Origin: Propioniciclava tarda
GTDB taxonomy: Bacteria; Actinomycetota; Actinomycetes; Propionibacteriales; Propionibacteriaceae
NCBI RefSeq assembly: GCF_900182665.1
Contig: NZ_FXTL01000001.1
Span: 310,001-374,000, forward strand
Direction: 5' to 3'
Length of the DNA stretch: 64,000 nt
The position numbers and the translations under genes were made by a program. The notes under the pieces were generated by a model. It saw only the letters and a list, made by a program, of their open reading frames with translations, did no database searches and was not told the origin of the DNA. Shown in pieces: positions 1-64,000 of this stretch. Positions within the stretch are counted from its first letter, which is position 1. Each line of letters opens with the position of its first letter.

Positions 1-36
1 CAGGTGGCAGTCGCTGAGGTGCGCGATGCGGTGCAT
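1..36 (-). CDS. Start of a metallophosphoesterase gene (partial, runs off the left edge)
   Basis: Only the first 12 codons are inside the window. They read MHRIAHLSDCHL, the usual opening of calcineurin-like metallophosphoesterases, where an Asp and a His in the first strand (here D9 and H11) bind the metal pair. An AGGAGG-like ribosome site lies just upstream of the ATG, at about 40-47. The family is recognised from this short stretch only, and the substrate cannot be guessed. Confidence 0.55.
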   Translation of the reverse strand, partial: MHRIAHLSDCHL

Positions 37-100
37 GGGCCTCCTTCGACGTCCGGGGAACATCCTGCCGGACGCCACCGACAAGTCGCGGATAAAGGAC

Positions 101-130
101 GCGGCCCCCGTTCGAGGAACGGGGGCCGCG
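101..130. terminator. Rho-independent-type hairpin between ppa and the partial left-edge gene
   Basis: A 13-base perfect stem (GCGGCCCCCGTTC against GAACGGGGGCCGC) with a three-base loop lies directly downstream of the ppa stop codon. There is no U-run, as is common in high-GC actinobacteria. Confidence 0.75.
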
Positions 131-155
131 TTGGTTCAGCGTCGTGGACGCCAGG

Positions 156-791
156 TCACTCGCCCATGCCCTGCGCGCGGGTGGGACGCTCGAACTTCTC
201 GGCGGCCGTCATCTCGCTCTGCTGGGGGGTGTTGGCGACGCTGCCACCCGTGAACTGGTTCTCATAGCTGGTGCCCCGGGCGCGCTCCCAGGACGCCTCG
301 ACCTCGTTCTCGGCGTCCGCGCGGCCGACCCAGATGGCGCCCTCGACGGACTTCCCGGGCTCAAGGTCCTTGTAAACGGCGAAGAAGTGCTCGATCTCGA
401 GCAGGGTGAGGTCCGGGATGTCGGTCAGGTTCTGCGTCGACTCCTGGCGCTTGTCGGCGACCGGCACGCACAGCACCTTGTCGTCGCCGCCGGCCTCGTC
501 GGTCATCCGGAACATGCCGATCGCGCGGCACTCGATGAGCGCCCCCGGGAACGCCGGCTCGGGCATCAGCACGAACGCGTCCAGCGGATCGCCGTCCTGG
601 CCGAGCGTCCCCTCGACGAACCCGTAGTCGTACGGGTACTGCATGGCGGTGAACAGGGTCCGGTCGAGGCGGATGCGTCCGGTGTGGTGATCCATCTCGT
701 ACTTGTTCTTCGTGCCCTTGGGGATCTCGATCGTGACATCGAAGTGCAGGATGGGCTTGATCTTCGGGCGAGCGAAGGACGGACGAGTCAT
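156..791 (-). CDS. ppa: Inorganic pyrophosphatase
   Basis: Soluble family I pyrophosphatase, which hydrolyses cytoplasmic pyrophosphate to two phosphates and pulls biosynthetic reactions forward. The 211-residue protein has the substrate-contacting KGTKNKYE stretch near residue 25 and the metal-binding signature [10 protein letters not shown] near residue 67. It is about 40 residues longer than minimal bacterial enzymes, with an acidic polar C-terminal tail that has no recognisable fold. The ATG start is supported by AGAGGTGACCC just upstream. ppa next to the zinc protease, tilS and hpt matches mycobacterial gene order, although the dacB gene found there is missing here. Confidence 0.96.
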
Positions 792-912
792 GGGTCACCT
801 CTGGTGTCGGAGGACGTGCTTCTGCGTCAGCCTAGACCCCGCCGAGGGCCCCGAGACAGCACCGCGCGCGTCACGCGGAACATGCCGCCGCGGCATCGGC
901 GTCCGGCGCGAC

Positions 913-918
913 TAGGGT
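913..918 (+). promoter_or_regulatory. Putative -10 element (TAGGGT) of a leaderless transcript
   Basis: TAGGGT ends six bases before the GTG start of the metalloprotease gene, so the transcript would begin at or near the start codon. The same arrangement recurs upstream of hpt, the gene at 18125, asd and lacZ in this window. Confidence 0.45.
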
Positions 919-924
919 GATCCG

Positions 925-1947
925 GTGGACGCCGTCACCATCGACTACGCCGTCGCCCGCTCGGCCGGGCGGGCGGCGCTGCGACCCGGCCCCGAGCTGA
1001 GCCGCGCGGAGGCGTCCGAGGTCGTCGACGGTCTGCGGAGCGCGGCGCGCGCGTCCGTCGCCCACGTCGCGGAGGTGACCGGGCTGACCTCCCCGCCGAG
1101 CCAGGACGACATGCTCGTCGTCGACCGCGCCACCTGGCTGGACGCGAACCTCGAGATGGTCGAGAGCTTGCTGGCGGCCGCGGGGGCGTCGGGCGCAGAG
1201 GGGCTTCGCGGGCGCCTCGCCGGCCTGGGCAACGGCGTCCAGGTGGGCGGCGCGCTCGGCCTGCTCTCGGGGCGGATCCTGGGCCAGTTCGTTCCGTTCG
1301 GACGCCAGCGCCTCCTGCTCGTCGCGCCCAACATCGCCGCGATGGAGCGCCGGCTCGGGGTCGACGGCGCCGACTTCCGGCTGTGGGTGTGCCTGCACGA
1401 ACAGACCCATCGCCTGCAGTTCGTTCAGGCGCCGTGGCTCGGCGAGTATCTGGTCCGGCAGTTGGCGCACCTGCTGGACGAGCCGGAGGATTCGTCCGCG
1501 ACACCGTCGCGGCCGTCCTCGGCGATCGAGGCGCTGTTGACGCCCGCGCAGCGGATCGTGTTCAACCAGATGACCGCCGTGATGTCGCTGCTCGAGGGCT
1601 ATGCGGACGTGATGATGGACCGCGTCGGAACCGACGTCGTGCCGACGGTTGCGCTCATCCGGGAGCGGTTCAATGCACACCGCCAGCGCCGCGGCCTGGT
1701 CAAGGTGGTCAACAAGTTGATGGGGCTCGACCTGAAGCTGGCCCAGTACCGCGACGGGGCCGTCTTCTGCCGCGCGGTCATCGAGCGGGTCGGCGTGGCG
1801 GGGCTCAACGCCGTCTACGAGTCGTCCGGCATGCTGCCGACGCTCGACGAGATCCACGCCCCCGACGTCTGGCTCGCCCGCGCCTTCCCGACGGTCGAGG
1901 TAGGCGCCGGTGACGTCTCCCGGCCGGAAGGGAATTCCAGTCCGTGA
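925..1947 (+). CDS. Zinc-dependent metalloprotease of the F420-biosynthesis-associated family (DUF2342 type)
   Basis: A 340-residue protein with a zincin signature HEQTH near residue 158 inside a helix, typical of the actinobacterial family annotated as putative hydrolase or coenzyme F420 biosynthesis-associated protein. Homologues sit beside tilS and hpt in mycobacteria (Rv3626c family), as here. No signal peptide is seen, so it is probably cytoplasmic. The substrate is unknown, and the F420 link in the family name comes from phylogenetic profiling, not biochemistry. The GTG start follows a TAGGGT box with almost no leader. The stop overlaps the GTG of tilS by four bases (GTGA), so the two are likely translationally coupled. 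Confidence 0.85.
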   Translation: MDAVTIDYAVARSAGRAALRPGPELSRAEASEVVDGLRSAARASVAHVAEVTGLTSPPSQDDMLVVDRATWLDANLEMVESLLAAAGASGAEGLRGRLAGLGNGVQVGGALGLLSGRILGQFVPFGRQRLLLVAPNIAAMERRLGVDGADFRLWVCLHEQTHRLQFVQAPWLGEYLVRQLAHLLDEPEDSSATPSRPSSAIEALLTPAQRIVFNQMTAVMSLLEGYADVMMDRVGTDVVPTVALIRERFNAHRQRRGLVKVVNKLMGLDLKLAQYRDGAVFCRAVIERVGVAGLNAVYESSGMLPTLDEIHAPDVWLARAFPTVEVGAGDVSRPEGNSSP

Positions 1948-3167
1948 GTCGAAAAGTGCTCGGTCCGGCGACGCTGGCGGCGGTGCAGGCGGTGGAGGCG
2001 CTGCCGCCCGGACCCTGGATCGTCGCCTGCTCCGGCGGCGCCGACTCGCTCGCGCTGGCCTGGGCGGCCGCCTTCGTCGGACGCCGCCGCGGCACCACCG
2101 TGCGCGCCATCGTCATCGACCACGGTCTGCAGGCCAACTCGGACGCCGTCGCATCGTCTGTGGCGGCGACCCTGGCTGCGTTGCCCGCTGGCCCGGTCGG
2201 TGCCGCCTGGGCGCCTGCGGTCGACCAGGACGGGTCTGCGGTCACAGACCCCCTTCGCAGTCCTGGCGACGCCCGTCCCACAGAGCGCGCGGACTCGGCT
2301 TCCCGTGGACCTGCCCTGACGATCCCGACGACGGTAGTCCGCGTGCACGTCGCGGCGGACGGTCTCGGGCCGGAGGCGTCCGCGCGCGAGGCGCGCTACG
2401 CCGCGCTGGAGGCGTCCGCTGAGCCGGGGGAGCGGGTCCTGCTCGGCCACACGCTCGATGACCAGGCCGAGACGGTGCTCCTGGGCCTCGCCCGCGGCTC
2501 GGGCGCGAGGTCGCTGGCCGGGATGCCGCCCGAGCGCGGCATCGTCCTGCGCCCGCTGCTAGGGGTGACCCGCGAGGCCACCCGCGCCGCATGCGCCGAA
2601 CTCGGGCTCACCCCCTGGGAGGACCCACACAACGCCGACGACCGCTACGCCCGCGTCCGGGTCCGGACCCGCGTCCTGCCCACCCTCGAACGCGAACTCG
2701 GACCCGGAGTCCGCGAGGCGCTAGCCCGCACCGCCGAGCAGCTCCGCCGCGACGTCGACATCCTGGACGCCGACGCGCGAGCCGCCCTCGCCTCGGCGCT
2801 GGTCACCACCGTCAGTTGGGACGCCGACCCGTCGGACGCCGCGGCGTCCCACGGCAGGCCGACCACGGACGGTGCCGAGACGTCGGCGTCCGGGACCCAG
2901 CCAACACCGGACGAAACGGACGCATCGGCGTCCGGACAAGCGGAAACGCTGAACTGCCGCTGGCTCGCCGGGCTGGACCCGGCGATCCGCGACCGGGTCC
3001 TGCATGCGTGGCTGAGCGGACGCGGTGCCTCCGATGTGAGCGCCACCCACGTGAGCGCGGTGGTCGAACTAGTCACCCAGTGGCGCGGCCAGCGCGGCGT
3101 CGACCTCCCGGGCGTGCGCATCACGCGGAGGGACGGGCGCCTGATCGCCGACCGGCGTTCGCGATAG
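1944..3167 (+). CDS. tilS: tRNA(Ile)-lysidine synthetase
   Basis: TilS uses ATP and lysine to convert C34 of the CAU anticodon of a minor tRNA-Ile to lysidine, so that it reads AUA. The PP-loop ATP signature SGGADS is at about residues 30-35. At 407 residues it is longer than the usual 320-350 for actinobacteria. The extra length lies in two low-complexity insertions, one near residues 90-125 and one near 290-335, rich in Asp-Ala and Ala-Ser pairs. At DNA level those insertions are packed with GGACGC/GCGTCC hexamers. The gene overlaps the upstream metalloprotease and precedes hpt, the canonical order. Confidence 0.93.
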   Translation: MSRKVLGPATLAAVQAVEALPPGPWIVACSGGADSLALAWAAAFVGRRRGTTVRAIVIDHGLQANSDAVASSVAATLAALPAGPVGAAWAPAVDQDGSAVTDPLRSPGDARPTERADSASRGPALTIPTTVVRVHVAADGLGPEASAREARYAALEASAEPGERVLLGHTLDDQAETVLLGLARGSGARSLAGMPPERGIVLRPLLGVTREATRAACAELGLTPWEDPHNADDRYARVRVRTRVLPTLERELGPGVREALARTAEQLRRDVDILDADARAALASALVTTVSWDADPSDAAASHGRPTTDGAETSASGTQPTPDETDASASGQAETLNCRWLAGLDPAIRDRVLHAWLSGRGASDVSATHVSAVVELVTQWRGQRGVDLPGVRITRRDGRLIADRRSR

Positions 3168-3170
3168 GGT
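3165..3170 (+). promoter_or_regulatory. Putative -10 element (TAGGGT) upstream of hpt
   Basis: TAGGGT lies across the end of tilS and stops seven bases before the GTG of hpt. This would allow a leaderless hpt transcript separate from the tilS message. Confidence 0.4.
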
Positions 3171-3177
3171 TTCGCCC

Positions 3178-3729
3178 GTGGAAGCAGCACAGATCCCCGG
3201 TGAGTTGACCCGGGTTCACTTCACCGAGGCCCAGATCCAAGACCGCATCCGCGAGATCGCCGCGGAGATCGACTCCGACTACGCGGGCACGGTGCCGCTG
3301 CTGGTGGGGGTCTTGAACGGTGCGGTCATGGTGATGGCTGACCTGTCTCGTGCCATGAAGTTGCACTGCGAGCACGACTGGATGGCAGTCTCGAGCTACG
3401 GCGCCGGCACGCAGAGTTCCGGCGTGGTGCGGATTTTGAAGGACCTGAGCTCTGACATCGAGGGCCGCCACGTGATCGTCGTCGAGGACATCATCGACAC
3501 CGGCCTCACCCTGCAGTACTTGTTGCAGAACCTGTCGACGCGTCTGCCGGCGTCGCTGGAGCTGATGACGATGTTCCGAAAGCCCGAGGCTTTCAAGTGC
3601 AACGTGGTGCCGAAGTACATCGGCTACGACCTGCCGGACGAGTTCGTCGTGGGCTACGGATTGGACTACGCAGGCCAGTACCGCAACCTCCGCGATTGCG
3701 CGACTTTGAGCCCAACCGTCTACTCCTGA
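3178..3729 (+). CDS. hpt: Hypoxanthine phosphoribosyltransferase
   Basis: Purine salvage enzyme joining hypoxanthine or guanine to PRPP. The 183-residue length is normal. The PRPP-binding loop reads VVEDIIDTGLTL around residues 100-112 and the family C-terminal YGLDYAGQYRNL is present. A GTG start is chosen because it sits seven bases after a -10-like box and gives the family N-terminus. In most actinobacteria hpt is followed closely by ftsH; here about 5.3 kb of other DNA lies between them. Confidence 0.95.
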   Translation: MEAAQIPGELTRVHFTEAQIQDRIREIAAEIDSDYAGTVPLLVGVLNGAVMVMADLSRAMKLHCEHDWMAVSSYGAGTQSSGVVRILKDLSSDIEGRHVIVVEDIIDTGLTLQYLLQNLSTRLPASLELMTMFRKPEAFKCNVVPKYIGYDLPDEFVVGYGLDYAGQYRNLRDCATLSPTVYS

Positions 3730-3753
3730 TCAGTTTCGATCAGGGAAATTTTA
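3725..3753 (+). terminator. Terminator of hpt
   Basis: CCTGATC and GATCAGG form a seven-base stem around a six-base loop that overlaps the hpt stop codon. It is followed by GAAATTTT, an unusually AT-rich tail for this DNA. Confidence 0.6.
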
Positions 3754-3880
3754 AGCCAGATCGGCCGTTTGGCCCCCTTCGGAGCGCATCAGGTCTTGTA
3801 GGGTGGCGGTTTCTCCCGCAGTTGAGCGGGGCCGGGGTGCGCCCGGCCGCTGAGAATGTTCAAGGAGGACTAGACCACTC

Positions 3881-5167
3881 ATGAGCCTTTCGAGAAGAGC
3901 TTTCGTCGGCCTCGCCGCGGCGTCCGTTGCCGGCGCCGGGCTCGCCGCCTGCAGCAGCCCCGCCGCCGCCCCGGCGACCACCGGCACCAGCAGCAGCGCC
4001 GCCGCACCCGCCGGCCAGCTGCCCGCCACCACGATCAAGATCCTGGCCCCGTCGTACGCCGACAGCTCCAAGGCCGACTGGGACAAGATCATCGCCGAGT
4101 TCAACAAGAAGCAGCCGAACGTCAAGGTCGAACTGCAGATCGAGGCGTGGGAGACGTTCTCCGAGAAGGTCCAGCAGCGCATCCAGGCCAAGGACTACCC
4201 GGACATCCTCAACGACAACGCCTTTGCCGCCCAAGCGTCCGCGGGCCTGCTGTACCCGATCGACGAGGTCATGAGCGCCGCGACGCTGGCGTCCATCGAG
4301 CCCGCCCTGATGAAGAACGGCGTCGGCACCGACGGCAAGACGTGGGCCGCTCCCGACATCGCGTCCGCGCGCATGATGGCCTACAACACCGACCTCTTCG
4401 CCAAGGCCGGCATCACAGCCGCGCCGAAGACGTGGGCCGAGCTTGAGGACGCCGCCAAGAAGATTGCCGCTCAGGGCGCTGCCGGCTACGGCATGCCGCT
4501 GGGCAAGGAAGAGGCCCAGGTCGAGTCGTCCCTGTGGCTGTGGGGTGCGGGCGGCGACTGGGCGTCCGGCGGCAAGCTGGTCGCCAACCAGCCGGCCACC
4601 GTCGAGGCGTTCACCGAGATGAAGAAGCTCATCGACGCCAAGGCCGTCCAGGCGGACGCGGGCGCGTCCAACCGTCAGCAGGTCGCCGACCTGTTCGACA
4701 ACGGCAAGCTCGGCATGTACGTGTCGCACTCGGGCCTGATGGGCAACACGCGCAAGAAGTTCCCGAACATCAAGTTCGATCTCGCGCCCATCCCGAGCAA
4801 GGACGGCAAGCCCGTCGCGTTCGGCGTGACCGACTTCATCCTCGCGTTCAACAACAAGGACGCGAACCGCAAGGAGGCCACCAAGCAGTTCCTCGACCTC
4901 ATGTACTCCGACGCGATGTACGAGGGCTGGTACAAGGGCACGGGCCTGCTGCCGGTCACGAAGTCGCAGATCGAGAAGGCGAAGGCGTCCGACAAGGACA
5001 ACGCCAAGTTCTACGAGGCCCTGTCGTTCGTGAAGTTCAACCCGGTCTCGGATCCCAAGTGGGACGCCCTCAAGGGCGCTCTGCAGTCGACCGCCGGCAC
5101 GATCTCCAAGGACGCCCCGGACGCCGTCGTCAAGGCCATCCAGGCCCAGCTGGACGCCGCGGGCTGA
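3881..5167 (+). CDS. Sugar ABC transporter, substrate-binding lipoprotein
   Basis: A 428-residue extracellular solute-binding protein of the maltose/oligosaccharide type. The N-terminus has a twin-arginine-like SRRAF followed by a hydrophobic stretch and lipobox GLAAC with the acylated Cys at residue 24, then an Ala/Ser/Thr-rich linker. The mature part has the periplasmic-binding-protein type 2 fold signatures (a DILNDNAFAAQ segment and a conserved W-rich hinge). It captures a sugar outside the membrane and delivers it to the two permeases downstream. No ATPase gene is adjacent, so a shared MsiK-type ATPase elsewhere is likely. The ATG follows AAGGAGG at about 3863. The exact sugar cannot be told. 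Confidence 0.9.
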   Translation: MSLSRRAFVGLAAASVAGAGLAACSSPAAAPATTGTSSSAAAPAGQLPATTIKILAPSYADSSKADWDKIIAEFNKKQPNVKVELQIEAWETFSEKVQQRIQAKDYPDILNDNAFAAQASAGLLYPIDEVMSAATLASIEPALMKNGVGTDGKTWAAPDIASARMMAYNTDLFAKAGITAAPKTWAELEDAAKKIAAQGAAGYGMPLGKEEAQVESSLWLWGAGGDWASGGKLVANQPATVEAFTEMKKLIDAKAVQADAGASNRQQVADLFDNGKLGMYVSHSGLMGNTRKKFPNIKFDLAPIPSKDGKPVAFGVTDFILAFNNKDANRKEATKQFLDLMYSDAMYEGWYKGTGLLPVTKSQIEKAKASDKDNAKFYEALSFVKFNPVSDPKWDALKGALQSTAGTISKDAPDAVVKAIQAQLDAAG

Positions 5168-5188
5168 TAGTCCAGTAGTTGAGTCCAG

Positions 5189-5223
5189 GTTCGGACGCCG
5201 ACGCCTCGCGTCGGCGTCCGAAC
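5189..5223 (+). terminator. Strong intergenic hairpin between binding protein and permease genes
   Basis: A 16-base perfect stem with a CTC loop lies 22 bases after the binding-protein stop. Both arms contain the window-wide motif (GGACGC on the left, GCGTCC on the right). Such hairpins commonly protect or attenuate messages so that the binding protein is made in excess over the permeases. Confidence 0.7.
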
Positions 5224-5379
5224 TGGCACCGGGGTGGATCGGGGACGTCGCGTCCGTCCCGCCGTCGCCGTCAGGCCCAGGGACGCCGCACGCGCGGTTC
5301 GGCGCGCGAGGCGTCCGCGGATGGGATGCTGCGGTCGAAGGCAATCGCCCCTCGGCGTCCGAGTGAACGAGAGGTACGC

Positions 5380-6300
5380 ATGAGCACAGTCGTGGCCGCA
5401 CGTCGGGCGTCCGGCTGGAAAGACACCATCACGGCGCTGCCGTGGATCGCCCCCACGCTGCTGCTGATCGCGGCGGTGGTGATCTACCCGACCATCCTGA
5501 TGTTCCAGACGGCGTTCGTGAAGTACACCCCACAAGGGGTGGAGCGCGGGCCTGCCGGGTTCGCGAACTTCAACGGGCCTGCCGGGGCGTTCACGTTCCC
5601 GACCGTGCCGTGGCCGGCGATCTGGACCAACACCGTGGTCTGGGTGGTCGTCGTGGTGCTGGCGACGCTGGTGTGCTCGCTGGCGCTGGCGCAGTTCCTC
5701 AACAAGGACTTCCCCGGACGCAAGCTGCTGCGGCTGGTCGTGATCCTGCCGTGGGCGTGTTCGGTCGTCATGACGACGACGGTGTTCAACTACGGCCTGC
5801 AGGCGGACGTCGGCGTGTTCAACCGGCTGTTCGTCGACACGGGCATCCTGCAGGCGGCGCAGGGGTTCACGAAGAACCCGGCGACGTCGTTCTGGGTGGC
5901 GGTGTTCGTGGCCGTGTACGTGTCGATCCCGTTCACGACCTACACGATCCTGGCCGGACTGCAGTCGGTGCCCGGTGACGTCATCGAGGCCGCGCACATG
6001 GACGGCGCGAACGTCATCCAGCGGTACTGGTCGATCGTGTTTCCCATGCTGCGGCCCGCGATTGCCGCGGCGATGCTGATCAACATCATCAACGTCTTCA
6101 ACTCGCTGCCGATCCTGAAGATCTTGAACGAGGCGCCCGGGTATCACACGGCGCACACGACCACGACCCTGATCTTCGAGTACAAGGTGAAGCTGGGTCC
6201 GGGTGTGGCGTCCGCGCTGTCGATCGTGAACTTCGGCTTCTGCCTGCTGATCATCGCGATCTACCTGGCCGTCGTGAAGCCCACGAAGGAGGTGCAGTGA
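5380..6300 (+). CDS. Sugar ABC transporter permease (MalF type)
   Basis: A 306-residue inner-membrane protein with six predicted membrane segments, the first starting near residue 20. The EAA loop that contacts the ATPase is visible near residues 205-220 (VIEAAHMDGAN). The ATG at 5380 is chosen over longer in-frame options because GAGAGG precedes it and the upstream codons are low-complexity and overlap the hairpin. It is the first of two permeases and pairs with the next gene to form the translocation channel for the sugar bound by the upstream lipoprotein. Confidence 0.9.
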   Translation: MSTVVAARRASGWKDTITALPWIAPTLLLIAAVVIYPTILMFQTAFVKYTPQGVERGPAGFANFNGPAGAFTFPTVPWPAIWTNTVVWVVVVVLATLVCSLALAQFLNKDFPGRKLLRLVVILPWACSVVMTTTVFNYGLQADVGVFNRLFVDTGILQAAQGFTKNPATSFWVAVFVAVYVSIPFTTYTILAGLQSVPGDVIEAAHMDGANVIQRYWSIVFPMLRPAIAAAMLINIINVFNSLPILKILNEAPGYHTAHTTTTLIFEYKVKLGPGVASALSIVNFGFCLLIIAIYLAVVKPTKEVQ

Positions 6301-7145
6301 TGGCGTACCGCGGAGGCGTCCACAAGAAGCCGAACCCGATCGCGACGCTGATCGGCGCCCTGTTCGTGCTGCTGTTCTTCTCGTTCCCGTACCTGCTGAT
6401 GGTCATTTCGTCGCTGAAGACGCGCGAGGAGATCACCAAGATCCCGCCGGAGTACTTCCCGGCCGCGCCGCAGTTCGACAACTACCTCAAGGTGTGGGCG
6501 TCGCAGGTTGATCCGGGCAACTCGCTGCTCGCGACGACCGTGATCTCGTTCGGGGCGACGCTGCTGGTGCTTTTGATCGCGACGCCGGCGGCCTACTACG
6601 TGGCGAGGTTCAAGTTCCGCGGACGGATGGTGTTCCTGTTCCTGGTGCTGATCACGCAGATGCTGCAGCCGACGGTGCTCGCAGTTGGGCTCTACCAGGA
6701 GTTCTCGCAGTGGCGTGGGTACCTGGTGTGGGTGGCCCTGATCCTGATCAACGGGGCGTTCAACCTGAGCTTCGCCGTGTGGATCATGCAGTCGTTCTTC
6801 GCGTCCGTGCCGAAGGAGATCGACGAGGCGGCGCTGTTGGACGGGCTGACGCGGGTGCAGACCCTGTTCAAGGTGTCGCTGCCGCTGGTGTGGCCGGGCA
6901 TCGTGACGGCGATCGTCTTCGTGTTCGTGAACACGTGGAACGAGTTCGCGGCGGCCTTCATCCTGGTTCAGGACTCGTCCCTGCAGCCGCTGACGGTCTC
7001 GATGCCGCGGTTCCTGGGCATGTACATCCGCGACTGGCAGCTGCTGTTCACCGTCGCCACCGTCGCGATCGTGCCGGTGGTCATCCTGTTCGCCCTGATC
7101 GAGAAGCGCCTGATCGGCGGCCTGACCGCGGGAGCCGTCAAGTAA
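6300..7145 (+). CDS. Sugar ABC transporter permease (MalG type)
   Basis: A 281-residue permease with six membrane segments and an EAA loop near residues 175-195 (EIDEAALLDG). Its ATG shares one base with the stop of the first permease (TGATG), so the two are translationally coupled, with GGAGG ten bases upstream inside the first permease. Together with the lipoprotein at 3881 it makes a carbohydrate importer of the CUT1 class lacking its own ATPase. Confidence 0.9.
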   Translation: MAYRGGVHKKPNPIATLIGALFVLLFFSFPYLLMVISSLKTREEITKIPPEYFPAAPQFDNYLKVWASQVDPGNSLLATTVISFGATLLVLLIATPAAYYVARFKFRGRMVFLFLVLITQMLQPTVLAVGLYQEFSQWRGYLVWVALILINGAFNLSFAVWIMQSFFASVPKEIDEAALLDGLTRVQTLFKVSLPLVWPGIVTAIVFVFVNTWNEFAAAFILVQDSSLQPLTVSMPRFLGMYIRDWQLLFTVATVAIVPVVILFALIEKRLIGGLTAGAVK

Positions 7146-7156
7146 CAAGGACGACT

Positions 7157-7226
7157 CGGCGCTCCCAAGAAGGTTGGACGAGCGCGGCGCTTCCCATTGG
7201 GGAGCGCGGCGCTGCCAAGAAGGTTG
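7157..7226. repeat. Direct repeat pair enclosing a hairpin after the transporter operon
   Basis: Two 20-base copies (7157-7176 and 7207-7226) differ at one base and are 50 bases apart. Between them a nine-base stem (7187-7207, loop ATT) probably ends the transporter transcript. The arrangement could be a small duplication around a terminator. Confidence 0.5.
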
Positions 7227-7313
7227 TAAGCCAGCGGACGCCTACGCGGCGGTTCCCCTCGAACCAGACGCCGGGGGCGGCCAAGGCTGCGTTCTGCTGA
7301 GCGGCGTGGGGCC

Positions 7314-7359
7314 ACTGGGTGCTGGTTGTTGCGGATAACCGGGAGCTTGAGAACCCAGT
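7314..7359 (+). repeat. Palindromic repeat, family 1, copy a
   Basis: Outer arms ACTGGGTGCT and GAACCCAGT bracket an interior with TTGTTGCGG and CCGGGAGCTTG. The right arm has one change from the family form AGCACCCAGT. Confidence 0.8.
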
Positions 7360-7466
7360 TGGGGCTGGTGAGGTCGGGCTTCCTTGTTGTTGTCAGCCTC
7401 TCGGTGCGAGTCAGGTCGACTTGTTGTCCCCGAACCGCCGGGATGTGAGACCCAACGCTGATGTTC

Positions 7467-7514
7467 GACTGGGTGCTGGTTGTTGCGGATATCCGAGAGC
7501 TTGAGCACCCAGTC
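7467..7514 (+). repeat. Palindromic repeat, family 1, copy b
   Basis: Arms GACTGGGTGCT and AGCACCCAGTC are perfect, with an inner palindrome CGGATATCCG in the loop. A structured RNA hairpin with an inner stem is expected. Confidence 0.85.
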
Positions 7515-7567
7515 TGGCGTTCGATGGGCTGGCGATGGTGTGACGGCGTGTGGGCTGTGTCCTCGGC

Positions 7568-7617
7568 TGACTGGGTGCTCGCCGTTGCGGTTCTCCGGGA
7601 GTCCGAGCACCCAGTCA
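7568..7617 (+). repeat. Palindromic repeat, family 1, copy c
   Basis: Arms TGACTGGGTGCTC and GAGCACCCAGTCA make a 13-base perfect stem. This third copy on the left has no counterpart on the right side of the cassette. Confidence 0.85.
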
Positions 7618-7748
7618 CGGGGGTCGCCTGGCGAACGGCCGACAACAGTGGTTCAGCTCCCACTCACGGACGAGTAGTTATCCACAATTTCGCCGGCCCT
7701 GACAGAATCCCGGCCTTTCCGCCCAATGTGTGGGCGGAGGGGATCAAG

Positions 7749-8726
7749 ATGAGGGAACTACCGGATATCGAGGACCAGCGAGGGTTGGTGTCCACGAGCC
7801 AACTGCGGACAGCAGGTTGGAGCCGGTCCGCGATCAGCAGATTCGTGCGCTCGCGGGGGTGGAGCCCTTTGCCCGGCGTCGTCTATGGGCATCGGACCAC
7901 ACTGGACGACGACCAGCGCGTCATCGCGGGCTGGTTGTGGGCCGGACCGGCGTCGGCCTTGACGGGTGGGTGGGGTCTCGTCCGGCACGGTCTCGCGCTA
8001 GCAGCCAGACCGGTGCTGCGCCGCTTCGTGGTCGCCGACCCGTGTCACTCACGAGTGGTCGACGATGCAGAGGTGCTCCATGTCCATCATGCGCCCACCT
8101 TCCGAAACCTAAGTGGCGTGCCAGTGGTGCCCCTTGATCGTGCCCTGATCGACTATGCGAGGGGCTTCGAAGCGACCGCCGATTCCGTTCGTGCTGCAAC
8201 CATCAGGGCGCTTCAGACAGGCCTCACCTCACCCGCTCGCCTGGAGGCGGCGTTGGGCGAAACTCGGCCTAACGGAACGCGTGGCATTCGATCGGGGCTC
8301 ATCGACTTCGAACGTGGTGCCTGGTCCGTGCCGGAGGCTCAGTTGCTGAGGATCCTGAGTCGTCGGAGGCCGCGTCTCAAGCTCCAGATGAACCCCCGAC
8401 TGGTGGACACGAGCGGCCGCCTCATCGGCGTTCCGGACTGCTACCTACCCGATCATAGGGTCGCCATTCAGGTGCATTCCTGGACGCATCATGCCGGCTT
8501 CCATGGCGCGCGTGATCAGTGGGCCGACACGGTCGATGCCGATGCGAGGTATATCCCTCACGGGATCGCGGTTCTCCCTGTGTCGCCGACGGTGCTTCGC
8601 GACCATCCCGAGCGCTTCCTGCGGCTACTCGACGGTGTGTTGTCGGCCCAGCAAGGTCGGGCCAAGGTCGACATTCGGATCGAGGTAGCCGTCGAGCCCA
8701 CTCCCTTGGCACCTCACGCCTCTTGA
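7749..8726 (+). CDS. AbiEi-like N-terminal domain plus DUF559-type endonuclease domain protein
   Basis: A 325-residue protein. The first 60 residues resemble the winged-helix domain called AbiEi antitoxin N-terminal in many actinobacterial proteins (TSQLRTAGWSRSAISRFV). The last 110 residues resemble the DUF559 fold related to very-short-patch repair nucleases, with a V-P-D motif near residue 221 and a Q-V-H motif near residue 233 in place of the more usual E-x-D/H pattern. The ATG at 7749 is preceded by GGAGGGG. The gene stands alone, flanked on both sides by direct repeats built of palindromic elements, and contains one GGACGC/GCGTCC hexamer where about ten per kilobase is usual here. This suggests recent arrival. 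Function is unknown; defence or repair is a guess from the fold. Confidence 0.75.
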   Translation: MRELPDIEDQRGLVSTSQLRTAGWSRSAISRFVRSRGWSPLPGVVYGHRTTLDDDQRVIAGWLWAGPASALTGGWGLVRHGLALAARPVLRRFVVADPCHSRVVDDAEVLHVHHAPTFRNLSGVPVVPLDRALIDYARGFEATADSVRAATIRALQTGLTSPARLEAALGETRPNGTRGIRSGLIDFERGAWSVPEAQLLRILSRRRPRLKLQMNPRLVDTSGRLIGVPDCYLPDHRVAIQVHSWTHHAGFHGARDQWADTVDADARYIPHGIAVLPVSPTVLRDHPERFLRLLDGVLSAQQGRAKVDIRIEVAVEPTPLAPHAS

Positions 8727-8756
8727 CCTCCACGCCAGCAGACTCTAAAGACGTCC

Positions 8757-8804
8757 GACTGGGTGCTGGCTGTTGCAGAGATCCGGGAGCCTGAGCACCC
8801 AGTC
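8757..8804 (+). repeat. Palindromic repeat, family 1, copy d
   Basis: Arms GACTGGGTGCT and AGCACCCAGTC are perfect. The interior differs slightly from copy a (TGTTGCAGAGATCCGGGAG). Confidence 0.85.
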
Positions 8805-8902
8805 GGGGCTGGTGAGGCCGGTGGTCTGCGCTTTGTCAGCCTCTCGGTGCTCGTCAGGTCGACTCGTCCCCGAACCGCCGGCTCGGGAACCACGCTGATG
8901 TC

Positions 8903-8950
8903 GACTGGGTGCTGGTTGTTGCGGTGATCCGGGAGCTTGAGCACCCAGTC
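8903..8950 (+). repeat. Palindromic repeat, family 1, copy e
   Basis: Arms GACTGGGTGCT and AGCACCCAGTC are perfect, with interior TTGTTGCGGTGATCCGGG. It ends about 130 bases before the ftsH start. Confidence 0.85.
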
Positions 8951-9080
8951 GTCCGTTCGATGGGGGGGCTGGCTGAACCACCCGTCAGCGCCTGCGGCAC
9001 CAAGCGAACCGGCGCCTGCGGCGTCCGATTGAGCCGGACGGTAGAGTCGGCCGGGTCGTGTCAGCAGAGCAAAGGCAGTG

Positions 9081-11435
<2,355 letters not shown>

Positions 11436-11448
11436 AAAGGGACGCCGC

Positions 11449-12012
11449 ATGGCCGTCGACCACGACCGGGCCGCGAGGGCGGTCCGCGAGTTCTTGTTCG
11501 CGATCGGTGAGGATCCCGACCGCGAGGGGCTGCGCGACACCCCCGGACGCGTCGCCCGCGCCGCCGTCGAGCTGTTCGCCGGCCTGGACGCCGACCCGGC
11601 CGACCTGCTGGCGACCACGTTCGACATCCAGCACGAGGAACTCGTCCTCGTGAAGGACATCGAGGTCGTCAGCATGTGTGAGCACCACCTGCTGCCGTTC
11701 ACCGGCGTCGCCCATGTGGCCTACATCCCGGCCAAGAACGGCCACGTCACGGGGCTGTCGAAGCTGGCCCGGCTCGTGGACGTGTACGCGCGGCGTCCCC
11801 AGGTCCAGGAGCGGCTGACCACCCAGATCGCGGACGCCCTCGTCACGCACCTGCGCGCCCAGGGGGTCATGGTCGTGGTCGAGGCCGAGCACCAGTGCAT
11901 GACGATGCGAGGCGTTCGGAAGCCGGGCAGCAAGACGGTGACGTCGGCGGTCCGGGGCGTGATGCACGCCCCGGCGACCCGCGCCGAAACGATGAGCCTG
12001 ATCCTGGGCTGA
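11449..12012 (+). CDS. folE: GTP cyclohydrolase I
   Basis: Opens the tetrahydrofolate pathway by converting GTP to dihydroneopterin triphosphate. The 187-residue protein has the zinc-binding Cys-His pair in MCEHHLLPF near residue 70 and a second zinc Cys in EHQCM near residue 148. An AAAGGGAC site precedes the ATG by eight bases. It sits 13 bases after ftsH and likely shares its message, but a 266-base gap separates it from folP. Confidence 0.96.
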
Positions 12013-12278
12013 TCGAGGCCGGCCGGCCGACAGGCCGCCCGATGCTCAGCTCCGAGCGGACGGGCCCTCGCGCGTCCGATCAGCCCATTCCGGCCGTCAT
12101 GGCGACCATGGCGACGATGCCGGCGGTGAACCCTCGACGGCGCCAGCGGCGCTGCGGCGAGCGCGGTCGTCCGGGCCGGAACGCGGGCAACGTCGGTCAT
12201 GGCGGACTCCCCTCGGGCTTCCCATCCTTGCCCGCCCCGGACGCCGAACGCAATGGTCCGGCTCGGTACCCTGGGCGC
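12013..12278. other. Gap between folE and folP, no convincing gene
   Basis: The plus strand holds no gene here. The minus strand has a weak possibility of a 35-40 residue basic peptide ending in a short hydrophobic stretch (about 12205 down to 12084) with a TTG start and no clear ribosome site; I do not call it. A GCTCAGCTCCGAGC run near 12045 could fold weakly. Confidence 0.3.
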
Positions 12279-13094
12279 GTGCCGAACCACTGCCGGACGC
12301 TCGTCATGGGCATCCTCAACGTGACCGCCGACTCGTTCTCCGACGGCGGTCGATTCCTGGACGCCGACGCTGCGGTCACGCATGGGTTGCGGCTGGCCGC
12401 CGAGGGCGCCGACATCGTGGACGTGGGCGGCGAGTCGACGCGTCCGGGCGCCGAGCGGGTGGACGCCGACGTCGAGCTCGCGCGGGTGGTGCCGGTGGTC
12501 CGGGCCCTGGTCGCGCACGGCGTCCAGGTGTCGGTCGACACGATGCGCGCCGAGGTGGCGGCGGCCGCCGCCGAGGCGGGGGCGTCCTGGATCAACGACG
12601 TCTCCGGCGGGCTGGCCGATCCCGCGATGCTGTCGACCGTCGCCAAGACCGGGGCTGGGTACATCGCGATGCACTGGCGCGCGCACTCGACGACGATGCA
12701 GCAGCACGCGGTCTACGCCGACGTCGTGGACGACGTCGCCCGCGAACTGGGTGAGCGCCGGGATGCAGCCCTCGCGGCCGGAATCGATCCTGGACGCCTC
12801 GTGCTCGACCCGGGCGTCGGCTTCGCCAAGACCGCCGACCACAACTGGGAGCTGCTGCAGCACCTCGACGCCGTCGAGGCGCTCGGTCAGCCGGTCCTGC
12901 TGGGCGTCTCGCGCAAGCGCTTCCTGGGTGAGCTGCTGGCGGACGCCGACGGTCCGCGTCCGCCCGCCGACCGGGACGCCGCCACGACCGCCCTGACCGT
13001 CTGGGCCGCCGAACGGGGGCTCTGGGGCGTCCGGACGCACGACGTGCGCGGTCAGCGTGACGCCATCGCCGTCATCGAAAGGCTGTACTCATGA
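12279..13094 (+). CDS. folP: Dihydropteroate synthase
   Basis: Joins 6-hydroxymethyl-dihydropterin pyrophosphate to p-aminobenzoate and is the sulfonamide target. The 271-residue protein begins with the diagnostic MGILNVTADSFSDGG after nine residues and has the second signature DVGGESTRPG near residue 47, the D-V-S-G strand near 107 and a C-terminal R-x-H (RTHD). The GTG at 12279 is chosen because the family starts a few residues before this motif and the upstream in-frame stretch has no family similarity. Its stop overlaps the ATG of folB (ATGA). Confidence 0.95.
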   Translation: MPNHCRTLVMGILNVTADSFSDGGRFLDADAAVTHGLRLAAEGADIVDVGGESTRPGAERVDADVELARVVPVVRALVAHGVQVSVDTMRAEVAAAAAEAGASWINDVSGGLADPAMLSTVAKTGAGYIAMHWRAHSTTMQQHAVYADVVDDVARELGERRDAALAAGIDPGRLVLDPGVGFAKTADHNWELLQHLDAVEALGQPVLLGVSRKRFLGELLADADGPRPPADRDAATTALTVWAAERGLWGVRTHDVRGQRDAIAVIERLYS

Positions 13095-13495
13095 GCCACG
13101 CCTACCTGCTCGGCGCGACGGGCGACGGGGTTGAACTGATCACCCTGACCGGCATCACCGCGACGGGCTTCCACGGCGTCTACCCGGACGAGCGCCGCGA
13201 CGGCCAGCCGTTCGTGGTCGACGCCACGCTCTGGATCAAGCGCCGCAGCCGCGACGACGACGTGACCACCACCGTCCATTACGGCGAGCTGGCCGAGGCG
13301 ATCGCCCAAGAGATCGGCGGCGAGCCCGTCGACCTGATCGAAACCCTCGCCGGCCGCATCGCGGACCGCTGCCTGGCCGAGCGCATCGTCATGGGAGCCG
13401 TGGTGACCGTCCACAAGCCGAAGGCGCCGATCGGCGTCCCGTTCGACGATGTCGCAGTGACCGTCGTGCGTCGCCACTCGTTGCTGAGGCCGTGA
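13091..13495 (+). CDS. folB: Dihydroneopterin aldolase
   Basis: Cleaves dihydroneopterin to hydroxymethyl-dihydropterin and glycolaldehyde. It is 134 residues with the family opening LTGITATGFHGVYPDER and the substrate Glu in the GELAEAI stretch. It overlaps folP by four bases upstream and folK by one base downstream (TGATG), so folP-folB-folK form a tightly coupled operon. The N-terminus is about ten residues longer than many homologues. Confidence 0.94.
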   Translation: MSHAYLLGATGDGVELITLTGITATGFHGVYPDERRDGQPFVVDATLWIKRRSRDDDVTTTVHYGELAEAIAQEIGGEPVDLIETLAGRIADRCLAERIVMGAVVTVHKPKAPIGVPFDDVAVTVVRRHSLLRP

Positions 13496-14019
13496 TGGCA
13501 ATGCCTTTCGTGCTGTCCCTGGGCTCGAACGTCGGCAACAGCGCCGCCGTTCTGCGTGATGCGGTCGACTGGCTGGTCGAGTCGGACGACGTCGAGATCA
13601 CCGGAGTTTCGTCGCTGTACCGCACGGCGCCGGTCGGGGGAGTCGAGCAGCCCGACTACCTCAACGCCGTCGTCGCCGGCCGGACCGAGCTGTCGGCGTC
13701 CGACCTGCTCGCCCTGTGCCAGCGCATCGAGCAGGCCCACGGCCGGACGCGCGACGTCCGCTGGGGGCCGCGCACGCTCGACCTCGACGTGCTGAGGTTC
13801 GGCGACGTCGTCTCGGACGATCCCCGGCTCACCCTGCCCCACCCGCGCGCGCACGAGCGCGCGTTCGTCCTCGTCCCCTGGTTCGAGGTGGACGCCGACG
13901 CGTCCGTCCCCGGACGCGGGCGCGTGGCAGACCTGCTGGGCGCGGTCGGGACGGACGGCGTCCGCCTCGCCGGTGATGCCGACTGGCCGTTCGGGCGGCC
14001 TGGAGGCGATCGTGGCTGA
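13495..14019 (+). CDS. folK: 2-amino-4-hydroxy-6-hydroxymethyldihydropteridine pyrophosphokinase
   Basis: Activates hydroxymethyl-dihydropterin with ATP for FolP. The 174-residue protein shows LSLGSNVGN at the start, YRTAPVGGVEQPDYLN around residue 45 and the HPPK signature R-W-G-P-R-T-L-D-L-D-V-L near residue 90, all family hallmarks. ATG at 13495 is preferred, with GTG three bases earlier possible. It overlaps the following DUF3180 gene by eight bases. Confidence 0.94.
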   Translation: MAMPFVLSLGSNVGNSAAVLRDAVDWLVESDDVEITGVSSLYRTAPVGGVEQPDYLNAVVAGRTELSASDLLALCQRIEQAHGRTRDVRWGPRTLDLDVLRFGDVVSDDPRLTLPHPRAHERAFVLVPWFEVDADASVPGRGRVADLLGAVGTDGVRLAGDADWPFGRPGGDRG

Positions 14020-14497
14020 GGGTCCGAGCGTGGGCGCGACCACCGCCCGTTCGGTCGCAACGGCGGCGGTCGTCGGCGTCGGCGTGGTGTGGGTCGGGTG
14101 GCAGGTGCTGCTGTATGCGGGGGCGGGTCTCCCGGTCATCGGAGTGGGGGCCTGGGTGCCGATCCTGCTGCTCGCGGCGGTCACAGGCTGGTTGGCCTGG
14201 CAGACCCACTCCCTGGTCCAGCGCCGACGTGAGCCACTGGAACCCGACGTCGCGGTGGTGCGGCTCCGCCTGGCCAAGACCTCGCTGCTCGCGGCGACCG
14301 CTTTGGCGTCAGGCTACGGCAGCTTGGCGCTGCTGTCGCTCAGCGCCTGGCCGACGCCCAGCGCGTCGGCGCGGGTGATCCACGGTGCGATCGCCCTGGT
14401 GGCGGGGATCTGCTGGGCCGGTGCGGGCTGGCTGCTGGAGCGGGCGTGCCGGATCCCGAAGGATCCGGACGAAGAGCCCGCGCCACGGCCTGAATAG
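14012..14497 (+). CDS. DUF3180 family membrane protein
   Basis: A 161-residue integral membrane protein with four hydrophobic segments at about residues 10-30, 37-57, 90-112 and 120-142, a short basic inside loop and an acidic C-terminus. The family is confined to actinobacteria and almost always follows folK, as here, but has no known function. GTG at 14012 is preferred over the longer form because GGAGG sits six bases upstream and the extra residues would simply re-read the end of folK. Confidence 0.85.
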   Translation: MAEGPSVGATTARSVATAAVVGVGVVWVGWQVLLYAGAGLPVIGVGAWVPILLLAAVTGWLAWQTHSLVQRRREPLEPDVAVVRLRLAKTSLLAATALASGYGSLALLSLSAWPTPSASARVIHGAIALVAGICWAGAGWLLERACRIPKDPDEEPAPRPE

Positions 14498-14736
14498 CCG
14501 CTCGGTCCGCGCCCCCACACGATAATCAGCGCCACCACGCACATTGACTCGAATACCTAGTGGCGCTTGACGAGTGCCACAAATTGACGGTTTCACACGT
14601 GATTCATCACATGTTCACAGTGGTGAATCGCTGGTCAGCGGTGGACAAACACAGTCCCCGCGGCGTTACACTTCCACGCGAGGGGGGAATGATATTGCCG
14701 CACTCTGGCGAAACCGAACGTGATGGAGGGCCACTA
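14498..14736 (+). promoter_or_regulatory. AT-richer control region of lsr2 with inverted repeat
   Basis: This gap is clearly richer in A and T than its surroundings. It holds TTGACG at 14584-14589, a ten-base inverted repeat GATTCATCAC (14601-14610) and GTGGTGAATC (14620-14629) with one mismatch, and CACGTG just before it. Lsr2 binds AT-rich DNA, so autoregulation is plausible. The inverted repeat could instead bind another factor. Confidence 0.5.
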
Positions 14737-15060
14737 ATGGCACAACGAGTTAGCATCGTATTGACTGACGATCTCGACGAGAGCCCCGCTGCAGAGACCG
14801 TGACTTTCGGTCTTGATGGAAACACCTATGAGATCGATCTGTCGAGCGCCAATGCCGCACGGCTCCGCGATGCCCTGAAGCCCTTCATGGACAACGGACG
14901 CCGCACCGGCGGTCGCGCCAAGCCGGGTCGCAAGCGCGCGGCCGCGGCGTCCGGCAACGCCACCGACATCCGCGCCTGGGCGCAGTCCCAGGGCATGACG
15001 GTGTCGGCTCGCGGACGCGTCCCGGCCGAGATCCGCGTGGCGTACGAGGCCGCTCACTAG
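14737..15060 (+). CDS. lsr2: Nucleoid-associated protein Lsr2
   Basis: H-NS-like bridging protein of actinobacteria that binds the minor groove of AT-rich DNA and silences foreign genes. The 107 residues show the N-terminal dimerisation strand pair (VSIVLTDDLD, FGLDGNTYEIDLS), a basic linker, and the C-terminal DNA-binding helices with the RGR hook (ARGRVPAEI) near residue 92. ATG at 14737 follows GATGGAGGG. Lsr2 upstream of clpC matches mycobacterial order. Resident Lsr2 could be silencing the AT-richer, motif-poor genes noted at 54-57 kb, though this is speculation. Confidence 0.95.
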   Translation: MAQRVSIVLTDDLDESPAAETVTFGLDGNTYEIDLSSANAARLRDALKPFMDNGRRTGGRAKPGRKRAAAASGNATDIRAWAQSQGMTVSARGRVPAEIRVAYEAAH

Positions 15061-15079
15061 GGCGATCGCAGCTTCGTCG

Positions 15080-15109
15080 AGGGGGCCGTCCGGACTGGAC
15101 GGCCCCCTC
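15080..15109 (+). terminator. Terminator of lsr2
   Basis: GGGGGCCGTCC and GGACGGCCCCC form an 11-base stem with a five-base loop 20 bases after the lsr2 stop. Confidence 0.75.
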
Positions 15110-15250
15110 GCTGCTGTCTGGCGCTCGGCGTCCGGAGCCCAATTGCGCCAGAGGCGAACACGGAACAATCGGCTCCGGGACCGCGTTGAATAGACTGATT
15201 CTGTCGCCGCGTCCTTGCGCTGGCGGCGTCCATTACGTCAGGAGACTCCC

Positions 15251-17773
<2,523 letters not shown>

Positions 17774-17792
17774 TCCGGCGTCCCGAGACCTG

Positions 17793-17823
17793 GAGGCCCC
17801 CGCTCTCACGGAGCGGGGGCCTC
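17793..17823 (+). terminator. Terminator of clpC
   Basis: GAGGCCCCCGCTC and GAGCGGGGGCCTC make a 13-base stem around a five-base loop, followed by GTTTC, 20 bases past the stop. Confidence 0.8.
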
Positions 17824-17870
17824 GTTTCAGGTGCGCTTCGGGACGCGCGTTCGAGCTTGCGTCGCACGGA

Positions 17871-17919
17871 GTCCGGGTCGGTAAGGCCGAGCTGGCCCAA
17901 GGCGCTGGCCGAGTTCTGG
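17871..17919 (+). pseudogene. Possible scrap of a ClpA/B-type Walker A region
   Basis: About 49 bases here closely resemble the clpC domain 2 Walker A coding stretch at 16908-16956 (shared GGTAAG, CCGAGCTG, AAGGCGCTG, CCGAGTTC) but carry small insertions that break the frame. It reads like a decayed ClpB or ClpC fragment. The rest of 17824-18024 holds no gene I recognise. Confidence 0.35.
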
Positions 17920-18025
17920 AGTCGTTGACGCCCTGGCGAGGCCCGGCATCGGGAAGAGCCTTTCGCCGACCGTCTCGTCCTCGCCCTTCGCCTCCGCTAC
18001 TTGGATTCACCCCTCATCGATGGCC

Positions 18026-18075
18026 CGACTGAGTGCTCGATGTTTCGGCTGTCCGAAAGGTTGAGCACTCAGTCG
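18026..18075 (+). repeat. Palindromic repeat, family 1, divergent copy f
   Basis: Arms CGACTGAGTGCTC and GAGCACTCAGTCG form a 13-base perfect stem in which the family GGGT/ACCC has become GAGT/ACTC on both sides, a compensatory change. The loop has its own stem TTTCGG/CCGAAA. Paired changes argue that the fold matters. Confidence 0.75.
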
Positions 18076-18111
18076 AGTCTCAGCGGGACTAGCCGAGGCC
18101 CGCGGGCGAAC

Positions 18112-18117
18112 TAGGGT
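18112..18117 (+). promoter_or_regulatory. Putative -10 element (TAGGGT), leaderless arrangement
   Basis: TAGGGT ends seven bases before the ATG at 18125, the same spacing as at hpt and asd. Confidence 0.4.
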
Positions 18118-18124
18118 GGCGTCC

Positions 18125-18967
18125 ATGAAGATCGCGTTTCTGGGCACCGGCCTCATGGGCACCGAACTGGCATTGCACCTCGTGAAGGAGCACGACGTCG
18201 TCGTCTGGAACCGGACGTCCGAGCGCACGGAGCGCGTCGTGGCCGCCGGGGCGTCCGTCGCGAGCAGCGTCGCGGCCGCCGTCGCGGGGCGACCGGTGGT
18301 GGTGACGTCCCTGTTCGGACCCGACACCGTGCGCGAGGTCATCACCAGCCCGGACGCCCTCGGCGCCGACGTCCTGTGGATCGACTCCACGACCGTGTCG
18401 CCCGAGGACGCCGACGAGTTCGCCGCGTGGGCCGAGGCCAGGGGCGTCCGGTATGTGCACACGCCGGTGGTCGGGACGATCGGTCCGGCGCGGAACGGCG
18501 CCCTGGGCGTCTACGTGGGCGGCACGGACGCCGCCGCGCGCGCCGAGGCCGAGGACATCGTGCGGCCGTGGGCCGACCCCGTCCGGCTGAAGCAGGTCGA
18601 TTCAGCCGCGAAGGCGGCCGGGGCCAAGCTGCTCGCCAACTTGGCGCTGGCGGTCAGCCTGCAGGGGCTGGCCGAGGCGTTGCGGCTCGGCAAGGCCGAA
18701 GGCTTCACCGCCGAGGAGGTGCTCGACCTGCTCGAGTACACCGGCTTGGCGTTCCCGGCGAAGATGAAGCGCGCTCAGGTGCTGTCCGGCGAGTTCGACG
18801 ACGCGCACTTCACCGCGGACGCCCTCGCCAAGGACATCCGGCTGATGCTGCGCTCGACGCCCGATCCGTTGCCTGCGACCACGGCCGCACTGGAGGCGCT
18901 CACCCGTGAGCAGCGGGCCGGACGTGGGGCGTCCGATATCTCGGTGTTGCTGGCGCCCGAGCGCTGA
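18125..18967 (+). CDS. NAD(P)-dependent beta-hydroxyacid dehydrogenase family protein
   Basis: A 280-residue member of the 6-phosphogluconate/3-hydroxyisobutyrate dehydrogenase family. The Rossmann motif GTGLMG is at about residues 7-12, followed by the helical C-terminal domain carrying the conserved catalytic Lys in a K-L-x-x-N stretch near residue 170 (AAGAKLLANL). The expected substrate-binding D-x-S-G-G motif near residue 120 is replaced by VVGTIGPARNG, so the substrate is uncertain. A second family member lies at 22984 on the other strand with low similarity. Confidence 0.8.
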   Translation: MKIAFLGTGLMGTELALHLVKEHDVVVWNRTSERTERVVAAGASVASSVAAAVAGRPVVVTSLFGPDTVREVITSPDALGADVLWIDSTTVSPEDADEFAAWAEARGVRYVHTPVVGTIGPARNGALGVYVGGTDAAARAEAEDIVRPWADPVRLKQVDSAAKAAGAKLLANLALAVSLQGLAEALRLGKAEGFTAEEVLDLLEYTGLAFPAKMKRAQVLSGEFDDAHFTADALAKDIRLMLRSTPDPLPATTAALEALTREQRAGRGASDISVLLAPER

Positions 18968-18968
18968 C

Positions 18969-19187
18969 TCAGGCGTCCGGCCCCGTTGCTGGCTGATTGA
19001 GAAACCGCTCGATCGCGGCGATGGTGTCGGCGTTGGTGGTGTGCAGTGGGCACTCATGCCTTGGGCGCGGGCCGCGTCTATGTTGGTCGGGTGATCGTCG
19101 ATGAACCACACGGCCTCCGGACGGGCGTTCATGGCGCTCAGCGCAGCCACGAAGGCCTCGGGATCGGGCTTGTTGTGCAGCGCGGAC
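18969..19187 (-). pseudogene. Tail of a HAD-family hydrolase, truncated and frameshifted
   Basis: The minus strand reads a C-terminal HAD piece: NKPDPEAFVAAL, then WFIDDHPTNIDAARAQGM with the Asp pair of motif IV, then a one-base frameshift, then TTNADTIAAIERFL and a stop. The nucleophile Asp domain is missing, and the piece begins right where the MFS gene ends. It looks like the surviving end of a phosphatase cut by a deletion. Confidence 0.7.
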
Positions 19188-20489
19188 TCAGGCCGGGACC
19201 GGGACGCGGTCGGCGGCGACGGCGTCCCGCTTCTTCGGAATGAGGACGGCGACGACCGCAGCTCCCAGGCACAGGAACGCGGCCACCAGCCAGGCCTCGT
19301 GGTAGGTGCCGGTCGTCGTCCGCAGCCAGCCCGAGACGGACGCCGAGATGCCCGCGCCGACCATGTGTGAGGCGAAGACCCAGCCGAAGACAATGCCCGA
19401 GTCCGCGAGGCCGAAGTGCTTGCGGCAGAGGTCGACGGTGGGCGGCACCGTGGCGACCCAGTCGAGGCCGTAGAAGATGATGAAGACCCACAGGCCGGCG
19501 CCCATGTCGGGGGCGAGGACGGCGTCAAGGGCGAAGAGGCTGAGCCCGCGCAGCCCGTAGTAGGCGAGCAGCAGGTATCGCGAATCGACGCGGTCGGTCA
19601 GCCAGCCGGACGCGATCGTGCCGAGCACATCAAAGGTGCCGACGACGGCGAGCAGTCCGGCGGCGACCGTCGGGGTCATGCCGACGTCGTGAGCGGCCGG
19701 GATGAAGTGCGTCTGGATCAGGCCGTTGGTCGACCAGCCGCAGACGAAGAAGGTGATCACGAGCCCCCAGAAGGCCCAGGTGCGCGACGCCATCCGCAGC
19801 ACCCGCAGCGCCGCCTGGACCGGCGGCTCCGTCGACCGCTGCGGCGCGCCGACCGCGTAGCCCTCGGCGACGCCGTAGGGCAGCAGCGACCGGTCGGAGG
19901 GATGGTCGACGAGGAACAGCCAGACGGCCAGGGCGCCCAAGAGGGCCAGCCCACACTCGATGCCGACCGCGGCCCGCCAGCCAGCGGCCGAGGAGGTTGC
20001 GGCGATGACGGGCAGGAAGACCATCTGTCCGGTCGCGTTGGCCGCCGAGAAGATGCCGGTCACCAGGCCGCGGTGCGTGTGGAACCACCGGTTCGCCACG
20101 ATCGCGCCGAAGACGAGCGCCATCATGCCGGTCCCGATGCCGATCGCGAGCCCCCAGAGCAGCCACAGTTGCCAGGCGGCGGTCATCACCATCGTGAGAG
20201 CGGACGCCGCCGCGATCGTCAGCAGCGCTGTCGTCACCGTCCGCCGGACGCCCCAGCGCTCCATGAGGGCCGCAGCGAAGGGCGCGACGAGGCCGTAAAG
20301 GATCAGGTTGATCGTGACGGCGGCGGAGGTGGTGGCGCGCGTCCACCCGAACTCGGACTCCATCGGCTCGATCAAGACGCCGATGCTGGACCGAAACGCC
20401 GCTGCGGCGACAAGGGCGCCCAGAGTGACGGCGGCCACGCTCCAGGCGGGATGGATGCGTCGCGGACTCACGGCCGCACTTTTACACAC
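19188..20489 (-). CDS. MFS transporter of the monocarboxylate/oxalate-formate type
   Basis: A 433-residue major facilitator with twelve membrane segments. Features include an R-S-S-I-G-V segment in helix 1, FGWTRATTSAAVTI at the start of helix 2, a basic loop ERWGVRR between helices 2 and 3, and D-R-V-D-S-R-Y in the matching loop of the second half. These fit the MCT/OFA group that moves organic anions. The start may be GTG 20489 or GTG 20471; neither has a good ribosome site. The stop falls exactly at the join with the HAD remnant, so the last residues may not be original. Confidence 0.8.
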   Translation of the reverse strand: MCKSAAVSPRRIHPAWSVAAVTLGALVAAAAFRSSIGVLIEPMESEFGWTRATTSAAVTINLILYGLVAPFAAALMERWGVRRTVTTALLTIAAASALTMVMTAAWQLWLLWGLAIGIGTGMMALVFGAIVANRWFHTHRGLVTGIFSAANATGQMVFLPVIAATSSAAGWRAAVGIECGLALLGALAVWLFLVDHPSDRSLLPYGVAEGYAVGAPQRSTEPPVQAALRVLRMASRTWAFWGLVITFFVCGWSTNGLIQTHFIPAAHDVGMTPTVAAGLLAVVGTFDVLGTIASGWLTDRVDSRYLLLAYYGLRGLSLFALDAVLAPDMGAGLWVFIIFYGLDWVATVPPTVDLCRKHFGLADSGIVFGWVFASHMVGAGISASVSGWLRTTTGTYHEAWLVAAFLCLGAAVVAVLIPKKRDAVAADRVPVPA

Positions 20490-20504
20490 CGACGAACGCG
20501 GCGG

Positions 20505-21035
20505 CTAACGATCTCGCCCGCGACGTACTTGGGCCCGCACGATGACACCGATCAGCACCGCAACGGAGAGCGCCAGCGCCGACCACTTGAGGGTGGTGGC
20601 CGAACCGCCGACCAAGGCCACCGCCGGGGTCAGCCGCTGGCCGACGACCAAGAGGATCCAGATCACGACGTTCTCTGCGTAGTCGGCCAGCAAGTAGAGC
20701 GCGATCGGGAGGAGCAGGAGCCAGCCGCGTCCGGATGGTCGCCGAGCCCCCAGCGTGAACAGGGCCAGCACGCCGGCTGTCAGGAGCGGGAACGCGATGT
20801 CGTAGGTGGCCATCTCCCGGTAGGCCTCCTGGCCAGCCGGCCCGCACGCGATCAGCAACGCCGTGGCGTCCGCCCCCGTCCAGCCCGGACGCGCGTCCAG
20901 CGGCGCCTGGCCGCAGTAAGCAAACACCTGCGCGGCCAGACCCCTCGTGGGCCAGAACATGATCCCCGCCGCGACGGCGTACAGCACCCCCACGACAGCC
21001 AGCACCACGGATCGGAACACCGAAGGCCGCTGCAT
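20505..21035 (-). CDS. Hypothetical integral membrane protein
   Basis: A 176-residue protein with four predicted membrane segments (about 8-28, 80-97, 107-128, 145-165) and an extracytoplasmic loop after the first containing two Cys residues that might pair. I do not recognise the family. It is 16 bases upstream of the MFS gene on the same strand, so co-transcription is possible. Confidence 0.6.
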   Translation of the reverse strand: MQRPSVFRSVVLAVVGVLYAVAAGIMFWPTRGLAAQVFAYCGQAPLDARPGWTGADATALLIACGPAGQEAYREMATYDIAFPLLTAGVLALFTLGARRPSGRGWLLLLPIALYLLADYAENVVIWILLVVGQRLTPAVALVGGSATTLKWSALALSVAVLIGVIVRAQVRRGRDR

Positions 21036-21145
21036 GGGGACACCCTAGAGATGGCGGGTCGGTTCGCCCAGGGGTGCCCTCCTCCTGCCTAGGTGCGAAC
21101 GGGGACAGCTCTGACGGTCATCGTCACGCCGGCCGGCGTCCCGCC

Positions 21146-22021
21146 TTAAAGCGTGAGGTCGCCTGCGCAGTCGAGCCGGACGAGTCCGTCGTCGAGAAGG
21201 GACGCCAGCGCGCGACTCGCCTGCTCGGCGTCGGTCCTCCACGCGGCTAGGACCTTAGCCCTGGGGACCGGGGCGTCGGCGTCCCTCAGGACTGCGAGCA
21301 GGGCTCCGCGGCACTGGCGGTCCGTGCCGGCGTAGGTCTGGGCCTTGCGCTCCGGGCCGTCCCACTCGGGGTAGCCCGCGGCGCGCCAGGCACAGTCGTC
21401 GGCGACGGGGCAGCGGCCGCACACGGGGCGTCCGGTCGCGATGCAGACCTGGGCTCCGAGCTCCATGGACGCCACCGCCCACAGCGCGGCGGCGTGCGGG
21501 TCGTCGGGGAGCCAGGCCTCGGCGCGAGTCCGTTCGGTCTTGCTGATCGACGCCGGCGGGAACGCCTCGCCGCCGTCCAGCCGGGCCAGGACGCGCCGGA
21601 CGTTCGTGTCGAGGACCAGCGCGCGGCGTGCATGGGCGAAGGACGCGATCGCGGCGGCGGTGTACTCGCCGACGCCTGGCAGCGAGCGCAGGTCGGCTTC
21701 GTCGGCGGGGACCTGTCCGGCGAAGCGCTGGACGATCGCGGACGCCGCGGCGTGCAGCCGCTGGGCGCGGCGGGGGTAGCCGAGGCGTCCCCAGGCCCGA
21801 ACGGCCTCGCCGACCGGCTCGGATGCCAGGGCGGCGGGGGTGGGCCAGCGCTCGATCCAGGCCAGCCAGACCGGGGTGACGCGGGCGGCGGGGGTCTGCT
21901 GCAGCATGAACTCGCTGACCATGACGCCCCACGGCGTCGTGCCCGGACGCCGCCAAGCCAGGTCGCGCGCATTGGCGGCGTACCAGGCGCTGATCTCGGC
22001 GGCGATCCGGGGACGGTCCAC
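21146..22021 (-). CDS. mutY: Adenine DNA glycosylase, short form
   Basis: Removes adenine mispaired with 8-oxoguanine. A 291-residue protein with the family opening (WRRPGTTPWGVMVSEFMLQQT), the helix-hairpin-helix LPGVGEYTAAAI near residue 115 with the catalytic Asp in LDTNVRR near 139, and a C-terminal [4Fe-4S] cluster motif. The cluster spacing is C-x7-C-x2-C-x5-C instead of the usual C-x6. The C-terminal NUDIX-like 8-oxoG domain is absent, as often in actinobacteria. The GTG at 22021 is chosen because the family begins shortly after it. Confidence 0.9.
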   Translation of the reverse strand: MDRPRIAAEISAWYAANARDLAWRRPGTTPWGVMVSEFMLQQTPAARVTPVWLAWIERWPTPAALASEPVGEAVRAWGRLGYPRRAQRLHAAASAIVQRFAGQVPADEADLRSLPGVGEYTAAAIASFAHARRALVLDTNVRRVLARLDGGEAFPPASISKTERTRAEAWLPDDPHAAALWAVASMELGAQVCIATGRPVCGRCPVADDCAWRAAGYPEWDGPERKAQTYAGTDRQCRGALLAVLRDADAPVPRAKVLAAWRTDAEQASRALASLLDDGLVRLDCAGDLTL

Positions 22022-22060
22022 GGGTCGCGAGCCTACGTCAGGACGCGACCCGCGGTGGTG

Positions 22061-22433
22061 ATGCCGGAGGTGAGGCGATCCTGGCTGGCATGGGGCCTGG
22101 GGGTGACCGTGGTGGTGGTCGTCTGGCTCGACCTGTCGCCGTCGGACGTCGCGAACAACCTCATCCCGGTGCCGCGGTTCGTGGGTGTGGTGGGGTGTGG
22201 GCTGCTCGGGCGGCGCTTTGTGGTGGCCGGCTTGGGTCCTCGGATCGACCGTGTTCGCGACGCGCGCCGTCCACAAGCTGCTGGGTGCTGTGCCATCGGA
22301 TCCGCGCGCGCCGCACACCTGGCCGCAGGTCGCGTCCTTGCTGGTGCTCAACCTGCCGGTGATCATGGTGGCCGGCGTGGCGCGGTGGTTCAGTGGTGGA
22401 CGGGTGCGTGCGCGGCAACGCGGCGTTGGCTAG
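22061..22433 (+). pseudogene. Small membrane protein gene, probably frameshifted
   Basis: From ATG 22061 one frame gives a convincing N-terminal membrane segment (SWLAWGLGVTVVVVVWL). A second frame from about 22190 to the stop at 22433 gives FATRAVHKLLG and a second membrane segment (ASLLVLNLPVIMVAGVARWF) and a basic tail. Neither frame alone looks complete. I read this as a roughly 120-residue two-helix protein broken by a frameshift near 22200-22240; two unrelated chance frames remain possible. Confidence 0.35.
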
Positions 22434-22987
22434 GGTTGATGGCGGCTGACGTCGTACGTCAGGTAGGCGAAGTCGCCGACCTTGGACGCCTCGCGGAGCC
22501 TGAGCCGGTCCCACGTCAGGTCGCGGGGCAGCAGCGGTCGCCCGGACGCCAGCGTCACGGGCGCGACGCTCAGGACGATCTGGTCGAGGGCGTCGGCGTC
22601 CAGGAATTGACCGGCCAGGTCCCCGCCGCCCTGGACCCAGACGACACCGGCGCCCGCGGCGTCCACGATCTGCGGAAGGGCCTCGGTGACGGGTCCGCTG
22701 AGGAGACGCACGTCGGCGCCCCTCGGCACGTCGAGCGGTCGCGAGCTGAAGACGAACGTGGGGCGGTCGCCGAAGTAGGCCTGCCACTTGGCGGGCTCGG
22801 CCAGCAGGTTCTCGTGCCGCAGCACCCAGTCGTAGGTGGTGCGTCCGACGACGAGGAGCGTGACGTCGTCCATGAACGGGGTCAGGTCGGGAGTGTCGCC
22901 GGGGATCGCGAACAGCCAGTCGAGGGAGTCGTCCGGGGTGGCGAGGAAGCCGTTGATCGTGGTGGCCGTGTTGTAGACGACCTTCAT
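22430..22987 (-). CDS. Dihydrofolate reductase-fold protein (RibD C-terminal type)
   Basis: A 185-residue protein of the RibD C-terminal/DHFR-like family common in actinobacteria. It has the opening TATTINGFLATPDDSLDW, the NADPH-region GRTTYDW near residue 49 and the G-G-G-D-L near residue 122. Members are presumed NAD(P)H reductases of unknown substrate and are not the folate DHFR. Its ATG overlaps the stop of the oxidoreductase gene upstream on the same strand (ATGA), so the two are coupled. Confidence 0.85.
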   Translation of the reverse strand: MKVVYNTATTINGFLATPDDSLDWLFAIPGDTPDLTPFMDDVTLLVVGRTTYDWVLRHENLLAEPAKWQAYFGDRPTFVFSSRPLDVPRGADVRLLSGPVTEALPQIVDAAGAGVVWVQGGGDLAGQFLDADALDQIVLSVAPVTLASGRPLLPRDLTWDRLRLREASKVGDFAYLTYDVSRHQP

Positions 22988-23895
22988 CGGTGCTCCTCAG
23001 GGGCTCGGCGGGCGATCTCGATGATCGCGGTCTCGTTGGCGTCGCCGCGGCCAGCCGCGAGCAGGGCGTCCAGGCCAGCCAGCGACACGTCGGCGAAGGG
23101 CGTCCTCCCGCCGATCGCGCGGGCCAGGTCGAGGGCGTACGCGGCGTCCTTGCGGCGGAGGCGTCCGGAGAAGGTGACCTCGGCGTCCGCGTCGTCGGCC
23201 AGCATCCGCCGGATGGTCCGGACGACCTGAGGGCTCGCCGCTTGGCTCGTGCTGAGGGCGTCGACGACTTGAGCGAGGTCGAGTCCGGCCCGCTCGGCGA
23301 GTGCGAGGGCCTCGGCGGCCGAGCCGATCTGGATGGCCCCGAGCAGGTTCACGATGAGCTTGTACGCGGTGCCCGCGCCGGGTGCGCCGAAGTGAATGAC
23401 CTTGTCAGAGAGCGGTTCGAGGATGGGACGGGCGGCGTCCAGGTCGGTTGCGTCGGCCCCGACGAGCAGGGTCAGGCGTCCGGACGCTGCGGCGTCCGGT
23501 AGGCCGGTGACGGGGCAGTCCAGGTAGCGCCAGCCGGCCGCCGTGGCTCGCCCTGTGAGTTCGGAGACCCAGCCGTGGGACAGCGTCGAGCATTCGATGG
23601 CCAACGCCCCGGGGTTGGGCGTCGCGTCGAGGACGCCGTCGGCGTGCGACTCGCCGCCGGGGTCGGCGCCGAGCCATGCCCGGCGGCTCGCGTGGTCGTC
23701 GGCCAGCATGGCCACGACCGCATCCGCCCCGCCGGCGGCCTCCCTGGGGGTGGCTGCGGCGGTGGCTCCGAGCGCGACCAGAAGATCGGTGCGCGACGGC
23801 GTCCGATTCCAGACGCTGAGGTCGTGGCCGGCCGCGAGCAGGCGTCCTGCCATGCCGGAGCCCATGCGGCCGAGCCCGAGGAACGCGACTCTCAT
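22984..23895 (-). CDS. NAD(P)-dependent beta-hydroxyacid dehydrogenase family protein
   Basis: A 303-residue protein with Rossmann GLGRMGSGMAGRL at the N-terminus, a substrate motif near residue 130 (DCPVTGLPDAAASGRL, where D-x-P-V-x-G is standard) and the catalytic Lys in GTAYKLIVNLLG near residue 187. This fits 3-hydroxyisobutyrate dehydrogenase-like enzymes better than the paralogue at 18125. It forms a two-gene operon with the RibD-like reductase that follows it. Confidence 0.88.
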   Translation of the reverse strand: MRVAFLGLGRMGSGMAGRLLAAGHDLSVWNRTPSRTDLLVALGATAAATPREAAGGADAVVAMLADDHASRRAWLGADPGGESHADGVLDATPNPGALAIECSTLSHGWVSELTGRATAAGWRYLDCPVTGLPDAAASGRLTLLVGADATDLDAARPILEPLSDKVIHFGAPGAGTAYKLIVNLLGAIQIGSAAEALALAERAGLDLAQVVDALSTSQAASPQVVRTIRRMLADDADAEVTFSGRLRRKDAAYALDLARAIGGRTPFADVSLAGLDALLAAGRGDANETAIIEIARRAPEEHR

Positions 23896-23987
23896 GGTGG
23901 CCTCTCTGTTTCCGAGAAGGTCACCGTAGCTCGCCTCTGATGACGCCGAGCCCGCTCTGTCCGCCGTCTTGCCGCACCCCTAGACCT

Positions 23988-24034
23988 GGCCCGCGGGGGC
24001 GGGCCGCTAGACCCTGGCCCGCAGGGAGCGGGCC
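23988..24034 (-). terminator. Tandem twin hairpins after radA
   Basis: Two hairpins with the same stem GGCCCGC/GCGGGCC follow one another, embedded in a 28-base tandem duplication that includes TAGACC. They lie directly after the radA stop and probably terminate it. Confidence 0.65.
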
Positions 24035-24042
24035 GCTGACCT

Positions 24043-25455
24043 TCACGTCGCCGCTCCTTTCTCTTGCCAGGCGCGTCGATCACTGACGGCCCGGGCGTGA
24101 TCGGTGAGTTCCAGCCACACGGTGTCGAGGGCTTCGGCAAGCGTGCCGACCGCGATCACCCGTAGCCCTCGGGTCGAGGAAGCGCCGGACCCTTTCGGGA
24201 CCAGCGCGACCTTCACCCCCAGCCGCTCAGCCTCCGCGAGCCTGCGCGCGGTGCCGGGGACCCGCCTCAACTCGCCGGATAGTCCCACTTCACCCAGGGC
24301 CGCGAACCGGCTGGCCGGTCGCCAGTCGGCGGCAGCGGACGCCACCGCGATCGCCACCGCGAGATCGGCGCCGGGATCAGCCAGCCGCACCCCGCCGACG
24401 GTCGAGACGTAGACGTCCCGGTGGTGGGTCTTCACGCGAGCCCGCCGCTGCAACACCGCCAGGGCCATCGCCACGCGGGAGCCCTCGATGCCATGGGTGA
24501 CCCGTCGCGGCGAGGGCGCGGCGCTCGGCGTGACCAGTGCCTGGACCTCCGCCAGCAGCGGACGCCGACCCTCCAGCGTCACTGTCACGGCGACCCCCGA
24601 GGCCGGCTCGCCCTGGGTCGACGTGAAGAGCCCGGATGGGTCCAAGACCTGCGCGATACCGCGCTCGGTCATCTCGAAGCAGCCGACCTCGTCGGCCGGC
24701 CCGAACCTATTCTTGGACGCCCGTACCATCCGGAAGCCCGACTGACGATCGCCCTCGAACGACAGCACGACGTCGACCAGGTGCTCCAACGTGCGAGGCC
24801 CCGCGATCGCTCCCTCCTTGGTGACGTGGCCGATGATCAGCACCGCCATGTTGCGCCTCTTCGCCACACGGACGAGCGCGTTCGTCACCTCGCGCACCTG
24901 CGTCACCCCGCCCGGGACCCCGTCGGTGCCGTCGACCGACACCGTCTGCACCGAGTCGAGAACCAAGAGCGTCGGTGACAGCTCCTCGATGTGGCCGAGC
25001 ACGGTCGCCAAATCGCTCTCGGCCGCCAGGAACAGGTCGTCGGTCACGGCGTCCGTGCGGTCGGCTCTTCGCCGCACCTGCGCCGCCGACTCCTCCGCCG
25101 ATACGTACAGCGTTCGTCGCCCCCTCCGAGCCCACGCTGCGGCGACCTCGAGCAGCAGGGTTGACTTGCCCACGCCTGGCTCGCCGGCGAGCAGCACCAC
25201 CGCCCCGGGCACGAGCCCCTCGCCCAGCACCCGGTCAAGTTCTCCGATGCCCGTGGGAAGCCCGCGCGCCTCGTCGGCCCCGACCTGGGATATCCGCAAA
25301 GCGGACGCCCTCGGTGCAGTCGCTCGGGTGCCGGACGCCGTCGCTGACGTCTCCGCCACCGAGCCCCACGCCTGACACTCCTTGCAGCGGCCGACCCACA
25401 CCGGGGTCGCCCACCCGCACTCGCCGCACCGATACCCCGCCGTCACCTTCGCCAT
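24043..25455 (-). CDS. radA: DNA repair protein RadA (Sms)
   Basis: A DnaB-like hexameric helicase that extends D-loops during recombination. The 470 residues include an N-terminal four-cysteine zinc finger (YRCGECG...CKECQAWG, residues 8-31), Walker [10 protein letters not shown] near residue 95, the RadA-specific KNRFG near residue 245 and a C-terminal Lon-like domain. ATG 25455 is chosen because the zinc finger begins a few residues later; the longer form adds ten residues without similarity. Confidence 0.95.
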   Translation of the reverse strand: MAKVTAGYRCGECGWATPVWVGRCKECQAWGSVAETSATASGTRATAPRASALRISQVGADEARGLPTGIGELDRVLGEGLVPGAVVLLAGEPGVGKSTLLLEVAAAWARRGRRTLYVSAEESAAQVRRRADRTDAVTDDLFLAAESDLATVLGHIEELSPTLLVLDSVQTVSVDGTDGVPGGVTQVREVTNALVRVAKRRNMAVLIIGHVTKEGAIAGPRTLEHLVDVVLSFEGDRQSGFRMVRASKNRFGPADEVGCFEMTERGIAQVLDPSGLFTSTQGEPASGVAVTVTLEGRRPLLAEVQALVTPSAAPSPRRVTHGIEGSRVAMALAVLQRRARVKTHHRDVYVSTVGGVRLADPGADLAVAIAVASAAADWRPASRFAALGEVGLSGELRRVPGTARRLAEAERLGVKVALVPKGSGASSTRGLRVIAVGTLAEALDTVWLELTDHARAVSDRRAWQEKGAAT

Positions 25456-25564
25456 GTGCGGAACGCTAGAAGGCCCCTCCGACAAAACTCGCGCGTCGGC
25501 GTCCGGCCTGTGGAAAACCCAGCGACCCGGCCACGACCTGATGGCGTTGCTCCACCCTTACTGA

Positions 25565-26197
25565 CTACGGGTGCCACCATTCCGCCACGACGGAGAGCGT
25601 TGTCCCGTTGGAGGTGACGACGTAGACCTGACGGTCCGCGGGCGCCCAGGACCGCACGGCGGGCGACTCGGTCCGGTAGTCGTCGGGCATCCCCGAGCGG
25701 AGGTACTTCACCTTCCCGCCGGGCGCGAAGGGAACCGTGTACGTCTTGGTGCTTTGGTTGAGCACGAGGTACTCCTCGCCGTGGATGGCGGCCTTGCACG
25801 CGGCGTCCGTCGAGGCCGAGGTGCACATCGTCACCGGATCCAGCACGGCGGCCATCGTCCCGTCGCGGTTCACGATCGCGTTCAGGAACGCGAACTTGTA
25901 CTGCGTGGGGTAGGCGTCGAACGCAGGCGGAGCGGCAGTCGTGGACGCCGCGGGCGTTGTCGCCGGAGGGCTCGCTGGAGCACTGGGCGGGGTGACCGAG
26001 ACCGTCACAGCCGGCGTCACGCTGGCCGCTGCCACGGGGGACGCCGATGCCAACGTGGGGCTCGCGATCGTGACCTGGACCACTGGAGTGGTCGTGCTCG
26101 TGGTGGAGGTGGGAGGTGCGGACGCCGGGGTGGATGCCCCAACGCAACCGCTGAGCAGCAATGCCAGACCGACGGGCAGAAGCTTCAACGCATGCAT
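25565..26197 (-). CDS. Secreted lipoprotein of unknown function
   Basis: A 210-residue protein with a signal peptide and lipobox LLSGC (Cys at residue 18). A long Thr/Ser/Ala/Pro linker follows to about residue 92, typical of wall-spanning stalks, then a compact domain of about 115 residues with two cysteines (VTMCTSASTDAACKAA) likely in a disulfide. No family is recognised. The gene is monocistronic with a strong hairpin on its upstream side. Confidence 0.7.
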   Translation of the reverse strand: MHALKLLPVGLALLLSGCVGASTPASAPPTSTTSTTTPVVQVTIASPTLASASPVAAASVTPAVTVSVTPPSAPASPPATTPAASTTAAPPAFDAYPTQYKFAFLNAIVNRDGTMAAVLDPVTMCTSASTDAACKAAIHGEEYLVLNQSTKTYTVPFAPGGKVKYLRSGMPDDYRTESPAVRSWAPADRQVYVVTSNGTTLSVVAEWWHP

Positions 26198-26308
26198 GGG
26201 GTCAGCATGCTCCCGTCCACCGCGGACTGTCAGGGGTCACCCACCCAGGGGTGGCCTGCCCCCACCACTGGCGAGCGTCCGTCGGTGTTGCCGTCCGGAC
26301 TGTCCGAT

Positions 26309-26352
26309 CACTGTTGGGCTTGGGCCTCGCCAAGGGCCCAGGCCCAACAGTG
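26309..26352. terminator. Long hairpin between the lipoprotein and VOC genes
   Basis: Arms CACTGTTGGGCTTGGGCC and GGGCCCAGGCCCAACAGTG pair over about 17 bases with one mismatch around a seven-base loop, 30 bases past the VOC gene stop. It most likely terminates the VOC transcript. Confidence 0.75.
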
Positions 26353-26381
26353 ACGCCGACGTGCCGAAAGGCGAACTAGCC

Positions 26382-26783
26382 CTACGGCGTCCCGATGTTG
26401 AACATCCACTCGAGGCCGTACTTGTCCTTCACGAGGCCGTACGAGTCGCCCCACACCTGCTTCTCGAGCGGCTGCTCGACCGAGCCGCCCTCGGCGAGCG
26501 CGTCGAAGTAGCCCTGCAGCACGGACTCTTCGTCGCCCATGAACGCCAGGTACACGCGCGTCCCGCCCCAGGTCTGCTCGGCGCCGGGCATGGCGTCCGA
26601 CGCGAACAGGCGGAACTGATCGGTGATGAGAGCGGCGTGCATCGTGCCGTCCGCGGGCATCTCGGTGACGCCGAAGTCGGCGAAGCTCATGACGTTGAGT
26701 TCCCCGCCGAAGATGCCGTGGTAAAAGGTCATGGCTTCGCGGCTGTTGCCGGGGAAGTTGAGGTACGCGCTGAGCGTGATCAT
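26382..26783 (-). CDS. VOC superfamily protein, PhnB-like
   Basis: A 133-residue glyoxalase/bleomycin-resistance fold protein of the PhnB/YjdN group. It begins AYLNFPGNSREAMTFYHGIFGGEL and ends with the group hallmark WGDSYGLVKDKYGLEWMFN. These small proteins form dimers with one metal or ligand site per pair of half-domains; the true ligand of this group is unknown. ATG at 26783 has AGGAAGG just upstream. Confidence 0.88.
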   Translation of the reverse strand: MITLSAYLNFPGNSREAMTFYHGIFGGELNVMSFADFGVTEMPADGTMHAALITDQFRLFASDAMPGAEQTWGGTRVYLAFMGDEESVLQGYFDALAEGGSVEQPLEKQVWGDSYGLVKDKYGLEWMFNIGTP

Positions 26784-27501
26784 GGGCGTCCTTCCTGGAC
26801 GAGACGTAGTTAGGTAACCCTTACTCCGGACGCCGCCGCGCGCAAATTCCCCCCGCGGACCGGCTCGGGCCCTCCACGGATTCGGCCTGACTCTGGTCGG
26901 TCGGGGGTCGCCTGTCGTAGGGTCCGGGCCAAGGAGGTGGGCGGTGAAAACGTTCCTCGACTGGCCGGTCGTGCGCCAGGTGCGCACGGGCGACTGGCTC
27001 GGACGCGGCCCCGCCGTCACCAGCGCCAAGACCCAGCACCTGACACCCCGCATTGCGGACGCCGACCATGTCGCCCGGTCCGTTTGCCCGTACTGCGCCG
27101 TGGGCTGCGGACAGTTGGTGTACGCCAAGGACGACAAAGTCATCCAGATCGAGGGCGATCCCGACTCGCCGATCTCGCGCGGCCGCCTCTGCCCCAAGGG
27201 GGCGGCGTCCGAGCAGTTGGTGAACGCGCCGAACCGGCAGACGACCGTGCTCTACCGCGCCCCGCACGCCACCGACTGGACGCCGCTCGGCCTCGCCGAG
27301 GTGACCGACATGATCGCCGATCGGTTCGTCGCCGCCCGGCGCGACTACTGGCAGTCCGAGGACCCGGACGGCAACCGCCTCGACCGCACCATGGGCATCG
27401 CTTCGCTGGGCGGCGCGACCCTGGACGTCGAAGAGAACTACCTGATCAAGAAGCTGTTCACCGCCGCGGGAGCCATCCAGATCGAGAACCAGGCGCGCAT
27501 A

Positions 27502-27534
27502 TGACACTCCGCCACGGTTCCCGGTCTGGGGGCC
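27502..27534 (+). promoter_or_regulatory. In-frame selenocysteine UGA with bacterial SECIS hairpin
   Basis: The TGA is followed by 11 bases, then a seven-base stem GGTTCCC/GGGGGCC (two G-T pairs) closed by the loop GGTCT. The loop sequence and the distance match the E. coli fdhF element that SelB recognises. The protein context on both sides also fits Sec in FdhA. Confidence 0.85.
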
Positions 27535-28009
27535 TCGTTCGGGCGCGGCGGCGCCACCCAATACCTGCAGGATCTCGCCAACGCTGACTGCATCATCGTC
27601 ATGGGCGGCAACATGGCCGAGGCCCATCCGGTCGGGTTCCAGTGGGTGGAGGAGGCCCGCCGCCGCGGCGCCGTCGTCGTTCACGTCGACCCGCGCTGCA
27701 CCCGGACGAGCGCCCAAGCCGACCGGCACATCCCGATCCGCGCGGGCAGCGACATCGCGCTGCTCGGCGGGCTGATCAACCACGTCCTCACCAACGACCT
27801 CTGGTTCAGCGAGTACGTCGTCGCCTACACGAACGCGTCCACGATCGTCGACGGACGCTTCCGCGACACCGAGGACCTCGACGGCCTCTTCTCCGGCTTC
27901 GACCCGGACGCCGCCGCGTACGACCTGTCGTCGTGGGCCTACGCGGCTCCGGACCCGGGCGAGCCCGGACGCGAGGCGCACACCGGACGCGCACTGCTCG
28001 ATGCCCAGA

Positions 28010-28240
28010 CCCAGGACGTTCACCGTCCCTTCGGCCTCACCGACGAGCGCGACCAGATTCATGGCGGAGTTGGTGTTGTAGAGCAACAGCAACTCCGCCC
28101 GCAATCGGACGCCGAGCACGTGGGGGATGCGTCCCGCACAGCAGGGGAGCCAGAAGCGGCCCTCGACGGCGGACTCGCCGGGGCGGCGTCCGCTGGTGAA
28201 ACCCACGGCCAAGGCGGACCGCAGCTGGGGCAGGCGCGGG
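28010..28240. other. Unrelated filler segment inside the fdhA remnant
   Basis: Between two recognisable fdhA blocks lie about 230 bases that do not belong to the family in any plus frame. The minus strand reads a plausible protein piece (RIPHVLGVRLRAELLLLYN and NSAMNLVALVGEAEGTVN) with no start or stop, which I cannot name. It seems to be a fragment from elsewhere captured at a deletion junction. Confidence 0.5.
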
Positions 28241-28583
28241 TGCGCACCGACCCCACGCTGACCGACCCGTTCTGCGTGTTCCAGCTTGTCAAGCGGCATT
28301 ACGCCCGCTACACCCCGGAGGTGATCGAGCGGACCTGCGTCGGCGACGAGGCCATCGTCGCCGGCGACGCCGCCAACGACCTGCTCGGACTCGCCCTCGA
28401 CCCGAACGTCAACATCCAGGAATCCAAGGTCGGGTCCTGCGACATCGTGCCCGGACGCCGTCCGCGCGGCTCCGCGGTGGTCGAGTTGGTGGACGAGTAC
28501 CGCCGGAAGGCGGGCCTGGGATGAGCGCGGAGCAGACGGTCAGTGGGCGGTGGACCTTCACCGGGCCACGTAGAGGCGGGTGT

Positions 28584-28627
28584 CTGGGTGCTCGTTGTTG
28601 CGGTTCCCCGGGAGTGTGGGCACCCAG
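28584..28627 (+). repeat. Palindromic repeat, family 1, copy g
   Basis: Arms CTGGGTGC and GCACCCAG with interior TCGTTGTTGCGGTTCCCCGG, in the gap between the fdhA and fdhB remnants. Confidence 0.8.
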
Positions 28628-28748
28628 TCGGGCTGGGCGGGGGCCAGGTGGCTGGCGATCTGGTCGGGCTGTTGGGCTGGCCTGTGGTGGGGCTCGGGGA
28701 TTGGTTGCCGGGCCCCTGCGGAGAGCCCTGGTGGCACGCGCTCGGTGT

Positions 28749-28792
28749 CTGGGTGCTCGTGGTTGCGGGTTTCCGGGAACGTGGGCACCCAG
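28749..28792 (+). repeat. Palindromic repeat, family 1, copy h
   Basis: Arms CTGGGTGC and GCACCCAG with interior TCGTGGTTGCGGGTTTCCGG. Copies g and h are 165 bases apart in the same orientation, close to the spacing of the pairs around the DUF559 gene, but their spacer is not obviously related. Confidence 0.8.
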
Positions 28793-28816
28793 TCACGCAA
28801 TGGGGGAGGTGCTGAC

Positions 28817-29731
28817 ATGGGCGTGATCGGACGCGTGATCGCCCGTCGCGAGGCCGACTTGCGGCGGCTGTTCGGCAACCAACTGTCCGGCCCCACGGAT
28901 CCGGCGTCCGATGCTGGCTGGGGGCGTCCGGGGAACGAGACCGCGACTGCGGGGCGGGCGGGGGGCGGCGCGCGTCCGGCGGCGACCCGGAAGGGGTTCT
29001 TCACGGACACGTCCATCTGCATCGGCTGCAAGGCCTGTGAGGTGGCGTGCAAGGAGTGGAACCGAGTGCCGCCGCGGGTCGCCGAGGCGCCCGGAGGTGG
29101 TGAGCACGGTCACGATGCGCCGGCCGTCCACGAGTTCGGCAGCTCCTACGACAACACCGGCCACCTCGGTCCGGACACCTGGCGCCACGTCGCCTTCATC
29201 GAGCAGGGGCCGGACCAGTTGGCCGCGGCGCGGGCGTCCGGGCGGCGGCTGCTGACGATCTCCCCCGTTCGCCACTTGGGCGGGTTCGGTCGGCGGGGTT
29301 TCTACGGGCTCAGCTGCATCCGGGTGGTCCTGCTGTCCGGCTGGGGTGGGCTCGCCGCGGACAGCTCTGGTCGGCTGCTCGTCATCGATGAGGCGCCTCA
29401 CGATTGGCTTTGCCCGAGGTCCGCGGGGGTCGTCCATCACGGTGGGGCTGGCACGACGGGAGCTGGGGTGGTGGCTGGGGTTCCCGCGCTGGTCGTGCCG
29501 TTCGCGGTCGATCAGCCGTTCTGGGGGGCTCGTCTGGCGGCGCTGGGGGTGGGTCCTCAACCCATTCCGCGTCGTCGCCTCACTGCCGAGAACCTCGCGG
29601 CGGCCCTGGTGAGCCTGCGCGACGACGCCGACCAGCGTCGGCGGGCGTCCGAGCTGGGACGCCACGCCCGGTCCGAGCCGGGCGTGGCCGGGGCAGTCGC
29701 CGTCTTCGGACGCCTCAGCGTGGCGCGCTAG
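28817..29731 (+). pseudogene. fdhB N-terminus joined to a glycosyltransferase C-terminus
   Basis: Residues 1 to about 145 are the start of the formate dehydrogenase iron-sulfur subunit, with the first cluster ligands in CIGCKACEVACKEWN. The remaining ferredoxin cysteines are gone. After a roughly 60-base filler, the frame continues as the C-terminal half of a UDP-glycosyltransferase of the sterol-glucosyltransferase type, with the donor signature HHGGAGTTGAG, PFAVDQPFWGARLAALGVGP and a helical tail. Neither half can be functional alone: the ferredoxin lacks most clusters and the transferase lacks the acceptor domain. A deletion joining two genes is the simplest reading. An AGGTGCTGAC site precedes ATG 28817. 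Confidence 0.85.
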
Positions 29732-29743
29732 CCTTCCAGCGTG

Positions 29744-30400
29744 ATGAGTCCCGAACCTGGCCTCCGTGTGGGCTTCGTGCCCGGGGTGATCCTGCGGAAG
29801 TGGCGGACGATCTTCGAGGAGCGCTACCCGTCGGTGCCGATTGGGCTCGTCGAGGTGGCCGAAGCTGCCGTCCGCGAGACGCTTGATGCTGGGGTCGTCG
29901 ACTTCGTGTTTGCGCGCCTGCCCGTCGCGACGGACGGCGTCCACGTCATTCGCCTCTACGACGAGGTGCCGGTGGTGTGGGTGTCGAAAGATCACCCGAT
30001 CTCCCTGTTCGACGAGGTGGCGGCGTCCGACTTGTCGGCTGAGCGCGTGCTCACCGAGGTCAGCCCCTCGTCGATCGACCAGGTGGTCGACGGTGAGGCC
30101 GTGCTGCGAGTGCCCCTGTCGGTGGCCCGCACGGAGAGCCGGCGCGACCTCGTCTATCGCCCCGTCGTGGACGCAGAGCCCACCACGATCGCCCTGGTCT
30201 GGTCCGTGGACAACGAGAACACCTCCTTGGATGACTTCATCGGCGTCGTCCGCGGACGCACCGCGAACAGCTCCCGCTCGGCGCGGCCCAGTCCCGAGCC
30301 GCGCGAGGCCAAGCCGGCGCCGCGGCGTCCACCTGCCAAGAACCCGCCCCGAGCGGGCGCCGCCCGCCCCAGACCGCCCAGGCGCGGCCGGCGCGGCTGA
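29744..30400 (+). CDS. Stand-alone LysR-type substrate-binding domain protein
   Basis: A 218-residue protein that begins directly with a LysR effector-binding fold (LRVGFVPGVILRKW, then FARLPVATDGVHVIRLYDEV and VWVSKDHPI). It lacks the usual N-terminal helix-turn-helix. A basic, Pro/Arg/Ala-rich tail of about 50 residues follows. Such HTH-less proteins with basic tails are a recurring actinobacterial family, so this is probably not a truncation. They may bind nucleic acid by the tail or act with a partner; this is inference. ATG 29744 or GTG 29741 could start it. Confidence 0.7.
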   Translation: MSPEPGLRVGFVPGVILRKWRTIFEERYPSVPIGLVEVAEAAVRETLDAGVVDFVFARLPVATDGVHVIRLYDEVPVVWVSKDHPISLFDEVAASDLSAERVLTEVSPSSIDQVVDGEAVLRVPLSVARTESRRDLVYRPVVDAEPTTIALVWSVDNENTSLDDFIGVVRGRTANSSRSARPSPEPREAKPAPRRPPAKNPPRAGAARPRPPRRGRRG

Positions 30401-30594
30401 TTGATGGATGCGGTGTTGGTTGGACGACCGACCAAAAGCGCATGTGTCGCCAGCGAGAGTCGTCGAACGGGCGTGGCCGATGCGGGTGTTGCCTGATCGG
30501 CGACTGCTGGCGGAATAGGTATCGCCTAGCGAGACTTTTTCCGCCAAGAATGGGCGCGAGCCTAACCGGGAGGCCGCTGACTAGGCCCGGCCCC

Positions 30595-30690
30595 GGAGGC
30601 GTCCGGGCACCTGGTGGGCTCCCCGGTCTTCAACACCGGTGAGGCCGAGTATCTCGGCCTGGCGGGTTCGATTCCCGTCCGTCTCCGCCA
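30595..30690 (+). tRNA. selC: tRNA-Sec (anticodon UCA)
   Basis: A 96-base tRNA with the anticodon loop CTTCAAC (TCA) on a CCGGT/ACCGG stem, a long variable arm AGGCCGAG-tat-CTCGGCCT, T loop TTCGATT and an encoded 3' GCCA. The length, long extra arm and extended acceptor (seven pairs plus one mismatch) are marks of selenocysteine tRNA. It sits immediately upstream of the selA remnant. Confidence 0.93.
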
Positions 30691-30707
30691 CTGACAAGGG
30701 GTGATGT

Positions 30708-31615
30708 GTGAGCGATCCTAGGCGGTCGATCCCGCGGACCGACGCCCTCCTGGGGCGTAAGGAGTTCGTGGACGCCGCCGCACGGCTCGGCTCGGGTCCG
30801 GTTCGGTCGGCGATCCGGGCGGCGCAGGAGCGCGTTCGGCAGGGCCTGATCGAGCCGGACGCCGTCGCGTCCGTCGCGCTGGAAACACTGCGGAGAACGA
30901 CCTCAATGCGGGCTGTGCTCAACGCCACGGGGGTCGTCGTCCACACCAACCTCGGACGCGCCCCCCTCTCGGACGCCGCCGTCGCGGCGATGGTGGCGGC
31001 ATCCGGGTACACCGATCTGGAGCTCGGCCTGGCCACCAACACCCGGACCTCCCGCGGGCGCACGGTGCTCGCGCTGCTCGCGGCGGTGCTGGCTGCCCAG
31101 GACGCGCTCGTCGTGAACCACGGCGCCGCCGCGCTGGTGCTGGCCGTCACCGCGCTCGCAGACGAGGTCATCGTGTCGCGCGGCGAGCTGGTCGAGATCG
31201 GCGACGGGTTCCGGGTGGGGGAGTTGGTCGCGTCCACCGGGGCTCGGCTCGTGGAAGTCGGCGCCACCAACCGGACGCACCTGCGCGACTATGCCGAGGC
31301 ATGTCGCGGGAATCGACGCCCACGACGCCCGGCCGCGGGACTGTGCCAGTCGCAACGCCAGGATGGGGCCGGTCCGGAGACGCCACCGTTGTCACCGACT
31401 CAGATGCGAACCAGCGCTTGGCCGCGGGCATCCGCACAGGCGGTGTCGAAGGTGCATCCGAGCAATTTCCGCATCGAGGGCTTCGCGGCTGAGGTTGGCG
31501 TTCGGGAGCTGGCCGACCTCTGCCGGGAGCGCGGCGTCCCGCTCGTGGTCGACATCGGCTCTGGGCTGCTCGCGCCCGACCCCGCCCTACCGAACGAGCC
31601 GTCGGCGTCCACCGC
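30708..31615 (+). pseudogene. selA: Selenocysteine synthase SelA, truncated and interrupted
   Basis: SelA converts Ser-tRNA-Sec to Sec-tRNA-Sec with PLP. From GTG 30708 the family N-terminus is clear (RAVLNATGVVVHTNLGRAPLS, then GATNRTHLRDY at about 31270). About 145 bases of unrelated DNA replace a short linker at 31300-31446, then the family resumes (KVHPSNFRIEGF, VDIGSGLL) and ends near 31615. This is before the catalytic PLP lysine, which lies downstream in intact homologues. The enzyme cannot work. AAGGGG precedes the start, 15 bases after the tRNA-Sec end. Confidence 0.85.
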
Positions 31616-31636
31616 CCTCGAACCCTCCAGGCCCGG

Positions 31637-32114
31637 ATGCCCCAGCCGGCAGCGTCCGCGGCGATCGGCCTCCCGGACCCGCATCTCTTGCCTCCCCTGG
31701 CCAGCGCCGCGGGCCTCACCCTGGACGATGGCCACGTGTCCCGCCCGGGTGCCACGGCCGACCTCGGCGATCGCTCGGACGCGCTCGCCGAACTCGAAGC
31801 CCGCCTGCGCGATCAGCCCTTCACCGCCCCGGACCGCGACGAGCTCGCCGCCCTGCGCCTCGGCCCGAAGGAGCCCGCCGCCGCCGTCCGCATCGGACGC
31901 ATCCTCGACCTCGGCGACCACATCGTCATCGCCCCGGACGCCCCCCGCCCGCGCCCTGCCCATCCTCGCCGCACTGCCGCAGCCGTTCACCGCCGCCCAG
32001 GCCAAGGAGGCCCTGATGACCACCCGCCGCGTCGCCATCCCGCTGCTCGAGCACCTCGATCGCCTCCGCTGGACCCGTCGCCTGGACGCCTCCCGCCGCA
32101 AGGTCGTCCGATGA
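31637..32114 (+). pseudogene. selB: C-terminal winged-helix part of elongation factor SelB
   Basis: Only the last 140 or so residues of SelB remain: the helix-rich stretch LEARLRDQPFTAPDRDELAAL and, after a frameshift near 31940, the final winged helix (TTRRVAIPLLEHLDR). That domain reads the SECIS hairpin. The GTPase and tRNA-binding domains are gone, deleted together with the end of selA. The stop overlaps the ATG of fdhD (ATGA), so the original coupling to fdhD is still visible. Confidence 0.8.
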
Positions 32115-32944
32115 GTGGACGCCGCATCGCCCGAATCCGCGTCGTCACCATCGCCACTGACACCCGCACCACCAGGCCGGACGCCGTCGCAGTCGAAGAA
32201 CCGTTGGAACTTCGCGTCGCCGGCAGCGCCTACACGACCACCATGCGCACCCCCGGTCACGACATCGAGCTCGCCCACGGACTGCTCGCCGCCGAGAGCA
32301 TCATCCGCAGCGCCGAGGATGTCGCCACCATGCGCTACTGCGCCGGCTCGGTCGAGGGCGAGAACACCTACAACGTCCTCGACGTCCAGTTGCGCCCGGG
32401 CCTCGCCGTGCCCGCCGACCGCCGTCGCCACTCACTGACCTCCTCGGCCTGCGGGGTCTGCGGGACGGCGTCCATCGAGCTGCTGCGCGGGCGTCCGGAC
32501 TTCGATCTGGACTCCGACGCGACCCGCGTCACGGCGTCCGTCATCTCGACTCTTCCGGACGCCCTCCGCGCGGCTCAGCCGGCGTTCGAGTCCACGGGCG
32601 GACTCCATGCGGCCGGACTCTTCACGGTCGACGGACGCCTCCTGGTGGCGCGCGAGGACGTGGGACGCCACAACGCCGTCGACAAGGTCGTGGGCTGGGC
32701 GCTGTTGAACGGACGCCGGCCGGCGTCCGGAACGATCTTGATGGTGTCCGGCCGCACCAGCTTCGAACTGGCGCAGAAGGCGGTGCTGGCGGGCATCCCG
32801 ATCCTCGCGGGCATCTCGGCGCCCAGTTCGTTGGCCGTCGACGTAGCGCGCGAGTTCGGGCTGACGCTGGCAGGGTTCGTCCGCGCGGGCCGGATGAACG
32901 TCTACGCGCGCGACGACCGCATCACAGTGGGGTCCGAATCTTGA
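32111..32944 (+). CDS. fdhD: Formate dehydrogenase accessory sulfurtransferase FdhD
   Basis: FdhD moves sulfur from a cysteine desulfurase to the molybdenum cofactor of formate dehydrogenase. The 277 residues look complete, with EEPLELRV at the start, the catalytic loop SSACGVCG near residue 118, and the C-terminal signatures AREDVGRHNAVDK, MVSGRTSFELAQKA and APSSLAV. It is the only protein gene of the locus that still looks intact. Its partner enzyme here is broken, so either another molybdoenzyme uses it or it is on the way to loss. Confidence 0.93.
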   Translation: MSGRRIARIRVVTIATDTRTTRPDAVAVEEPLELRVAGSAYTTTMRTPGHDIELAHGLLAAESIIRSAEDVATMRYCAGSVEGENTYNVLDVQLRPGLAVPADRRRHSLTSSACGVCGTASIELLRGRPDFDLDSDATRVTASVISTLPDALRAAQPAFESTGGLHAAGLFTVDGRLLVAREDVGRHNAVDKVVGWALLNGRRPASGTILMVSGRTSFELAQKAVLAGIPILAGISAPSSLAVDVAREFGLTLAGFVRAGRMNVYARDDRITVGSES

Positions 32945-33004
32945 ACACGCCGGCGGGGCGTCCTCGTTGTGAGAGCCAAACTCACTGACCTCGGCCGGAC
33001 ACGC

Positions 33005-33050
33005 GAAAGCGCCGCCCGGCGGACGTGATCGTCGGCCGGACGGCGCTTTC
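33005..33050. terminator. Terminator between fdhD and csbD
   Basis: GAAAGCGCCG and CGGCGCTTTC pair around a partly complementary 26-base interior. The two genes converge, so it may serve both. Confidence 0.7.
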
Positions 33051-33080
33051 GGTACCTTGCGGTGCCGTGTTCGGTCTTGC

Positions 33081-33350
33081 TTAGTTGGTGGCGTCCTTGA
33101 CCGCGTCGGCGGCCTTGTGGACGGCGCCCTTGACGCCTTCCGCAGCGTCGTGGGCGGCGTCACGAACGTCGTCGGCGGCGTTCGCCGCGGCGTCCTTCAC
33201 GTGCTCGCCGGCCTGCTTGGCCTTGCCGGCGGCGACGTCAGCGCGTCCCTCGGCCTCGAGCCGCTGGTTGTCGGTCAGATCGCCGACCACTTCCTTGACC
33301 TTGCCGACGGCCTGCTCGGCCGCATTCCGGATCTTGTCGTCGATGGCCAT
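33081..33350 (-). CDS. CsbD family stress protein
   Basis: An 89-residue, Ala/Lys/Asp-rich helical protein. The N-terminal half has the CsbD pattern (DKIRNAAEQAVGKVKEVVGDLTDN). The second half is a run of amphipathic 11-residue-like repeats (AADDVRDAAHDAAEGVKGA), as in late-embryogenesis-type proteins. CsbD is a general-stress protein of unknown mechanism. ATG 33350 has AGGAG seven bases upstream. It lies beside a YeaQ-type gene, a frequent stress pairing. Confidence 0.88.
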   Translation of the reverse strand: MAIDDKIRNAAEQAVGKVKEVVGDLTDNQRLEAEGRADVAAGKAKQAGEHVKDAAANAADDVRDAAHDAAEGVKGAVHKAADAVKDATN

Positions 33351-33443
33351 AGCTACTCCTGTTCTCGGGGGTTGAAAGGGTTGTTGGTGATGGGGTTCGG
33401 GGTTACCGAGGTTCAAGCCCTGACCGCGGTCAGGTTTGACGAG

Positions 33444-33704
33444 CTACTTTCCGACGGCGCGTCCACCGAGGACGGCCTTGGCGATCGCCAGCAGGATGCA
33501 GGCGCCGACCAGTGCGGTCAGGAACGAGGCGATGAGCCCGTTGCCCTCGGGGGCCATGCCGAACAGGCCGAGCACCCAGCCGCCGAGGAGGCCGCCGATG
33601 ATGCCGACGATGATATTGATGAGCAGTCCTTCGCGCGTCTTCATGATGAGCGAGGCCACCCAGCCGGCGATACCGCCGATGATGACCCACACCAGGAAAC
33701 CCAT
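33444..33704 (-). CDS. GlsB/YeaQ/YmgE family membrane protein
   Basis: An 86-residue protein with three membrane helices and the family G-G-I-A-G-W-x-A and I-I-G-G-L-L-G-G-W patterns. It belongs to the transglycosylase-associated family induced in stress, with no biochemical role proven. ATG at 33704 follows GGAGAGG. It is transcribed toward csbD with a 93-base gap containing the palindrome CCTGACCGCGGTCAGG. Confidence 0.88.
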   Translation of the reverse strand: MGFLVWVIIGGIAGWVASLIMKTREGLLINIIVGIIGGLLGGWVLGLFGMAPEGNGLIASFLTALVGACILLAIAKAVLGGRAVGK

Positions 33705-33960
33705 GATCGGTCCTCTCCTTGGGTGCCTTGGCACCAGTTCGTCGCTGTGTCTGCCGAGAAGGTTTGGCGGCCATCGGTGAAGCCTCTGGCCCGTCTGTCC
33801 TTCTCAACTCCGGGTTTGTTTCCGGTGACCACGAACGTACGAAACGTCTCCGAGGGGCCTCAAGCGATCGGGGCGTACGTGGGTGCCCACGTCCAGGGTG
33901 ATGGGTGTCCTCCCCCAGAGCGGCGCCTCAGCTACGCGAAGCCGCCCCGGTCAACGCGAA

Positions 33961-33986
33961 AGCGGGCCGGCGTTGGCCGACCCGCT
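33961..33986 (-). terminator. Terminator of the glyoxalase-like gene
   Basis: AGCGGGCCGGC pairs with GGCCGACCCGCT (one mismatch) 25 bases past the stop at 34011. The region 33705-33960 otherwise holds only a short palindrome ACGTGGGTGCCCACGT near 33878. Confidence 0.6.
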
Positions 33987-34010
33987 GTCCTACGTTGATG
34001 AAAGCGAACC

Positions 34011-34649
34011 CTAGATCTTGACGGTGCCCTGGGGGGTCTTGAACTTCGCGGCGTCCAGGCCGGGCTGGCCGTTCGGCGAGATGAACTTGAACTCGACCCC
34101 GTCGAACGAGTCGACCAGGTCGAAGCCGAGCCAGTCGCTGACCCGCTGCCGGCTGCCGGCGATGTAGATCTTGACCAGCTCGACCTCGCTCGGGCCGAGG
34201 GCGCTGGGGTGGGTGCTGGGCTCGGACGACCACTTCAGGAAGAACGGCAGCTGCGGATCGGACGCGAAACCGCGGACGCCGATCTGCTCCCACTCCAGGA
34301 GGCGTCCGTCCGGGAAATGCCGCGAGCCGACGCCGGCCTCGCGCTGCAGGCGCTCTTCGAGGGGCGTCATGTCATCGACCTCGACGGCCCAGCCGAGCCA
34401 GCCGCCGCCGGACTCCGTGCGGGCGCGCACTGCCTGGCCGAACATGGCCTTCTCGGCGGCCGGATGCTCCAGGACCTCGACGACCTCGAGGTAGTGGCCG
34501 TTCAGCAGCGGGAGGATGTTGTTGCGGGTGCCGAAGCGCGGATGGAAGCCGCCGTCGCGAAACTTCACACCGAGCTGAGCCTCCAATTCCGCTACCGCGG
34601 CAAGCAGACCATGCGGGCCCGCAGCGAAGGACAGGTTGGCGATGCGCAT
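34011..34649 (-). CDS. Glyoxalase-like domain protein
   Basis: A 212-residue VOC-fold protein of the glyoxalase-like domain 3 group. It starts NLSFAAGPHGLLAAVAELEAQLG, has GTRNNILPLLNGHYLEVVEVLEHP near residue 42 and a duplicated half ending FKFISPNGQPGLDAAKF. Substrate is unknown. The ATG at 34649 matches where the family begins; an ATG six codons earlier is possible. Confidence 0.8.
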   Translation of the reverse strand: MRIANLSFAAGPHGLLAAVAELEAQLGVKFRDGGFHPRFGTRNNILPLLNGHYLEVVEVLEHPAAEKAMFGQAVRARTESGGGWLGWAVEVDDMTPLEERLQREAGVGSRHFPDGRLLEWEQIGVRGFASDPQLPFFLKWSSEPSTHPSALGPSEVELVKIYIAGSRQRVSDWLGFDLVDSFDGVEFKFISPNGQPGLDAAKFKTPQGTVKI

Positions 34650-34776
34650 GCCGTCATTGAAGTGCAACTAACGGCTGAAAAGCGAATCCGTCGCCCCCGG
34701 ATGGTATATGCCGTTGTCGGGCCGCACATGTCGATATCGAGAGATGTCCGGACGCCGGTCGGCGTCCGGCGCTTCT

Positions 34777-35589
34777 ATGCTGGCGCCCGTGGCAGCCCTC
34801 GTACCCAGTCCTGAGTCGGACGCCGTCGCGGGCGTCCGCGCGCCCGATCTGACAAAGTGTCGCTATGGCTGGGAGATCGCCTTGGTGCTGGGGGTGTCGC
34901 TCGGCCAATCGGCCGTGTACTCCATCTTGTCGCTGGCCGAGAAGCTGACGCGGCCGATCCCGATCGGTCAGCAAACGACCACGATCAACAACTCGGTGGT
35001 GCCGAACCGGCCCTGGCTCGACCTCTCGTATCAGGTGGCCGGGATCATCTTCCCGATGGTCCCCGCGCTGCTGGCCCTCTACCTGCTGTGGCTCACCGGG
35101 AACCGCCGCGAGATCGGCTTCGACCTGCGGCGTCCGGGCTTCGACGTCACGCGCGGCCTCCTGGCCGCAGCCGTCATCGGCATCCCGGGGCTGGCCTTCT
35201 ACTACGCGGCGCGCTTCATCGGCATCAACACCAACGTGCAGCCGGCCAACCTGGCCGCGAACTGGTGGACGATCCCCGCGTACGTCGGGCTGGCCGTCAT
35301 GAACGGCGTCCTTGAAGAGGTCGTCATGCTGGCCTACCTGTTCAACCGGCTGCGGGCGCTGAACTGGCAGTGGTGGCAGATCGTGGTGTTCAGCGCGGTG
35401 GTCCGGGGGGCGTATCACCTGTACCAGGGCTTCGGCGGAGGCATCGGCAACGTCGTGATGGGCTTGGTCTTCGGCTATCTCTACCTGCGCTGGCGCCGGG
35501 TGGGTCCGCTGGTCGTCGCCCACGTGATCCTGGACCTGGTGAGCTTCATCGGCTACGCCTTACTCGCCCCGTACCTGCCCAAGTTCTAG
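34777..35589 (+). CDS. CPBP family intramembrane glutamic endopeptidase
   Basis: A 270-residue integral membrane protein related to Rce1/CAAX proteases and bacteriocin-processing proteins. Seven or eight hydrophobic segments are visible. Active-site motifs are the paired Glu in NGVLEEVVMLAYLFNRL near residue 175, a His in GAYHLYQGFGG near residue 210 and H-V-I-L-D near 250. The first 25 residues are low-complexity and include motif-encoded SDAVAGV. Role unknown; host protein processing or peptide immunity are family possibilities. Confidence 0.82.
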   Translation: MLAPVAALVPSPESDAVAGVRAPDLTKCRYGWEIALVLGVSLGQSAVYSILSLAEKLTRPIPIGQQTTTINNSVVPNRPWLDLSYQVAGIIFPMVPALLALYLLWLTGNRREIGFDLRRPGFDVTRGLLAAAVIGIPGLAFYYAARFIGINTNVQPANLAANWWTIPAYVGLAVMNGVLEEVVMLAYLFNRLRALNWQWWQIVVFSAVVRGAYHLYQGFGGGIGNVVMGLVFGYLYLRWRRVGPLVVAHVILDLVSFIGYALLAPYLPKF

Positions 35590-35617
35590 GTCGGACGCCG
35601 TCGGCCAGATCCACGGA

Positions 35618-37715
<2,098 letters not shown>

Positions 37716-37717
37716 CC

Positions 37718-37948
37718 GTGGACGAGCGTCAGAAGAAGCTCGTGATCCGCGTGGTGCTCGGCGTCCTGCTCGCGGCCACCCTGATCAGCCTGGGCATTCA
37801 GATGTGGGAGTACTCGACCACCAAGGACGTCAAGACGCCGGCTGCGTTCTACGTGATGATCGTGTCGGCCCTCGCCTACGCCCTCGTCCAGCGCTACTTC
37901 GGCGTTGACTCCAAGAAGCGGCGCGGAGGCGGCGGCGTCCAGAAGTAG
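37718..37948 (+). CDS. Small two-helix membrane protein
   Basis: A 76-residue protein: charged start (MDERQKKLVIR), membrane helix at about residues 10-30, a short loop, a second helix at about 43-62, and a basic Gly-rich tail. It begins two bases after the proC stop, so it is in the same operon. No family recognised. Confidence 0.7.
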   Translation: MDERQKKLVIRVVLGVLLAATLISLGIQMWEYSTTKDVKTPAAFYVMIVSALAYALVQRYFGVDSKKRRGGGGVQK

Positions 37949-37988
37949 CGGACTCGCACCCGCGCCCCCGGTCGGGCAGACTGCCTGG

Positions 37989-39032
37989 ATGCCAGGGTCG
38001 GAGCGCCGCCGCGATCTGAACCTGCTGCCCAAGGCGCACCTCCACCTGCACTTCACGGGCTCGATGAGCATCCCGACGCTGCGCGAGGTCGCTGCCCTCG
38101 GCGGGGCAGAGTTGCCCGAGGCGCTCACCGACGACATCGCCCTCGATGTGCCGTTCGACAAGCGCGGATGGTTCCGCTTCCAGCGCCTCTACGACACCGC
38201 GCGGCACACCGTGACGTCCGAGGAGGCGATGCGGATGATCGTCGCGCGCGCCGCCGCGGACGACGCCCGCGAGGGCTCGCGCCGCCTGGAGCTGCAGGTC
38301 GACCCGACCGGCTACGCCGACCACGTCGGCGGCCTCCAGCCCGCCCTCGAGATCGTCCTGGACGCCGCCCGCGAGGCGACCCGAACCTCCGGCGTCCAGG
38401 TGGGCGTCATCGTCGCGGCGTCCAGGATGAAACACCCGTTGGACGCCCGCGCGCTGGCCCGACTGGCGGCGCGCTACGCCGGCGACGGACCCGGCGAGGT
38501 CATCGGCTTCGGCCTGTCGAACAACGAGCGCAACGGCGACACCTCAGCCTGGGAAGGCGCCTTCCGCATCGCCCGGACGGCAGGACTGCGGTCGGTGCCG
38601 CATGCCGGCGAGCTCCTCGGTCCGGACGCCATCCGCGCGGCCCTGGCCGCTCTGCACCCCGATCGGATCGGTCACGGCGTCCGCTCCGTCGAGGACCCGC
38701 GCCTTGTCGACGCGCTGGCCGCGCGAGGCGTGCCGCTGGAGGTGTGCCCGGCGTCCAACGTGCACCTCGGCGTCTTCCCGGACGACGCTTCCGTGCCGCT
38801 GCGCACGCTCATGGGCGCCGGCGTCCAGGTCGCGCTCGCGGCAGATGACCCGCTGCTGTTCCTGTCGCGGCTGACCGACCAGTACGCCATCGCGCGCGAC
38901 GTCCAGGGCTTTTCGGACCCTGAACTGGCGACGCTCGCGTCGGCGTCCATCGACGCCTCGTTCGCCTCGGATGCGGACAAGCGTCGCTGGAAGGCCGAGG
39001 TGGACGCCTGGCTCGCCGACCCGCCGGGGTAG
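37989..39032 (+). CDS. Adenosine deaminase family protein
   Basis: A 347-residue metal-dependent amidohydrolase. The opening KAHLHLHFTGSM replaces the classic H-x-H-x-D-G-A of adenosine deaminase and marks a separate actinobacterial clade. The metal and catalytic residues H-A-G-E near residue 203, H-G-V near 224 and the DDP near 287 (LAADDPLLF) are present. Deamination of adenosine or a related purine is expected but the clade is poorly characterised. ATG 37989. Confidence 0.85.
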   Translation: MPGSERRRDLNLLPKAHLHLHFTGSMSIPTLREVAALGGAELPEALTDDIALDVPFDKRGWFRFQRLYDTARHTVTSEEAMRMIVARAAADDAREGSRRLELQVDPTGYADHVGGLQPALEIVLDAAREATRTSGVQVGVIVAASRMKHPLDARALARLAARYAGDGPGEVIGFGLSNNERNGDTSAWEGAFRIARTAGLRSVPHAGELLGPDAIRAALAALHPDRIGHGVRSVEDPRLVDALAARGVPLEVCPASNVHLGVFPDDASVPLRTLMGAGVQVALAADDPLLFLSRLTDQYAIARDVQGFSDPELATLASASIDASFASDADKRRWKAEVDAWLADPPG

Positions 39033-39069
39033 GCAAGCCCTGACCAAACCGCTCGCTGAGCCTGTGCAC

Positions 39070-39125
39070 CGCTGGCTGAGCCTGTCGAAGCCGGAGCGGA
39101 GGGGCTTCGACGAGCTCAGCCAACG
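39070..39125. repeat. Palindromic repeat, family 2, copy a
   Basis: CGCTGGCTGAGCCTGTCGAA and GGGCTTCGACGAGCTCAGCC plus flanks pair with few mismatches around a nine-base loop. It lies between the converging deaminase and NUDIX genes. Elements with TTCGACAAGCTCAG cores are widespread in actinobacteria. Confidence 0.75.
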
Positions 39126-39134
39126 GCCTGAGTG

Positions 39135-39587
39135 TCAGTCGCCGGACCCTCCAGCGAAGGCCGCGAGGTCGGCGTCCAGCAGGCCTTGGACATCGTCGGG
39201 GAACAGGGGGCACGACCGGTCCCCGACCGGACGCCACACGCACGGGATGGCCACGCCGTTGTCGTCGATGAAGCCGCCGCTGGGCGGGATCGGCGCGGGC
39301 TGCGGCAGGTCCGCGGCGAAGACGAACACGACCTCGTGGCCGGGGGCGTCCGCATAGACGAAGAGCTGCTCCACCACGCCCAAGAACCGAGGCGCGATCG
39401 TCACACCGACCTCCTCGGCCACCTCGCGGACCACCGCCGCGGCTGCCCGCTCGCCGAACTCGACGTGGCCGCCGATCAGGCGATGGAAGCGCTCGACGCG
39501 GCCCGGGTCCGAGCCGACCCACACCAGGTGGTGCGTCCGGTCGGCGTCGTAGAGCACGCAGTAGGCCTTCACCTTGATCTCAGGCAT
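39135..39587 (-). CDS. NUDIX hydrolase
   Basis: A 150-residue protein with a full NUDIX box (GGHVEFGERAAAAVVREVAEEVGV, residues 38-61, whose E-x-x-E-E ligands bind Mg). The GG of the box and the R-L-I lead-in suggest hydrolysis of a nucleoside-diphosphate-linked substrate; specificity is unknown. ATG 39587 has GGGAGG upstream. Confidence 0.88.
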   Translation of the reverse strand: MPEIKVKAYCVLYDADRTHHLVWVGSDPGRVERFHRLIGGHVEFGERAAAAVVREVAEEVGVTIAPRFLGVVEQLFVYADAPGHEVVFVFAADLPQPAPIPPSGGFIDDNGVAIPCVWRPVGDRSCPLFPDDVQGLLDADLAAFAGGSGD

Positions 39588-39870
39588 GTTTCCTCCCCGG
39601 CCGCTGATCCTAGGGGTGGGTTTCGTGGGGTGACCGCCACAAACGGGGGTCCAGCGGGGGTGATTGGGCCCGAGGCCGACTGAATCCTTCCCCTGGACCC
39701 GCAAATGTCGCGCACCTCACCATGGCCCGAGCATGCGCGGGCTGGGCCGGACGATTCGCTCCCCGAGCGGCCGGGGAGGTAGCATCTGCGTGCTTGGCTG
39801 GCTTTCGAGTCGGCCTCATCAATCAACTTCGGTGTCCGAGAGTCGGGCCCGGTCTCGGAGAGGTACAGGC

Positions 39871-39972
39871 GTGGGTTCTGTCATCAAGAAGCGTCGCAAG
39901 CGGATGGCCAAGAAGAAGCACCGCAAGCTGCTGAAGAAGACGCGCATCCAGCGTCGCCGCGCCGGCAAGTAG
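39871..39972 (+). CDS. Short basic ribosome-associated protein (AURKAIP1/COX24 domain, bS22 type)
   Basis: A 33-residue protein, mostly Lys and Arg ([20 protein letters not shown]), matching the tiny actinobacterial protein found bound to mycobacterial ribosomes and encoded near proC (Rv0500B). GTG 39871 with GAGAGG ten bases upstream. The preceding gap 39588-39870 contains no gene that I can see. Confidence 0.88.
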
Positions 39973-39985
39973 CCAGTTCGCGCCC

Positions 39986-40243
39986 GTGCCCGCCGTGATC
40001 GGCGACGGCACCGCCCGCGTGGTGGTGCTGGTGCGCACCGGGTGCCATCTCTGCGACGACGCTCAACGAATCATCGCGACGGTCTGCCAGGACACAGGGG
40101 ATTCCTGGCAGGCCGTCGACGTCGATTCTGACCCCGAACTGCGCTCGGCCTACACCGATCACGTGCCCGTCACGTTCGTCGACGGAGTCCAGCTGTCGCT
40201 GTGGTTCGTCGAGGCGGACGCCCTCCGCGCGGCCCTGACGTAG
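39986..40243 (+). CDS. Glutaredoxin-like protein (DUF836)
   Basis: An 85-residue thioredoxin-fold protein with the redox motif C-H-L-C at residues 20-23 and the cis-Pro strand HVPVTFVDG near residue 59. It starts 13 bases after the ribosomal peptide. It heads the cluster leading to cytochrome c maturation, consistent with a thiol-disulfide role, though its partner is unknown. Confidence 0.85.
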   Translation: MPAVIGDGTARVVVLVRTGCHLCDDAQRIIATVCQDTGDSWQAVDVDSDPELRSAYTDHVPVTFVDGVQLSLWFVEADALRAALT

Positions 40244-40290
40244 ACCCACGTATGGTGGGGCCACGGCGCCCCGGGTCGGAAGGAGAGGGA

Positions 40291-40941
40291 ATGGAACACA
40301 CCCTGGTTCACGTGTGCAGGCACGGTCAGGTCTACAACCCGAACCACGTCCTGTACGGACGCCTCCCCGGCTTCGGACTGTCCGATCTCGGACGCCAGAT
40401 GGCCGACCGCCTGGGCGAGTACTTCGCCGACCTGCCCATCACGCACCTGCGGGTGTCGCCGCTGCAGCGCGCCCGCGAGACCATGGCGCCCATCGCCGCC
40501 CGCCATCCCGAACTAGAACTGGTGGTCGACAACCGCATCATCGAGGCCGCCAACTCTCTCGAGGGCCAGGCGTTCGGACGCTTCAATCAGCGCCTGCTGC
40601 TGCCCCGCAACCTGATCCGCCTGCGCAACCCGCTGCGTCCGAGCTGGGGGGAGCCGTACGAGAAGGTCGCCCAGCGCATGCACGCCGCCATCGCGGACGC
40701 CGCCGCCGCGGCCGGCGTCGGTGGACGCGCGGTGCTCGTCAGCCACGAGCTGCCCATCTGGATGGCGCGGCTGTCGGCCGAGGGGCGTCCGCTGGTGCAC
40801 AACCCGGCCCAGCGGCAGGCGCGGCTGGCGTCCGTGACGACCTTCACGCTGATGGAAGGCCGCGTCGTCAAGGTCGACTACACCGAGCCCGCGGGTGGTC
40901 TGGTGCCGGCGCGCAAGAAGATCCTGCGTCCGGGGATGTGA
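40291..40941 (+). CDS. Histidine phosphatase family protein
   Basis: A 216-residue phosphoglycerate mutase-like phosphatase. The phospho-accepting His is in VCRHGQV (residue 11), with the partner R-L-P-G-x-x-L-S-D-L-G, the catalytic Glu near residue 92 and the second His in VSHELPIW near residue 151. An AAGGAGAGG site precedes the ATG. In mycobacteria a homologue sits at the head of the ccsX-ccdA-resB-ccsB genes, as here. Substrate unknown. Confidence 0.88.
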   Translation: MEHTLVHVCRHGQVYNPNHVLYGRLPGFGLSDLGRQMADRLGEYFADLPITHLRVSPLQRARETMAPIAARHPELELVVDNRIIEAANSLEGQAFGRFNQRLLLPRNLIRLRNPLRPSWGEPYEKVAQRMHAAIADAAAAAGVGGRAVLVSHELPIWMARLSAEGRPLVHNPAQRQARLASVTTFTLMEGRVVKVDYTEPAGGLVPARKKILRPGM

Positions 40942-40996
40942 GCGCGCCTTGCGTCGCTTCTTTCCCGGCCGAACGTTCCGCACCCCTGACTCCGGC

Positions 40997-41046
40997 GTTA
41001 ACAGCACGTGCACATCCCCACCTGGGCAGGTGAACGTGCTGCTAAC
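40997..41046 (+). promoter_or_regulatory. Inverted repeat at the start of the tlpA-like gene
   Basis: GTTAACAGCACGT and ACGTGCTGCTAAC pair at 12 of 13 positions with 24 bases between, and the proposed start codon (41030) lies inside the loop. It could be an operator, a terminator for the phosphatase gene, or a structure that hides the start. Confidence 0.5.
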
Positions 41047-41617
41047 GCGGTCAGAGGTCCGAGAGCGGGCCAAGGACGTTCGTCGGGTCGGTCCGATCTC
41101 ACTTGTCCTTGGACTGATGCTGGCCTTGGGGCTGACCGGCTGTGGGGCGTCCGGGGTGAACGAGGCGTCCCTGACGCGCGTGGAGCCCGCGCAGCGGGTC
41201 GCCGCGCCGCACATCACCGGCAAGACCCTCACCGGCACCGACTTCGACTCGGCGACCCTGAGGGGCGTCATCGTCTACAACGTCTGGGGCTCGTGGTGCG
41301 CACCCTGCCGCAAGGAGGCGCCCGCCCTGGCCGCCGCCGCCAAGGCGACCGCCGGTCGGGCCACGTTCGTCGGCATCAACACCCGCGACACCGGGACCGC
41401 CCAGGCGCTCGCGCTCGTGCGCGAGACGGGCACCACGTACGAGTCGGTCTTCGACCCCGACGGACGCCTCCTGCTGCTGTTCCCCTCGCTGCCGCCCAGC
41501 GCGATCCCGACGACGATCGTCGTCGACCCCCAGGGACGCATCGCGGCCCGGATCCTCGGCGAAACCACCCAGGCCACGCTCGTCGGCCTGGTCGAGGACG
41601 CGGCGGCCGGTCGATGA
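41030..41617 (+). CDS. TlpA-like thiol-disulfide lipoprotein for cytochrome c maturation
   Basis: A 195-residue exported thioredoxin-fold protein. A hydrophobic segment ends in lipobox GLTGC; the redox site W-C-A-P-C is near residue 90 and the cis-Pro loop reads IPTTIVV near residue 165. It would keep apocytochrome cysteines reduced outside the membrane, taking electrons from CcdA encoded next. The GTG at 41030 is the best start but lacks a good ribosome site and lies within an inverted repeat. The stop overlaps ccdA (ATGA). Confidence 0.87.
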
Positions 41618-42384
41618 CCCCGCTCGACCTGGCCGGCTGGGTCCGGGACGCCATCGGCGGATCGATGCCCATCGCGATCCCCGTCGCGATGCTGGCCGGG
41701 CTGGCGTCCTTCTTCAGCCCCTGCGTCCTGCCGCTGCTGCCGGGCTACCTGTCGTACGCGACCGGGCTCGCGGCGTCCGACATCGTCGCCGGCAAAGCGG
41801 ACCGCAGCCGCGGACGCGTCCTGCTTGGCACCAGCCTGTTTGTCCTCGGCTTCGCTGCCGTCTTCGTCAGCCAAGGCGCGCTGTTCGGCGGGCTGGGCTC
41901 GATGCTGCACGCGTACCGGCGTCCGATCGACATCGTCGCCGGCGTGCTCGCGATCGTGCTCGGACTGATCTTCGCCGACCTCATCCCGCTCGGTCGGACG
42001 ACCGTGCGGCTGCAGGCCGCGCCACGATTCGGGGTGGCCGCCGCGCCGCTGCTCGGCGTGGTGTTCGGCATCGGCTGGACGCCCTGCATCGGGCCCGCGC
42101 TCGGCGTCGTGCTGACCCTCGCGATCGATCAGGCGACCGCCGCTCGCGGCGCCGTCCTGGCCGCGTTCTACGCGCTGGGGCTCGGGCTGCCGTTCCTGGC
42201 CTTCGGCCTCGCGTTCGGACGCCTCGCGCGCACGTTGACCTGGGTGAAGTCGCACCACCTCGTGCTGCAGCGGGTCGGGGGCGCGTTGATGGTGGCCGTC
42301 GGGCTGCTGCTTGCCACCGGGGGGTGGGACCTCATGATGGGCGTCCTGCGGCAGTGGGCGTCCGGCTTCGGGGCTCTGATCTGA
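41614..42384 (+). CDS. ccdA: Cytochrome c biogenesis protein CcdA
   Basis: A 256-residue membrane protein with six helices that passes electrons from cytoplasmic thioredoxin to exported thiol proteins. The two redox cysteines are visible in [16 protein letters not shown] near residue 35 and [12 protein letters not shown] near residue 155. It is coupled by overlap to the TlpA-like gene before and to resB after (TGATG). Confidence 0.93.
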
Positions 42385-44102
42385 TGGCGGCAGCCAAGGA
42401 CCCGAAGGCTTCGACCCCTCGACAAGCTCAGGACAGACCAAGCTCAGCCAGCGAGGGTGGAGTTACTGGGTCGCGTCGTTCCTCAGACGCGCCACCGATG
42501 AAGCCGGTCGAGTTCCTCCGGTTCCTCTGGACCCAGCTCACCAGCATGCGCACGGCGCTCGTCCTGCTGTTCGCGCTGATGATCGCCGCGGTGCCTGGCT
42601 CGCTCGGACCCAAGATCCTGCCGCAGCGTCCGAACAACCCGGTGCTGGTCCGCGAGTGGATCGCCGCGCGCCCCGAACTCGGCGCCGTCTTCGACCGCCT
42701 CGGCCTGTTCGACGTGTACGGCTCGCCGTGGTTCGCGTCCATCTACCTGCTGCTGCTGGTGTCGCTCGTCGGGTGCATCGTGCCTCGCATCGCCGTCTAC
42801 GCGCGAGCCGTCCGGGCCATGCCGCCCGGCGTCCCGAAGCGGCTCGACAAGCTGGCCGAGCGCGCGTCCGGACCGACGCGACTCTCGGCGTCCGACGCTT
42901 TGGACGCCGGCGAGCGTTGGCTCGTCGCCGGGCGGTATCGGGTGCGGCGGCAGGGCAACGAACTGTCCGGCGAGATCGGCTACCTGCGCGAGCTGGGCAA
43001 CCTGGCGTTCCATGTGAGCATCCTGGGGGTGCTGGCGGGCATCGCGGTCAGCTCGCTGTTCGGCTACAAGGGGTCGGTGATCGCGGTGGAGGGGTCCGCG
43101 TTCAGCAACACCCTCAGCCAGTACGACGACTTCGCGGCCGGGGCGTTCTTCAAGGCGTCCGCCCTGCCGCCGTTCACGCTGTGGGTCGACAAGTTCGACG
43201 TCAGCTTCGAGCGCGGGAGCGTCCAGCACGGGGCGGCACGTCAGTTCCAGGTCACCGGACGCCTCGCCGGCCCCGCCGAGGAGCCGCGTCCGACGATCCT
43301 CGAGGTGAACACGCCGGTGATCCTGGGCTCGTCGATGGTCAACCTGATCGGCCACGGCTACGCGCCGATCGTCACCGTGACGGACCCGTCCGGCGCGGTC
43401 GCCTACTCAGGCCCGGTCGTGTTCCTGCCGCAGGACGGCAACTTCACCTCGCTCGGCGTCATCAAGGCCCCGGACGCTCGCCCGCAGCGCCTCGCGTTCG
43501 ACTCGATCTTCGTGCCCAGCCAGTCGACGGCGTCCGGTGTGGGTCCGCGGTCGACGTTCCCGGACGCGGACAATCCGACCTTGTGGGGCACGGTTTGGAC
43601 CGCCCCACCGAAGGTCGAGACCGGACGCCCCGAGAACGTCTACTCGTTGGACAAGACCGAGTTCACCCAGGTGATGGACGGCGCCGTGCCGGCATCCTTC
43701 CGGCTGGCCGTCGGGGCGAGCTACACGGTGCCGGACGGGTCCAAGATCACCTTCGACTCGTGGAAGCGCTGGACGAAGCTGCAGGTCTCGTCCACCCCCG
43801 GACTTCCGATCGTCTACGGCTCGATCGGGGTCGCCGTCCTTGCGCTGATGCTGTCGCTCTTCGGCAAACCCCGGCGGATCTTCGCCAGAGTCACGGACGC
43901 CGACGGCGTCCGGTCTGTCGACGTCGGCGGGCTGGACCGGGCCGAGTCGCGCGCCGGACTCGGCGACGCCGTCGCCGGACTGGCCGACGCGATGGGGGCG
44001 TCGGTCTCTGTGATGGGCGTCAGCGGGGAACCGGCGCCTGGTCGTCGCGGCACGAAGTCTCAATTAACGCTGGCGGGGGAGCAGTTGGAGGAGTCCGAAT
44101 GA
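42384..44102 (+). CDS. resB: Cytochrome c biogenesis protein ResB
   Basis: Half of the system II cytochrome c synthase that attaches heme to apocytochrome c outside the membrane. The 572 residues have a polar N-terminus, three early membrane helices (first near residue 55), a large exported domain and a last helix near residue 480. The first 40 residues are encoded by a copy of a family 2 palindromic repeat, so a mobile-looking element supplies coding sequence here. An in-frame ATG at 42498 (MKPVEFLRF) would give a more typical start, so the real start may be there. It overlaps ccsB by four bases. Confidence 0.9.
   Translation: MAAAKDPKASTPRQAQDRPSSASEGGVTGSRRSSDAPPMKPVEFLRFLWTQLTSMRTALVLLFALMIAAVPGSLGPKILPQRPNNPVLVREWIAARPELGAVFDRLGLFDVYGSPWFASIYLLLLVSLVGCIVPRIAVYARAVRAMPPGVPKRLDKLAERASGPTRLSASDALDAGERWLVAGRYRVRRQGNELSGEIGYLRELGNLAFHVSILGVLAGIAVSSLFGYKGSVIAVEGSAFSNTLSQYDDFAAGAFFKASALPPFTLWVDKFDVSFERGSVQHGAARQFQVTGRLAGPAEEPRPTILEVNTPVILGSSMVNLIGHGYAPIVTVTDPSGAVAYSGPVVFLPQDGNFTSLGVIKAPDARPQRLAFDSIFVPSQSTASGVGPRSTFPDADNPTLWGTVWTAPPKVETGRPENVYSLDKTEFTQVMDGAVPASFRLAVGASYTVPDGSKITFDSWKRWTKLQVSSTPGLPIVYGSIGVAVLALMLSLFGKPRRIFARVTDADGVRSVDVGGLDRAESRAGLGDAVAGLADAMGASVSVMGVSGEPAPGRRGTKSQLTLAGEQLEESE
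42406..42455 (+). repeat. Palindromic repeat, family 2, copy inside resB
   Basis: Contains GCTTCGACCCCTCGACAAGC, then TCAGGACAG and AAGCTCAGCCAGCG, the same core words as the copies at 39070 and 49772. It is read in frame near the resB N-terminus with no stop. Confidence 0.65.
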
Positions 44103-45055
44103 ACTTGGCCTACTTCTCGTCCCTGGCGATGGTCACCGCGACGGTGATCTACCTGGTGGCCTTGACGGCGCATGCCGCCGAGTGGGCGTCCGCGCGTCGC
44201 GTCGACGCGGGGCCGTCGACGACGGACGGTTCGCCCGCGGCGTCATCCGCGACCAGCTCAACGGCAGGCACCGCCGCGCGTCGCGATCGCATCGCCGCCG
44301 ACCTGACCCGCGTCGACCGCTTCGGCCGGATGGGGCTGGCACTGACCGCGGTCGGCGCGGCGCTGCACGTCGCGGGCGTGGTCCTTCGCGGGCTCGCGGC
44401 GGGGCGTCCGCCCTGGGGCAACATGTACGAGTTCGTGAGCTCGACGCTGGCGATCCTCGTGGTCGGGTACCTAGTGCTGGTGTGGCTAGGCAAGATGCGC
44501 TGGCTGGGCCTGCCCGTGACGCTGCTGCTGTCGGTCGGTCTGGGGCTCGCGGTCACCGTCTTCTACGTCGCGGTCGCGCCCCTGGTGCCCGCGCTGCACT
44601 CGGTGTGGTTCGTGATCCACATCATCGCGGCGGCCACGGCCGGGGCGATGTTCAACGTCGGCGGACTCGCGTCCGTGCTGTACCTGCTGCGGACGCGAGC
44701 CGAGCGGCGCGGCACCGTCCGGGGCTACGTGGTCCGCCTGCCTCAGCCCGAGGTGCTCGACCGGGTGGCCTACCGCGCGGTCGCCTTCGCCTTCCCGCTG
44801 TGGACGTTCACCATCGCCGCCGGGTCCATCTGGGCCGAGTACGCGTGGGGACGCTACTGGGGCTGGGATCCCAAGGAGACCTGGTCCCTGGTGACGTGGG
44901 TCGTCTACGCCGCCTACCTGCACGCCCGCGCGACCGCCGGCTGGAAGGGACGTCGCGCCGCCTGGCTCGGCGTCGTCGGGGTGGCCATGTTCTGGTGGAA
45001 CTTCGTCGGCATCAACCTGCTGGTCTCGGGCCTACACAGCTACGCGGGCATCTGA
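44099..45055 (+). CDS. ccsB: Cytochrome c biogenesis protein CcsB (ResC)
   Basis: The heme-handling partner of ResB. The 318 residues have eight or so membrane helices and the tryptophan-rich heme motif WGWDPKETWSLVTW near residue 258, with conserved flanking His residues (one near 176 in VWFVIHI, one near 313). A 35-residue Ser/Thr/Ala-rich cytoplasmic loop follows helix 1. It is the end of the operon: a 257-base gap follows. Confidence 0.92.
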   Translation: MNLAYFSSLAMVTATVIYLVALTAHAAEWASARRVDAGPSTTDGSPAASSATSSTAGTAARRDRIAADLTRVDRFGRMGLALTAVGAALHVAGVVLRGLAAGRPPWGNMYEFVSSTLAILVVGYLVLVWLGKMRWLGLPVTLLLSVGLGLAVTVFYVAVAPLVPALHSVWFVIHIIAAATAGAMFNVGGLASVLYLLRTRAERRGTVRGYVVRLPQPEVLDRVAYRAVAFAFPLWTFTIAAGSIWAEYAWGRYWGWDPKETWSLVTWVVYAAYLHARATAGWKGRRAAWLGVVGVAMFWWNFVGINLLVSGLHSYAGI

Positions 45056-45271
45056 GTCGGTCGTCAACCACACCCGTCCGGCCCGTCCGCACTGCTCCGC
45101 GCGCGCCTGCAGGCGGCTGCCTGGACGGGGTCGGCGACGAACGAGGCCGCGGCGTCGACCTTCGGCCCTGTGCGGATCCGGACGGTTGCCTCGTGACCGC
45201 CCGGATCAGGAGACGGCCACCAGGGTCAGGCACGACCGCAGCCGCCGAGGCGTCCGATGACGATCTCCTTC

Positions 45272-45283
45272 GTGAGCGCTAAC
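45272..45283. promoter_or_regulatory. LacI-type operator upstream of the lacI-like gene
   Basis: GTGAGCGCTAAC is a near-palindrome with the central CG typical of LacI-family sites and lies 29 bases before the regulator start, consistent with autoregulation. The rest of 45056-45312 shows no gene. Confidence 0.5.
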
Positions 45284-45312
45284 GTATGCGCCGAGACAAG
45301 GAGGCGTCCGCG

Positions 45313-46344
45313 ATGGCGACGATGGCTGCCGGCGACGAGCCCCGCAACGCGACCATCTACACCGTCGCCGAGCGCGCGGGTGTCAGCCACCAGACCGTCT
45401 CGCGCTACCTCAAGGGCGAGTCGCTGCGTCCGAAGAATCGGGACGCCGTCGTCGCGGCCCTCGCCGACCTCGACTACCAGGTGAACGACATCGCGCGCAC
45501 GCTGGCCACCAAGAAGCCCGGACGCATCGGCGCGTTCGTTTTCGACGTCGACGACTGGGCGCCGTAGCGGGTGCTGGCGGGCGCTGCCGAGGCGGCCCGG
45601 GCCGAGGGCTACATCCTTGACATCGTCCGGCTGGACCCGTCGGACGGGGCGTCCATCGATGCGGCGCTGTCGATGATGAACCGGACCATGCTCGCCGGCG
45701 TCGTCGTCATTTCGTCGTCCGACAAGCTGCTGTCCCGGCTCGACCTCGACCGGCTCAAGGTGCCGTGGGTGGTCGAGGCCGAGCCGGAGCTGGCCGCCGG
45801 CTCCCCGAGGGCCCTGGACCACCCGTTCGCCCAAGTCGTCACGCATTTGGCCGACCTCGGTCACAAGCGCTTCTTCCACATCGGCGGCCCGTTGACCTGG
45901 CTCGCCGGACGCAACCGCCTGCTGGCCTATCGCGAGGTGCTGGCCCGCCGCGGCCTGGTGAACACTGGCGAGACGACGGGGGAGTGGGGTGCGGCGTCCG
46001 GCTACGAGGCGATGGCGTCCTACCCGCTGGACGCCGCCCCGACCGCCATCGTCGCCGCCAGCGATCAGCTCGCCCTCGGTGCCCTCTACTGGCTGCACGA
46101 GCGGGGCGTCCGGGTGCCGGCCGACGTCAGCATCTCCGGCTACGACGGCATCGCCGACGCCGAGTTCTACTCGCCGCCCCTGACCACGATGGCGGTCGAC
46201 TTCGCGCTGCTGGGCCGCAACACCGTCCACGCGCTGCTGAGCCGCCAGGGCGTCGGTGGGCGTCCGGACCTGGGTCTGCCGGTCGCCCGGCTGGTCCCGC
46301 GGATCTCCACCGGACGCCCCGGGCGCGGCATCCGCGTGGGCTGA
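45313..46344 (+). pseudogene. LacI family transcriptional regulator with an in-frame nonsense codon
   Basis: The N-terminal helix-turn-helix and hinge are intact (TIYTVAERAGVSHQTVSRYL, then VNDIARTLATKKPGRIGAF). After residue 84 a TAG at 45565-45567 interrupts the frame. The same frame then continues without gap through a complete effector domain to residue 343, ending PRISTGRPGRGI. A single C-to-T change in a CAG codon explains it. ATG 45313 is preferred to 45286 because AAGGAGG lies seven bases upstream. As it stands the cell would make only the DNA-binding headpiece, which normally binds weakly without the dimerising domain. Confidence 0.85.
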
Positions 46345-46416
46345 GTTCGCGGGCTCTCCAGGCCGCCACCAGGAAACACATGTTCAGTCCGATGAACCTC
46401 TTGCCGTCCCGAAACT

Positions 46417-46428
46417 GTTACCGGTAAC
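46417..46428. promoter_or_regulatory. Perfect palindromic operator before the ABC transporter
   Basis: GTTACCGGTAAC is a 12-base perfect palindrome of LacI-family style, 155 bases upstream of the binding-protein gene. It differs in its centre from the site at 45272. The region 46345-46582 otherwise lacks features. Confidence 0.55.
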
Positions 46429-46582
46429 GTTTCGCCAACGCTCGCTCCTACAAGACGTCGCCGACCTCGCCGACGACGCCCCAACGCCTGTGGCCCCTGT
46501 TTCGCGCCCGAGCCGTGGCCCACGGTTTCATCTCGTTCTTCCGCCTCAACCACGGTGTCCCTCCAACGAAAGTAGGCAAGCC

Positions 46583-47941
46583 ATGTCACGTCCGCAGACC
46601 GAAGCCGAGTACCTCGCCCGGTTCCCTGTCTCCCCGATCTCCGGCTTCTCCCGCCGCACGCTGCTGGGCGGCGCGCTGGCCGCCGGTGCGCTCGGCCTCG
46701 CCGGCTGCGCGTCCGGCTCGACGCCCGCGGCGTCCGGCTCGGCCGCTGGTGGCGGCGCTGCCGCCGCGCTCGGCGACATCACGTTCGGCAACAACCAGGC
46801 CGACCCCGTGCCGAAGGCCGCCATCGAGGCCGCCGCGAAGGCCTTCCAGGATGCGAACCCGGGCGCGAACGTGAAGTTCAACACCGTCGCGCACACGACG
46901 TTCCAGGAGAACATCAACAACTACCTGCAGGGCTCCCCGGACGACACCTTCGGCTGGTTCGCCGGCTACCGCGCCCGCTTCTTCGCCAACAAGGGCCTCG
47001 TCGGCGACATCTCCGACGTCTACAAGGCCACCGCCGGCATCCCGGACTCGCTGAAGAAGGCCTGCTCGACCGAGGACGGCAGCAAGCAGATCGTCATGCC
47101 GGCCCACTATTACCCGTGGGTCGTGCTCTACAAGAAGTCCGTCTTCACCAAGAACGGCTACACCGTCCCGAAGACCTTGGACGAGCTCAAGGCCCTCGGC
47201 GACAAGATGAAGGCCGCCAACATGACCCCCTTCGCGTTCTGCGACAAGGACGGCTGGGAGGCCATGGGCATGTTCGACATCCTGAACATGCGCGTCAACG
47301 GCTACGACTACCACATCAGCCTGATGTCCGGTAAGGAAGACTGGTCCGGCGACAAGGTCGTCAAGGTGTTCGACACCTGGAAGGGCCTGCTGCCGTACCT
47401 GCAGGCCGACTCCCTGGGCCGTAGCTGGCAGGAGGCCGCGCAGGCGCTCCAGAAGGACCAGGCGGGCATGTACTACCTCGGCACCTTCGCCGCGCAGCAG
47501 TTCGCCAAGGGCGCCGAGCAGGACGACCTCGACTTCTTCACGTTCCCCGAGATCGACTCCAACATCGGCTCCGGCGCGATCGAGGCCCCGACCGACGGCT
47601 ACATGATGAGAAAGAGTCCGAAGAACGAGGCCGGCGCCAAGAAGTGGCTGGGCTTCCTCGGCGGCGCCAAGGCCCAGGACATCCTCGTCCAGGCCGATCC
47701 CTCGGTCATCGCGATCAGCGGCCAGGCCGACGTGGCCAAGTACACCGGCCTGCAGACCAAGATGCTCAACCTGCTGAAGAACGCCACGGAGGTCTCGCTG
47801 TTCCTCGACCGCGACAGCCGTCCGGACTTCGCCTCCACCGTGATGGGCCCTGCCATCCAGAGCTTCATCAAGAACCCGAACGACATCGCTACGATCCTGA
47901 AGAACGTCGAGGCGCAGAAGAAGTCGATCTTCGCGTCATGA
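46583..47941 (+). CDS. Sugar ABC transporter, substrate-binding lipoprotein
   Basis: A 452-residue binding protein. A long n-region with twin arginine (SRRTLLGG) precedes lipobox GLAGC with Cys at residue 42, then an Ala/Gly/Ser linker. The mature domain is of the family 1 solute-binding type, with many aromatic residues (HYYPWVVLYKK near 175). Neighbouring beta-galactosidase suggests a galactoside or a beta-linked oligosaccharide as ligand. The stop overlaps the next ATG (ATGA). Confidence 0.9.
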   Translation: MSRPQTEAEYLARFPVSPISGFSRRTLLGGALAAGALGLAGCASGSTPAASGSAAGGGAAAALGDITFGNNQADPVPKAAIEAAAKAFQDANPGANVKFNTVAHTTFQENINNYLQGSPDDTFGWFAGYRARFFANKGLVGDISDVYKATAGIPDSLKKACSTEDGSKQIVMPAHYYPWVVLYKKSVFTKNGYTVPKTLDELKALGDKMKAANMTPFAFCDKDGWEAMGMFDILNMRVNGYDYHISLMSGKEDWSGDKVVKVFDTWKGLLPYLQADSLGRSWQEAAQALQKDQAGMYYLGTFAAQQFAKGAEQDDLDFFTFPEIDSNIGSGAIEAPTDGYMMRKSPKNEAGAKKWLGFLGGAKAQDILVQADPSVIAISGQADVAKYTGLQTKMLNLLKNATEVSLFLDRDSRPDFASTVMGPAIQSFIKNPNDIATILKNVEAQKKSIFAS

Positions 47942-48849
47942 CACCGACGACCCAGCCCCGGGTCACGGGTGGGAGCCGCCGCATGCGGCTCTCCACCCGT
48001 GACCGAGTCACCGTCGCGCTGATGGTGCTCATCCCGACGGCGTTCGCCGCAGTGCTGGTCTGGCTGCCGGCCCTCGCCACGATCGTGATGTCGTTCTTCG
48101 ACTGGGACGGGTTCGGCCCCTTCACCGAGGCCAAGTTCGTCGGCAGCAAGTGGTACTCGGACGCCGTCACGATCTACCCAGCCTTCTGGCCGGCCATCCA
48201 GCACAACGTGATCTGGCTCATCGTGCTGTTCGGCGTCGCGACGCCGCTCGGGCTCCTCGTGGCCGTCCTGCTCGACCGCGAGGTCTCGCACACCCGCTTC
48301 TACCAGACCGCCCTCTACATCCCGGTCGTGCTCTCGATGGCCCTGATCGGCTTCGTCTGGCAGCTGATGTTCAGCCGCGACCAGGGCTTGTTGAACCTGC
48401 TGTTCGGCACGCAGATCGACTGGTACGGCGATCCGAAGATCAACATCTGGTCGGCCCTCATCGCCACGTCGTGGCGGCACATGGGCTACGTCATGTTGCT
48501 CTACTTGGCCGGCTTGAAGGGCGTCGATCCGTCGCTGAAGGAAGCGGCCAAGATCGACGGGGCGTCCGAGCCGAAGACGTTCTTCCACGTCGTCTTCCCC
48601 GTGATGTTCCCGATCAACGTCGTGGTGCTCGTCATCACGTTCATCGACTCGCTGCGCGCCTTCGACCTGGTGTGGGTGATCAACCGAGGACGCAACGGGC
48701 TCGAGTTGCTCGCGACAGAGGTGACCCGCAACATCGTCGGCGAGGCGCAACGGATCGGGTTCGGCTCGGCACTGGCGACGATCATGCTCGTCTTCTCGAC
48801 GATCTTCATCATCATCTATCTCCGCATCGTCTTGAAGGAGGACCGATGA
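47938..48849 (+). CDS. Sugar ABC transporter permease (MalF type)
   Basis: A 303-residue permease with six membrane segments and the EAA loop near residue 205 (LKEAAKIDGASEP). It overlaps the binding-protein gene by four bases and the second permease by four bases, so expression of all three is coupled. No ATPase is encoded nearby, the same as for the importer at 3.9-7.1 kb. Confidence 0.9.
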   Translation: MTPTTQPRVTGGSRRMRLSTRDRVTVALMVLIPTAFAAVLVWLPALATIVMSFFDWDGFGPFTEAKFVGSKWYSDAVTIYPAFWPAIQHNVIWLIVLFGVATPLGLLVAVLLDREVSHTRFYQTALYIPVVLSMALIGFVWQLMFSRDQGLLNLLFGTQIDWYGDPKINIWSALIATSWRHMGYVMLLYLAGLKGVDPSLKEAAKIDGASEPKTFFHVVFPVMFPINVVVLVITFIDSLRAFDLVWVINRGRNGLELLATEVTRNIVGEAQRIGFGSALATIMLVFSTIFIIIYLRIVLKEDR

Positions 48850-49757
48850 GCACCGCGACAGCGGCGCCGACGGCGTCCGATCTCATCAAGAACGCAAGTA
48901 AGCGGCCCTGGACGAAGGGGCGCATCGCCACCCACGCGTTCCTGGCCACGCTGACGGCGCTGTGGATGGTGCCGATGGTCTACGCCGTCATGGCGTCGCT
49001 GCGCGACTACCAGTACACGGCCAAGAACGGCTACCTGAGCTTCGGTGGCTGGACCTTCGCCAACTACCTGCACGCCTGGGACGTCGGCGACTTCAGCCGC
49101 AAGTTCCTGAACTCGGCGATCATCACGATCCCGGCCGTGATCTTGACGCTGTTCCTGGCGTCGATGGTCGCGTTCGTGATCGCCCGCTTCAACTGGACCT
49201 TCAACATCGTGATGCTGGCGGCCTTCACCGCTGGCAACCTGCTGCCGCCGCAGTCGCTGCTGATCCCGGTGTTCAAGATGTTCCAGAAGTTCGAGGTGCC
49301 GTTCTGGCTCAGCGAGTCCGGCACGCTGCTCAACTCGTACTGGGGAGTGATCGCCGTCAACGTGGGCTTCCAGGTGGGGTTCTGCACGTTCGTCCTGTCG
49401 AACTACATGAAGGCCCTGCCGAAGGAGATTTACGAGTCGGCGATGGTCGACGGGGCGTCCATCTGGCAGCAGTTCTGGAAGCTGACGCTGCCGCTGTGCC
49501 GTCCGTCGCTCGCCGCCCTGGCGACGCTGGAAGTCACGTGGATCTACAACGAGTTCTTCTGGGCGACCGTGCTGCTGCAAAACGGCGACATGTTCCCCGT
49601 CACGAGCTCGCTGACCAACCTGTCGGGGTCGTTCTTCACCGACAACAACCTGGTCGCAGCGGGATCGGTGATCGTGGCCTTGCCGACGATCATCATCTAC
49701 TTCCTGCTGCAGAAGCACTTCGTCTCCGGGCTCACCCTCGGCGCCACGAAGGGCTAG
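48846..49757 (+). CDS. Sugar ABC transporter permease (MalG type)
   Basis: A 303-residue permease, six segments, EAA loop near residue 200 (YESAMVDGASIWQQF). Last gene of the importer operon; a family 2 repeat and a GC hairpin follow before lacZ. Confidence 0.9.
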   Translation: MSTATAAPTASDLIKNASKRPWTKGRIATHAFLATLTALWMVPMVYAVMASLRDYQYTAKNGYLSFGGWTFANYLHAWDVGDFSRKFLNSAIITIPAVILTLFLASMVAFVIARFNWTFNIVMLAAFTAGNLLPPQSLLIPVFKMFQKFEVPFWLSESGTLLNSYWGVIAVNVGFQVGFCTFVLSNYMKALPKEIYESAMVDGASIWQQFWKLTLPLCRPSLAALATLEVTWIYNEFFWATVLLQNGDMFPVTSSLTNLSGSFFTDNNLVAAGSVIVALPTIIIYFLLQKHFVSGLTLGATKG

Positions 49758-49771
49758 GAAGCACTGATTGA

Positions 49772-49830
49772 CCGCTGGCTGAGCCTGGCTGAGCCGCACT
49801 TGTAGGGGCTTCGAGAAGCTCAGCCAGCGG
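49772..49830. repeat. Palindromic repeat, family 2, copy b
   Basis: CCGCTGGCTGAGC and GCTCAGCCAGCGG form a 13-base perfect outer stem with a TTCGAGAAGC core on the right arm. It directly follows the importer operon. Confidence 0.75.
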
Positions 49831-49858
49831 ATGACCTCATCGATCGGTGTTCCGCAAG

Positions 49859-49900
49859 GCTCGCCCCGCCGTCGGCCTACTGCCCCGGCGGCGGGGGAGC
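49859..49900 (+). terminator. Terminator of the importer operon
   Basis: GCTCGCCCCGCCG pairs with CGGCGGCGGGGGAGC imperfectly around a 14-base loop. Confidence 0.5.
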
Positions 49901-49930
49901 CCTGCCATCATCGGTCTGCCCGTCCAAGAC

Positions 49931-49936
49931 TAGAGT
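49931..49936 (+). promoter_or_regulatory. Putative -10 element (TAGAGT) of lacZ
   Basis: TAGAGT ends eight bases before the lacZ ATG, again suggesting a leaderless or nearly leaderless message. Confidence 0.4.
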
Positions 49937-49938
49937 GA

Positions 49939-54364
<4,426 letters not shown>

Positions 54365-54368
<4 letters not shown>

Positions 54369-55351
54369 CGGAGTTCCTGGTAGGCGGTGAGGCATGCAGG
54401 GCATTCGGGGAACGCGTCGGGGTTTCGAGTTGCGACGAAGAACACGCCACACAAAGCTCTGATGGCCTCGCCGTCAACGAGCGAACCTCCGATGTGGCGT
54501 TGGTGGGCGTAATGGGCCATCTGGCCGTATTCGGTGGTCAAGAGCTCGCCCCGCGCGTCTACAGACGTCAATCGTTCGATCTGGGCACTTCTGTGCCCAG
54601 ATCCCTCCATGGCGGAGTAAATGCCACCTGCAACGTCCCAGTCCGGGGCAGGCGGCGCGATGCTGGTCAAGACCCGCCGTTCTAGCTGGTGGTGGAGCCG
54701 GCTGCCTAGACGGCGACACTCCAGGAATTCGACGAGGAAGCAATCAAGCCCATCCTCGATCTCGTAGGTCAGCCGCAGGACCGCGATGGGCGGCTTGCCC
54801 GTGACGGGGTCGGGGAGAGGCCGCTGTCGGGTGGCACCTGCTGGGCAGTCCCTGAGCGATTCAAGACACTCGCGTTGAATGGCGAGTTGCCACCGCGTGA
54901 GCATGTTGGCCGCTGTTTCCGTCTTGAGGATTCGAGCATCGATGTCTCGTGGTTTGAGCTGATCTCGGCCCTCCACTGTGGCGCAGCGGGCGGCGAGGGC
55001 TTGGTAGAAGTCATCCCCATCCTCGTGACCACCTTTCGCGAGGCCAGTGGCGACGACCCATCGGACCCCGTCAGGGTCGGTCCAGATACCCGCGCGCCAC
55101 TGCGAGCTGCGGACCTCAGCGAGCCGCAGTTCGCCAGAGCAGTCGATCAGACCTCGGGGGTGGTCGTTGACCGGCTCGGAACCCAGGATTTCGCGCGCCT
55201 TCTGGAGGATGGGATGGGGAAGCTCCGCGAGGGGCCTGAGTGAGTTCCAGTCAGCTGTTTCGATGAGGCGGCGTGGCCACGGGCTCGACCACCCGTTCTT
55301 GAGGTCGACGAGGACCGCCAGGGTGGGTCGAGCCCGCGGGTCGTGCTGCAC
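54365..55351 (-). CDS. Unknown protein with DUF3039-like zinc-ribbon C-terminus, inside the type I RM operon
   Basis: A 328-residue protein with no overall family recognised. The last 50 residues resemble the small actinobacterial DUF3039 zinc-ribbon proteins (a His-rich AHYAHQRHIGG, then ALCGVFF and a final ECPACLTAY), giving Cys pairs C-G and C-P-A-C. The first 120 residues form a mixed alpha/beta region with RSSQWRAGIWTDPDGVRWVV, loosely like RelE/HigB-type toxins; this is inference. GTG start with AAGGAA ten bases upstream. The stop overlaps hsdM by four bases, so it is translated with the methyltransferase. No GGACGC/GCGTCC hexamer occurs in it. Confidence 0.75.
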
Positions 55352-55399
55352 GTAGACATCATTCCTTACCGCCCCGACAGTGGCGGTACGACGGCTCCG

Positions 55400-55807
55400 C
55401 TACAGCTCGTCTGCGAGTTCGTCTATCGCTTCGCGCTCGATCTGGTTCGCACGGGCGAAGCGCTCCGCGAGAGCGCGACGCTCGGCTTGGCGACGGCGTT
55501 CGAAGTTGACGAGATCAGGGCCGGTGATGCGGCGGTCTCGGCCGACACGATGCGACGGGATCTCTCCGGACTCGAGCAGCTTGTACAAGTGCGTGCGGCT
55601 CATCTTCAATCGGCTGGCAGCTTGCTGTGGGGTCAGCTCGGTGGACGAATCGAGCAACGTGAAGTCAAAACCAGCACTCAAGGACTCGGTCAGAGCCAGC
55701 AGCAAGTCGCGCAACTCGCCTTCGTTCAGACCGGAAGCAAACGACGACAGCTCCTTGAGGTCGTCTGCGGGGACGACAGAAGAACGGACTTCAATCAGGG
55801 CAGGCAT
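55400..55807 (-). CDS. Excisionase-family helix-turn-helix protein, antitoxin-like
   Basis: A 135-residue protein (an in-frame GTG at 55840 would add 11 residues). A MerR/excisionase DNA-binding domain lies at about residues 58-105 (LTPQQAASRLKMSRTHLYKLLESGEIPSHRVG, with R-R-I following), and a charged helical tail ends it. Such proteins are common as antitoxins or as controllers of restriction genes. It starts 129 bases after hsdS and ends 48 bases before the zinc-ribbon gene. No motif hexamer occurs in it, consistent with recent joint acquisition with its neighbour. Confidence 0.8.
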   Translation of the reverse strand: MPALIEVRSSVVPADDLKELSSFASGLNEGELRDLLLALTESLSAGFDFTLLDSSTELTPQQAASRLKMSRTHLYKLLESGEIPSHRVGRDRRITGPDLVNFERRRQAERRALAERFARANQIEREAIDELADEL

Positions 55808-55935
55808 CTCAACTTCTTTCGCATCCGCCAGGCGCACCACCGATTGATGCAGATGCCGCAGATGTCACAGATGAATCTACCGCCTGGGGTGGCGAGTGGC
55901 CAAACTGGATTGCCCACCCTGTGGACACGCCGGCG

Positions 55936-57195
55936 TCAGTCGGCCCCAGGAGGTGCGGCGCTCGCCAGCTCTTCGATGCGGTCTGCGTCGGACGCCGACC
56001 CCGTGAGTCGTCCCGAGAACGCCGCCGCCAGGATGGCGCGGCGCAGGGAGGTCGAACGGGTTCTCGCTCGAAGGAGTTCGTTGGTTAGTCTTCGGCTCTG
56101 CTGGCGCAGCTCTTGGATATACGAGACCACGGCGCTCTGGTCCGCGACAGACGGAACGGGGAAGCTGAGTTGGCTGAGTTTTCGGACGCTCAGGGTGTGC
56201 AGGCCGCTACTCGAACTAGCCACCTGACTCAGCCTCCGCCTAGCGATGGGGGAGTTCCAGACGATCTCGAGGTACTCAGGGAGTAGCCCCTCGCGGGGCC
56301 GAACGCGGATCAGATGGTTCTGGTGCAAGCAGCCTTCAATTGAGCCGTCCCAAACGGCTGCCCTGCCGATCTGACTCGGGCTGCCATTTCCCTCGACGAC
56401 GAGCAGATCGCCCGCACGGAGGCTCAAGCGAGCGACCTCGTCGTCGCTCGCCTCCACGTAGTGAATCTCGTCGAGATTGAGCCCCTCAGCTGTGACGTTG
56501 GCCACACGGAGGAAGGGCCTGGGGTGCTCCCGCGGAGCACGTGCCGGGGTCTTCTGGATGCCACCCTGAATGTCAGCCGTCTGTGTCAACGGCGTCATGG
56601 GCCCGGTGCCCGCAGCGGCCAAGGCGACGGCAACCATCGCCTCCACCTTCTCGAGCCCAGCAGCAATACTGCGCTCGGCCGCGTCGAGGCGGGAGAAGTG
56701 GTCCTCGATGATCTCGACGATCCGGCGCTGCTCTGTCAGCCCCGGAAATGCGATCTGACAGCTGCGGACCTCCCGATCAAGTACCGCCGGGTAACTCACG
56801 CCCTTTTGTAGCGGCAAGACCTGGTCCTCGAACGCCTGTGATTCGACGTATCGATAGAGGAAGTCCGGGTCGAGGTCCGCGTTTGGCCTGAGGACGCAAA
56901 ACCCGGTCGATGCATACTCGCCCCGCAACCCCGGCCCAACGCGAGCCATCTTGCGCAGATAGGGGCGCACAGTCGAATACAGAGTGTCCCCAGGCTCAAG
57001 AACCTGGCGACAGCGGCTCGGCGCCTCCTCAGCCCTAATCACTTGCCCGGACCCGATGGTTCCAGACGGTCCGTCGAGTGCTCCGATATCGACATACTGA
57101 ATCAGCGCCCGGTCCAGGCCGGCTGGGTCCGACTTCTTTGGCGAAGCCGTGACTTTGCCTAAGGCAACTCGCGTCCAACCGGGCGGGGTCCTCAA
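55936..57195 (-). CDS. hsdS: Type I restriction-modification specificity subunit
   Basis: Determines the bipartite DNA target. The 419 residues contain two target-recognition domains, each followed by a conserved helix region: FPGLTEQRRIVEIIEDHFSRLDAAE near residue 150 and FPVPSVADQSAVVSYIQELR near residue 360. The TTG start overlaps the hsdR stop (TTGA), which fixes it. Hexamer density is about three per kilobase, lower than in hsdR and hsdM, so the specificity gene may have been exchanged. Confidence 0.92.
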   Translation of the reverse strand: MRTPPGWTRVALGKVTASPKKSDPAGLDRALIQYVDIGALDGPSGTIGSGQVIRAEEAPSRCRQVLEPGDTLYSTVRPYLRKMARVGPGLRGEYASTGFCVLRPNADLDPDFLYRYVESQAFEDQVLPLQKGVSYPAVLDREVRSCQIAFPGLTEQRRIVEIIEDHFSRLDAAERSIAAGLEKVEAMVAVALAAAGTGPMTPLTQTADIQGGIQKTPARAPREHPRPFLRVANVTAEGLNLDEIHYVEASDDEVARLSLRAGDLLVVEGNGSPSQIGRAAVWDGSIEGCLHQNHLIRVRPREGLLPEYLEIVWNSPIARRRLSQVASSSSGLHTLSVRKLSQLSFPVPSVADQSAVVSYIQELRQQSRRLTNELLRARTRSTSLRRAILAAAFSGRLTGSASDADRIEELASAAPPGAD

Positions 57196-59957
57196 GCGGT
57201 CAACTCCCGGTTCAGGGCGTCCAGGATGCTTTCAGTGTCCGGACCCAGCTCGCGCACCGCGCCGTCCACGCCGCCTCGGTCGCTGAACGGGGTGCCGTCT
57301 AAGTCCTCCGGCGCGATCCCAGCGGAGACGGTGATGACCTCGACGATGTTGTCCAGCCACCAGCGCTGGTCGACGGTGAAGCGGCGTCCGGACTGCTCTT
57401 GGCCCGCGAGCCAGCCGGCGTACCGCGTCCGAACCGTCTCGGCGTAGGGCACGAGCTCGGAGTCCAGGCCGAGGGTGTAGCGCAGCAGCGACACCAGGTC
57501 CGTCAGCGTGTGCCGCGTTGACGGACGCACCTTGCCGGCGTCCACGGCCTCGTAGGCGGCCCAGACCAGGTCCGGCGTCCAGTTACGCGGCGGACGCGCG
57601 ATGCGGTCGGCCAACTCCTGCACCTGCGGGAACGACACCTTGGCCGTACCCCGCAGCCGCCGCGCCTCGTCGATCACGGCGATCGCCGAGATCTCGTCGC
57701 GGTGCTCGTGCAGATAGGCGCGCCACGACTCGACGATCGACTTCGCCCGCCCCGGATCCACCACGCCGTGCGCATCGACCAAGCGGTCGACGTTCACCTC
57801 ATCGATGATCCGGTCGTGGGATCGGCGCAACTCCAGGATTCGCGCGCGCAGGTCCGGGTTGGACGCCAGCGGCGCGACCGCAGCCTCCAGCAGGGCCTCG
57901 ATCGCCGCCTGGGGATCGGACGCCCCCGCCGCGGCCTTCGCCTGGGCGTCCGGATCGACGGCGTCCACCAGCCCCCGGACGATGCCGCGCAAGGGGCGTC
58001 CGGCGACCTCGTCCAACTCGGCACGCTCGGCGACGGTGAGATCCAACTCCAGGGCCGCAAGCCGGGACGCCAGCGTGGCGGCCTCGTCGGCGTCCAACTC
58101 GAACAAGGCGGCCTTCTTGAGCAGGGACTCCAGCGACACCCCCTTGACCCGGTTGAGCGGCGGCTCGACGAAGTCGTGCTCGGTGACTCCGACGGCGTCC
58201 ACGAGGACGAAGCGGGTCTTGGCCAGCGCGTCCGGGGTCACGGACGCGAACGTCGCGGCGTCGATGGTGCGCGCGCCGCGGCCCTTCATCTGCTCGAAGT
58301 ACTGGGCGCTGCGCACGTCGCGCAGGAAGAACACGCACTCCAGCGGCTTCACGTCGGTGCCGGTGGCGATCATGTCCACGGTCACGGCGATGCGCAGGGT
58401 GGGGGAGGTGCGGAAGGCGGTGAGGTGCGCCTCGGCGTCCTTGTTCTGGTACGTGATCTTCGTGGCGAAGTCGTTGCCCTTGCCGAAGACCTCACGCACC
58501 ATGCGGACGATCGTCTCGGCGTGTGCGTCGTCCTTGGCGAAGACCAGCGTCTTCGGCACCTCGGAGCGGCCCGGGAAGATCTCGGTGAACAGGCGGTCGC
58601 GGAAGGTCTGCAGGACCAGCCGGATCTGGCTCACCGACGTGACGGCGCGGTCGAGGTCGGACTTGCCGTAATCGACGTCCTCGTCCAGCGCTTCGAGGCG
58701 CTGCTGGCGGGTGCGACGGTCGAGCTTCGGCACGATGGTGCCGGCCTCGATGGACGCGCCCTGCTCCGAGATCTCGGTCTTGATGCGGTAGATGTCGAAG
58801 TCGACGTTGACGCGGTCGGCCACGGACTGCGGGTAGGTGTACTCCGACACCAGGTTCTGCCGGAAGAACGCGAACGTCTGCTTGCCCGGCGTCGCCGTCA
58901 GGCCGATCACGTGCGCGTCGAAGTACTCGAGGACGCCGCGCCAGACGCCGTAGATCGAGCGATGGGCCTCGTCGACGATGACGAGGTCGAAGGCGTCCGG
59001 GGCAAGAGCCTGGGAATACTCGACCGTGACGGGGGCGTCCGGGGTGAAGGAGTCGAGGGCCTCGTCGTCGGCGTCCGTCACGGTCTGCCCCTTGAGCACC
59101 GAATAGACGCGCTGAATCGTCGAGATGACCACCGAGGACGACTCCAGCATCCCGGCCGACGTCAGGGTCGCCACCGGGTAGATCTCGCTGAAGCGGCGTC
59201 CGTCGCCTGGGACGCGGTAGTTGCCGAACTCGGACGCCGTCTGCTTGCCCAGGTTGTTGCGGTCGACCAGGAAAAGGACGCGCTTGAAGCCCCCGTGCGC
59301 GAGCAACCGGTAGCACTGGGTGACCGCCGTGAAGGTCTTGCCCGCCCCCGTCGCCATCTGGATGAGCGAGCGATCGAAGCGCTGCTCGCGTAGCGACCGC
59401 TCAACGCCGGCGATGGCCTCGATCTGCGCTGGCCGGAGGCTCGTGGTGTCGAGCGGCGGTAGCGCCTGCACCTTCGCACGCCAGGTCGGTCGAGCAGGGT
59501 CCGCGTCGGCGTCCCGAAGAAGGCGCGCTAGCGTCTCGGGACGCGGGAAGCTGAACAGTCGGCGAGCGCGGGCGTCCGGATCGAAGCCGTTCGTGAACCA
59601 GGTCTCGCTGCCGGACGCCTCGAAGACGAACGGGAGGCGTCCATCGCACAGGCGAGCCCGGCGAAGCGCCTCGGGACGCAGACCGGCTGCATACATCGCC
59701 GACTGCCATTCGACACCGGCCAGCGCCGTGCCCTGGGGCTTCGCTTCGATGACCCCGACGACGCGCGTGTCGAGGTACAGCAGGTAGTCGGCGCGACCGT
59801 GGCCGCTCTTCATCGTCGTTTCGCGCACCGCGATGCCCTGGCCGGCGGCCAAGCTGAGCTGCTTCAACGACTGCACCTGCCAGCCGGCGTCGCGGAGCTG
59901 GCGATCGATGATGACCCGCGCCCGCTCCTCGGCGGCGAGGCGGTCTTCGGGGGTCAT
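57192..59957 (-). CDS. hsdR: Type I restriction endonuclease subunit
   Basis: The translocating nuclease subunit. The 921 residues have an N-terminal PD-(D/E)xK nuclease (ADYLLYLDTRVVGVIEAKPQG, residues 35-56), a helicase motor with Walker A GAGKT near residue 205 and motif II DEAHRS near residue 325, and motif VI-type Arg residues near 560. A long helical C-terminus follows that docks to HsdM. It is first in the operon, and its hexamer density is normal, so it appears long resident. Confidence 0.94.
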   Translation of the reverse strand: MTPEDRLAAEERARVIIDRQLRDAGWQVQSLKQLSLAAGQGIAVRETTMKSGHGRADYLLYLDTRVVGVIEAKPQGTALAGVEWQSAMYAAGLRPEALRRARLCDGRLPFVFEASGSETWFTNGFDPDARARRLFSFPRPETLARLLRDADADPARPTWRAKVQALPPLDTTSLRPAQIEAIAGVERSLREQRFDRSLIQMATGAGKTFTAVTQCYRLLAHGGFKRVLFLVDRNNLGKQTASEFGNYRVPGDGRRFSEIYPVATLTSAGMLESSSVVISTIQRVYSVLKGQTVTDADDEALDSFTPDAPVTVEYSQALAPDAFDLVIVDEAHRSIYGVWRGVLEYFDAHVIGLTATPGKQTFAFFRQNLVSEYTYPQSVADRVNVDFDIYRIKTEISEQGASIEAGTIVPKLDRRTRQQRLEALDEDVDYGKSDLDRAVTSVSQIRLVLQTFRDRLFTEIFPGRSEVPKTLVFAKDDAHAETIVRMVREVFGKGNDFATKITYQNKDAEAHLTAFRTSPTLRIAVTVDMIATGTDVKPLECVFFLRDVRSAQYFEQMKGRGARTIDAATFASVTPDALAKTRFVLVDAVGVTEHDFVEPPLNRVKGVSLESLLKKAALFELDADEAATLASRLAALELDLTVAERAELDEVAGRPLRGIVRGLVDAVDPDAQAKAAAGASDPQAAIEALLEAAVAPLASNPDLRARILELRRSHDRIIDEVNVDRLVDAHGVVDPGRAKSIVESWRAYLHEHRDEISAIAVIDEARRLRGTAKVSFPQVQELADRIARPPRNWTPDLVWAAYEAVDAGKVRPSTRHTLTDLVSLLRYTLGLDSELVPYAETVRTRYAGWLAGQEQSGRRFTVDQRWWLDNIVEVITVSAGIAPEDLDGTPFSDRGGVDGAVRELGPDTESILDALNRELTA

Positions 59958-60004
59958 GGCGAGACTGTAGCGCTGGGGCGGCTGGACCCGGATCGTGCCC
60001 GATC

Positions 60005-60048
60005 AAAGTATGGGCGAAGTTGCGCTACTTCCTAGAAAGTATGCGAGA
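60005..60048. promoter_or_regulatory. Repeated AAAGTATG sites between hsdR and the triple RidA gene
   Basis: AAAGTATGGGCGA (60005-60017) and AAAGTATGCGAGA (60036-60048) are direct repeats 31 bases apart, about three helical turns, with GAAGT/ACTTC inverted between. The region is AT-richer than usual and lies between two divergent genes, so it may control either. Confidence 0.5.
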
Positions 60049-60189
60049 CATTATGGCAAGCTGGCCATGCCTGTTCGGCGGTGAGTGCCCCCGCCGGGGA
60101 TCGTGAGCCATCGACTGCCTCACGGTCAGGCGCCCGAGCCTCGGCTCTGGCGGCGCCCATGTCGCAACGAACAACCAGGAGTACCCGCA

Positions 60190-61455
60190 ATGAGCAACTA
60201 CAACGCCGTGTTGTCGCGCAACCCCGTCAGCGGACTGGCCCTCGGCCCGTGCTCGCAGACCGTGGCGTTCTCGCACTACAACCACCTGTCGGCCCAGCTG
60301 CCGATCGACCCCGCCACCGGCAAGCTGGTCGACGGCGACGCCGCCGCGCAGGCGTCCCAGTGCCTGACGAACATCGCCGCGATCCTGGACGGCATCGGGC
60401 AGAGCCTCGACAACGTGATCCGCGTCACGATCTTCCTGACCGATGGCTCGGACGCCGACGCCATCGACGCCGTCTACCGCGGCTTCTTCACCGACTACCT
60501 GCCCACTCGCACGGTCGTGGGCGTGGCGGCGCTGCCGCTCGGGGCGTCCGTGCAGATTGAGGCGCTGGTCAGCTACGGGCTCGGGACGATCCCGAACGCG
60601 CCGCAGGCGAACGACCTGGTCAAGGTCGCGCACAACACGGCGACCGCCCCGCTGAGCGACTCGTCGACCCAGACGGTCGCGTTCTCTCACTACAACAACA
60701 TCACCGCCCAGTTGCCGATCAACCCGGCCACGGGCGAGCTCGTCGCCGGCGGCGTCCAGGATCAGGCTCGTCAGTGCCTGCGCAACGTGAAGTCGATCCT
60801 GGAAGCGATCGACGTGCCGTTCGACGACATCGTCAAGGTCAACATCTTCCTGACCGACCTGGCGGACACCGGGGCCGTCGACGAGGTCTACTCGACGTTC
60901 TTCCCCGACTCGGGCATCGCCCGGACCGTCGGCTACGTTCCCGCGCGGACGGTCGTGCCGGCGTCCTGGCTGCCGCGTGGAGCGTCCGTGCAGGTCGAGG
61001 CCGTCGTGTCGCACGGCGACGGGACGCCCCCGCAGGCCGTCGAGGACCGCCACGGCCTCGTCATCCGCCCGAACAACACCGACGCCGCCCCGCGGTCGGC
61101 GCTGTCGACCCAGACGGTCGCGTTCTCGCACTACAACAACCTGTCGGCTCAGCTGCCCATGGACGTCGCCGGCTCGCTCGTCGAGGGCGGAGCCGAGGCG
61201 CAGGCCGCACAGTGCTTGACCTACCTCGAGGCCGTTGTCGAGAGCATCGGCCACTCGCTGGCCGACGTGGTCAAGGTGAACCTCTACCTCACGGACCTCG
61301 CCGACCTCGAAGCGGTCAACCGCGCCTACGCCGAGTTCTTCCCGGGAGGCGTGCCCGCGCGCCGCGTCGTCGGCGTCTCGGAGCTGCCCGGCGGAGCGTC
61401 CGTGATGATCGACGGTGTGCTGTCGAACGCCGAGGGGACGCCGCCCGTCCGGTGA
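60190..61455 (+). CDS. Three tandem RidA domains in a single polypeptide
   Basis: A 421-residue protein made of three RidA (YjgF/YER057c) domains at about 18-135, 155-280 and 303-420. Each starts with TQTVAFSHYNN-like and QLP, and has a V-x-V-x-x-F/Y-L-T-D strand. Free RidA is a homotrimer that hydrolyses reactive enamines and imines from PLP enzymes, with active sites between subunits. The catalytic Arg (E. coli R105) aligns with R107, R253 and R391. The partner Glu (E. coli E120) is E124 and E270 but D407 in domain 3. Domain 2 carries an eight-residue insertion before its Arg. ATG 60190 follows AGGAG. This looks like a covalent trimer. Confidence 0.88.
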   Translation: MSNYNAVLSRNPVSGLALGPCSQTVAFSHYNHLSAQLPIDPATGKLVDGDAAAQASQCLTNIAAILDGIGQSLDNVIRVTIFLTDGSDADAIDAVYRGFFTDYLPTRTVVGVAALPLGASVQIEALVSYGLGTIPNAPQANDLVKVAHNTATAPLSDSSTQTVAFSHYNNITAQLPINPATGELVAGGVQDQARQCLRNVKSILEAIDVPFDDIVKVNIFLTDLADTGAVDEVYSTFFPDSGIARTVGYVPARTVVPASWLPRGASVQVEAVVSHGDGTPPQAVEDRHGLVIRPNNTDAAPRSALSTQTVAFSHYNNLSAQLPMDVAGSLVEGGAEAQAAQCLTYLEAVVESIGHSLADVVKVNLYLTDLADLEAVNRAYAEFFPGGVPARRVVGVSELPGGASVMIDGVLSNAEGTPPVR

Positions 61456-61710
61456 GCCTTGGTGCCAGCAGGGGAGTCGGACGCCGGTCCGGCTCCCCGA
61501 GTTGGTTTCTGGGTCGCACACGGTACGCCCTGGTTGCGAGCACTCGACCCAGGGGCCGGGGCTTCGTCGACGACCGAGCGGGCGTCAGCGTCGCACCGTT
61601 CGAGGTTCGTCCAGTCATGACTGCAGGTTGCCTCGACTGGACGCCGCTGACGCCCAGGCTCATCGTGGCACGCAAATCAGCTCCCACGTCTACCTAGCCT
61701 CGGCAGGGGT

Positions 61711-61758
61711 GACTGGGTGCTGGTTGTTGCGGTTACCCGGGAGCTTAAGCACCCAGTC
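61711..61758 (+). repeat. Palindromic repeat, family 1, copy i
   Basis: Arms GACTGGGTGCT and AGCACCCAGTC with interior TTGTTGCGGTTACCCGGGAG, between the RidA and aldo/keto reductase genes, whose ends converge. Confidence 0.85.
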
Positions 61759-61784
61759 GGGAGTTCGGCTGGGTGAGCTCTCAG

Positions 61785-63550
<1,766 letters not shown>

Positions 63551-63693
63551 TCAGGGCGCGACTACGAAGAAGAGACGGGATCCATACGGATCTGATACGC
63601 ACAGACGTGCGCTCTGGTGCGAAACCCGCCGCCGGGAGTAGACTGGATGCGGGCGGACCGCCCGGGTCGACGGTTGCCCGGAGGTGTTCGGAG

Positions 63694-64000
63694 ATGTCTG
63701 GAACCTTGCAGCGGCCCGCAGTGGCCGGCCGCGATCGCTATCACCTGGCTGCGGACGCGTTTCTGTTCTCGGGGGTGATCACGCTCGTGGGGTTCGGGCT
63801 CCAGGAGCTCTTGGTCCTGCTGGTCTCGGGCGGGAACCCCGACCCCATGACGGCGCCGGTCTGGCTCGAGGGCATGGGTCTGGCGTTCATCGCCGCGTCG
63901 TTCCTCGCGGCCCCGATCATCGCGTGGCAGGTCCACGGCCGCTCGCTGAGCGGCGCGATCGTGCTGGGCGGCATCGTGGGGGCGGTGGTCGCCGGCCCGG
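63694..64000 (+). CDS. Membrane protein, partial at the right edge
   Basis: From ATG 63694 (GGAGG at about 63680) 102 codons are visible: a short polar start, a hydrophobic segment near residues 22-45 (FLFSGVITLVGFGLQELLVLLV), a second near 60-78 and the start of a third. The gene runs past the window. TAGACT at 63639-63644 may be its -10 box. No family can be named. Confidence 0.6.
   Translation, partial: MSGTLQRPAVAGRDRYHLAADAFLFSGVITLVGFGLQELLVLLVSGGNPDPMTAPVWLEGMGLAFIAASFLAAPIIAWQVHGRSLSGAIVLGGIVGAVVAGP

Follow-up and report, generated by a model that had tools for sequence, protein, structure and literature searches.

Several described systems scatter or recognise palindromes in bacterial DNA in ways that come close to what we report here. 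In REP/RAYT systems (REPtrons, BIMEs, REPINs), palindromes of 20–40 bases, with a GTAG or CGTC tag, are dispersed between genes and also stand on either side of the gene for their associated protein, a Y1/HuH transposase, and the sequence of the palindrome is specific to the lineage of that gene (PMC2817692, PMC3733652). There are also CGTC REPs without a known transposase, dispersed palindromes that have no RAYT and whose mobiliser is an unsolved question; the five phyla in which PMC3733652 describes them exclude Actinomycetota. In the AbiE type IV toxin–antitoxin systems, AbiEi binds a pair of 23-bp inverted repeats with 3 bp between them, a site of 49 bp, and it represses its own promoter, as does Rv2827c, through binding to sets of such 23-bp repeats (PMC7319586). 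The sites of the nucleoid-occlusion proteins Noc (NBS, 14 bp) and SlmA (SBS) are likewise palindromes, tens of them, depleted near the terminus (PMC4726725).

How does a single AbiEi-like gene, set among palindromes in Propioniciclava tarda, compare with these? The unit works like a REP–RAYT system but is not one. It lies in a window of 64,000 bases, positions 310001–374000 of contig C1 in a 2.97-Mb draft genome (G000), and we put at about one in two the probability that it is a one-gene, REP–RAYT-like element in which an unrelated protein recognises and disperses its own private palindrome. Under such an arrangement, the one gene would encode a protein that joins an AbiEi-type DNA-binding domain to a PD-(D/E)XK-like nuclease domain; this protein would recognise the palindrome private to it, a gapped dyad whose two half-sites are about 22 bases long and which would mark both ends of the element; and the protein would act, or would once have acted, in trans on solitary palindromes, spreading copies through intergenic DNA, with the nuclease domain presumably taking part in that dispersal.

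The gene itself (7749–8726, on the plus strand, as are the window palindromes and spacers given here) is surrounded by five imperfect palindromes of 48 bp, three upstream and two downstream. The left composite (7313–7528) is made of palindrome 1 (7313–7360, R1 64.1 bits, its arms partly decayed), a spacer (7361–7466, which in the flank alignment resembles 8805–8902), palindrome 2 (7467–7514, R1 70.1 bits) and CGTTCGATGGG; the right composite (8757–8968) is made of palindrome 4 (8757–8804, R1 64.7 bits, 30 bases past the stop codon), a spacer (8805–8902, placed by the composite alignment), palindrome 5 (8903–8950, R1 71.0 bits) and CGTTCGATGGG once more. The original prediction, made from the letters of the window, had placed the same palindrome composite at both flanks of the gene in direct orientation, and it had the coordinates right: the two copies are 83% identical over about 210 bases, with small indels, and the direct alignment of left with right flank scores 243 (95% null, 37). 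Its layout was sound for the composites but missed the third palindrome on the left (7569–7616, R1 64.1 bits, dyad score above that of all shuffles), the closest upstream, centred about 157 bases ahead of the start codon. Elsewhere in the window, solitary dispersed copies stand at 18027–18074 (GAGTGCT subtype, R1 65.2 bits) and 61711–61758 (R1 67.0 bits), and a dispersed pair 165 bases apart stands at 28582–28629 (R1 61.2 bits) and 28747–28794 (R1 57.8 bits). Near-matches to the 11-base arm number 21 in the window versus 1.5 expected, a figure that 0 of 100 shuffles reach, and chance is excluded as the origin of the window palindromes. A separate direct repeat, CGGCGCTSCCAAGAAGGTTG, occurs twice, 50 bases apart, at 7157–7237, between the permease gene and the first palindrome.

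The composite had been offered as something that might recur in genomes; in this one it is unique to the locus of the AbiEi-like gene, but the 48-bp palindrome does occur elsewhere. A scan with a covariance model built from 27 copies finds 36 copies at 26 loci, almost all of them exactly 48 bp long, with the form CTGRGTGC(T)-N5-T-N2-CGG-N4-CCG-N2-A-N5-(A)GCACYCAG. Variation, taken as pairwise difference over 34 copies, is 0–0.17 at arm positions 3–11 and 38–46 (0.17 at the outermost arm position, and position 6/43 set apart) and 0–0.06 at T17, CGG, CCG and A32, and it rises to 0.4–0.7 in the gaps between these blocks, near the 0.68 of the flanking DNA. Position 6/43, at 0.49, is coupled (G-C in 21 copies, A-T in 13, never mixed); beyond this pair, the 34 aligned copies hold no covariation, and interior positions are mostly non-complementary (Watson–Crick in 7–13 of 34). 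Because the blocks keep their distances and the interior is largely unpaired, we read the conserved part, dyad-symmetric blocks of sequence with constant spacing, as the mark of a bound site and not of an RNA stem. In geometry, the 48-bp dyad comes close to the AbiEi site, and we therefore suppose that the protein binds its own palindrome.

Copies in this genome are mostly intergenic, many of them 25–95 bases past a stop codon, and they come in pairs and small clusters spaced 75–165 bases. The DNA around them is unrelated from locus to locus, which means that they were dispersed or had separate origins, and their variable centres are saturated, which makes them old, with no recent transposition. 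Neither a target-site duplication nor a recent insertion was seen, and this counts against a mobile element. Palindromes that have no gene beside them also undergo local tandem copying: in an array of four at C1:37669–37966 (L088:2001–2300; spacing 83/83/84 bases), three 83-base units have one 35-base spacer sequence in common; two such spacers match exactly, with 5–6 differences in each of the three palindromes between them. The genome also carries a second palindrome family, GTGTGACTTTG...CAAAGTCACAC, at three places (C9:54768, C11:6858 and C18:46968).

The window's palindrome family is absent from relatives and is found in one species only. Its exact arms are missing from 56 relatives, and a relaxed pattern does not rise above its controls in 76 genomes of the family, versus 33 places in G000; two weak look-alikes turned up, in G012 (C195) and G021 (C10). 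A plasmid or phage as the unit's vector was considered and rejected: no plasmid DNA matches the unit and no phage homologue of the gene was found, one viral contig having similar arms around a different centre.

What kind of protein is this? PADLOC calls its N-terminal half AbiEi (1.6e-12), and Pfam AbiEi_4 gives 24.7 bits, the cut-off being 25 (2.6e-5). The C-terminal half alone matches no DUF559 or MTES_1575 profile in the window protein; distant homologues match DUF559 at 0.011–0.014 and REase_MTES_1575 at 3.1e-6, with every one of these matches short of the curated cut-off. In a comparison of 12 homologues, the invariant residues are S193, E196, D230 and H248 alone, in an order that we take to be the one expected of the DUF559/MTES_1575 nuclease group, and the window protein carries the motif S-x2-E...PD...QVHS..H. 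The acidic residue of the second motif (E) is Q (QVHS) in this genus, where the predicted nuclease domain may thus have lost catalysis. A structure prediction from the single sequence reached a pLDDT of 39, too low to be of use, and an alignment profile searched against the PDB returned nothing meaningful. An addiction role, conceivable to the earlier reader, finds no toxin partner here: no AbiEii nucleotidyltransferase gene adjoins the AbiEi-like gene, whose neighbours are an ABC-transporter permease and ftsH.

If the palindromes belonged to this gene, one would look for them beside its homologues, and the window's own model is silent there. A first reading of that silence, that palindromes and gene are unlinked, was overturned by a de novo search for dyads: homologues are flanked on both sides by palindromes of different sequence. 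These are AACCGTTGTTGCACTTCAGGCGC... in G007, ATCTGTGCAATGC...GCATTGCACAGAT in G003, GGTCGGGGGCACCCT...AGGGTGCCCCCGACC in G047, GTGCACTTCGAGG... in G001, G012 and G009, and GATCTTCGTGAGGAATCCGG... around a paralogue in G000 itself (C2). When each gene's upstream flank is aligned with its own downstream flank, a score of at least 59 (a threshold picked after the scores were seen) is reached at 12 of 18 loci and in Rhodococcus ruber, or 13/19 homologues, versus 1 of 250 ordinary open reading frames of like size from these genomes (Fisher p about 8e-17); with orthologues dropped, 11/17 homologues pass (p about 1e-14). Homologues L040, L043, L045 and L050 fail, L044 and L052 have direct repeats that do not form clear palindromes, and several homologues have more repeats downstream than upstream. 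Similarity between proteins is weakly correlated with similarity between palindromes (rho 0.34, p 0.036; 0.26, p 0.095 with one orthologue removed). That the repeats belong with the gene is supported indirectly, by homologues with private repeats in the genus and as far away as Rhodococcus, by the solitary occurrence of most of these repeats elsewhere in their genomes and by two loci where relatives lack gene and repeats alike. In G009, a half-palindrome array, GTCACTCAGG, spaced about 36–41 bases, lies downstream of an AbiEi-like gene (L036:2500–2670).

The original prediction held that repeats spread without cargo, or the same gene without the repeats, would speak against a cassette. Both are found, the homologues lacking the window's repeat, and both are explained by each homologue having a repeat family of its own. 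Searching eleven genomes for eleven private palindromes together, with up to 40 candidate regions scored per genome and counts of places that are lower bounds, gives at least 54 places for the G047 palindrome in its own genome, at least about 26 for that of G012 (many matches covering one repeat half only), at least about 20 for that of G002 and at least 9 for that of G009; in G003 and G007, among the matches listed, the private repeat is found only at the gene itself. Each private type is nearly confined to the genomes that carry it. In R. ruber MSA14 (NZ_CP145323.1), the gene for homologue WP_029540190.1 has on either side a 47-bp palindrome, CCGAATGTCACAT-N4-TCGAT-variable centre-YCGA-variable-ATGTGACATTCGG, which has the layout of the window family (outer block, inner block, variable centre) in unrelated letters. 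By blastn, it occurs at 11 places in NZ_CP145323.1, a number in which a single copy may be counted on each strand; scanning 74 kb directly gives 6 full-length copies, all intergenic or overlapping a gene end, with 4/6 between convergent genes. Although labelled plasmid pmega_4, NZ_CP145323.1 (L266, L267) carries serS, glf, pks13, fadD32 and arabinosyltransferases and looks like a piece of chromosome.

Aligning the empty site in relatives had been proposed as a check, and at two loci of homologues relatives lack gene and repeats alike. The unit of G009 and G012 is missing at the orthologous place in G000 (C11), where about 160 bases without repeats run from the stop codon to the next aligned gene, and the unit of G003 is missing, with its repeats, at the orthologous place in G001. 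Because both are lacking at two orthologous loci, gene and repeats appear to come and go together, whether by gain or by loss. At the place of the intact G003 homologue, G000 (C2:214782–215339; L129, L200) has a truncated, decayed AbiEi-like homologue bracketed by GTCAGCGCAATG repeats of its own. For the unit of G001 and G012, horizontal transfer was considered and rejected, its flanks being about as similar as the gene, so that the locus is inherited vertically. The place of the window gene between hpt and ftsH, said to be normally close, is a weaker argument than it seemed: the two are 106–300 bases apart in congeners G003, G008 and G009 but 1–4 kb apart in three others, and here a three-gene sugar-transport operon (3881–7145) also intervenes, with the permease (6297–7145) as left neighbour of the AbiEi-like gene, ftsH on its other side and hpt (3178–3729) beyond the operon, 3.6 kb further left. 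The hpt–ftsH interval is variable within the genus, and the window genome gained more there than the cassette.

Set beside the known systems, the unit shares with REPs and RAYTs the short palindromes dispersed between genes, their presence around the gene of the associated protein, a sequence specific to the gene lineage and the small, spaced clusters; because two-sided repeats, dispersal, private sequences and joint presence and absence match what PMC2817692 and PMC3733652 describe, we prefer a REP–RAYT-like explanation. There are differences, too. PF01797 (Y1 transposase) has no match in G000, while control genomes do match, and the alignment of 27–34 copies contains no GTAG or CGTC tetranucleotide tag; the palindromes, at 47–66 bases, are longer than REPs and consist of conserved blocks with variable gaps; and the protein is AbiEi-like and nuclease-like. 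From the CGTC REPs that lack a RAYT, the palindromes differ in tag and size. Nor do their arms, read by eye (GACTGGG ... CCCAGTC), fit the attC core ends RYYYAAC ... GTTRRRY of integron gene cassettes. The earlier suggestion of a self-mobilising unit with ends recognised in trans is supported indirectly by the private two-sided repeats, the solitary copies and the joint absence; binding of the palindrome, its dispersal by the protein and mobility itself are inferences.

Chief among the rivals is autoregulation with dispersed operators: the protein would repress its own gene from the upstream palindromes, the dispersed copies being regulon or decoys and nothing being mobile. We think it unlikely, though several points favour it: AbiEi and Rv2827c act in this way on their own promoters, the 48-bp geometry fits, three palindromes stand upstream of the window gene and the block-wise conservation resembles that of a binding site. 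Against it, the repeats stand on both sides of the gene and, in several homologues, are more numerous downstream than upstream; dispersed copies favour stop-codon ends and convergent gaps over promoters, both in R. ruber and in G000; and at the empty sites, the repeats are gone along with the gene. AbiE itself has an adjoining AbiEii toxin gene that is missing here, and the palindromes of the window genome, unlike the AbiE repeats, lie to either side of the gene and genome-wide; the C-terminal half also differs in its resemblance to DUF559/MTES_1575 nucleases.

It is distinctly improbable that the dyads are chromosome-organising sites bound by a nucleoid or segregation protein (compare Noc, SlmA and parS), with the AbiEi-like gene either incidental or the binder, yet their distribution invites the thought. 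C1 holds 15 of the 26 loci (p 2e-7), and none lies on six contigs whose counterparts in the complete congener G001 fall in its terminus half, where 9 are expected (p 1.5e-5); with dnaA at C4:42666, C4 is the origin contig, and C1 and C4 together carry 20 loci, mostly within about 500 kb of the origin. These loci lie mostly on one chromosome arm (an approximate assignment, synteny with G001 being broken in places), however, and the sites, unlike housekeeping sites, have no counterpart in 76 further genomes of the family; elsewhere, private repeats accompany an AbiEi-like homologue and no segregation gene. The palindromes are also far longer than Noc sites, confined to a single species and linked to a mobile-looking gene. 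Ordinary terminators or mRNA-stabilising hairpins, clustered by chance, deserve still less credence. The copies do fold as RNA hairpins (z about −3 to −10), and many lie shortly past a stop codon, but no T-tract adjoins them, they match no known RNA family, block identity is conserved where pairing is not (a single pair being coupled) and the private repeats around homologues would be left unexplained. Least credible of all is excision or duplication of the cassette through homologous recombination across its composites, as the original prediction had proposed: two direct copies of about 210 bases do bracket the gene, but they are just 83% identical, no one-copy junction was seen, the flanking repeats are much shorter in most homologues and tandem duplication also affects gene-free palindromes (the C1:37669 array).

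We return, then, to a one-gene element that spreads its own palindrome, and we venture, at a little short of even odds, a broader claim: the AbiEi-nuclease-like proteins of Actinomycetota may be the first known non-HuH counterpart of RAYTs, widespread one-gene elements that would each recognise and spread a gapped palindrome of its own, 47–66 bases long, with sites that stay under selection long after dispersal. A full-text search, outside which most subscription journals lie, found no literature linking AbiEi or DUF559 proteins to dispersed palindromic repeats. For many families of dispersed bacterial palindromes, no protein that mobilises them is known. If our reading is true, many genes of Actinomycetota that annotation now lists as orphan antitoxins or hypothetical proteins would acquire a function, and one binding assay would put to the test where many intergenic palindromes come from. 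The family may also supply natural pairs of protein and palindrome, their specificities matched but diverging.
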